This document shows, in pieces, positions 1-31,886 of a stretch of DNA of 31,886 nucleotides. Position numbers and translations under genes: made by a program. The stretch lies in IMG/VR virus record IMGVR_UViG_3300032249_000890, positions 1 through 31,886 of that record. One strand, given 5' to 3'. Below the pieces are notes generated by a model that saw nothing but the letters and a program-made list of their open reading frames with translations, was not told the origin of the DNA and did no database searches. The stretch comes from a virus. Positions within the stretch are counted from its first letter, which is position 1. The number at the start of each line of letters is the position of its first letter.

Positions 1-964
1 ATACGGAAAATCTACATATTCTTTATGGCAAGAAAAACTTGGTTTAGTGGATGGATTTAAAGGAAATGAAGCCACATATTGGGGACATAGGCACGAAATT
101 AATATACTATATAAGTATATAGAAAATTTGACTACAAAGGAAATTGCTGATAAATGGTTAATTAAGAGATTACAGGGAAAAAACAAATTTAAAGCCGATG
201 GATTTGAATTTTATAGCAATACGGTAGCCGAACAAGATGATTATGTAGCACATGCCGATTTAGTCGTGAAGCATCCAGATAAATCTTATTCTATACAGGA
301 GGCAAAATCACTAAGATTGTATGCAAGTAAAATTGATGAATCTGGAGATTTTGGTTATTCTAGTGATACGAGAACACTTGAAGGAATTCCATTATCTGTT
401 TATTTACAAATTCAATTTCAAATGAAATTATATGGCATACATAATGCTGGGGTTTCCGCTCTAATTGATACATCGGATTACAGAGAATACGGAATGGGTA
501 AAATTGATAATAATACGATAGATAGTATAAGTAAATTATCAGATATTTTTATGTATAACGTAAAAAATAAAATACCACCCAAAGTTGAATTATGGTCTGA
601 CATTGTAAAAATGTTTCCTGTTATACAAGAAAATGCTTCTATAATTAAATTGGATGAAAAGCTAAATAACGGAATACAATTGTCAGACATTTTAGAGAGA
701 AGGGAAATTTTAAAATCTAAGATAAAAGAACAAGAAAAGGAAATTGACGATATTGATAATTCTATTGGTTTATTGATTGGAAATAATACAAGATTGCAAA
801 CACCCAATGGGGATGTATTAGTTACCTGTTCGGAATCTGAAAGGGAATCTTTAAGTTTAAAAACTTTGCAAGAAAAAGATCCTGAGATTTTTAATCAAAT
901 AAAAGAAAAAAATCTAATAAACGTATCAAAATTTAGAAGACTGTACTACAAAAAATTAAAATAA
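1..964 (+). CDS. lambda exonuclease / YqaJ-type recombination nuclease, 5' end missing
   Basis: The frame is open from base 2 without a stop, so the gene begins before the window; a GTG at 47 is internal. Visible residues just before it read YGKSTYSLWQEKLGLVDGF, followed by NEATYWGHRHE, the conserved entry of the lambda-exonuclease/YqaJ family (W-x-E-K-x-G, then NE-x-x-x-WG-x-x-x-E). Further on, HADLVV and IQEAKS supply the D...E-x-K metal-binding catalytic triad, and YLQIQFQMKLYG matches the family's Q-rich helix. The C-terminal third is lysine/glutamate-rich and probably coiled. The family degrades the 5' strand at double-strand ends, leaving 3' tails for the annealing protein encoded 16 bases downstream. 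I am confident of the family; the exact subfamily is inference. Confidence 0.88.
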   Translation, partial: YGKSTYSLWQEKLGLVDGFKGNEATYWGHRHEINILYKYIENLTTKEIADKWLIKRLQGKNKFKADGFEFYSNTVAEQDDYVAHADLVVKHPDKSYSIQEAKSLRLYASKIDESGDFGYSSDTRTLEGIPLSVYLQIQFQMKLYGIHNAGVSALIDTSDYREYGMGKIDNNTIDSISKLSDIFMYNVKNKIPPKVELWSDIVKMFPVIQENASIIKLDEKLNNGIQLSDILERREILKSKIKEQEKEIDDIDNSIGLLIGNNTRLQTPNGDVLVTCSESERESLSLKTLQEKDPEIFNQIKEKNLINVSKFRRLYYKKLK

Positions 965-980
965 TTGGAGATAAACAAAA

Positions 981-1802
981 ATGGAAGAACCAAAAAAACA
1001 AACACTAGAACAGATGGTTTTAGAAAAATCGGATAAAATTAAAGCTGTCGCAGTTGAATCCGTAAGACAGAATTTTGACCAATGGACAAAAAGGGCAATT
1101 CTTGAAGTATCTCAAAATAAAGAATTAAGGGAATTTATTCTTGGATCACAAGACGCAAAAAACCAATTCTTTTTTAAGCTTTCGAAAGCTGCTCAAATCG
1201 GTCTACAGATCGGAGGAGTAAAACCACATGTATATTTTATTAATATGTCCGGATCTCTTAGAATGGATATTACAAAAGATGGATATTCTCATTCTTGCGT
1301 TCATGGCCCGCATGGAGTTTTAAGTCATGTCCCTGAATTATACAAAGTCCATGAAAATGATATTTTTAGTATTAATCAATCGGAGGGAACATATAAACAT
1401 GAATACAGTCCATTTTCTGAAAGAGGAAAATTGCTAGGCTATTTTATGAAATTGCAATACAGGAACGGTCATACCGAAATACCTCATATTGGAATTGATA
1501 AAATTTTAAAAATTAAAAATAACTATTCCAATCTAAATTCACCAAGCTGGAAAAAATCCGAAGATGATATGCTAGAAAAGATTGCTGTAAAACAATTATT
1601 AAAAAAGCCATTTTCGGAATCTGAGGGATTGGCTATGTTAATGAGTTCGGATATGGAAGATATTGAAGAACCTGATACCGTATTACAACCAAAAACAATT
1701 TCAGAAAAAGCAGTTGCAAAAATAGAAAATGCTACAAATAAATTGGTCGATGCTGAGATAATAGAGGAGACATCTGAAAGTAAAAAGCAAATTTTATTTT
1801 AA
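981..1802 (+). CDS. recT: RecT-type single-strand annealing protein
   Basis: A 273-residue protein that binds single-stranded DNA and pairs complementary strands, acting with the exonuclease just upstream. RecT features visible: a central GLQIGGVKPHVYFIN stretch, a MKLQYRNGH beta segment, and the diagnostic SPSWKKSEDDMLEKIAVKQLLKK segment, equivalent to the SPAWKKSYDEMA..K..IK.L.K block of RecT. The acidic C-terminal tail (about 215-260) is typical of annealing proteins. The start is fixed by a GGAG Shine-Dalgarno at 966-969 within TTGGAGATAAACAAAAATG. The stop TAA (1800-1802) shares bases with the stop of the convergent gene. A nuclease plus RecT pair supports phage recombination or recombination-dependent replication. 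Confidence 0.9.
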   Translation: MEEPKKQTLEQMVLEKSDKIKAVAVESVRQNFDQWTKRAILEVSQNKELREFILGSQDAKNQFFFKLSKAAQIGLQIGGVKPHVYFINMSGSLRMDITKDGYSHSCVHGPHGVLSHVPELYKVHENDIFSINQSEGTYKHEYSPFSERGKLLGYFMKLQYRNGHTEIPHIGIDKILKIKNNYSNLNSPSWKKSEDDMLEKIAVKQLLKKPFSESEGLAMLMSSDMEDIEEPDTVLQPKTISEKAVAKIENATNKLVDAEIIEETSESKKQILF

Positions 1803-2452
1803 TTGGAAGTATAGAATTTTTTAGCAGTTTCTTTTAGCCTTTTTTGTGCATCAATCGAAAAGGCTTTTTCTATATTTCTTTGTTTAGAAAATACAAAAAT
1901 AGCACTTTCAAAAAACTTAGTAGGTTTAATTTTTATATCTTGTCGAGATACATTTTTAATTTTTGTAAGACGTTTATTATTATTGTGACGCATCCAAATT
2001 CCATAAGAACGATTAGATCCTTTTGGCTTTCCAAGAAAAAAACCTTTGCCATTTGTTGCGTAATATTTAGCACCAAAGTCACCTAGTTTATCTTGTCTAT
2101 ACATACGTCTTACAGTTTTTTTGAAATTACTACTTCTAGTAAACATCGTAGGAATAGCTTTTCTATTTTCTGTAGTACCGTCTTCCTGTTTATGTAAATA
2201 TGGCGAAGTAGTTACTACCCTAGAAAACATTTTTTTTGTATTGTTTCCGATTGGTTGACGATCTTGTTTTATGGAATTAATAGTGTAATTTGTTCGTAGT
2301 ACAAATTTCTTTTTTACATTCCTTTTAATTAATCTCTCGGAACCTTTTGCCTGAAAATTTAAAATATTTCTTATAGATTCTGCATGGGCTTCCTTGTTTA
2401 TGGATTCAAGAAATAATAAATATCTTTTATGCTGAAACGTAGCTTGTATCAT
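1799..2452 (-). CDS. late-operon terminal protein, weakly resembling minor tail protein gpZ / gp10-type
   Basis: A 217-residue basic protein, last gene of the - strand structural operon. I do not recognise it firmly. The middle and C-terminal parts (KGFFLGKPKG, then GIWMRHNNNKRLTKIK, then IKIKPTKFFESA) follow a pattern seen in lambda gpZ and HK97 gp10-type proteins: a glycine-rich beta hairpin, G-[IV]-x-x-R, a basic stretch, and an amphipathic C-terminal helix. Those genes usually lie between head and tail blocks, so a place after the fibre is unusual and lowers confidence. It overlaps the preceding gene by 26 bases, suggesting translational coupling. A host-range or fibre-associated role is an alternative. 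Confidence 0.4.
   Translation of the reverse strand: MIQATFQHKRYLLFLESINKEAHAESIRNILNFQAKGSERLIKRNVKKKFVLRTNYTINSIKQDRQPIGNNTKKMFSRVVTTSPYLHKQEDGTTENRKAIPTMFTRSSNFKKTVRRMYRQDKLGDFGAKYYATNGKGFFLGKPKGSNRSYGIWMRHNNNKRLTKIKNVSRQDIKIKPTKFFESAIFVFSKQRNIEKAFSIDAQKRLKETAKKFYTSN
1836..1869 (+). terminator. possible terminator for exo-recT inside the 3' end of the convergent gene
   Basis: AGCCTTTT (1836-1843) pairs perfectly with AAAAGGCT (1858-1865) across a 14-base loop, followed by a short T run. It lies 34 bases after the recT stop, inside the last codons of the opposing gene. It would serve the + direction. The long loop makes it moderate only. Confidence 0.45.
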
Positions 2453-2645
2453 TTTCTATTATGATTTTATTTCCTTGTGAATCCAATTCATATTCTTTGT
2501 ATTCCGAGTTTATCCCATCTAATTTGTATAAATCTATTTGCAAGTGATACATATATGACCTTTCACCGTAATTAGATTTGCTTACAATTTCTTCGATAAT
2601 TATTTCTTGCGTATCTGTATTAATTAATTGTATTAATTTATTCAT
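2427..2645 (-). CDS. small unknown protein downstream of tail fibre
   Basis: A 72-residue, acidic, beta-prone protein without membrane segment or recognisable motif. It starts 13 bases after the fibre stop, with a GGAT-like ribosome site upstream, and its 3' end overlaps the next gene. The position just after a fibre is typical of fibre chaperones or caps, but nothing in the sequence proves that. Confidence 0.55.
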   Translation of the reverse strand: MNKLIQLINTDTQEIIIEEIVSKSNYGERSYMYHLQIDLYKLDGINSEYKEYELDSQGNKIIIENDTSYVSA

Positions 2646-2658
2646 TTTTTTTATCCTT

Positions 2659-3642
2659 TTAAGCTATGTATGACCTTGCCCATATATATAAATGAGCCGA
2701 TACACCTGCACCATGAGTCGTAGATCCTGTTCTTGGTGTTCCATTTGTTCCATCTGTTTTCGGATTATATCCAGATATTCTAGAAGTATTTTCTTGGGTT
2801 GCTGCGACACCTTGACCTAAATAATCTTGCCCAGATCCACCTTCAGCTCCTGAATGATAGTGACCTTGAAATCTATCCCTTACACGTAAACCGTTTTGAT
2901 GTCTTCCGCTTGTATCGTTAGGTGTTATAAATCCACGTCCTTTTAATTCAAATAATCTTGCCGTAGTAGATGATCCTGTTATACGATAATTATAAAATTC
3001 TACTGTCTGACTACCAGCCGATGGAGTTCCCGTAACTGTAATAACCCTAGTAGATGTATTAATATTAGTAATAGGAAATTCAGTACCTGCTACTGTGATA
3101 CTTCTATAATTTGTATAGCCACCATGAACAAGAACGTCTTCCGCTAAACTTGATAGTATTGCATCCGAACTTGTCGAAGTTGGCATTGTGATACTAGAAC
3201 TTGCTACTGTAGCAGTAAAAGAACTTACTTCTCCACTTGTTCCATCTAGATACTTAACTTTTAACGCTCTGAGATACGGTACTAATAAAGGATAATTTGT
3301 TGTTGATATATCCAAATTAATATTAATTTTACTTAAATTAATTGCTGGAAAAAAATTATCGGGAGTATTGATAGCAAAAGCCGATGGAGATTTATTTTCT
3401 TCAATGTAAAAAAATTCACCAATATTTTTAGAATATTTTATTGCATTAAATTTTATTAATTTCAAAATCTGAGCATTAGATCCAGCCGATTCTGCTATTG
3501 ATGCATCGGTTTGTATTGCAATCAATTCATCTTGCACGTCGTTCATAAAATTAGCCGTTACTACTGTTCCTTGTGGGTTATTGACAGCATCATAATCCAC
3601 AAAAGCATTTGCTACGTTACCAGGGCCCGCTATTTTTCTCAT
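2659..3642 (-). CDS. tail fibre / tail-collar type adhesin
   Basis: A 327-residue protein, the first fibre-like gene after the baseplate block. The N-terminus (FVDYDAVNNPQGTVVTANFMNDVQDEL) resembles the baseplate-attachment start of many short phage fibres. The middle is low-complexity Thr/Ser/Val beta sequence (SSFTATVASSSITMPTSTSS). The C-terminus carries GRGFITPNDTSGRHQNG and FQGHYHSG, then a Gly/Thr/Ser-rich tract ending HLYIWARSYIA, the arrangement of collar-type fibre tips where His residues bind metal or receptor. It lies one base after the gp48-like gene, as fibres do in Mu-like operons. Receptor specificity cannot be deduced. Confidence 0.78.
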   Translation of the reverse strand: MRKIAGPGNVANAFVDYDAVNNPQGTVVTANFMNDVQDELIAIQTDASIAESAGSNAQILKLIKFNAIKYSKNIGEFFYIEENKSPSAFAINTPDNFFPAINLSKININLDISTTNYPLLVPYLRALKVKYLDGTSGEVSSFTATVASSSITMPTSTSSDAILSSLAEDVLVHGGYTNYRSITVAGTEFPITNINTSTRVITVTGTPSAGSQTVEFYNYRITGSSTTARLFELKGRGFITPNDTSGRHQNGLRVRDRFQGHYHSGAEGGSGQDYLGQGVAATQENTSRISGYNPKTDGTNGTPRTGSTTHGAGVSAHLYIWARSYIA

Positions 3643-3643
3643 G

Positions 3644-4270
3644 TTATACTCCTTGTCTTCCTACTTGCATAATTCCTGTTTGTCCTACACCTACCATTCC
3701 ACTAATATATAGAAAATCAATATCTATAAATATCGGTTGGTGTGTTAATGGTGCATATCGTTTTAATAAATCTTGTAAAATTAAATATTGTTTTACACTT
3801 GATACGGTTCCAATTACTTTGTAGAGATACATAGGAAATGTTCCATCTTGATTAACCAACGGAACCCATGAAGGATAACTTTCAGTTTGAAGTTGTCCAG
3901 TCATACCCAAACCGACCATTGAACTTGTATTTATACTATATTCTTCTAGTGTTATATTTGGAAAAACTTTTTGTATTTGATTTTGTATATAAATTTTAGA
4001 TTGTCCGCCTGTCCCTATGTAGTACGAATTTAATAATTCTCTTTTACCTGATAGTGATAAAGATGGATCATTTTCTAAACCAAAAGCATCAAAAAAGTTT
4101 TGTATTAAATCGGTAGTTGTTAAAGTTACCGATTCATTTAAAGTTAGTATTGCATAATTATATACTCTATTAATAGATTCACTTATTCCGTTTATAACTT
4201 TTCCAAATTCCCCTAAAATATTCCATGGAGATCCTTTAGGAAATAAACTTTTAAGTAAATTTAAGACCAT
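3644..4270 (-). CDS. Mu gp48 / YmfQ-type baseplate protein
   Basis: A 208-residue protein that starts inside the 3' end of the baseplate J gene (10-base overlap). It opens MVLNLLKSLFPKGSPWNILG, then has a helical middle and a GLENDPSLSLSGKRELL segment, the pattern of the YmfQ/DUF2313-type proteins of Mu-like phages (Mu gp48). These lie between baseplate J and the fibre and probably close the wedge. The C-terminus has two glycine-rich repeats (VGLGMTGQLQ and VGVGQTGIMQ). Family assignment rests on position plus pattern. Confidence 0.7.
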   Translation of the reverse strand: MVLNLLKSLFPKGSPWNILGEFGKVINGISESINRVYNYAILTLNESVTLTTTDLIQNFFDAFGLENDPSLSLSGKRELLNSYYIGTGGQSKIYIQNQIQKVFPNITLEEYSINTSSMVGLGMTGQLQTESYPSWVPLVNQDGTFPMYLYKVIGTVSSVKQYLILQDLLKRYAPLTHQPIFIDIDFLYISGMVGVGQTGIMQVGRQGV

Positions 4271-5346
4271 GTAAATGTTCCCGGTTTCGCTAATTCATCA
4301 TCATCTAAAGAATAAGGAAATGTCTTACCTGCTGAAGTCAATACAATACCTAAAGATTTTGCACCTGCTAAAGTTGCAATTGTGATACATTCAGAAACTG
4401 AAATATTGTTTTTTGGTTCAGGATCGTTAGGAAATAATAATGGTCTTCTTTGGTAAAAGTATTCTGTAATTTCGCTTTGTATTGTAGCACGTAATGCAGG
4501 TGTATCTACTTGTAAATTTGAAACCGCTACATTTATAGTTATTTCTGTAAATGCTACCACATTTATATTTGAATTTAGTGGTCGTAATTCATAATCATTT
4601 ATATAGTCTTCCACTTCTTGCAATTTTGAATTATCTGGAATCCTTGTTGTAGGTGTAGTAGTTTCTAATAATGGGTATATAAAAATAATACCAGGTGAAT
4701 CCAAAAACGGAAAAGCCTCCGCAATACCTGGCACTTTTAACGTCCATATAATGTAATCGTTTACAGATCCACCTTGAGGAGGAAATTTTTGTCTTACCGA
4801 TATACGATTTCTAAAATTTTCAATAGATTCTTCATCCCTTCCCGATTGGGTTATGGTTGCAATTGTAATTGTTGAGCTTAAACCTACTGTTGGATTTGAT
4901 TCTGTTAATATATCGGTTGCTATTAAATTTGGTTCGGATCCACTTGTAAGACTTTCTAATTGTAAAGTTGCCGATCCACTTGAAATTGTAGCCAAAACAG
5001 TTACTTGATACGCAAAATTTCCCCTAGTATATATTTTTCCAATTGGAATATTTGTCCCGTTTGTTCCTGTGATACTTGCCGTGCCTCTCCATTCTTGAGA
5101 TACGTTAGGGAATAATCCATATTCCTGACCTTTTAGAATTAATCCTTCATAATCAGCCGTATTTACAAATATTTGTCTTCTAGTATAATCAATATATTTA
5201 TAAATTAAATATAAGGCACCTGCTAAGGCTGTAGAAATTATACTCCATACCGAAATTGGTAATAATGGAGCCGTTTTACCTGTTGCCGTTTCAATGTCGG
5301 TGAGAATTTGTTCTTTTATTTCTGTGATTGTTGGAATACTAGCCAA
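4261..5346 (-). CDS. baseplate J-like protein (Mu gp47 type)
   Basis: A 361-residue wedge component that forms the outer baseplate ring and connects hub to fibres. Visible signatures: IKEQILTDIETATGK at the N-terminus, then FVNTADYEGLILKGQEYGL, then SGRDEESIENFRNRI, then QGGSVNDYIIWTLKVPGIAEAFPF, all in the baseplate J order and spacing. Length fits the family. It overlaps the gp46-like gene by 8 bases and the gp48-like gene by 10, a translationally coupled wedge cluster in Mu order. Confidence 0.92.
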   Translation of the reverse strand: MASIPTITEIKEQILTDIETATGKTAPLLPISVWSIISTALAGALYLIYKYIDYTRRQIFVNTADYEGLILKGQEYGLFPNVSQEWRGTASITGTNGTNIPIGKIYTRGNFAYQVTVLATISSGSATLQLESLTSGSEPNLIATDILTESNPTVGLSSTITIATITQSGRDEESIENFRNRISVRQKFPPQGGSVNDYIIWTLKVPGIAEAFPFLDSPGIIFIYPLLETTTPTTRIPDNSKLQEVEDYINDYELRPLNSNINVVAFTEITINVAVSNLQVDTPALRATIQSEITEYFYQRRPLLFPNDPEPKNNISVSECITIATLAGAKSLGIVLTSAGKTFPYSLDDDELAKPGTFTWS

Positions 5347-5767
5347 GACTATTTCTCCTTTCCGATTCTATATAATTTCCACGCCAATTTAATTTATACC
5401 CAAATTCTTGGATATTTTCGTCTGGTTCTAAAATTCTTACTACTATATAAATACTAGATACGTTTTGTATCTCACAGTCAACCTGTATTTCACTTGCAAT
5501 ATCATTTTCTATAAGCCAATTTAGAGCATTTTCGGTTGTTTGTATTGCAATGTTTCTTGTGCTAGAAGAAATTGGTCGTTCAAATAATTGAGATAATTGA
5601 GATACAAGTCTAGCCTCTGTAGGCATGATTGAATTTCCCCAATACGGTTCACTAAATAAACTAATGTAGCACGCTGTAAATAAACCATTCGTAAGAATAA
5701 AATCATTTCGTGAGTCGTATTCTACTTCGCCTCCAAATTCAGTCGGTTTGAGATACAAATCACTCAT
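5339..5767 (-). CDS. Mu gp46-type baseplate protein
   Basis: A 142-residue protein with the gp46/GP46-family pattern: an early FGGEVEYDSRNDFILTNGLFTACYISLFSEPYWGN block, then MPTEARLVSQLSQLFERPISS, then a NALNWLIENDIASEIQVDCEIQN beta-helix segment. It corresponds to a gp25/W-like lysozyme-fold wedge protein without lysozyme residues. Position directly before baseplate J matches Mu (46-47-48). Confidence 0.82.
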   Translation of the reverse strand: MSDLYLKPTEFGGEVEYDSRNDFILTNGLFTACYISLFSEPYWGNSIMPTEARLVSQLSQLFERPISSSTRNIAIQTTENALNWLIENDIASEIQVDCEIQNVSSIYIVVRILEPDENIQEFGYKLNWRGNYIESERRNSLG

Positions 5768-6007
5768 CTATGTTACCGTTCCCGTTCCTGTAGTAGATCC
5801 TGTTCCAGTTACTATGTTTACTTGAACTGAAATACCTGATGGAATTAGAGCATTTCCTGTGATTTCGTCAATTACTTTATTGGCTATTAATTCCGCTAAT
5901 TTATCAGCATAATCCGTGTCAGACAATGGCGATGCAGCCATCAAAGTATTTAAGGCTATTATTTCTGTTTTCAATGTTCCCTTTAATCTTGGTTTATTCA
6001 ATGGCAT
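5768..6007 (-). CDS. small baseplate-associated protein, unknown
   Basis: A 79-residue protein between the spike and gp46 genes. The N-terminal part (MPLNKPRLKGTLKTEIIAL) is helical and the C-terminus is a Gly/Thr repeat (GTGSTTGTGTVT). Similar small proteins with a helical start and a short Gly/Thr tail are common at this place in myovirus baseplate operons, but their role is not established. It ends on the base before the gp46-like start. Confidence 0.6.
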   Translation of the reverse strand: MPLNKPRLKGTLKTEIIALNTLMAASPLSDTDYADKLAELIANKVIDEITGNALIPSGISVQVNIVTGTGSTTGTGTVT

Positions 6008-6008
6008 A

Positions 6009-6497
6009 TTAGTATAACAATTGTCCTATTTTAGTTTTTATTAAATTTAAATTTACTACTGTACTCGGATCGGTAGTATGATTTGCAGGTGTTCCAAAAG
6101 TTTTAAAATCAATTAATTCATCAATTAATTCATCTATTATTGCCTTTATTGATTGAGTGGAATTTGACATTTTAATTTTTCCGTTTGTATCTAAAATTAT
6201 TTCAGCTTTTTTTATTAATCCAGTTGCATCGGTTGAAAATATTTTAGTTTGTCCCGGTGTTACTGAGATACTAATTTTATAATTGTTACTTGCAATACCA
6301 ATTTTATAGCCACCACCTTCTAATTGTATGACCGCAATTTCATCCGAGCTTGTTAGTCCTGATACGATTCCAGGTGTTTGGTAAAATTCTACTTCCTTGA
6401 CAGTTTCTTCATATTCTAAAGTTTTTGCTACCTGAGAATTATAATCATTTTTAGCAAATTTTTTAAAGCTTGCAAGTATGTTTTTGATTATATTCAT
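6009..6497 (-). CDS. baseplate spike / puncturing protein (Mu gp45, gpV-like)
   Basis: A 162-residue protein with the gp45 layout: a short helical start, an OB-fold region (VKEVEFYQTPGIVSGLTSSDEIAVIQLEGGGYKIGIASNN), and a beta-rich C-terminal part (AEIILDTNGKIKMSN) that would form the trimeric spike, followed by a helical segment and AFG-type ends. It punctures the outer membrane when the tail contracts. It overlaps the hub gene by 4 bases. The C-terminal helical tail (AIIDELIDELIDFKTFG) resembles the gp45 end. Confidence 0.78.
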   Translation of the reverse strand: MNIIKNILASFKKFAKNDYNSQVAKTLEYEETVKEVEFYQTPGIVSGLTSSDEIAVIQLEGGGYKIGIASNNYKISISVTPGQTKIFSTDATGLIKKAEIILDTNGKIKMSNSTQSIKAIIDELIDELIDFKTFGTPANHTTDPSTVVNLNLIKTKIGQLLY

Positions 6498-7663
6498 AAT
6501 TTCTTAAAATACTCCAAAGAACTTTTATACATTTCATTATTCGGAATACCTAAAATTTGTTTTAATAAATTTTTGTCTTTGAGGTTTAAATCTTCAAAAG
6601 TTTGAAAAAATTCTAAATCTGGATCTTGTAATGTAAAAACGGAAGGTAAACATAATTGTAATTCAATTATATAGCCTGAATTTATATCATAGGTAAAATC
6701 TACTTGTTTGATACAAAATTTAGATTCTTTGTAAATCAAATTCATGGGAGAAATTACATTTACTAAAATACCCGGTTGAAATAATTTTTTACCCCATTCC
6801 CAAGTTGAAAGTATTACAGAAAAATTCATAGATTCAGATATTGATTTTGATTTTCCAAGTTTTGCTACTTTATCCAAATCTCCATTATTGTCGTCTGCTC
6901 TGAAAAACTTTTTTCCTCTATTGTTAATTGTATTATCAGTTACTATTTTTTGTGCATAACCTTTTTTAAATCCTACATATTCAGAAAATCTTTTAGTAAC
7001 GTCGTATGTCGCTGTGATACTCAAAACATTTTCCTTTCCGTCCTGAATGCTAATTTGAGGATCGGTCAATTTATTAAAATTTATAAATTCAAGTGAACCA
7101 TCAAATCTAGGCACAGCCCATAAGCCTTTTTGAGCAGCGTATTTCGATAAAATATCAAAAGCATTATCCCCAGAATTCCAATCACATAAGGGAAATATAG
7201 TTTTTGTTTCTTCTAAAGTATTTGTAAAATTTAAATATTGTGATAATCCTTCAATAGTTGAATTTGCAAGTTGACTTCCTTTTACTTGCGTATCTAATAA
7301 TATTCCAGATTTTGATCTACCTTGAATATTAATATTGCTTCCTGAATTGGAATAACCTGTTGTAATTTTTTCTAAAATCCCAGTAAATATTCTTTTATTT
7401 TTGTATCTTATTATAATTTCTTCATTTCCAAAAGGTTTTATTTGGTTACTTAATCCCTTTGATGCATTAAAAATTGTATCAAAACTAAAAGCCGCACATC
7501 CTGAATCTATTGCGTATGACACTCTTAAGGCATTAAATTCAGAAAATTCTTTACCATTAATTTCTATAATTAAAGGAGATTTTTTCTTTGTATTTAAATT
7601 TAATACATCATATTTTGGTTCAATTAAATCAATATCAAATTCTGGTATATAAAAAGACATCAA
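6494..7663 (-). CDS. baseplate hub protein (Mu gp44/gpP, gpD-like)
   Basis: A 389-residue protein of the late-control gpD/gpP hub family, which forms the ring into which the spike docks. Visible: an N-terminal beta domain (LIIEINGKEFSEFNALRVSYAID), GNEEIIIRYKNKRIFTGILEKI, the NFTNTLEETKTIFPLCDWNSGDNAFDILSKYAAQKGLW segment, and EFINFNKLTD. Position between gpN-like and gp45-like genes matches Mu. It overlaps the upstream gene by 4 bases. Confidence 0.83.
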   Translation of the reverse strand: MMSFYIPEFDIDLIEPKYDVLNLNTKKKSPLIIEINGKEFSEFNALRVSYAIDSGCAAFSFDTIFNASKGLSNQIKPFGNEEIIIRYKNKRIFTGILEKITTGYSNSGSNINIQGRSKSGILLDTQVKGSQLANSTIEGLSQYLNFTNTLEETKTIFPLCDWNSGDNAFDILSKYAAQKGLWAVPRFDGSLEFINFNKLTDPQISIQDGKENVLSITATYDVTKRFSEYVGFKKGYAQKIVTDNTINNRGKKFFRADDNNGDLDKVAKLGKSKSISESMNFSVILSTWEWGKKLFQPGILVNVISPMNLIYKESKFCIKQVDFTYDINSGYIIELQLCLPSVFTLQDPDLEFFQTFEDLNLKDKNLLKQILGIPNNEMYKSSLEYFKKL

Positions 7664-8967
7664 TAATACCTTACGCTTGTTCCCTTTGGTATTACTAATA
7701 TATTTTTACCCTGAAAATTATTGTAAGACATTAATTCATCTAGTCTATCTATGTCGTTTGTTAAGCTATAAACAAATTCTATTGGAGTTGTATCTTTTTC
7801 TAATACTATAGATTTTTCTGTTGGCAATTGTAAAGATTGATTTAAAATCTGTCTCTGTGAATTTGAAATTGCATTATAAGTTTGAACTAAAATATCATAA
7901 TCCAAATTTCCATTTTTCTGTACTACTTTATCGTATATTAATTTAAGCTTTTCTCTCTTTTCTTGCAATACATCTATTGCTTGTATTGAATCATTTCTAG
8001 TTACATAATTTGCATTTATTAATTTTTCGCTCATGGCTAAGGTAAAAGCTATTGCATTATATCCATTTATATTTGCTTCAAAATCATTCATATCTACATT
8101 GTTAAACTGTGAATCTATGTAATCTATTGTAGTATTATAACTTGCAATAGTTTGTGATACTGGTATGTTATCTCCCTGTGGTAAACGTGCTAAATTGTTT
8201 AATTGTTTTACAGCTTCGCTAATTACAATGTCAGGATTGTCTTCAATGTATTCCTGAAATACACGTAAATTTTTATTAAATGCATCTTGTTTTTCTCTTC
8301 CATCTACGGAAAATTTTGCTAATGGATCAAAAGTAGAACTAACAAAATTATTTCTCATGTCCTCTTTTAATCTTTGAGATACACCTTTTAATCTTGTTTC
8401 AATTCTTTTTGTTTCTGAAATTGCCGATCCTACAATTCTTTTCCCTGTTCTTCCTACACGTCTTAAATCAGTTTCTATTGTTATAATTGAATCTATTAAT
8501 TGAAAAACAAAATCAATAATTCCTGTAATTAATTTAAATAAATTTTTAAAAAATGCATATATTTTTTCAGGAAAATTGTTTGCATCCGGGAAAAATTCTA
8601 CAAATTCTATTTCAAAGATTGCCCTTCCTAGACCGTCAATAAAAGATTCTGATTGAGTAATATTAATTGGTATTACATCAATTGAACCCCATCTTGGATG
8701 ATCTAAAATCCCAGATCCCTGTTCATTTAAAGCTTTAAAAAATCTGTCAGCTTCCAAATCATAATCATTTCCAGAAATGTAACATCTAATAGGAATTTTT
8801 AAATTTCCCATTCCTAAGTCTTGAACATTTGCTATATTTTGATATGGAAATTCATTTATTGCAGTTTTTCTTTGTATGTTTCTTGCGAGATCGTCAAATT
8901 CTAGATCAAATGTTTTTCTTTTTGGAGATTGATATGTAAGACGTTCTATTCTATCTATGTATGACAT
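7660..8967 (-). CDS. Mu gpN / DNA-circulation N-terminal domain tail protein
   Basis: A 435-residue protein. Residues 1-125 (RIERLTYQSPKRKTFDLEFDDLAR, then GILDHPRWGSIDVIPINITQS, then FEIEFVEFFPD) match the DNA-circulation N-terminal domain found in Mu gpN and lambda gpH-adjacent proteins. A long helical middle follows, and the last 45 residues (VYSLTNDIDRLDELMSYNNFQGKNILVIPKGTSVRYY) read as a degenerate LysM-like domain, as in T4 gp53 and related hubs. It starts in the stop of the tape measure gene (1-base overlap). Role: tail tip/hub connector. Confidence 0.8.
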   Translation of the reverse strand: MSYIDRIERLTYQSPKRKTFDLEFDDLARNIQRKTAINEFPYQNIANVQDLGMGNLKIPIRCYISGNDYDLEADRFFKALNEQGSGILDHPRWGSIDVIPINITQSESFIDGLGRAIFEIEFVEFFPDANNFPEKIYAFFKNLFKLITGIIDFVFQLIDSIITIETDLRRVGRTGKRIVGSAISETKRIETRLKGVSQRLKEDMRNNFVSSTFDPLAKFSVDGREKQDAFNKNLRVFQEYIEDNPDIVISEAVKQLNNLARLPQGDNIPVSQTIASYNTTIDYIDSQFNNVDMNDFEANINGYNAIAFTLAMSEKLINANYVTRNDSIQAIDVLQEKREKLKLIYDKVVQKNGNLDYDILVQTYNAISNSQRQILNQSLQLPTEKSIVLEKDTTPIEFVYSLTNDIDRLDELMSYNNFQGKNILVIPKGTSVRYY

Positions 8968-10577
8968 TATTTAAATCCACCACCAAATAAAATAAATGGA
9001 TCTATATTCATTCCCCTATTAATATTAATATTTGGAGCTGATCCTTTTTGGGTTATGTTTGCATTTTGTGGCAAATTTCTAAAATCTACAGTTAAATTTG
9101 AATTATTATTTCTATTTATAGTTTGATTCATTAGCATACCACTATTTGCAGTTTGCATATTTTTTCTATCAATTGCCTCCATACCTGGTATTGGTTCTGG
9201 TCTTTGTATACCTGGTAAAGTTGGTAATTCTGGTTCTTGAATTTCTGTCTCTATTGGTTCGCCTGATATTTTATTTTTTAAATATTGATACGCTTTAACT
9301 AGAGCATATATAGCAATCATAACCCCTACGACGGTTGCAGTTATCGGAGCGAATGCGACCAAAGCTACAATTCCTGTTAATGCTAAATAACCTATGAGAA
9401 TTTTTAAAATAATGTTCATTTCTATGAATTTATTATATAAAATTAATATCCATCCATCTACTGTTTCTATATTCTTGTATAACAAATAAAAAACAGATAC
9501 TAAAGCAGCTACCGATACAATTACTAATCCAATAGGGCTTGCAAGCCATGCAGCGTTTTGAGCTATTATTAATTTAGTAGTTGCTACTAATCCGACATCT
9601 AATATTGATTGTATTACAGTATATGCAGTTGTAACCGCCGTTTGTGCAATTATTGCAAGTTTAGCAGCTTCAAAAGCTAATTTCATTCCTATGATTACAG
9701 GAATTAAACCTGTATCTATTCCAATTTTTAAAATATCAAAAGATTTTGAAATAATATCTATGACCTTTTCGATACCCAAAGCAATAAACTGTTTATTTTC
9801 AGAAATGTAATCAGCCATTCTGTTTATCAATGGCTCCATTTTTTGTAGTACGGGAACATATCCTTGTTTAACAAGTCCTGACAATGATTGATTTAAATTG
9901 TCAAGAGAGTCATTTAAAGCCTCTGCTTTCATTGCGTCTTCATTAGATATTACACCAAATTTTTGCATCTTATTGCCAAGATCATTTATTGTTTTAGATC
10001 CGCCTTTGGATGCTAAGATCATCATTTGACCAGCACCACCAAAAGCAATTGTAGACAGAGCCGCTTTTTCAGTTGCGTCGGAAGTCTTATCCATTGCATC
10101 CATAAGTAACATAAAAGCTTCGGAATTGCTTTTTGTATTACGAATTTGATTAAGCATTTCAGGATTATTTTTTTTAAGCTTAGAAAATAATGCACCCTGT
10201 CCAGTTTGCAATAATCCTAGATTTTTATTTAGTGTTTCAAAAGATTGCGTAAGGGTTTCGGACGATACTCCCTGTTGTCCCATTGCGTATCTCAATCTTT
10301 GTAATTCAACGCTTGTCATTCCAAGTCTAGAAGATGTTTTTGCTATTTCGTCGCCTGTTGTTGCAAATTCCTCCGCAAAGGATTTGATTCTATTAATAGT
10401 CATAACACCTAGTGTTACAATAGCAGCGTTTTTTAAATTTAAAAAAGATCCGGATGCTTTCTTATTTACTTCCTGAATTTTGTCAGACATGCGAGATACG
10501 GAATCTTGCATTTTTTTAATTTGTGGGGACATAAAATCTTGGGCTGTGAAAACTGTTGCTAGTGTTGGTTTAGCCAT
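8967..10577 (-). CDS. tail tape measure protein
   Basis: A 536-residue protein that sets tail length and is threaded through the tube. It has a long amphipathic helical start, hydrophobic transmembrane-like stretches (about 290-420), and a TMP-typical ELQRLRYAMGQQGVSSETL segment followed by GGAGQMMILASKGG. The C-terminus (SNLTVDFRNLPQNANITQKG) is a common end motif in Mu-type TMPs. By the usual rule of about 1.5 A per residue it predicts a short tail of about 80 nm. It follows the frameshift chaperone, which is the conserved order. Confidence 0.9.
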   Translation of the reverse strand: MAKPTLATVFTAQDFMSPQIKKMQDSVSRMSDKIQEVNKKASGSFLNLKNAAIVTLGVMTINRIKSFAEEFATTGDEIAKTSSRLGMTSVELQRLRYAMGQQGVSSETLTQSFETLNKNLGLLQTGQGALFSKLKKNNPEMLNQIRNTKSNSEAFMLLMDAMDKTSDATEKAALSTIAFGGAGQMMILASKGGSKTINDLGNKMQKFGVISNEDAMKAEALNDSLDNLNQSLSGLVKQGYVPVLQKMEPLINRMADYISENKQFIALGIEKVIDIISKSFDILKIGIDTGLIPVIIGMKLAFEAAKLAIIAQTAVTTAYTVIQSILDVGLVATTKLIIAQNAAWLASPIGLVIVSVAALVSVFYLLYKNIETVDGWILILYNKFIEMNIILKILIGYLALTGIVALVAFAPITATVVGVMIAIYALVKAYQYLKNKISGEPIETEIQEPELPTLPGIQRPEPIPGMEAIDRKNMQTANSGMLMNQTINRNNNSNLTVDFRNLPQNANITQKGSAPNININRGMNIDPFILFGGGFK

Positions 10578-10580
10578 GTA

Positions 10581-11167
10581 TTACGCCCCTTTCATATAAT
10601 TTTTTTCTGACTCTATTAAATCAATTGCACCTTGATACCAAAATTCTAAATCCGATAATTTCATTTTTTGTATTTCGCCTACACATTTGAACCGATCCAC
10701 TACCAACAATATTTTATTTCTATAATTATGAATCGGTTCTATGCGAAAAAATAAGACAATGCCTCAATAACTGCAACGTCTCTACGTTTTATTTTGTCTA
10801 ACAATCCGTCTGGAATACCATTAAATACAGTTACCATTTTCATAGCCAATTTTCTTTGGGTATCGGTATCTATTTCCATAAATCCTTTTGAATTTGCCTG
10901 TAATTTTGAACCTCTAGAAATTTCTTTCATTTCTGATAATGTCGGTTCGTAGAATTTAAGCTTTGAAAACATTTCTCCGTTTTCTTTTTTTATTGGTTTT
11001 TGTAATTCGTAGTACACTTCGGATTTATTTTCGTCGTAAACTAAGTTTCCCGAAGCAATTACATCTTTTAATATTTCTTTTATGTTTTGACTTGGAATAG
11101 AACCAAATTCATTTTCCAAGTCTTCTAGTGTGATACTTACTATATCTTCGCTTATTTTTTGTTTCAT
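10581..11167 (-). CDS. frameshifted tail assembly chaperone (gp41-42 / gpGT-type fusion)
   Basis: Ribosomes that slip -1 at T-TTT-TTC (10751-10745) leave the 142-residue frame two codons before its stop and continue in an open frame of 54 codons, ending at TAA 10583-10581, three bases before the tape measure ATG. The added tail contains LSDLEFWYQGAIDLIESE, a helical pattern like the T part of lambda gpGT. The product would be 195 residues. The frame has no usable start of its own immediately after the stop. Frameshifted chaperones directly upstream of TMP are conserved in lambda and Mu-like phages; the slip itself is inferred. Confidence 0.82.
10739..11167 (-). CDS. tail assembly chaperone, short form (Mu gp41 / lambda gpG analogue)
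   Basis: A 142-residue protein between tube and tape measure, the position of gpG in lambda and gp41 in Mu. It opens KISEDIVSITLEDLENEFG and has a helical GMFSKLKFYEPTLSEMKEI region followed by DTQRKLAMKMVTVFNGIPDGLLDKIKRRDVAVIEALSYFF, the usual tail-chaperone helical bundle that coats the tape measure. It ends TAT TTT TTC GCA TAG, the slippery site lying 4 bases before the stop. The excess of short over fused form is expected but not visible. Confidence 0.84.
   Translation of the reverse strand: MKQKISEDIVSITLEDLENEFGSIPSQNIKEILKDVIASGNLVYDENKSEVYYELQKPIKKENGEMFSKLKFYEPTLSEMKEISRGSKLQANSKGFMEIDTDTQRKLAMKMVTVFNGIPDGLLDKIKRRDVAVIEALSYFFA
10745..10751 (-). promoter_or_regulatory. -1 programmed frameshift heptamer T TTT TTC
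   Basis: The heptamer obeys the X XXY YYZ rule in the correct frame (zero-frame codons TAT TTT TTC GCA TAG). The stop follows one codon later, and the -1 frame stays open to the tape measure gene. Confidence 0.83.
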
Positions 11168-11173
11168 AAAATT

Positions 11174-11554
11174 TTATATTTGCTCAAATTTTTCACTTCT
11201 AAAAGCAAATTCAAATTGACCATCGTTAGAATTAAAATTTGCGTCACCTTCAATTTTTCCAGATCCTGAATATGTCTTACCACTTGCTAGTGTTACAGAA
11301 ACATTGAAAGCATTTTGACCATTTATAAGATTTTGAATAAATTCTTGATCCTTTCTGGTTGCATCCAAGGAAATAACACCACCGTCAAACCCGCCTAATT
11401 TTCTTTTAGCCATAGTATGAATTTTTCCGTTTCCAGTTGGAAGGTTTTCATTAATGTAACCTGCTAAAATTATAGTAGGGGATGATCCACCAACGGGGTC
11501 AAATTCTCGACCTGAAATTAAATATTGTCTTACGTCTCCGCCTCTTGCCGCCAT
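11174..11554 (-). CDS. tail tube protein (Mu gpM type)
   Basis: A 126-residue beta-rich protein directly after the sheath, in the sheath-tube-chaperone-TMP order of contractile tails. It opens MAARGGDVRQYLISGREFDPV and ends DGQFEFAFRSEKFEQI; NPV-like loops and KTYSGSGKIEGDANFN beta hairpins fit the Hcp-like tube fold. Its ATG shares one base with the sheath stop (TAATG), so the two are coupled. Hexamers stack to form the inner tube. Confidence 0.82.
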   Translation of the reverse strand: MAARGGDVRQYLISGREFDPVGGSSPTIILAGYINENLPTGNGKIHTMAKRKLGGFDGGVISLDATRKDQEFIQNLINGQNAFNVSVTLASGKTYSGSGKIEGDANFNSNDGQFEFAFRSEKFEQI

Positions 11555-13041
11555 TAGTTATTTCCTCCACTGTATGACCATTCATATCTTACTGCTACAA
11601 TTCTTAATCCAGCCGCTAGAATGTCAGGAATAAAACAATCTATTCTAGTCGGATTTGCAGAATTAATTTCTGTTACTAAGTTTTCTACAATATCATCCCT
11701 TTGCTTAGATAGTGCTAAGGGCATCCATAATTCATCAATTAATTGAATAATATCTTGTTTTACAGATTTTGGTCTTACGACATACGATAGATTTGTGATA
11801 CTATCATCGTCAACCACAATAGCTTGTAAATATTTTGAACCATTAAAAAGTTGATCCAAAGAATAAATTTTAGTTTGCAAATTGGAAATTGTTTCCGCAA
11901 ATCTCCAATCCTCTTCTAATCCACCGGATGCGTTTGTAGTACGTGTGGTTACTAAATCGCCTATAATTAATTGATTTTCTGGGCTAATTTTAAAAGTAGA
12001 TCCACCTGCTAAAACAATGTCATTTTTTTCCGAGTAGGTAAAATTTACAAAATTTTCTTTGCATGATACACCACTTAGAGCAATTTCTTTTACTGGTCTG
12101 TTCGGTGTAGCTAATTGAATTCTTGCAAAGTTACCTGAAATTTCAGCCGCTAATTCAAAACTTGGTGTATAGAGAGTTACAAAAGTAGGTATCGTGCAAA
12201 TAAATTGACTGTTTAAACTTCCGAGAGCTGTAATATAATCCGCTTTGTTCTTATTGATTCCAACAAAAGAGATAAATGGACGTTTTACACTTGGGGCAAT
12301 TCTTGCAATACCAACAGTATTTAAACTTCCTAGGTTTGTTGCATCGTCATATGGTGATACGATTACAGTATAAAACTTGTCTCCCATATTTCCTAGAGCT
12401 GTTGCAATCAATGGATTTGTAGTACCGCTTGCCGATTGTGTTACGGAAATTGTAAGACCTGCTGGGGTTGCATCGGTTGATCTTGGATTTAAAAATACTT
12501 GATAATCGTTTCCAAATAAACCTTTATGTCTGCATGTCAATGTTACATCGCCAGTTGAAGAAGTTGCTGTAAACATACAATCTAAGTCTGCATTTATTGC
12601 CGCCGCTAAAGCTGTTGCCGTAGCTGTTGCCGTAGAACCATTTGCCACTGCAATACTAATAATTCTATCGCCTACTGTGATACTTAATACACCTACTGCA
12701 CTTGCAGTACCCGAAATATCTACTTCCGCAACAGACTTTACCCCAGCCGCATTTTCAGCTATAGGGCAAGTCCAAACTTCGGTCTGTCCTTGATTCCCTA
12801 AGAAAACTTTTTCTGATAATCTTGCAAGTAGTGAGCCTCTTCCATATTTATCCCAAGATTCTTCTTTGTTATAAATTCTTACAGGTATATTATCGGTTGG
12901 AGTTTTACCTGAATTATATTGACCTAGAATAAGTATTACTTGGGGAGCTACTAAATTTCCAAAACTTCTCTGAACATTTTTTTCCTCAACAAATACGCCC
13001 GATGCCCTAGAATTGCTTGAAACACCTTCAAAAGTTATCAT
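11554..13041 (-). CDS. tail sheath protein (Mu gpL type)
   Basis: A 495-residue contractile sheath subunit. The N-terminus (ITFEGVSSNSRASGVFVEEKN, then PQVILILGQYNSGKTPTDN, then KYGRGSLLARLSEKVFLGNQ and EVWTCPI) is the typical Mu gpL start. An inserted beta domain (about 105-210) is rich in Ala/Thr (GSTATATATALAAAINADLDC). The C-terminal part (GGLEEDWRFAETISNLQTKIYSLDQLF) is the conserved contractile core. It proves the tail is contractile. It is followed without gap by the tube gene. Confidence 0.92.
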   Translation of the reverse strand: MITFEGVSSNSRASGVFVEEKNVQRSFGNLVAPQVILILGQYNSGKTPTDNIPVRIYNKEESWDKYGRGSLLARLSEKVFLGNQGQTEVWTCPIAENAAGVKSVAEVDISGTASAVGVLSITVGDRIISIAVANGSTATATATALAAAINADLDCMFTATSSTGDVTLTCRHKGLFGNDYQVFLNPRSTDATPAGLTISVTQSASGTTNPLIATALGNMGDKFYTVIVSPYDDATNLGSLNTVGIARIAPSVKRPFISFVGINKNKADYITALGSLNSQFICTIPTFVTLYTPSFELAAEISGNFARIQLATPNRPVKEIALSGVSCKENFVNFTYSEKNDIVLAGGSTFKISPENQLIIGDLVTTRTTNASGGLEEDWRFAETISNLQTKIYSLDQLFNGSKYLQAIVVDDDSITNLSYVVRPKSVKQDIIQLIDELWMPLALSKQRDDIVENLVTEINSANPTRIDCFIPDILAAGLRIVAVRYEWSYSGGNN

Positions 13042-13053
13042 TTTGTATTACTC

Positions 13054-13647
13054 CTAAGTAAGATCATAATTTAATTCTAATTTATTGCCTGTAATTTTTA
13101 TATCTGTTAATAATGGTCTCTGTATTTCACTCGGAACCCATTCAAATTCCAAAGAAAAAGTCATTTTACTTCCTACTAAAATAGATTCTTGTTGTTGGTT
13201 CATTTGATTGTATGACTGAATACTTGGAAATGTTTTTCGTGATATTTCTCCTGCATCAAAACCAAAATCAGCCTGTTGTAATGCATAAATAGCATTTAAA
13301 ACTTGCTGTTGTAAGACAAGTAATCTTTCAACCGCTCTTTGATCCGCAGAATAAATACTAACACCTTCCTTGTATTCATAACCTTGTGTTACAAGATCCA
13401 ATTCAAATTCGCAAGCGTAAACCCATCTATTTCTTGATGTACTACGACCATCAATATTATTAAGACTTGGAGGATAAACATTTACTAATGGCAAATCCTG
13501 TATTCCAAAATCCCTATATGACTCAAAAACTTTAAACCCTAATTCAGGATCTAAAATTCCTTGTGCTGTTGCGTATGACTTTAAAGTAGCAATCAATATT
13601 TTATAAAAATAGTGATACGATCCAATATTAAACTGAGGAGCCGGCAT
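13054..13647 (-). CDS. tail terminator / completion-type protein
   Basis: A 197-residue protein between the head connector and the sheath. LPLVNVYPPSLNN, then WVYACEFELDLVTQGYEY, then QQVLNAIYALQQADFG and SKMTFSLEFEWVP follow the alpha/beta tail-terminator layout (gpU-like), which caps the tail and joins it to the head. Its start overlaps the FII-like gene by 20 bases. Assignment is by position and fold pattern; I cannot name a precise family. Confidence 0.6.
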   Translation of the reverse strand: MPAPQFNIGSYHYFYKILIATLKSYATAQGILDPELGFKVFESYRDFGIQDLPLVNVYPPSLNNIDGRSTSRNRWVYACEFELDLVTQGYEYKEGVSIYSADQRAVERLLVLQQQVLNAIYALQQADFGFDAGEISRKTFPSIQSYNQMNQQQESILVGSKMTFSLEFEWVPSEIQRPLLTDIKITGNKLELNYDLT

Positions 13648-14017
13648 ACTTTAAATCTATTTTAGTTTGATTTATTTTCTTTTCGCTTATTTCAAAAGTA
13701 ATAAATCCCAATGTCAAGTCTGGTTTTACATTTATTACTTTTCCTGTTATTGTATCGCCCGTAATATCTGTTGTAGATACATCTAAATTGTTAATTAAAT
13801 TTTCACTTTGCAAACTTGAAATACGAACCGTAACCGAAATTCTAGGAATATTTACCATTAGTCCAGTCTGTGGATCTGTCAAAGCGTTAATTCTATTTAC
13901 CTGACCATAAACATTTTTAACGCCCGATTGAAATGTGATACTTACAAGTCTTCCAAAATCCGATTCTAAGGAAGCTGAAAGATCACTTTCGGCTAATGTA
14001 AGTATTCCACCTGGCAT
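13628..14017 (-). CDS. head-tail connector, lambda gpFII-like
   Basis: A 129-residue protein. LTLAESDLSASLESDFGRLVSITFQSG, then GQVNRINALTDPQTG, then PRISVTVRISSLQSE resembles the gpFII / phage-attachment fold (an ESDFG start, beta barrel, DVSTT loop). It would bind at the portal-connector end and fix the tail. It sits between the small FI-like gene and the tail terminator, which suits the job. Confidence 0.62.
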   Translation of the reverse strand: MPGGILTLAESDLSASLESDFGRLVSITFQSGVKNVYGQVNRINALTDPQTGLMVNIPRISVTVRISSLQSENLINNLDVSTTDITGDTITGKVINVKPDLTLGFITFEISEKKINQTKIDLKYAGSSV

Positions 14018-14263
14018 TTATTTTCTTCTTATTCCCTTTTTTTTGTTCTCGAAAATTTCATCTTTTGATTCCATTTCCATTTCAGTTTCAATTTCTTCAA
14101 TGATTTCTTGTTTTTCTTGCTCTGGTTGTATTACTACAATCGTACCTTTTTTAATCATTTTATCAATCGTCAATTCGTCAAACCATCCAACGGGGATTTC
14201 GTCCCCGTCTTTGATTCTTTCAAAACCTCTCGCTGAAAAACATCCTTTCAATATGTATTTCAT
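14018..14263 (-). CDS. small head-completion candidate (FI-like position)
   Basis: An 81-residue protein. Residues 1-45 (MKYILKGCFSARGFERIKDGDEIPVGWFDELTIDKMIKKG) form a beta-helix unit with a KxGDEI turn common in small head proteins; the rest is an acidic then basic low-complexity tail ending KKGIRRK. It follows the capsid gene by 9 bases and abuts the FII-like gene. Lambda FI is in the same place, but sequence similarity is not evident. Confidence 0.55.
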   Translation of the reverse strand: MKYILKGCFSARGFERIKDGDEIPVGWFDELTIDKMIKKGTIVVIQPEQEKQEIIEEIETEMEMESKDEIFENKKKGIRRK

Positions 14264-14272
14264 GTCGAAACC

Positions 14273-15340
14273 TTATGTCAGACAGTCGGTAATTGTTCCG
14301 ATTGTATCAATTGCCTTTGGTATTACAATTGGAGCCGATTGAACACCTGCATACATAGTAGATGGAGCCATTGTATAGTAGAATGGCACATAAGCACCCG
14401 CTACAAATTCCGGTAATTCAGGTAAACCTAAATTTCTGTAGTCTTCTCTGGATTCAACTAATACTTCGGTTGCACCATATCCTTTTGCAAGTTGTGCAAG
14501 TGAATTCATAACAATTACGGTTTCCGTATTCATGTATGACACATTAGTACCACTTGAATTTTCATAAAAACCATTGTAGGTATAAAGGTTTAGCATAAAG
14601 TCACCGATCGAGATACGACCTTGTAAAGTTGCACCTAAAACAGTTTCCTCTGGTCTAAGAATACCTGGTTCAATAAATCTTTTGTCAAAAAAGGATTGAA
14701 CACTTGTATTTTTTCTAAATGCTACCCATGCATTTTGTGAAAAGATAGCAGTGTTTGGTTTAATTTTTCCTTTCTGAAAAATTTCTACTGCTAATGCTTC
14801 TATGTCATCAATTGGAAGACCGTTTGCGTTGTCCCATTTTACTGCTGGGACATTGTTAAGAGTTGCATCTTTATGAAAATCAATGTTATCAGCGTTTTTT
14901 AGTGTTACAATTCCAGTTTGTAAAGCTTGTGCAGCCTGTAATTCAATTGCTCTTTTGATTTTTTTTACTTGTTCGGATTGAGCTCGTCCTACGTGATACC
15001 CAATTTTAGCCGCTTCGCTCATTGAAGGAGATCGGAAAGCATCCATACCGGGTACTCTTTTATTCAGCATTGACGCTGTAATTGGAGTCTGTTCCCAGTA
15101 TAACGGAACTTTGTATGACTTGTTTGTGTATTGATTTACATAATTTGTATTTCCTACACCACCGCCTCGTGTTACGTCCGCAGCTATTACCCTACTACCA
15201 CGTATTACGTCTAATTCAATTTCATCAACGGGAGAAATTACTTCTTCTCTAAATAAATTAGAAAGAAAATACTGTTCTGGATCGCTTGAAACCCCTTCTT
15301 CGTAGGCTTCAAGCATTGCTCTTTGAAATATGTCTGACAT
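14273..15340 (-). CDS. major capsid protein (lambda gpE type)
   Basis: A 355-residue HK97-fold capsid protein of the lambda gpE class. Signs: the helical SDIFQRAMLEAYEEGVSSDP start, LFREEVISPVDEIELDVIRGSRVIAADVTRGGGVG (E-loop region), the KVPLYWEQTPITASMLNKRVPG strand, and IELQAAQALQTGIVTLKNAD. Near the end GATEVLVESREDYRNLGLPELPEFVAGAYVPF carries the gpE-like tail. It follows the decoration gene, as in lambda (D-E). Confidence 0.88.
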   Translation of the reverse strand: MSDIFQRAMLEAYEEGVSSDPEQYFLSNLFREEVISPVDEIELDVIRGSRVIAADVTRGGGVGNTNYVNQYTNKSYKVPLYWEQTPITASMLNKRVPGMDAFRSPSMSEAAKIGYHVGRAQSEQVKKIKRAIELQAAQALQTGIVTLKNADNIDFHKDATLNNVPAVKWDNANGLPIDDIEALAVEIFQKGKIKPNTAIFSQNAWVAFRKNTSVQSFFDKRFIEPGILRPEETVLGATLQGRISIGDFMLNLYTYNGFYENSSGTNVSYMNTETVIVMNSLAQLAKGYGATEVLVESREDYRNLGLPELPEFVAGAYVPFYYTMAPSTMYAGVQSAPIVIPKAIDTIGTITDCLT

Positions 15341-15352
15341 TTAATTATTCTC

Positions 15353-16066
15353 CTATTGATTATCGTATGCTGTTAAACTTGTTCCTGAGATACATAATAT
15401 CCCACCTGAATCACCGCTTGTTTGTGCTAAGTGATACCTAAAATTATTTCCATCTACATCGGTAGATAAAGTTTCACTACCTTTAAATACTAAGAAATCT
15501 TGTCTTACGTTAGTGGAATATACTACTTCTCGTATTACATCGGCTGCTAATGCATCGGTTTCTTCTACCAATATATATTTAGGATACTGAGAACCATCTA
15601 CAGCAGTTGAATCACATCTTTTTAGTTTTCCAGATCCAGCCGCTACTGTAATATCAAAACCATCGCCTTTTATAAAATCAGTTGATCCGTCGGTCATTGT
15701 AAATTGAATTTCTTTTGAGAAAACAAAAGTTGCACCTGCTCCCTCTACAGTTCCAAATCCAATTTGATCGCCGTTAGGATTTTTGACTTCAAAATCAAAA
15801 ACATTAGTATTCACTCTTACGATTCTTACTGTATAAACCCCAGCTTTTGCACCATCTTTGACAGTTAATACAGTACATGTTCCGTTTCCTGTATTACCAC
15901 CAGATTTAGCAGACGAAGTAATTGCACCAACGGAAACCACGCCCATAACTGCACCGCTTGGTATTACACCACTTGCATCTTGCAAAATTGTTTTTTCAAT
16001 TTTCTTTGTAAATGGCCCTAAAATATTTGCACGATTATTAATATTAGTTATTACTGGATTTCCCAT
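15353..16066 (-). CDS. head decoration protein (lambda gpD-like)
   Basis: A 237-residue protein, larger than lambda gpD (110). Residues about 1-50 (INNRANILGPFTKKIEKTILQDASGVIPSGAVMGVV) have the gpD start. An inserted segment (about 55-145, with KDGAKAGVYTVRIVRVNTNVFDFEVKNPNGD) is beta-rich and resembles domains found inserted in other phage decoration proteins. The last part (PKYILVEETDALAADVIREVVYSTNVRQDFLVF) is the conserved gpD end. It binds capsid trimers. It lies directly before the capsid gene. Confidence 0.8.
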   Translation of the reverse strand: MGNPVITNINNRANILGPFTKKIEKTILQDASGVIPSGAVMGVVSVGAITSSAKSGGNTGNGTCTVLTVKDGAKAGVYTVRIVRVNTNVFDFEVKNPNGDQIGFGTVEGAGATFVFSKEIQFTMTDGSTDFIKGDGFDITVAAGSGKLKRCDSTAVDGSQYPKYILVEETDALAADVIREVVYSTNVRQDFLVFKGSETLSTDVDGNNFRYHLAQTSGDSGGILCISGTSLTAYDNQ

Positions 16067-16068
16067 GA

Positions 16069-16413
16069 TTATTTTTTACCTCTCGAAAACATTTTTGAAA
16101 ATGCTTTGTCAATTTCTTCGGAATTGGATTCTTGTTTTCCCTGAATTGGATCAATAGGATTTACAGGAATTTCAGGAGCTTTGTTAGACACTTTGTAATC
16201 TCTCATAGCCACTATTAATTTAGCTTGGATTGATTCAAAAGAACTTCCGTTTTGAATTGTTTCTTCTACGATTTCTTTTACTTTTTGATTTTCTTTGTCA
16301 GCTTCAGCAAAAGATTTTAAAGAATTCACTCTTTCTCTTTCCTGTCTTATGCCAATCTGTAAAGCCTCCGCAAAAACTGCGGGGTACTCTGATTTTAATT
16401 TTTCTAAATCCAT
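16069..16413 (-). CDS. nested scaffolding protein (lambda Nu3-like) inside the protease gene
   Basis: In the same frame as the protease, an ATG at 16413 (Met284 of the long form) is preceded by AAGGGG about 7 bases upstream, a far better ribosome site than that of the full gene. The product would be 114 residues (starts MDLEKLKSEYPAVFAEAL), highly helical and charged (RQERERVN, DKENQKVKEIVEE), and ends with a basic tail (SRGKK) that could bind capsid. Lambda Nu3 is made the same way from the 3' end of gene C. Expression is inferred. Confidence 0.78.
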   Translation of the reverse strand: MDLEKLKSEYPAVFAEALQIGIRQERERVNSLKSFAEADKENQKVKEIVEETIQNGSSFESIQAKLIVAMRDYKVSNKAPEIPVNPIDPIQGKQESNSEEIDKAFSKMFSRGKK

Positions 16414-17262
16414 TTTTTTCCCCTTGTCATAATTATTCTCTGTTTTTGCAGAGTGTATGGATTGCAATTGTGATACTTGTATAGGTTTTTTTCTGTCTTC
16501 TAGCGTGCGTATTTCATCAATCATGCCAGCCGAGAGAGCTTGTCTTGCAAGGAATACACCGCCTTGCCCGTAATCGGATTGAACTTTTTGGATTGAAACA
16601 CCCCTACCTTCCGCTACACGTCTTACAAATAAACTTTGTATTTCATCAAGTTGTTTTTGTATAACAGCTTTTCCCTCCGGAGTCATTACATCGGGAGATT
16701 TATTTGGAGCATCGGAAGAACTTATTTTAACAGTTTCGACATCTATGGGAATAGTTACTACCGTTCCGATAGATCCAATTTGGTTTTGTTCGCTAGTTGC
16801 TATTATTTTATCAGATCCAGCCGTCACGTAATATGCAGCCGATGCCAATTGACCTTCTATCATAGTAGTTACTGGTTTATTAATCAGACTTATTGCGACA
16901 CTTGCGTCATCCGATCCCATTGAATAACCACCGGGAGAGTCTGCATGTATTACTAACTCTTTGACTCTCGGATCGGAATCTACTTGGTCAGCCATATCGA
17001 CAATTTCTTGGTATGTTAAAGTTGGAGCATAGCCAAAAATTTTATCGAACATTGACACTTTATTAGAAAGTACACCTTTTATTTGTGCGTGTGCTACACC
17101 ATCTTTATCTACTTCATACAATTTTTTTGGAGAATCTATCTGAGATACGGACATGGATATTTTGTTTTCGGGATTAAAATTCCCTTGATTTTTATTGAAA
17201 TTCTCTAAATCTTTATTATATTTTTGAACTTCTAGGCTATTCATTAGAAAAAACATATCCAT
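16069..17262 (-). CDS. prohead protease and scaffold (lambda gpC, S49 family)
   Basis: A 397-residue protein that fuses an S49 serine peptidase (about 45-260) with a helical scaffolding tail (about 284-397). Visible: HADSPGGYSMGSDDA, the GG oxyanion loop; EGQLASAAYYVTAGSD with probable nucleophile Ser141; QNQIGSIGTVVTIP; and a Lys near 187 followed by TPEGK, where S49 peptidases place the general base. It processes head proteins and is removed during maturation. A second start inside it gives the free scaffold (see the nested entry). No strong Shine-Dalgarno precedes the outer start, so Met7 is an alternative. Confidence 0.87.
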   Translation of the reverse strand: MDMFFLMNSLEVQKYNKDLENFNKNQGNFNPENKISMSVSQIDSPKKLYEVDKDGVAHAQIKGVLSNKVSMFDKIFGYAPTLTYQEIVDMADQVDSDPRVKELVIHADSPGGYSMGSDDASVAISLINKPVTTMIEGQLASAAYYVTAGSDKIIATSEQNQIGSIGTVVTIPIDVETVKISSSDAPNKSPDVMTPEGKAVIQKQLDEIQSLFVRRVAEGRGVSIQKVQSDYGQGGVFLARQALSAGMIDEIRTLEDRKKPIQVSQLQSIHSAKTENNYDKGKKMDLEKLKSEYPAVFAEALQIGIRQERERVNSLKSFAEADKENQKVKEIVEETIQNGSSFESIQAKLIVAMRDYKVSNKAPEIPVNPIDPIQGKQESNSEEIDKAFSKMFSRGKK

Positions 17263-17327
17263 ATTTTTTTATCTTGTTTATTTTTCAAGTCCTGTCAATA
17301 TTTTTTTCTGTGATATTGCTAATAAAA

Positions 17328-18926
17328 TTAATTGTTTGCAGTTGTCGCACTATCTGTATTTCCATCGGATTGTATTTCAGCGTTTTGTATGTCAGTATTC
17401 ATAGGTATGTTTACTTTCGCCAATTTAATATTTTCGTCTTCTAGTAAAGCTATGTTTTCATCAAATTCTGTTCCGTTATGATCCAAGGATTCTCTTTCAT
17501 GGGTTGTAAGACCTAAATCAATATTTTGTTTTCTTGCCATTGCTGTTTTATTTGGATCAATGTCAGGTTTTGCAATACCTACCCAGTCGGTTTTAATCCA
17601 TGCGTTTCGTATTACGGGAGATTCTAATCCGTTAGCAATTATGTTTCCCTTTCGAACTTCCTCCATAAACCACGATTCAAACCATGGTCGGTTAAAACCG
17701 TTATTGTCTTTTTCCCTTTCAATTTCTAACATTCGCCAAGCTAATATTAAAGTTGCACGTGATGCAGAATAGTTTTGATTAAAAGTTAATTCAATTACTT
17801 CCACTGGCATTCCCATAGATCCGCCAAGATATTTCATCATTGATTTTACAAACAAATCAAAATTTACATTTGGTCTTTTCGTATCATACGAAATTAATTC
17901 TTCATTGGCTTTTAGATTTTGAACAAAAATACCTGGTTGAGTTAGTTGTGATTGTTTTACAGTTTGATCTATTGCTAAATCTATAGATTGAAATTCTGCT
18001 TTTCTTGCAATACCCATTAATGGACGGGAACTTGGAGCGTTACCAGGCTTTACCCATGCTGCAATACTGGCATTCATAACAGCCGCTTGTAATTCTGCTA
18101 CTTTGTAACTTGTTAATTTCGAGAGATCATGCAAAATTGGAGATAGTCTTGAAATACCTCGCATTTGTCCGGGTTCTTCTCTTTCAAAATAATGTATTAC
18201 CCATAAATCTCCACTCGGTGAATATTTCGGAACTCTTACGCCCGAAATGAAATATGCTACCGTTTTTCCATGGCTATCGTATTCAATTCCATCTTTGTAG
18301 AAATTTTTTCTTTGTGTTACGGAATACAAATCATCATCCGAAGCCGATCCCAATTGATCGACATTGTAAAACTGTAATGCAATAGGTGACATACGATTTG
18401 ACGACTCATCTTTTCGTATGACTGCTAAAACTTCCCCGTCAACAATCATTCTAGTTTTTACGAAATGCTGAACTTGTCCGCCTGCCCATTGACCTGTTGA
18501 ATCACATTCTTTTGATTCGAAATACAATTTCCATCGAGCTTCTATATTTTTTGTAAATTTCCTACGGTCTTCATTGGTCAATTCGTCGTTCGGATCAATC
18601 AAATACCATTCGGGAGTCGATTGCATTCTTAATCCTGTATGGATTGCTAAATCTGCAATACGTCCTACAATTGATCTTGTTTCGGTTGATTCTAGGTGAG
18701 ATTTTCGAGCTTGATTTCTTAATTCTTTATAATTTTTAAATATTGTAGTAGTAAATGGCAATCCATCGGAATATTTTTGACCAAACCATCCGTAGACGTA
18801 GCCGTTTTGGAAATATCCTATCTGAGATACACCTTTAAGATCCGGACGATCTCCGCCATAAGGTATCATACCGTTAATGGAATCTTGTTTTTTTATGTAT
18901 TTTTTGAATCTGTCAATTAATCCCAT
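17328..18926 (-). CDS. portal protein (lambda gpB type)
   Basis: A 532-residue protein of the lambda-type portal family, which forms the ring at one capsid vertex. Visible: NQARKSHLESTETRSIVGRIADLAIHTGLRMQSTPEW, FVKTRMIVDGEVLAVIRKDES, and YFISGVRVPKYSPSGDLWVIHYFEREEPGQMRGISRLSPILHDL, the conserved portal core, then PVEVIELTFNQNYSASRATLILAWRMLE and the wing end. Length fits gpB. It follows the gpW-like gene by one base. Confidence 0.9.
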   Translation of the reverse strand: MGLIDRFKKYIKKQDSINGMIPYGGDRPDLKGVSQIGYFQNGYVYGWFGQKYSDGLPFTTTIFKNYKELRNQARKSHLESTETRSIVGRIADLAIHTGLRMQSTPEWYLIDPNDELTNEDRRKFTKNIEARWKLYFESKECDSTGQWAGGQVQHFVKTRMIVDGEVLAVIRKDESSNRMSPIALQFYNVDQLGSASDDDLYSVTQRKNFYKDGIEYDSHGKTVAYFISGVRVPKYSPSGDLWVIHYFEREEPGQMRGISRLSPILHDLSKLTSYKVAELQAAVMNASIAAWVKPGNAPSSRPLMGIARKAEFQSIDLAIDQTVKQSQLTQPGIFVQNLKANEELISYDTKRPNVNFDLFVKSMMKYLGGSMGMPVEVIELTFNQNYSASRATLILAWRMLEIEREKDNNGFNRPWFESWFMEEVRKGNIIANGLESPVIRNAWIKTDWVGIAKPDIDPNKTAMARKQNIDLGLTTHERESLDHNGTEFDENIALLEDENIKLAKVNIPMNTDIQNAEIQSDGNTDSATTANN

Positions 18927-18927
18927 A

Positions 18928-19224
18928 CTAATATTGTCTTACAAAATCCACCGATAACAGTCCATTTCCTTCCAAGTTTGCTAATTCAGCCTCTAATTCA
19001 TCCAATTCCATACGTAAATCTTTCAATGATCTGTATTTTGCTGATTGAATTCCTTGTCCAGTATTTAAAGTATACGATTCGGTTTTCAAATAATTTACGT
19101 CTGACAGTATAGTATTTATTGCTGAGATACGATTTCTAAGAGCTTGTTTTTCCGATTCAATGGACATGGAATACTTTCTAATTGTATTTTTTATTCTGTC
19201 AAGTATTTTTTTAAACTTCGCCAT
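18928..19224 (-). CDS. head-tail joining protein, lambda gpW-like
   Basis: A 98-residue helical protein in the gpW position between large terminase and portal. It begins with a basic helix, then SIESEKQALRNRISAINTILS and YRSLKDLRMELDELEAELANLEG, the heptad pattern of gpW-type proteins. gpW binds the head-tail interface and protects packaged DNA. It overlaps the terminase gene by 14 bases. Confidence 0.72.
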   Translation of the reverse strand: MAKFKKILDRIKNTIRKYSMSIESEKQALRNRISAINTILSDVNYLKTESYTLNTGQGIQSAKYRSLKDLRMELDELEAELANLEGNGLLSVDFVRQY

Positions 19225-21130
19225 TCTCTAGGCTATTCCAAAATTCATTCCATTCAATGTATTCCAATCCATTATTTTGAGCATATGCCCACGCTATATA
19301 ATAAACTGCACCCATAGCATACACCCTACAATCTAAAGCTTCGTTTCTTTCGTGTATTTTTTTCCATCGGTAAACAGTCGTTCCGCCTTTTGTTACCTCT
19401 GGCACACGATTTTCACTGAGATACATTTTAAAAATTTTATCTGTATAGTCAGACGGAAAATGGCAATAACCCCTAGGTATTTCGCCACCATCTCCCAAAG
19501 ATTTTTGGACATACCCATAAAATTCTTGTTTTAGTATGTCGGTAAACAAATCTACTCTTTCAATTCCGTAAGACGATAGAAAGGATGTTCGGAAAACTGG
19601 CCCTTTTCCTTTTCTACTAGATACCGAATCTCCTTGTATTGCAAAAACACCGCCTGCAAACTGAGATACAAATTGGTAAATTATATCCTGTCTATACCCG
19701 GAGTCGATAAAACATAAATCAATTATAGATCCATTGTAATCGGAATACAAAAATTCAGTCAAATCTGAATAGGGAGAGTTTTCAATTTGACTTGTATCTC
19801 CCGAAAAAACCCTGTATTCTATTGAATAACTTTCAAAATTTCTAAGCCATCCTACTACTTCCAATTCAATTCGATCGGCTTGTATGTCAACCCCACAAGT
19901 AATTAATAATGGTTTTACATCACTAGGTAAATGCCTGGAATCATACCCGCCTTTTCTAAGCATGACTTTTTCGTAGGCAATTGCATTTTTACGATTTTCC
20001 CATGGCATGCCGATGACTGTATTCTGAAATACTTTTAACTTTGAAAAATTACCTTCGCTTAGAATCCATTCTTCGCAAATTGATTCCCATGTTCTAAGTC
20101 CAATACCTGCATACCACGAAGGTAAATAGTAAGACACATGATTTTCTTTTTGGCTTTTTGCTGTTGAAATCCATTTTGCACCATTTTTAGGATCTAAAAA
20201 AAATGTTTTATCTGAGTTTTTCCATTTTGAATCACAAAAAATACAACGATAATGAACCGATTCCCTGATAAACTTACCATCTTTTTTTTCATAATGTATT
20301 CCACCTCGACCATTTTCATATGGATAAAAACTTAAAACTTGTAATTTTTTACATTTTTTGCATGGCACGTGATACTTTCTTTGGTCTCCTAGTTGGTATA
20401 ATCTCCAAATTCTTGACGATTCTAATTCTGTCGGAGTTGATCCATAGATTTTTTTTCTCGTGTCTTCGAATGCGTCGAATCGTCTTTCAATAATATCTAA
20501 AAAATCGCCTTCTTTTTTTATCTCTCCAAAACTTGCGTCGATCTCATCAAACAATCCGTATCTAATAGATACGTTTCTTAATTTGCTTCCTGAGTTTGGC
20601 CCAATTGCTAAAAGAAAACCTCCGAGAAATTCTTTTTTAGATTTCGTATTACCTGTTTTTTTATTTTGAAAATTGTCAGCCTGTGCAAAAATCTTGTCGC
20701 TAATATTTGCCGATTGAATCATTTTATCAATTCGCAATTCCATATTATTTTCAGCCATTGTTTGATCGCCACTTGTGAATATAGATGGCCCAGGTGATTC
20801 ATCAATAATCCATCCAATTAAATTTTCAAGCAATCCTACATTGTAACCAATTTGAGCCCCTTTAAGTATTGCAATACTTTCTATGTTCGATGACTCGGAA
20901 AAATTATCTATGATTTCTTTGAAATACGGAGTTGGAGTCCAAGAAAATTGTCCTGGCATGTCTGTAGTGCCTACTGGCATACTACGTTTATTTTCAGCCC
21001 ACTCGGAAGGTTTAACCGATGTGGTTTTTGTAGGAATAAATTTTGTTATACGGTTCGAGATTGATTTTTCAGATTTTAAAATCCAATCCGGATCTACAAT
21101 TTCAGATAATTCAATCATCCGATTCTCCAT
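19211..21130 (-). CDS. terminase large subunit (lambda gpA type)
   Basis: A 639-residue packaging ATPase/nuclease of the gpA family. Visible: an ATP-binding P-loop-like KGAQIGYNVG at 90-99 (compare lambda KSARVGYSK), Walker B-like LFDEID at 193-198, two CxxC pairs at 257/260 (PCKKCKK) and 296/299 (RCIFCD), a zinc ribbon between, and CGVDIQADRIE at 412-422 with Asp415 as probable nuclease metal ligand. gpA-type enzymes cut at cos sites, which supports cos packaging. It overlaps the small subunit gene by 20 bases. Confidence 0.94.
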   Translation of the reverse strand: MENRMIELSEIVDPDWILKSEKSISNRITKFIPTKTTSVKPSEWAENKRSMPVGTTDMPGQFSWTPTPYFKEIIDNFSESSNIESIAILKGAQIGYNVGLLENLIGWIIDESPGPSIFTSGDQTMAENNMELRIDKMIQSANISDKIFAQADNFQNKKTGNTKSKKEFLGGFLLAIGPNSGSKLRNVSIRYGLFDEIDASFGEIKKEGDFLDIIERRFDAFEDTRKKIYGSTPTELESSRIWRLYQLGDQRKYHVPCKKCKKLQVLSFYPYENGRGGIHYEKKDGKFIRESVHYRCIFCDSKWKNSDKTFFLDPKNGAKWISTAKSQKENHVSYYLPSWYAGIGLRTWESICEEWILSEGNFSKLKVFQNTVIGMPWENRKNAIAYEKVMLRKGGYDSRHLPSDVKPLLITCGVDIQADRIELEVVGWLRNFESYSIEYRVFSGDTSQIENSPYSDLTEFLYSDYNGSIIDLCFIDSGYRQDIIYQFVSQFAGGVFAIQGDSVSSRKGKGPVFRTSFLSSYGIERVDLFTDILKQEFYGYVQKSLGDGGEIPRGYCHFPSDYTDKIFKMYLSENRVPEVTKGGTTVYRWKKIHERNEALDCRVYAMGAVYYIAWAYAQNNGLEYIEWNEFWNSLENGEV

Positions 21131-21656
21131 TTTTTGCTTTTTCTAATGCTTTACTTACTAATTCTCTCCAAACCGTTTCGAGTTTTACCTTTACTTGTCT
21201 TACGTCGAATGCAATATTTTGTTTTTCTAATTCCGCTTGGATAATTGCCAAGCTTTGAGATGTTCCTTTTCTTGGTATCGTCAATATATTTGCAGATATT
21301 TGTTCTGCTAGTTTGGAAAGTTTTTGATCTACCGTACTACGAGGGATTAATATTCCAAGCAATTGAGCCCGTTTTGTTTTTACTGCTAGAGCCTGCTCTT
21401 GTTTTAATTGTATTTCAGCCTGTAGTTTTTGGTCTTCAAGACTGGCATACGAATTAATTTTTTCTTCAATATCCAAAATCTTAGTATTCTTTTTTGTCCC
21501 TTCGATAGATTCTAAATATTTTTTGGTTAATGGATGATCCGTATCAATCATGCCATCGCCATTTTCCTTAATTCTTTTTTCGGTTGCAAGTCGTCTTACA
21601 ATTCTGGAATCTTTTCCAATTCTACGACCGAATGCAGATTTATTTATTAGTGCCAT
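21111..21656 (-). CDS. terminase small subunit
   Basis: A 181-residue basic protein, first gene of the late operon, upstream of and overlapping the large subunit. Its start (NKSAFGRRIGKDSRIVRRLATEKRI) has the DNA-binding winged-helix pattern of Nu1-like subunits (recognition helix after AFGRRIG). The middle forms a coiled coil (LEIEEKINSYASLEDQKLQAEIQLKQEQA), used for multimerisation. No Shine-Dalgarno precedes the ATG (AT-rich leader only). It would bind cos-like sites in the adjacent non-coding region. Confidence 0.78.
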   Translation of the reverse strand: MALINKSAFGRRIGKDSRIVRRLATEKRIKENGDGMIDTDHPLTKKYLESIEGTKKNTKILDIEEKINSYASLEDQKLQAEIQLKQEQALAVKTKRAQLLGILIPRSTVDQKLSKLAEQISANILTIPRKGTSQSLAIIQAELEKQNIAFDVRQVKVKLETVWRELVSKALEKAKNGESDD

Positions 21657-21930
21657 TTTTATATTTAAGTAATATTTTCATTATTAAAACAAGTATAAAA
21701 TTTTTAGTAATAAAATTTATCGTCCTAAGTGCCCAAAAATTGGCTGTCAGACAAAAAATAAAGCATGTTTGAGTCAATCCATTTTGCTATAGACTTGTCA
21801 CAGTACCTTTTGATTTTTTTGCCCTTCACGCATCACAGATTAACTTGTAAGACGTTTAAAACTACTTTACCATGCCCGACCTACAAAGCTTTTAAAATGG
21901 CTTAAAATCAATTGTATTGCGTATTTTTAT
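21657..21930. other. non-coding leader of the late operon
   Basis: AT-rich, no credible ORF. It should carry the late promoter (reading - strand) and probably part of cos. I find no convincing -35/-10 pair and no strong hairpin here. Confidence 0.5.
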
Positions 21931-21935
21931 ACCTT

Positions 21936-22342
21936 GGCTAGTTGGCTAGTTTTACTATCCATGGTGTCTAACGCAAACTATCCACGTTTAACCTTGATTC
22001 TATTGACTAAAATTGATGCTGTCCCAGTTTTTTGGGCTGGATAGTTAAAAAATACCTTGCGAGCTATTATAACTAAGATATTGTATTTCATAATTTTTCA
22101 TTTTAACTTTTTTTTATATATAGAGGAATATATCTATATCCATGTTTTTTACTATATATATATATATATATTTTATAAAATATATATATAATATAAGGGA
22201 AAAACGGGTTTTTTCTTTGGATAGTTGATGGATAGTTACTGTCTAGTTATTTTTCGAAATACAAAAAACATTGATTCTATTGATTCATTTTGTCTAGTTT
22301 GTTGGATAGTTTTACATCCGAAAACGTCCAAAACTGGGACAG
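21936..22342. repeat. iteron-type control region (origin / partition / cos candidate)
   Basis: Eight-base elements with consensus GKMTAGTT occur at 21936 and 21944 (tandem GGCTAGTT), 22039, 22219, 22230, 22304 (GGATAGTT), 22241 and 22292 (GTCTAGTT), with inverted copies at 21954-21960 (ACTATCC) and 21976-21983 (AACTATCC). TTGATTCTATTGA occurs at 21994-22006 and 22271-22283 as a direct repeat. CTGTCCCAGTTTT (22019-22031) is matched by AAAACTGGGACAG (22330-22342). Both repeat sets and the iterons flank a very AT-rich centre (about 22080-22198). This matches iteron plus duplex-unwinding architecture. cos or a partition site is possible. Confidence 0.8.
22080..22198. repeat. AT-rich core with (TA)n tract
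   Basis: Almost purely A/T, with alternating TATATA at 22151-22170 and 22180-22193. It lies between the two iteron clusters and is the most easily melted segment of the window, so it could be an unwinding element. Confidence 0.75.
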
Positions 22343-22351
22343 AAATAAAAC

Positions 22352-22379
22352 TTGACTACTAAGATACGTTATGTATTAC
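22352..22379 (+). promoter_or_regulatory. candidate promoter for the right arm
   Basis: TTGACT (22352-22357), 16 bases, TATTAC (22374-22379), 118 bases upstream of the first rightward gene. It lies just beyond the right inverted repeat. Confidence 0.4.
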
Positions 22380-22496
22380 TAAATTATTATCTCCAATAAT
22401 AATCCTTTGTTTGTTTTTGATCTGTTCTTTTTTTTGTATAAAATCACTTAAAAAAGAATGGATTTTTTTTAAACCTGATATAAAAAATAATCATAT

Positions 22497-22700
22497 ATGG
22501 AATTTAAATTTGATTTTAAAGATATTCTGACATACGGAAGCTTTATAGTTTCTTTGTCGGTCGCATATTATACCCACGAAATACGTATCGTTAAGCTAGA
22601 AAGCGAAACCCAACAAGATCGCAAAATAGTCCAAGAAATTAAAGATGAATTACGTGAAATAAAAGCCGATGTAAAACAATTATTAATAAAGGTGAAATAA
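22497..22700 (+). CDS. small membrane protein with coiled-coil tail (holin/XhlA-like candidate)
   Basis: A 67-residue protein with one hydrophobic segment (about 10-26, ILTYGSFIVSLSVAYYT) followed by a charged helix of heptads (RIVKLESETQQDRKIVQEIKDELREIKADVKQLL). One helix plus coiled coil is the layout of XhlA/BhlA-type holin-associated proteins, although in XhlA the order is reversed. The ATG lacks a Shine-Dalgarno. It is followed one base later by another membrane gene. A lysis role is inference. Confidence 0.6.
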   Translation: MEFKFDFKDILTYGSFIVSLSVAYYTHEIRIVKLESETQQDRKIVQEIKDELREIKADVKQLLIKVK

Positions 22701-22701
22701 A

Positions 22702-22920
22702 ATGAAATTTGATATAAATGGGTATTACAAACCGACACCAAAAAATTTTAGAAAGTTAGGCGATGCATTACTAGGTATGTCTCAGTTTTTGACCGGATAT
22801 GCTGTTGTTATGGAAGAAAAATGGTTGGCTTTGATTTGTATTCTAATTGGGACAATTGGAAAGGGCATGACTAATTTTTTTGTTGAGGAGACTGAGATAC
22901 AGGATAAGGGATATGCTTAA
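22702..22920 (+). CDS. small membrane protein, holin candidate
   Basis: A 72-residue protein with an AAAGGTGA Shine-Dalgarno just before the start. The helical start is followed by hydrophobic segments about 22-38 and 43-60 (WLALICILIGTIGKGMTNFF) and a short charged tail. Size and two-helix shape fit small phage holins, and the pair with the upstream gene suits holin/antiholin, but neither is a named family I can identify. Confidence 0.6.
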   Translation: MKFDINGYYKPTPKNFRKLGDALLGMSQFLTGYAVVMEEKWLALICILIGTIGKGMTNFFVEETEIQDKGYA

Positions 22921-22966
22921 TGATACCAAGGCAATCTAGTGAAATACAATTTCAAGGGCGATCCCT

Positions 22967-22982
22967 GTTACTATGGAGTAAC
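22967..22982. repeat. short inverted repeat
   Basis: GTTACT-ATGG-AGTAAC between the small membrane gene and the convergent membrane gene. No T tract follows in either direction, so a small operator is as likely as a terminator. Confidence 0.35.
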
Positions 22983-23018
22983 GTCCGTCCATTCTAAATT
23001 ACCCTGGCAATTACATAA

Positions 23019-23507
23019 CTAATCTAATTTAATATCCTGCCAAGAATTTTTATAAACTTCTTCAATTTCAGAATCATATTGTTTAATAGCGAGTTCAGTC
23101 AAATAAACTATTATAATAATTGGTAGTACAGACATAACTAACGATTGACTAAACATTACTATCGTTCCAAAATCATCCAGGGCATTTTTGCAAGATCCGG
23201 CACAAGCGAAATACGTAGTAGTATTTGCACCGAGCGAAATCATAAATGCTAACAAAGCCGATCCGAACATCAAACCATAGATCCTTGCAAGGTGAAATAC
23301 AATAATACTAACATCGAGAGCCATAGTGATACCAATAGCATAAACCGTAATACTAAATTCAGATCCTATAAAATCCATACGTGTTTGACCTAAAAAATAT
23401 TTTAACGCTGAATAATTGGATACTACTCCGATAGTGCCAAAAAATATAACCAAGCTAAGTTTAAGCCGTTTTGTTTTAAAAAATTCAAAAAATTTTGATT
23501 TGTTCAT
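23019..23507 (-). CDS. four-helix membrane protein on the opposite strand, unknown
   Basis: A protein of 162 residues. A first ATG (23522) exists, but the second (23507) is preceded by GGAGATAAACAAAATG, the same leader as recT, so the second is preferred. Four hydrophobic segments (about 16-38, 48-72, 77-100, 118-140 of the short form) are separated by charged loops, with a CAGSC pair in the loop before the last and an acidic C-terminus. It is the only - strand gene in the right arm, with its own divergent promoter, which suggests independent, possibly lysogenic expression. Superinfection exclusion or an immunity-like role are candidate uses; no family is recognised. Confidence 0.72.
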   Translation of the reverse strand: MNKSKFFEFFKTKRLKLSLVIFFGTIGVVSNYSALKYFLGQTRMDFIGSEFSITVYAIGITMALDVSIIVFHLARIYGLMFGSALLAFMISLGANTTTYFACAGSCKNALDDFGTIVMFSQSLVMSVLPIIIIVYLTELAIKQYDSEIEEVYKNSWQDIKLD

Positions 23508-23525
23508 TTTGTTTATCTCCATAAA

Positions 23526-23600
23526 TATTATGTCGGATTTTTTCGGGATTGCTTAACTATAAAATTTTATCTACAAAAAGGGACATTATACGACATAATA
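23526..23600. promoter_or_regulatory. operator-like inverted repeat flanking a TATAAT box
   Basis: TATTATGTCG (23526-23535) is repeated inverted as CGACATAATA (23591-23600). The right copy directly abuts TATAAT read on the - strand (23590-23585), the probable -10 of the membrane gene; a second -35/-10 candidate (TTGACT near 23653, TAATAC) is further upstream. A repressor binding both copies could shut this promoter. Confidence 0.5.
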
Positions 23601-23686
23601 AATGCGTTTTTATTGGATTTTTTGCGTATTACACTAACATATGTATAGTCAAAATTGATTAAAAATACCCGTATAAACCACTAGAA

Positions 23687-23762
23687 TTTTAGTAAAAAAA
23701 ATGTAATTTTTAGTATTTTTTAGTAAAAAAAGATTGACTTTTTAGGATGGGTAAACGATAAT
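23687..23762 (+). promoter_or_regulatory. strong + strand promoter with upstream repeats
   Basis: TTGACT (23734-23739), exactly 17 bases, GATAAT (23757-23762). Just upstream TTTTAGTA occurs three times (23687, 23708, 23718), the last two one helical turn apart, an activator or UP-type arrangement. The next gene starts 31 bases after the -10. Confidence 0.72.
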
Positions 23763-23792
23763 AAATATAAAGGATCAAAGGAGATCAAAATT

Positions 23793-23978
23793 ATGAAACT
23801 AATCAACATTACACAAAGACAATTAGCTCGAGAATTTGGAATCTATATTAAAAGGAAAAAATCCTATTTAACCAGAAATGGAAAATTTTTGGCATGGCTA
23901 CCGGTATCGATAGAGTTAACAGATGAGGGCCATCTTATTGGTTACGATGGCTGGAATAGAGCAATAGAATTAGTATAA
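23793..23978 (+). CDS. small basic protein, first gene of the rightward operon
   Basis: A 61-residue protein with an AAGGAGAT Shine-Dalgarno 8 bases before ATG. It has a helix with a QLAREFGIYIKRKKSYL segment resembling a DNA-binding helix, and a short beta end (WLPVSIELTDEGHLIGYDGW). No named family recognised; a small regulator is possible but unproved. Confidence 0.6.
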   Translation: MKLINITQRQLAREFGIYIKRKKSYLTRNGKFLAWLPVSIELTDEGHLIGYDGWNRAIELV

Positions 23979-23993
23979 TAAAGGAGATTACAA

Positions 23994-24038
23994 TGCAAAC
24001 TAAAATAAAAACAGGTAAATATGAATACGTATTTTAGC
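23994..24038 (+). CDS. possible 14-codon leader peptide
   Basis: ATG at 23994 follows a strong AAGGAGATTACA site and gives 14 residues (MQTKIKTGKYEYVF), ending after the next gene's ATG at 24021. The real start of that gene has only a weak AGGT site, so leader translation may couple it. Confidence 0.35.
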
Positions 24039-24269
24039 AAAAATTTACAACAAAAATCTTTGGAGGATCAATTTGAAGTGATCCGAGAACTTGAAAAATT
24101 GCCAGAAAACACCTTGGCAACAATCCAATGGAACATCTCAGACGATACATTGTATGGAGTTTCTAGTTTGGATCCATCGGTCGTGAATCCTTCGGACGAA
24201 GGATTGATTTGGCATTACGAAAAGGCTGGAAAATTATTAAATAGTATTTTGTCTCAACTAAACAGTTGA
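24021..24269 (+). CDS. small acidic protein, unknown
   Basis: An 82-residue acidic protein (LEDQFEVIRELEKLPENTLATIQWNISDD). It has no membrane segment, no cysteine and no recognised motif. It overlaps the 14-codon leader. Its stop (24267-24269) overlaps a TTGACA sequence (24266-24271) that could begin a second promoter before the peptidase gene. Confidence 0.6.
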   Translation: MNTYFSKNLQQKSLEDQFEVIRELEKLPENTLATIQWNISDDTLYGVSSLDPSVVNPSDEGLIWHYEKAGKLLNSILSQLNS

Positions 24270-24300
24270 CAAAAAAAATACCTGACATAATCCTGTTCAT

Positions 24301-24330
24301 GGCGGATGCCCATACATCCGCCTTATTTTA
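24301..24330 (+). terminator. rho-independent terminator / attenuator upstream of the peptidase gene
   Basis: GGCGGATG (24301-24308) pairs with CATCCGCC (24315-24322) over a 6-base loop, followed by TTATTTTA. It is the most GC-rich hairpin in this arm. It ends only 17 bases before the peptidase gene, so read-through control of that gene is possible. Confidence 0.72.
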
Positions 24331-24346
24331 TGGGAGATAAATTTTA

Positions 24347-24958
24347 ATGGAATTATACGACATAATACCTACCCCTAGGTACCTTACCCAGCGAGACAAT
24401 AAAAACCCATTTACTGGGAAATCTGATCCTAACAATCAGTGCATGGTCGCCACATTTACCATGCTGGCAAATTGGTTAGGTGACAAATTAAAAATAGCGG
24501 AATTACAAAATTATACCGAAATTGAACATCTTACCTTGGTAGGTAGATCCGAAAAAGAAATTGAATCCCGTAGATATAATTCCTCAAATCATGCCGATGT
24601 TATAAATCAAAAATTAAAATCTCTAAAATTATCTCAAAAATTGGTATCCGGAGTTTTTAATTTTATCCAGGTAAAAAATATTGCCAAAGAAAAACATAGT
24701 CCTGTCGAGGTCGGATCTATGATAACCGGATCTGGGCATATAATTTTATATATCGGAAATAATAAATGGCATGACTCCTACGGAAAATGCTCGGAAAAAA
24801 CTTTGTCTTACAATGGCGAGGGATTTACTACGGATGGATCAAATGTAGAATACTCGGAAAAATTTGTATTGGAAAGAATTTTTAGAAATGCTGATCCACA
24901 AGGAAAAACCATAAAAACCAACGTAGCTAGAACGTGCTGGTATTACAATGGATTATAA
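24347..24958 (+). CDS. C39-like cysteine peptidase, endolysin candidate
   Basis: A 203-residue protein with the papain-like C39 layout: NNQCMVATFTMLANWLG with probable nucleophile Cys32 (and Gln31 as oxyanion residue), GSGHIILYIGNN with His131, and KWHDSYG with Asp143. Such enzymes cut peptide crosslinks or bacteriocin-type peptides; in a phage lysis arm the best guess is a peptidoglycan endopeptidase. No signal peptide is visible, consistent with holin-dependent release. The start is fixed by GGGAGATAA. Not similar to lysozyme or amidase families by eye. Confidence 0.7.
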   Translation: MELYDIIPTPRYLTQRDNKNPFTGKSDPNNQCMVATFTMLANWLGDKLKIAELQNYTEIEHLTLVGRSEKEIESRRYNSSNHADVINQKLKSLKLSQKLVSGVFNFIQVKNIAKEKHSPVEVGSMITGSGHIILYIGNNKWHDSYGKCSEKTLSYNGEGFTTDGSNVEYSEKFVLERIFRNADPQGKTIKTNVARTCWYYNGL

Positions 24959-24996
24959 ATATAATCAAAAATAAAAATTTTATTGGAGAATAAAAT

Positions 24997-25179
24997 ATGA
25001 AGTTTAAAAAGTTAAATCATCTTTTAGAGTTTGAGATAAATTCTAAATCATCCTACATAAAACAAAATCATGCATGGTTTAAAAACGATGACGGTTTTGT
25101 TATACAGGTAACTGACAACAAAGAAATTGCTAAATTAAATTTAGCACAGGACGAATACAATAAAAGGCTAATAAAATGA
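24997..25179 (+). CDS. small unknown protein, coupled to a regulator gene
   Basis: A 60-residue, lysine/asparagine-rich protein with GGAGAATAAA before its ATG. It has one small helical domain and no motif. Its stop overlaps the ATG of the ribbon-helix-helix gene (ATGA), so the two are coupled, like an antitoxin-regulator pair, though it is not a recognisable toxin. Confidence 0.55.
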   Translation: MKFKKLNHLLEFEINSKSSYIKQNHAWFKNDDGFVIQVTDNKEIAKLNLAQDEYNKRLIK

Positions 25180-25337
25180 AAACACAAGAATTGTATGACA
25201 ATAAAATCGTAGTAAAAGTGACTGCATCACAAAAAAGACAGATTACAATAGCAGCCAAAAAAGAAAATGTAAACGTATCTGTTTTTGTTCGAAGTCTAAT
25301 TGAGTCAAAAATAGGTAAATCTAAAAAGGTAAAATAA
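25176..25337 (+). CDS. ribbon-helix-helix DNA-binding protein (Arc/CopG-like)
   Basis: A 53-residue protein. KIVVKVTASQKRQITIAAKKENVNVSVFVRSLIESKIG reads as the RHH fold: a short beta ribbon (VVKVTA), helix, a turn at VNVS, then helix FVRSLIES. Such proteins repress by dimer binding to inverted repeats. It overlaps the preceding gene by 4 bases and is followed by a terminator. Confidence 0.75.
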   Translation: MKTQELYDNKIVVKVTASQKRQITIAAKKENVNVSVFVRSLIESKIGKSKKVK

Positions 25338-25343
25338 TTTATT

Positions 25344-25366
25344 ATGGGGAGAAATCCCCATTTTTA
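25344..25366 (+). terminator. rho-independent terminator after the RHH gene
   Basis: ATGGGGA (25344-25350), GAAA tetraloop, TCCCCAT (25355-25361), then TTTTA. A compact perfect hairpin. The next gene starts 13 bases later. Confidence 0.8.
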
Positions 25367-25378
25367 TGAGGGTCAAAA

Positions 25379-25576
25379 ATGGATAAAATAACTACAAAAA
25401 AAGAAATTTATACCGAAGTACATAAGGAATTTTATAATAAAGGAATTAATAAAAAATCCAGTGATATACTATTTGATAGATTAGTGAAAGCCATGTCATA
25501 CATCGAATACAATGGATTGAATGAAGATTTTTTTGAATTTCAAGATGATTTGGATGCGGAGTTAAAAGATGATTGA
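25379..25576 (+). CDS. small acidic protein, unknown
   Basis: A 65-residue, acidic and helical protein (MDKITTKKEIYTEVHKEFYNKG...FFEFQDDLDAELKDD). GAGGGTC precedes its ATG. It overlaps the DUF3310 gene by 8 bases. No motif recognised. Confidence 0.58.
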   Translation: MDKITTKKEIYTEVHKEFYNKGINKKSSDILFDRLVKAMSYIEYNGLNEDFFEFQDDLDAELKDD

Positions 25577-25790
25577 GAAAAATAGACCTGCATACTACGG
25601 AGGAGATGATAATCCACACGAACCGATTAAAATTATAGAGTACTACGATTTAAATTTTAATATGGGAAATGTGGTCAAATACACATTGAGAGCTGGGCAT
25701 AAAACGCCCGATAAGATCGAGGATCTAAAAAAAGCAATTTGGTATCTCGGAAGGGAAATTGAAAATTTAGAAAGATTAGAAAATGAATAA
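25569..25790 (+). CDS. DUF3310-type phage protein
   Basis: A 73-residue protein with the characteristic DUF3310 core: PHEPIKIIEYYDLNFNMGNVVKYTLRAGHK followed by IEDLKKAIWYLGREIENL. Small proteins of this family, or domains of this type, are common in phages and often lie near nucleotide-metabolism genes, as here next to thyX. Biochemical role is not established. It overlaps thyX by 8 bases. Confidence 0.88.
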   Translation: MIEKNRPAYYGGDDNPHEPIKIIEYYDLNFNMGNVVKYTLRAGHKTPDKIEDLKKAIWYLGREIENLERLENE

Positions 25791-26466
25791 TTCGGTCGAG
25801 CTAATTGGAATTTATGGAGACGATGAGATCATTGCTTGTAGTGCATGGACAAGCACATCCAGGGAGTTGACAAAAGACAAGAAAAATAGAATTAATCAAT
25901 TGATTAATGAACTATGGAATAATAATCATGAGACTCCATTCGAAAAGGGAGTAGTACATTTTCTTGTCAATTGTGATATTGCTTCACATATCCATCTTTT
26001 GAAACATCGTATGTCTAGTTTGAATGCTGAGTCAGCGAGATACAAAGAATTAAAAGAAGATAAGTTTTATTTACCAAAGGATTGGATAGGGATTAATGTT
26101 AATGAAAAACATTATAATTTTAATTATTTGAATAATCAGGCACAGGCAAATGATTATGAATATTTATGGAGAAAGGCATTGTTTGAGTTTAGTTCGATAG
26201 GAAATGAATTATACCACAAATGCCTGGAAGACTTAACGCCAATACTCGGACGTAAAAGAGCAAAAGAATCGGCAAGATATTTTAAAACTTATAATAGCCA
26301 GATTCAAAGTGATATTATGTTCAATATGCGAAGCTTTGCTAATTTTTTAAAACTAAGAAAATCGGAACATGCACAATTGGAAATCAATGAGATTGCTACT
26401 CAGATGCTAGAACTTGTAAGACAGACTGGAAAATTTAACCATACACTAAATGCCTGGGGATATTAA
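25783..26466 (+). CDS. thyX: FAD-dependent thymidylate synthase
   Basis: A 227-residue flavin enzyme that methylates dUMP to dTMP with methylene-tetrahydrofolate and NADPH. The ThyX signature is at 74-87: KHRMSSLNAESARY, compared with the usual RHR-x7-S. The first Arg is Lys here and the usual NEQS is NAES. CSAWTSTS near the start, ETPFEKGVVHF and a C-terminal NLLKLR-type FANFLKLRKSEHAQLEINEIATQML segment (RxxxHAQxEI) complete the family. Both catalytic Arg/His and the Ser are retained. It supports DNA synthesis of an AT-rich phage genome. Confidence 0.95.
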   Translation: MNNSVELIGIYGDDEIIACSAWTSTSRELTKDKKNRINQLINELWNNNHETPFEKGVVHFLVNCDIASHIHLLKHRMSSLNAESARYKELKEDKFYLPKDWIGINVNEKHYNFNYLNNQAQANDYEYLWRKALFEFSSIGNELYHKCLEDLTPILGRKRAKESARYFKTYNSQIQSDIMFNMRSFANFLKLRKSEHAQLEINEIATQMLELVRQTGKFNHTLNAWGY

Positions 26467-26732
26467 TGAAATACAAATTTAAAAAAAATGACAATGCATT
26501 TATGATTTTTGCAGGAAAACTATTAAAGGGAACAATCGAAAAACGATACAAAGACGACGATGGAGAAAACTGTTATTTTGTAAATTTTAGTTCATGTAAT
26601 ACAGGATTAAGTTTAGTTCACGACGTAATGCAAATTCAGGAAAATGTATTACATCATTATCATGGATTTTTATTTTTAGCTTTGCTTAGGGATTTACAAA
26701 ATAGACTGGAATACAAAGGATTAAAATTATGA
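26466..26732 (+). CDS. small unknown protein after thyX
   Basis: An 88-residue protein, first of the tiny-gene run. Its ATG shares a base with the thyX stop (TAATG). The sequence (KGTIEKRYKDDDGENCYFVNFSSCNTGLSLVHDVMQIQENVLHHYHGFLFLALLRDLQN) has a beta part and a helical end, SH3-like at best. Function unknown. Confidence 0.6.
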   Translation: MKYKFKKNDNAFMIFAGKLLKGTIEKRYKDDDGENCYFVNFSSCNTGLSLVHDVMQIQENVLHHYHGFLFLALLRDLQNRLEYKGLKL

Positions 26733-26860
26733 TAATATTTAAACATTTCATTCAAATTAAAAACATAGAAAACCTGCTATTTACCGAGAGACACCAAATA
26801 AATTGTAAAGTTTATTTTTTTATTCGGTATGCAATTATTATAAGGAAGCTTGACGTATGA
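26729..26860 (+). CDS. 43-codon coupled ORF
   Basis: Starts inside the stop of the previous gene (ATGA) and its TGA overlaps the ATG of the next gene (ATGA), so it is chained to both. Product MIIFKHFIQIKNIENLLFTE... is basic, with many Ile/Phe/Lys. Such chaining makes a real gene more likely than chance, but 43 residues is weak evidence. Confidence 0.45.
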   Translation: MIIFKHFIQIKNIENLLFTERHQINCKVYFFIRYAIIIRKLDV

Positions 26861-27168
26861 CAATTAATTTTGATGAAAATTATAATAATAAACTAAGCAA
26901 TAAGTACATTTCTACTATAAGAAAATATGATAAAAAATTTACAGATGGTGAGATTTGCAAAATATTAGTAAAACATAAATACCAATTTGAAGCAAAAATA
27001 GTAGATATGCATATTGATTATTTTTTTAATGTTTTTGATAAAGATTTATATGTAGATACTGGATTAGAGCCTGCAAAAGCTAAAAAATTATTTTATAGTT
27101 TTGGAATTAAAGACGATGATATGGTTATATATTTAATATTGGAAAGGATAGGTTATGATTATGAATGA
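26857..27168 (+). CDS. unknown AT-rich small gene
   Basis: A 103-residue acidic-basic helical protein (KYDKKFTDGEICKILVKHKYQFEAKIVDMHIDYFFNVFD) with GGAAG 8-12 bases before the ATG. Its end overlaps the next gene by 14 bases. No motif. Confidence 0.55.
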   Translation: MTINFDENYNNKLSNKYISTIRKYDKKFTDGEICKILVKHKYQFEAKIVDMHIDYFFNVFDKDLYVDTGLEPAKAKKLFYSFGIKDDDMVIYLILERIGYDYE

Positions 27169-27421
27169 ATCAAATAAATTAACTGTTACGTATGACACAC
27201 CTAAAAAATCATGGGCTATTATTGAATCTGATTCTTATGTAATTGGTAACGTAATTGGTGTTTACGATACGTATGACGAAGCTATAAAAAAATGCCATGC
27301 ACTAAATAACCAATCAAATATTAGTAATATTTATACAGTTTACGAATCCGTATACTATACTGGATCTGTTAAAGCAAAGTACTATGGCATGGAATTTAAA
27401 GATAATGGAGATATGGAATGA
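27155..27421 (+). CDS. unknown small gene
   Basis: An 88-residue protein with a beta/alpha layout (KLTVTYDTPKKSWAIIESDSYVIGNVIGVYDTYDEAIKKCHALNNQ), resembling a single small binding domain. Either ATG at 27155 or 27161 could be used; the latter would reduce the overlap with the upstream gene. Unknown function. Confidence 0.55.
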   Translation: MIMNESNKLTVTYDTPKKSWAIIESDSYVIGNVIGVYDTYDEAIKKCHALNNQSNISNIYTVYESVYYTGSVKAKYYGMEFKDNGDME

Positions 27422-27616
27422 ATGGATGATGAACTAAAAGAATTGCTAAATCAAGTAGAGCAAGATTTCGAAGAAATGTTATACTTAACTAAAAAAATAA
27501 TGGTAACTAGATTAAATTTAGATAATATATATAGAATAAGTAGCACTTATGATATTAGTATAGAAAATTTAATTACTAAGCTAAGAGCTTTGAGGGATAA
27601 AATAGAACATGATTAA
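27422..27616 (+). CDS. unknown small helical protein
   Basis: A 64-residue, highly helical acidic protein (DDELKELLNQVEQDFEEMLYLTKKIM), beginning on the base after the previous stop. It overlaps the next gene by 8 bases. No motif. Confidence 0.55.
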   Translation: MDDELKELLNQVEQDFEEMLYLTKKIMVTRLNLDNIYRISSTYDISIENLITKLRALRDKIEHD

Positions 27617-27899
27617 TCAAGATTTAATAAATAAACTTAATAAATTTCCAAAAGACAAGCAAATAGTATTTTTTTGTAATGAAGACGTTTTTGAGTGGGA
27701 ATTTACTTGGAATGAGTGCTACATTGAAGAAATTAAAGAATCTTTATACATAGAATATGACGATAAAATATTTGATTCTATAGAAAATTTTAAAAAATAT
27801 TTAGAATATTATACAGACTGGGATTATGATTTAATAAATAAAATTATAGAAGCTGAACCAAAAAAAGAAATAATTAGAATTGATTTGAATATTACATAA
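27609..27899 (+). CDS. unknown small acidic protein
   Basis: A 96-residue, strongly acidic protein with two beta strands (IVFFCNEDVFEWEFTWNECYIEE) and helical end (FKKYLEYYTDWDYDLINKIIE). The region is visibly more AT-rich than the structural operon. Unknown function; acidic phage proteins sometimes mimic DNA, but nothing specific shows that. Confidence 0.55.
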   Translation: MINQDLINKLNKFPKDKQIVFFCNEDVFEWEFTWNECYIEEIKESLYIEYDDKIFDSIENFKKYLEYYTDWDYDLINKIIEAEPKKEIIRIDLNIT

Positions 27900-27910
27900 A
27901 GAAACATGGA

Positions 27911-28114
27911 ATGATAAAAATAAAAACAAGAAAAACAAATCTAATAAATTATTGCTGTGGCAAAAGCCATAAAATAAGTAAAATAGATTTACTAATTAAT
28001 AATCAAAGACATTTTAAATCTTTTGATTATTACTCTGATAAAGCTTGTGAAATATGCGGACATAACAATATAAAATATTTTGCATTACGTAAAAATAATA
28101 AGGAAATAAAATGA
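27911..28114 (+). CDS. small Cys-rich protein, unknown
   Basis: A 67-residue protein with four to five Cys/His positions: NYCCGKSHK near 14-20 and KACEICGHNN near 45-54, suggesting a zinc-binding site. GGAATG precedes it. Its last codons overlap the following small membrane gene. Function unknown; a small zinc protein is inference. Confidence 0.58.
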   Translation: MIKIKTRKTNLINYCCGKSHKISKIDLLINNQRHFKSFDYYSDKACEICGHNNIKYFALRKNNKEIK

Positions 28115-28272
28115 CAATTAAAGAAATGGCAATTTTAACAATATTAATAAGTCTTACAATATTTTTTGGTATTACCGTAATTAAAAGTACAGTCAAAAAT
28201 AACGTAAAAGAGAATAGGATTATAGAACAGATAGATCCTGATTATGATAAGAAGTACCCAAAGAGTTTTTGA
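28111..28272 (+). CDS. small single-pass membrane protein
   Basis: A 53-residue protein: MTIKEMAILTILISLTIFFGITVIK gives a clear transmembrane segment (about 6-24), followed by a charged tail (VKENRIIEQIDPDYDKKYPK). It starts 4 bases before the upstream stop and ends 2 bases before the methyltransferase ATG. AAGGAAAT precedes the ATG. Confidence 0.55.
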   Translation: MTIKEMAILTILISLTIFFGITVIKSTVKNNVKENRIIEQIDPDYDKKYPKSF

Positions 28273-28274
28273 TT

Positions 28275-29087
28275 ATGAAAGTATTAATAGCATGTGAAGA
28301 AAGCCAAACCGTATGTATTGCATTTAGAGAATTAGGTCATGAAGCTTATTCTTGTGACATACAAGATTGTAGTGGTGGGCATCCTGAATGGCATATTAAG
28401 GATGATGTGTTGAAAGTTATTGATGGATACAGAAAAGTAGTACATGCCAATGAATGTTTTTATGAGGAATGGGATAAAGATAGGAAAAATGGCATATGCG
28501 AAAATTGTAAAATATTATATTCAGATTGTGAATGTCCAGGACCAACAGAAGAATATGAATATAAACAATTTAATAATGTTTTATATGCTAAAAAATATAA
28601 ATGGGACTTAATGATTGCACATCCACCGTGTACATATTTAAGCTTTGCCGGAAATGCTTGGTTTGATATTGATAAATATAAAAATAAAGCAATAGAACGA
28701 ATACAAAAAAGAAAAGAAGCTGAAATATTTTTTTTAAAAATTTACAATTGTAAAATACCAAAAATAGCTATAGAAAACCCAAGAGGATCTATAAATAAAA
28801 TAATAAAACATTCCCAAGTGATACATCCATATTATTTTGGAGATAAAGAAAAAAAAATTACTTGTTTATGGCTTAAAAACTTACCAAAATTAGTGCATAT
28901 AAAAGAAGATGATTTATTCGATAGTGCAACACATACCGAAGAAATAAAACCAAAATTTATTGATAGATCTGGAAAAAAAAGATATTTTACTGATTTATTT
29001 GGAAAGACTCCAGATAGAATTAAACTTAGATCCAAAACATTTCCAGGTATTGCAAAGGCAATGGCTACCCAATGGGGTAAAATATGA
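28275..29087 (+). CDS. C5-cytosine methyltransferase-like protein
   Basis: A 270-residue protein. The ATG at 28275 is preferred over an upstream TTG. MKVLIACEESQTVCIAFRELGHEAYSCDI is a SAM-binding motif I; HPPCTYLSFAG (116-125) carries the Pro-Cys pair of C5 methyltransferases, and IENPRG (166-171) stands where ENV is usual. CxxC-x6-CxC at 75-87 (GICENCKILYSDCECPG) is an inserted metal-binding knuckle. No clear target-recognition domain is present, so it may be a single-domain enzyme or a degenerate one. Similar short phage proteins are often labelled Dcm-like. It could modify phage DNA or a base, and its target is unknown. Confidence 0.72.
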   Translation: MKVLIACEESQTVCIAFRELGHEAYSCDIQDCSGGHPEWHIKDDVLKVIDGYRKVVHANECFYEEWDKDRKNGICENCKILYSDCECPGPTEEYEYKQFNNVLYAKKYKWDLMIAHPPCTYLSFAGNAWFDIDKYKNKAIERIQKRKEAEIFFLKIYNCKIPKIAIENPRGSINKIIKHSQVIHPYYFGDKEKKITCLWLKNLPKLVHIKEDDLFDSATHTEEIKPKFIDRSGKKRYFTDLFGKTPDRIKLRSKTFPGIAKAMATQWGKI

Positions 29088-29455
29088 AAACATACCTACT
29101 AATATTACTACTACTATCATGTAGCACAATCCAAACAAGTATTTCCAAACCTCCAAATATGGAAGAAATCATAAGTGAAATAAAATCTAATTCTGAAATA
29201 CAGGACAAGACAAAATCGAAAATAATCAAAACATTGGAAGAATCCGCATTGTATAACCAGGAATGTTTTAATAAAAATATTTTTCTTGAAAAAGAGAATT
29301 TTTCCTTGAAACAAACCATACAAAATTTAGAATTGGAAATCCAGACTTGGCGAAATATAAAAAATACTTTTTGGATGATCTTTATTTTAGGAAGTATTAT
29401 TTTTATTGGTTCAATGCTATGGAAATTTAGAAAACTTATGGGAGTTCCGATTTGA
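29084..29455 (+). CDS. unimolecular spanin candidate (lipoprotein with C-terminal TM)
   Basis: A 123-residue protein with a lipobox at 10-13 (L-L-S-C, Cys13) after a short Lys and hydrophobic core, a helical periplasmic part (about 25-94) rich in Gln/Asn/Glu/Lys, and a transmembrane segment at about 95-113 followed by KFRK. This is the layout of single-protein spanins such as phage T1 gp11, which join outer and inner membranes and fuse them in the last step of lysis. Overlaps the previous gene by 4 bases. Similarity by layout only; an ordinary lipoprotein remains possible. Confidence 0.68.
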   Translation: MKTYLLILLLLSCSTIQTSISKPPNMEEIISEIKSNSEIQDKTKSKIIKTLEESALYNQECFNKNIFLEKENFSLKQTIQNLELEIQTWRNIKNTFWMIFILGSIIFIGSMLWKFRKLMGVPI

Positions 29456-29571
29456 ATAATTATCTTAAATATTTACTAATTGTTATACTATTAATTATTG
29501 CATCGGATCATAATTTTTTGACCTGCAAATACATAAAAAAAATAAAAAAGGAATTTATAAATGAAAACTGA
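29452..29571 (+). CDS. possible short membrane ORF with TTG start
   Basis: TTG at 29452 overlaps the stop of the spanin candidate and gives 39 residues beginning MNNYLKYLLIVILLIIASD, a hydrophobic helix with a basic tail. No Shine-Dalgarno is visible. Chaining is in favour, the rare start against. Confidence 0.3.
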   Translation: MNNYLKYLLIVILLIIASDHNFLTCKYIKKIKKEFINEN

Positions 29572-29731
29572 TAAAAAGAAATACTATTATCCACAATGGG
29601 CTAAACAAAAAACTATAAAAATAAATAATGATCTACATGATAAAATAAAAGAATATTGCGATACTAATGGTATTAATATTTATAGTTTTACCGAACAAGC
29701 TTTAAAGTTACATTTATCGAATAAAAGATAG
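29561..29731 (+). CDS. small DNA-binding candidate (RHH-like)
   Basis: A 56-residue protein (YYYPQWAKQKTIKINNDLHDKIKEYCDTNGINIYSFTEQALKLHLSNK): a KTIKIN strand, then two helices separated by a turn (GINIYSF), the RHH layout. AAGGAATTTATAA precedes the ATG. Its TAG shares its G with the GTG of the primase-helicase gene, so the two are coupled. Confidence 0.6.
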   Translation: MKTDKKKYYYPQWAKQKTIKINNDLHDKIKEYCDTNGINIYSFTEQALKLHLSNKR

Positions 29732-31886
29732 TGGATAAATCTATTTTTGAGATTGCCAAGGATAGGATTGATACCTATTCCATAGAAAAGCTGTTTCCAG
29801 GTGGAAAATGGAAAAATAAAGAGTATTGGATAAGATCGCCATTAAGATCGGATTCAAGACCAAATTCTTTTCATATTTCCAAAGATGGAATGTATTACGA
29901 TCATGCTACCAATGAGGGGGGAGATTTTATAGACTTGGTATCTCGGTCTAAAAATATTTCTTTAAAAGAATCCGCTGAATTAATAGCCAACGAAATACAG
30001 ACTAAAGCTCCAAAAAAAACAAAACCAAAAATAGAAAAGGGCAAAGCAATAATTCCTATTCCGGACGATAAATTAAAAACGATTAAAAACTATGTAAGCA
30101 GTGATTTTTTTATAAACGAATTTGGAGATCCTAAATCTTATTTTTCCTATTCGAGAAATAATAAAACTGAATTTGTAGTCGTTCGATTCGAAAAAAATAA
30201 TACTAAACAAACCATCCCTTTTTATTATTCCGAAAAAAATAAATGGGAATCGGGCCGACCATATAGCGATAATTTTCCTATTTTTGGATTGGATGAACTA
30301 CCTAAAAACCCTGACTTACCTGTATTGATTGTCGAGGGAGAAACCTGTGGAATTGTAAATGTAAATGGCTACATAGTTGTATCGTGGTTGGGAGGAAGTC
30401 AAGCGTATGACAAGACAGATTGGTCACCATTAAAAAACAGAAAAGTTGTATTATGGTCTGATCGTGATACTAAGCCAAAATTAGAAAAACATGAACAACC
30501 TGGCATGAAGGCTATGCTAGGAATAAAGGCAATTTTGGGTCATGGTAAAGTATTGGATGTTTACAAATTGTCTGACAAAAAAGATGGTTGGGACATTGCA
30601 GACGCTGAAAAAGAAAAATTAGATTTACTTGAAATTATAAATACTACACCTGAATTTTCAACAGGTAAAACCGAAATAATAAATAATAATAATAAAAATA
30701 TAGAAGAACAGTTTTTTAGATTTCTTGGATACTCGGATGATTTGCACTATTTTTTACTCACAAAGGAGAGAATTGTAGTTAGTATTGCAAGATCCGGATT
30801 TACATCTTCCAAAATTTTACAGCTTGCACCGTTAGCGTTTTGGTCAATCTGTGATTTTGTTTCACCTCATGGGAATATAAAAGTGACACAAGCACAGGAT
30901 TATATTCAAACAAAATCACAAGAAATTGGTAGGTTTGATTCTTTAAAAATTAGAGGGACGGGAGTTTGGAGGGATGAAGAAAAATTTGTCTTAAATACCG
31001 GATCTTGTTTGGAATTTCCTAACGGAAAAAAATTGGAATATCACGAATTTAAAAGTAAATATTTTTATGTTTCAAGTAGTATTACATTCGATGAACTCGG
31101 AGAAAAAGAATCCGATTACGCCGATGGATTGCAATTACAAGGTTTGTTTGATTCTCAAAAATGGGTATCTAAAAAATCTGGTTTGGCATGTTTGGGATGG
31201 TCGTTAATTTCCCCTATGGCTGGGGCATTAACATGGCGTCCTCATATATGGATCGAAGGAAAAAAGGGAACTGGCAAAAGTTACGTTTTAGAAAATCTAA
31301 TGGAAAGACTTTTAGGAAGCTTTGTTTTCAAAGGTTCAGGAGGGTCAACAGAGTCAGCTGTAAGACGATCCGTACGAAATACAGCGTTACCGATAATTTT
31401 GGACGAAATGAAAATTACAGTCAAAAATGACGAAAATAAAATTTATGAAAAACTAAATTTGGCACGTGATGCAAGTAGTGATATTTCAGCGATTAGAGCA
31501 GTGACAGCGAGAGACGGGGGAGTAGATCTTTTTGTAGTACGGTCAATGTTTTGTTTTTCATCCGATCAACCTCCGCAAATTGACCATGCTATAGATAGTA
31601 GAATACTGAGAGCAGAATTGAAAAGCGTTCCGAATGAAGAACTTGCCGAGTTTACAAAAAACAAAAAAAGGGATTCTAAAGTTTGGATTAATTGCTTAAA
31701 AAACCCTGAAAAATTCAGAAAAAGAATGTTTAATCGAATTGAACGAATAACAAAAGACATTCAATTTTTATCAGAATATTTTTTGAGTATTACGGGAAAT
31801 CAAAGGGAAGCTGACAATTGGAGTCCGATTATTGCGTCTATATGGCATCTTACTAATGACAATGAAATACAAAATAGCAAAGAAGG
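29731..31886 (+). CDS. primase-helicase, 3' end missing
   Basis: An uninterrupted frame from GTG 29731 to the window edge (718 codons visible). N-terminal WIRSPLRSDSRPNSFHISKDGMYYDHATNEGGDFIDLV resembles the DnaG-type zinc domain, but the cysteines are missing. TOPRIM features follow: PVLIVEGET (about 198-206) and VVLWSDRDT (about 240-248). A helicase/ATPase part begins near 500: WIEGKKGTGKSYV Walker A (about 506-518) and LPIILDEMK Walker B (about 553-561), then a conserved Arg/Gln-rich region with SSDQPPQIDHA. It probably primes and unwinds at the phage origin. The alternative start, a downstream ATG at about 29888, would lose the N-terminal domain. Confidence 0.9.
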   Translation, partial: MDKSIFEIAKDRIDTYSIEKLFPGGKWKNKEYWIRSPLRSDSRPNSFHISKDGMYYDHATNEGGDFIDLVSRSKNISLKESAELIANEIQTKAPKKTKPKIEKGKAIIPIPDDKLKTIKNYVSSDFFINEFGDPKSYFSYSRNNKTEFVVVRFEKNNTKQTIPFYYSEKNKWESGRPYSDNFPIFGLDELPKNPDLPVLIVEGETCGIVNVNGYIVVSWLGGSQAYDKTDWSPLKNRKVVLWSDRDTKPKLEKHEQPGMKAMLGIKAILGHGKVLDVYKLSDKKDGWDIADAEKEKLDLLEIINTTPEFSTGKTEIINNNNKNIEEQFFRFLGYSDDLHYFLLTKERIVVSIARSGFTSSKILQLAPLAFWSICDFVSPHGNIKVTQAQDYIQTKSQEIGRFDSLKIRGTGVWRDEEKFVLNTGSCLEFPNGKKLEYHEFKSKYFYVSSSITFDELGEKESDYADGLQLQGLFDSQKWVSKKSGLACLGWSLISPMAGALTWRPHIWIEGKKGTGKSYVLENLMERLLGSFVFKGSGGSTESAVRRSVRNTALPIILDEMKITVKNDENKIYEKLNLARDASSDISAIRAVTARDGGVDLFVVRSMFCFSSDQPPQIDHAIDSRILRAELKSVPNEELAEFTKNKKRDSKVWINCLKNPEKFRKRMFNRIERITKDIQFLSEYFLSITGNQREADNWSPIIASIWHLTNDNEIQNSKE

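Follow-up and report, generated by a model that had tools for sequence, protein, structure and literature searches.

The DNA analysed here (the window, genome G000) is a virus record of 31,886 bases, classed linear, that belongs to an uncultivated tailed phage. Genes for sheath, tube and baseplate proteins indicate a contractile tail and are found together with genes for the major head protein and the portal; the phage is most likely a cos-type myophage. All late genes extend leftward from the gene of the small terminase subunit, terS, while nearly all others extend rightward from a holin-like gene. The replication and recombination functions encoded are a primase-helicase, ThyX, RecE/RecT, a helicase and an endonuclease. 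Judged by its gene content the phage looks lytic, with neither integrase nor repressor among the profiled proteins. Phage and plasmid collections gave no near-DNA match to the window, Rfam gave 0 matches, and a scan of four pieces from relatives detected no tRNA. The C-terminal region of the tail fibre (window 2662-3405) is about 82-85% identical between near-identical relatives, against mostly 90-98% elsewhere; host-recognition tips often vary more in this manner.

The gap between the two divergent gene blocks is occupied by a repeat array (Table 1). It was compared in five genomes, three of them near-identical and one partial: the window, its ~94% identical relatives G004 (38,326 bp) and G005 (36,468 bp), the more distant G003 (38,578 bp) and contig L004. 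G003, G004 and G005 come from different metagenomes, namely 3300032286, 3300032335 and 3300017917. Nine exact copies of the octamer GKMTAGTT are present in 21930-22345 (starts at 21936, 21944, 21976 on the minus strand, 22039, 22219, 22230, 22241, 22292 and 22304), and a single near-match is found at 21953 on the minus strand. Only one exact octamer occurs elsewhere in the window, at 26013, and 2000 dinucleotide shuffles of the array region yielded a mean of 0.06 copies and a maximum of 2. The array also features a 13-bp direct repeat, exact in its two copies, and a 13-bp inverted repeat. A non-A/T direct repeat of that length appears in 0.3% of shuffles and an inverted one in 1.9%.

A preliminary description of the locus, made from the letters alone, had announced about ten octamers, both 13-base repeats and two mirrored modules, each with iterons, one direct repeat and one inverted-repeat arm, and had pointed to shuffling as a check. 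The repeats are where it placed them, both modules have the composition that it gave, and shuffled sequence falls short of nine octamers, but the tenth copy is only the near-match. The mirrored arrangement holds for the one inverted pair. Eight of the nine octamers and both copies of TTGATTCTATTGA have the same direction, and the order in both modules is octamers, TTGATTCTATTGA, inverted-repeat arm; the modules are thus tandem with one inverted pair and not mirror images. DnaA boxes were discarded as an identity for the octamers: by eye GGATAGTT resembles part of TTATCCACA, while GGCTAGTT and GTCTAGTT do not.

Table 1. Features of the region between the terminase genes and the rightward gene block, with the distant primase-helicase gene (positions in the window)
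Feature	Position	Strand	Remarks
terL, large terminase subunit, lambda gpA type	19211..21130	-	GpA_ATPase + GpA_nuclease; phrog_15
terS, small terminase subunit	21111..21656	-	phrog_57, E 1.5e-14; start about 110 bp left of cosN
TTAGGAC, candidate terminase site	21722..21728	-	left end 52-58 bp; position kept in 4/5 genomes, missing in G003
TGTCTG, cos-proximal element (relatives: TGACTG/TGAGTG)	21748..21753	-	left end 27-32 bp; distance constant in 5 genomes; putative role
cosN, putative 14-bp cohesive-end sequence TGTTTGAGTCAATC, minus strand GATTGACTCAAACA	21766..21779	.	TTGA-G-TCAA dyad; ends of G003, G004, G005
ACAGTACCTTTT, candidate cosQ-like element	21800..21811	+	about 20 bp inside right end; putative role
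Octamers 1-2, module 1	21936..21951	+	GGCTAGTT x2; kept in G004, G005, L004
Octamer 3, module 1	21976..21983	-	GGATAGTT; kept in G004, G005, L004
13-bp direct repeat TTGATTCTATTGA, copy 1	21994..22006	+	conserved even in G003
Inverted-repeat arm CTGTCCCAGTTTT	22019..22031	+	identical in G004, G005; lost in G003
Octamer 4	22039..22046	+	GGATAGTT
A/T core, candidate DNA-unwinding element	about 22097..22196	.	lowest stability, conservation, A/T run
Octamers 5-7, module 2	22219..22248	+	GGATAGTT, GGATAGTT, GTCTAGTT; 11-bp spacing
13-bp direct repeat TTGATTCTATTGA, copy 2	22271..22283	+	exact
Octamers 8-9	22292..22311	+	GTCTAGTT, GGATAGTT; 12-bp spacing
Inverted-repeat arm AAAACTGGGACAG	22330..22342	+	100% complementary to CTGTCCCAGTTTT
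Possible rightward promoter TTGACT-16-TATTAC	22352..22379	+	adjoins array; predicted by eye, weak; absent from consensus hits
Holin-like gene, first gene right of array	22497..22700	+	phrog_10340, E 4.5e-9
Primase-helicase, candidate initiator	29731..31884	+	phrog_35358, E 2.6e-58; truncated by window end; 860 aa in G004

The core between the modules is A/T-rich, as had been described, and for 44 bp without interruption (22153-22196) it consists of A/T only. No other stretch of 60 or 100 bp in the window is less stable (z 4.2-4.3), and the same applies to the halves of G004 and G005 that contain the array; 40 bp of the core (22146-22185) are identical in three genomes. In the 20-kb half of G003 the core ranks third at 60 bp and fourth at 100 bp. 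These properties fit an unwinding element, at which the duplex would melt. The minimum of the GC skew, a check named in the preliminary description, is also located at the array. It is attributed to gene direction, since third codon positions show a small and inconsistent skew and fourfold sites almost none in either arm, and was dropped as evidence for an origin. Strand composition showed no switch independent of genes, a weak criterion in small phages.

The G003, G004 and G005 contigs each begin and end on one common 14 bp, GATTGACTCAAACM. Every contig starts with GATTGACTCAAAC plus one base, and this 14th base (C, A and C, respectively) is identical at the two ends of each contig. Contigs of 5' cos phages are expected to share one short terminal sequence at their ends (PMC5557969), and here 14 bp are shared by three independent contigs. 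The common sequence probably represents physical 14-nt 5' cohesive ends, which would put cosN at 21766-21779. L004 and the window both read through this position, as joined forms would. Because cosN is outside the array, the latter begins 157 bp in from the right genome end, on the far side from terS. The array itself was thereby ruled out as cosN.

Conserved elements border cosN on both sides. ACAG.ACCTTTT, at 35-46 from the right end, keeps a constant distance to cosN in all five genomes, like TGTCTG on the left, and TTAGGAC (52-58) falls at the place of lambda R3, which covers bp 50-65 (PMC9026076). On the scale of that comparison, where terS starts at 191 in lambda and at 89 in N15 (PMC9026076), its start is at 124 here. 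Judged by position, cosN seems to have cosQ/cosB-like elements of its own at fixed distances, in which case the minimal cos would not extend to the array. The array is 157, 165 or 187 bp from cosN, depending on the genome. The suggestion that the segment would suit cos was thus correct in that a cos is nearby, though cosN is to the left of the array and has its own conserved surroundings.

The words of the array are conserved in G004, G005 and L004 and are exchanged in G003. In G004 and G005 all nine octamers occupy identical positions and stay within the consensus. In L004, where module 1 is visible, octamers (23/24 bases) and TTGATTCTATTGA (13/13) are identical to the window against 141/202 other bases. 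The G003 array is about 40-60% identical to that of the window over much of its length; it retains the layout, the TTGATTYTATTGR elements (TTGATTTTATTGA and TTGATTTTATTGG) and the A/T core but has no inverted-repeat arms. Its octamers are replaced by a YGTCYYA-like word: GKCYYA is present in 12 copies against 0.78 expected, some of them 11 bp apart, and on inspection several align with octamer positions. This word was picked after viewing the G003 sequence, which makes its excess look somewhat more significant than it is. A co-evolving DNA-binding protein would be expected to leave such a trace, a new word on an unchanged layout. In the window the G003-type words GTCCTAA (21722-21728) and CGTCTTA (about 21847-21853) are found as single copies near cosN, a count about equal to chance by rough estimate.

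One candidate for such a protein is TerS. The octamers would then be TerS sites in a large cosB across cosN from terS, the A/T core would form a bend between the two modules, and packaging would start at the right end, a reading that we consider unlikely. The phage has a gpA-type terminase and its array is only 157 bp from cosN. Repeats around an A/T core parallel lambda cosB, in which repeated R sites surround a bend site (PMC9026076). At position 21, in the helix presumed to recognise DNA, TerS has R in phages with the TAGTT word and G in G003; since this residue follows the word, TerS stays among the possible readers. An 11-bp match to cosN, ATTGACTCAAA, occurs in module 1 of G003 and G004 (window region 21994-22015), but the window, G005 and L004 carry altered forms, so the match may be due to chance. 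The TerS DNA-binding domain (first 55 alignment columns) does not co-vary with the octamers in these few genomes: the window is 52% identical (28/54) to L004, which has the same words, and 59% identical (32/54) to G003, which has different ones. Genomes that share the word have TerS domains as divergent as genomes that do not, also at the residue that aligns by eye with Glu24, the specificity residue of lambda TerS (PMC4669245), which is T, K or E. Also against packaging, lambda-type R sites are on the terS side while the array is on the other, at a variable distance, and the fixed-distance elements adjoin cosN itself, one of them at the R3 position.

The other candidate readers are the 860-aa primase-helicase and a small putative HTH protein encoded beside it in G004 and G005. 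The C-terminus of the primase-helicase is 67-80% conserved while the word changes. The second protein, of 136 aa (L029:6643-7050, minus strand), follows the primase at a place before which the window ends, and its gene was not found in G003, the relative with different words. It had no profile or family match, and its HTH was assigned by eye. AlphaFold models of both proteins (pLDDT 37 for the primase-helicase and 57 for the putative HTH protein) are too poor for use. Genes for a helicase-methyltransferase fusion, 32% identical, are present at differing places in G004 (L029:7094-9634) and G003 (L031:16511-18688), without a match in G005 or the window contig.

A phage regulator bound to the octamers might instead control the rightward unit, and perhaps terS, from an operator or enhancer. 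The array separates the two divergent gene blocks, it is adjoined by a possible rightward promoter, and the putative HTH protein is absent from G003, where the word differs. We regard this role as quite unlikely: nine sites spread over 370 bp, with a 100-bp A/T core among them, are excessive for an operator, which explains poorly both the core and the number of sites, the promoter scan is at chance level (5 against 6.6 expected), and the HTH assignment has the weaknesses given above. Related lysis genes also occur without the TTGATT element. Scans of genome contigs with TerL found no relatives, and those with the primase, the capsid protein and the TTGATT element no more array-bearing phages, but a scan with a 72-aa protein reached the phage L064, whose lysis cassette is related. 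This cassette has neither the TTGATTYTATTGA element nor cosN, which shows that the array is not simply part of the lysis cassette. In L064 (2785-4197) and L065 the cassette adjoins unrelated structural genes and reads as mobile; identities are 79% for the holin, 51% for the 72-aa protein and 82% for a membrane protein on the opposite strand.

The preliminary description had also offered a partition site. Some centromeres contain iterons and inverted repeats, as this array does. A parS-like or other maintenance site is nevertheless very improbable for a phage whose gene content looks lytic, and neither ParA nor ParB was found among the proteins profiled in the window and its relatives, a set that covers the small right-arm proteins of the latter in part. 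The same profiled proteins include no RepA/O homologue, in agreement with the earlier remark that no RepA-like gene is visible.

The array may serve this cos-type myophage as an iteron-type replication origin, located at the right end of its linear genome; the chances for and against seem to us evenly balanced. The origin proposed in the preliminary description stays the best reading, though unproven. A short word occurs above chance at conserved positions (nine against 0.06, in three genomes), and an easily melted AT-rich region is adjacent (z 4.3 over 100 bp, weaker in G003). An iteron-type origin is favoured by the contrast between the fixed-distance neighbours of cosN and the varying distance from cosN to the array. 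An origin would account for the iterons, the core and the word switch, and also for the fact that the array keeps no set spacing from cosN. The replication and recombination genes named above, the primase-helicase among them, and the lack of co-variation between TerS and the octamers also speak for this reading, as does the L064 cassette without the element. Against it count the G003 core, only third or fourth least stable, and the loss of the G003 inverted-repeat arms, and the proximity to cosN is equally expected from a packaging role.

If the array is an origin, the 14-nt ends would join at cosN after infection, and both modules would be bound by a phage initiator at their octamers and paired TTGATTYTATTGR elements. 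The protein-DNA complex would strain the A/T core between the modules until it melts, and the phage primase-helicase would be loaded there. A bolder and unlikely extension is that this cos-proximal origin swapped its initiator-word pair (TGKMTAGTT to YGTCYYA) while layout, TTGATTYTATTGR and melting core stayed constant, so that one compact end module would control replication, and possibly packaging, via an undescribed initiator. For this phage group, contig ends were enough to fix the probable physical ends of the genome, and next to them is a conserved repeat module with a switching word. If the module is an origin, it would give a group of phage primase-helicases an initiator-iteron pair that can be tested.

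The array is of a familiar element type, and at most its place beside cos and its word switch are unusual. It shares with iteron theta origins of plasmids, and with lambda ori and its O iterons, short repeated words, several of them about one helical turn apart, an adjoining A/T region that melts more easily than any other, and words that can switch among relatives on a constant layout. In contrast to these, two modules flank the core, with extra 13-bp direct and inverted repeats, and the array is neither within nor beside an initiator gene but next to cos; a RepA/O homologue was not found. In satellite phage P4, ori and crr carry 8-bp iterons in two blocks, and the alpha primase-helicase also recognises the origin. 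The present phage too has a primase-helicase, which may or may not be of the P4 type; its model is poor (pLDDT 37), and its C-terminus is conserved while the word changes. The lambda cosQ-cosN-cosB region is matched by the gpA-type TerL, by terS adjoining cosN, by the probable short 5' cohesive ends and by conserved elements that flank cosN on either side at fixed distances. It differs in its cohesive ends, of 12 nt against 14 nt here and unrelated in sequence, whereas the large repeat array of this phage is placed away from terS at a variable distance.

What the first reader, a model, noticed from the sequence alone, without database searches (positions are those of the whole stretch)
23019..23762. 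Lone opposite-strand four-helix membrane gene with its own operator-like control region
All other right-arm genes read +, this one reads -. A 10-base inverted repeat (TATTATGTCG / CGACATAATA) abuts its TATAAT box, and the divergent + promoter has three TTTTAGTA repeats. That is the layout of an accessory lysogenic gene or exclusion factor under a repressor.
Basis: partly seen in the sequence, partly recalled or inferred. Interest (0 to 1): 0.6.

Follow-up and report, generated by a model that had tools for sequence, protein, structure and literature searches.

The report
Lone reverse-strand phage membrane gene
A small four-helix membrane protein of unknown family sits alone on the reverse strand between the early and lysis genes of two otherwise unrelated kinds of phage, under strong selection and with its own control region; it may keep rival phages out or time lysis, but it does not look like a gene for dormant phages.

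Summary
The gene is real. Its likely start is 23507, not 23522 (162 aa). It belongs to a family I found in 14 virus records (window plus 13 IMG/VR contigs, 64-98% identity) and in no Pfam, PHROG, NCBIfam, PADLOC, PDB, phage, plasmid or GTDB-genome search. In all 14 it lies on the strand opposite to a 67-aa holin/anti-holin-like gene; where early genes are held (13 of 14) it diverges from them. dN/dS is about 0.03-0.05 in the closest pairs. The 285-nt spacer to the divergent early gene changes about four times more slowly than synonymous sites, so it is a functional control region. The 10-base inverted repeat is no longer than chance gives (73 of 300 shuffles); its near arm contains the likely -10 box. 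The TTTTAGTA triplet is beyond chance (0 of 300). The lysogeny reading is not supported: no integrase, resolvase, HTH_3, S24 or rve domain in any record, three of which look complete. The window (contractile tail) and four podovirus-like records consistently share only this gene and its two holin-like neighbours. Best guess: an early membrane protein for superinfection exclusion. Main rival: lysis control. Neither is shown.

The parts
23019..23507 (-). gene X: 162-aa four-helix membrane protein (upstream in-frame ATG at 23522 probably not used)
   Evidence: 14 orthologues, dN/dS 0.03-0.05 in the closest pairs; L003 lacks a frame from the upstream ATG
23517..23520 (-). GGAG ribosome-binding site of X
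   Evidence: GGAG at -12 to -15 in 14 of 14 records
23527..23532 (-). likely -10 box of X (CATAAT), inside the near arm of the inverted repeat; possible -35 TTAAGC at 23556-23551
   Evidence: a 5-6 of 6 match to TATAAT at -23 to -27 in 9 of 14 records (window, L002-L007, L016, L035); the five others (L017, L019, L020, L021, L024) have none there
23526..23535 (.). near arm of the 10-base inverted repeat
   Evidence: present in window, L002 and L003; length at chance level
23591..23600 (.). far arm; CATAAT here could be a -10 box reading + (TCTACA at 23570, 18-nt spacer)
   Evidence: 10 of 10 bases in L003, 9 of 10 in L002; far arm absent in L024
23508..23792 (.). shared divergent control region, 285 nt
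   Evidence: 7.4-8.9% differences between window, L002 and L003, against 30-40% at synonymous sites of X
23687..23694 (+). TTTTAGTA repeat 1
   Evidence: 3 copies, 0 of 300 shuffles; spacing 21 and 10 nt in window, L002 and L003
23708..23715 (+). TTTTAGTA repeat 2
23718..23725 (+). TTTTAGTA repeat 3
23734..23762 (+). main divergent early promoter, TTGACT-17-GATAAT
   Evidence: the pattern searched was found in 6 of 14 records (window, L002, L003, L017, L019, L020)
22497..22700 (+). 67-aa holin/anti-holin-like neighbour that travels with X
   Evidence: phrog_10340 E 4.5e-9; present in all 14 X records, and in 1 record without X
22702..22920 (+). 72-aa holin-like neighbour (two helices by eye)
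   Evidence: 304 related stretches in IMG/VR

Best explanation
X is an inner-membrane protein with its own small transcription unit. It is read leftwards from a promoter directly in front of it, back to back with the main early promoter, and runs towards the lysis genes. Shown by sequence: the gene, its conservation, its fixed position and orientation, and a constrained control region. Inferred: it is switched on early in infection by host RNA polymerase, places four helices in the inner membrane (N and C ends inside, with an invariant CAGxCK segment in the outer loop between helices 3 and 4), and there blocks a second phage from delivering DNA (superinfection exclusion, as T4 Imm does for a lytic phage). 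The TTTTAGTA array in front of the early promoter is the likelier regulatory site, either for a phage RHH protein or as a phased A-tract/UP element.
For: 14 orthologues, all opposite in strand to the 67-aa gene. Strong purifying selection. Spacer constrained about fourfold. SD in 14 of 14 and a -10-like hexamer in 9 of 14. Shared by contractile-tailed and podovirus-like phages that otherwise have almost nothing in common in the parts compared, as expected of a gene that acts on a common host membrane. Hairpins after X with z below -2.3 in 7 of 9 folded (the five records with an HTH gene after X were not folded). No lysogeny genes found.
Against: No homology to any exclusion protein. Exclusion genes tend to be sporadic and fast-evolving (recalled), whereas X is nearly constant and slow. 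Its constant company with a holin-like pair points as much to lysis. No transcript data. The window itself has no significant hairpin after X (z +0.18). Five of 14 records lack a good -10 box. AlphaFold gives no reliable fold.
Confidence: 0.35

Rival explanations
1. X is a lysis-timing protein: an early-made membrane partner of the 67-aa and 72-aa holin-like proteins that delays or triggers hole formation, perhaps sensing superinfection through its outer loop (compare T4 lysis inhibition, recalled).
For: X occurs only in records with the 67-aa and 72-aa genes (14 of 14) and is near them even when virion modules are unrelated. The 67-aa gene is X-free in only 1 of 15 records (L039).
Against: It is not in the lysis operon and reads against it. 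L039 has the 67-aa gene, a YYEPTP relative of the 72-aa gene and a spanin-like gene without X. In the window the lysis peptidase lies in the early operon.
Confidence: 0.27
2. X is a host-takeover or abortive-infection membrane protein (an ion channel like lambda RexB or Sbash gp31, or an inhibitor of a host membrane process).
For: Four-helix phage membrane proteins with such roles are known (PMC7542560 and PMC9311878, passages read). Polar residues within helices (D65, H72, N95, E138) are invariant in 14 of 14.
Against: No conserved cytoplasmic partner: an HTH gene follows X on the same strand in only 5 of 14.
Confidence: 0.2
3. X is a lysogeny-expressed accessory (moron-type) exclusion gene under a prophage repressor.
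For: Own promoter, opposite strand, operator-like repeats, RHH proteins in the early region.
Against: No integrase, resolvase, HTH_3, S24 or rve domain. Three relatives look complete. No relative in GTDB genomes by two pattern scans. X is near-constant rather than accessory in this group.
Confidence: 0.08
4. About the repeat rather than the protein: the 10-base inverted repeat is not an operator; its arms are two back-to-back copies of a promoter element (CGACATAAT) that set X and a second + promoter.
For: Length at chance level. GACATAAT occurs at 4 places in the window: the two arms, a conserved site before the lysis peptidase gene, and the start of that gene. CATAAT lies at -10 distance from X.
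Against: The site before the peptidase gene has TTGACA only 14 nt upstream (my count), a poor sigma-70 spacing. The arms are conserved, but so is the whole spacer.
Confidence: 0.6

Closest known systems
T4 Imm and Spackle (superinfection exclusion of a lytic phage; PMC7677548 passages; PMC9311878 passages)
   Same: Small phage proteins (Spackle an early product) that act at the cell envelope of the infected cell
   Different: No sequence relation found to any family searched. Spackle is a periplasmic protein, and X has four predicted helices. Fold of X unknown.
Lambda RexB / mycobacteriophage Sbash gp31 / Butters gp31 (PMC7542560 passages; PMC9311878 passages)
   Same: Phage-encoded four-pass membrane protein proposed to protect the cell
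   Different: Those are prophage proteins that work with a cytoplasmic partner. X has no constant partner of that kind, and its phages lack detectable lysogeny genes.
Prophage moron / accessory locus (PMC7067206 passages)
   Same: Own promoter, antisense to the lytic genes
   Different: X is near-constant in its group and sits in genomes without the integrase or repressor domains searched
SPP1/PBSX-type two-holin lysis cassettes (PMC6316719 passages)
   Same: A one-helix and a two-helix holin-like pair near X resembles XhlA/XhlB in layout
   Different: X itself has no counterpart there that I know of; homology of the pair not tested

Membership tests
Phage moron / accessory lysogenic gene | Own promoter, orientation against the lytic genes | tested here: met
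   by consensus only: -10-like hexamer at the expected distance in 9 of 14 records
Phage moron / accessory lysogenic gene | Carried by a temperate phage or prophage | tested here: not met
   0 matches; no relative in GTDB genomes by pattern scan
Phage moron / accessory lysogenic gene | Sporadic presence, not needed by the phage | tested here: not met
   X in 14 of 15 records that carry the 67-aa gene; whether the phage needs it was not testable
Superinfection exclusion protein | Localised to the cell envelope | tested here: inconclusive
   hydropathy; AF2 helices at low confidence
Superinfection exclusion protein | Blocks infection by the same or related phages | not testable with these tools
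   needs plating and DNA-entry assays
Superinfection exclusion protein | Sequence relation to a known exclusion family | tested here: not met
   nothing credible
Repressor operator (inverted repeat) | Repeat longer than chance | tested here: not met
   73 of 300 shuffles have 10 or more
Repressor operator (TTTTAGTA array) | Repeats beyond chance and conserved | tested here: met
   0 of 300 shuffles; window, L002 and L003 all keep three copies; L024 has a different array, 6 TCTAAAA, also 0 of 300
Repressor operator (TTTTAGTA array) | Bound by a phage regulator | not testable with these tools
   RHH candidates 25176-25337 and 29561-29731, below Pfam cut-offs
Holin / antiholin | Family match | tested here: not met
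   no such match for X

The most novel reading that the evidence does not exclude
X founds a new family of strand-isolated phage membrane proteins that travels with a holin-like pair as a three-gene membrane module between virion types. It is made early and holds the lysis machinery in check or senses a second infection through its invariant CAGxCK loop: a lysis-inhibition or exclusion system unrelated to T4 rI/Imm.
Probability: 0.2. Interest if true: 0.65.

Novelty: new variant of a known kind. Interest (0 to 1): 0.45.

Why it matters
A slow-evolving membrane protein absent from every searched library is one of only three genes consistently shared, in the parts compared, by a contractile-tailed phage and four podovirus-like phage records. 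That marks it as important for life in a common host. Its lone orientation and constrained divergent control region make its timing and role directly testable, and would tell whether exclusion or lysis control is what such phages exchange.

Tried and rejected
Family searches of X: Pfam, PHROGs, NCBIfam and PADLOC gave only noise (13 of the 14 members at E up to 10 against Pfam and PHROGs). The PDB sequence search gave nothing credible. INPHARED and PLSDB tblastn gave nothing. AlphaFold twice, with 7 and 14 rows, reached pLDDT 47.6 and 48.4, so I ran no fold search. A recalled likeness to actinobacterial DUF2637/SpdB proteins was dropped because no Pfam match to it appeared. Host: the only annotated relative of two podovirus-type virion proteins is a Silvanigrella aquatica phage at 29.8% and 21.5% identity, which has no X; window proteins and a relative's primase hit scattered hosts, so the host is left open. 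An X search in 50 records (48 from the 72-aa scan, L039, and the Silvanigrella phage) found none; that call had no positive control of its own, but a model of the same family finds the known members. The pattern search for the early promoter missed 8 of 14 records because spacing or hexamers vary or the region is cut; by eye an ACGATA box is there in most.

Full report
WHAT IS THERE. The - strand ORF 23522..23019 lies alone among + genes. The likely start is 23507: relative L003 keeps the ribosome site but has no open frame from the upstream ATG, and GGAG stands 12-15 nt before the downstream ATG in 14 of 14 records. The product has 162 residues. Both AlphaFold models show long helices only, at low confidence. 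The hydropathy scan gives segments centred at about 17-35, 53-71, 76-94 and 123-141, the middle ones merging. By eye, the basic N-terminus (KSKFFEFFKTKRLK) and charged C-terminus suggest both ends inside.

FAMILY. Direct search of IMG/VR gave 6 contigs. Following the 67-aa neighbour gave 6 more with X at 64-68%, and an alignment search added 1: 14 records with the window. X is opposite in strand to the 67-aa gene in all 14. Early genes on the far side are visible in 13 (the contig of L006 begins 122 nt before X). No relative was found in INPHARED, PLSDB or GTDB genomes (pattern scans, so distant relatives could be missed). Substitution counts give dN/dS 0.049 (window-L002), 0.049 (window-L003), 0.028 (L002-L003) and 0.028 (L017-L019); of 14 pairs computed, the wider ones give up to 0.16 or are saturated at synonymous sites. 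Invariant in 14 of 14: among others S4, F6-F7, F9-F10, T12-K13-R14-L15-K16-L17 near the N-terminus, D65, H72, N95, C102, A103, G104, C106, K107 and E138.

CONTEXT. I compared the window with four podovirus-like records, held in part: 18.3 of 32.2, 20.5 of 31.2 and 12.2 of 30.7 kb, and most of 30.2 kb. The genes matched in 4 of 4 are X, the 67-aa and the 72-aa genes; a 73-aa and a 123-aa gene are matched in 2 of 4, and three others in 1 of 4, among them thymidylate synthase (matches to overlapping antisense frames are not counted). Virion genes do not match. The contractile-tailed relatives G001 and G012 match the window along the parts held. One record, L039/G014, has the 67-aa gene but no X. 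In 5 of 14 records a small HTH gene follows X on the same strand; three of the five were scanned and give HTH_17 below cut-off.

CONTROL REGION. Between X and the divergent gene lie 285 nt. Window-L002, window-L003 and L002-L003 differ there at 21 of 282, 25 of 281 and 21 of 282 sites, against 30-40% of synonymous sites in X. The whole spacer is therefore constrained, not only the repeat arms. The 10-base inverted repeat is matched or beaten in 73 of 300 shuffles. It is 10 of 10 in L003 and 9 of 10 in L002, while in L024 the near arm is partly kept and the far arm is missing. A -10-like hexamer at -23 to -27 before X is found in 9 of 14 records; in the window it is CATAAT within the near arm. 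TTTTAGTA occurs three times (0 of 300 shuffles) with spacings 21 and 10 nt in window, L002 and L003; L024 has instead six TCTAAAA (0 of 300), and five of its CTAAAA sites are 10, 22, 12 and 11 nt apart. Helix-phased arrays that change between relatives would fit a regulator and its sites changing together: the RHH proteins of L024's record match those of the window at only 41% and 53% (partial matches), against 96% in L002. Phased A-tracts or an UP element would fit too.

LYSOGENY. PF00589, PF00239 and HTH_3 gave 0 of 14 records, PF00665 and PF00717 0 of 13; the control genomes rang in each search. Contigs G001, G002 and G012 all begin with GATTGACTCAAAC, and the same bases close their other end. 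They therefore look like complete linear genomes of 36.5-38.6 kb, and the absence means something. The window is not complete: its last gene runs off the end. Unknown lysogeny systems, or an RHH repressor with episomal maintenance, are not excluded.

FUNCTION. Early or constant expression is inferred from position and promoter, not shown. Exclusion is favoured because X is expressed apart from the lysis genes and is exchanged among phages of different virion type. T4 Imm/Spackle show that lytic phages use such proteins (PMC7677548, PMC9311878, passages). Lysis control is close behind because X was never found without the holin-like pair. Four-pass proteins of the RexB/Sbash kind (PMC7542560 passages) are a third model. 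One literature search combining opposite strand, lysis cassette, early promoter, membrane protein, phage and freshwater returned 0 papers with 5 of 6 terms; no claim about print is made beyond that search.

Noticed in passing
window 21766-21779; contig ends of G001, G002, G012 (L119/L013, L120/L014, L121/L047): Three related contigs all start with GATTGACTCAAAC and end on the same bases, in the gap between the terminase and holin-like genes: probably the physical genome ends (cos-like).
   Followed up: partly
window 29084-29455; L016 7003-7386; L007 10527-10910: Protein with a lipobox-like start (LLLLSCS), coiled coil and C-terminal helix: looks by eye like a one-piece spanin. In the window it lies in the early operon, about 6 kb from the holin-like genes.
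   Followed up: no
window 23585-23600 and 24352-24367: Exact 16-mer ATTATACGACATAATA in the control region and again at the start of the lysis peptidase ORF. L002 and L003 lack about 9 bases there, so the second copy looks like a recent local insertion.
   Followed up: partly
window 23606-23640; L024 4206: GTTTTTATTGG(A/C)TTTTTTGCGTAT is conserved among the contractile-tailed relatives including L024; its halves were not found in the seven podovirus-like loci searched. Role unknown.
   Followed up: no
L016, L017, L019, L020, L021 (about 6832-7622): Small HTH_17-like gene directly after X on the same strand in five podovirus-like records.
   Followed up: partly
L024 control region 4116-4386: Six TCTAAAA copies, including an inverted pair in front of X, replace the TTTTAGTA array of the window.
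   Followed up: partly
window 24301-24322: Strong hairpin GGCGGATGCCCATACATCCGCC with T-rich tail just before the lysis peptidase gene; the stem is kept in L002 and L003, with base changes in L003 (seen).
   Followed up: no
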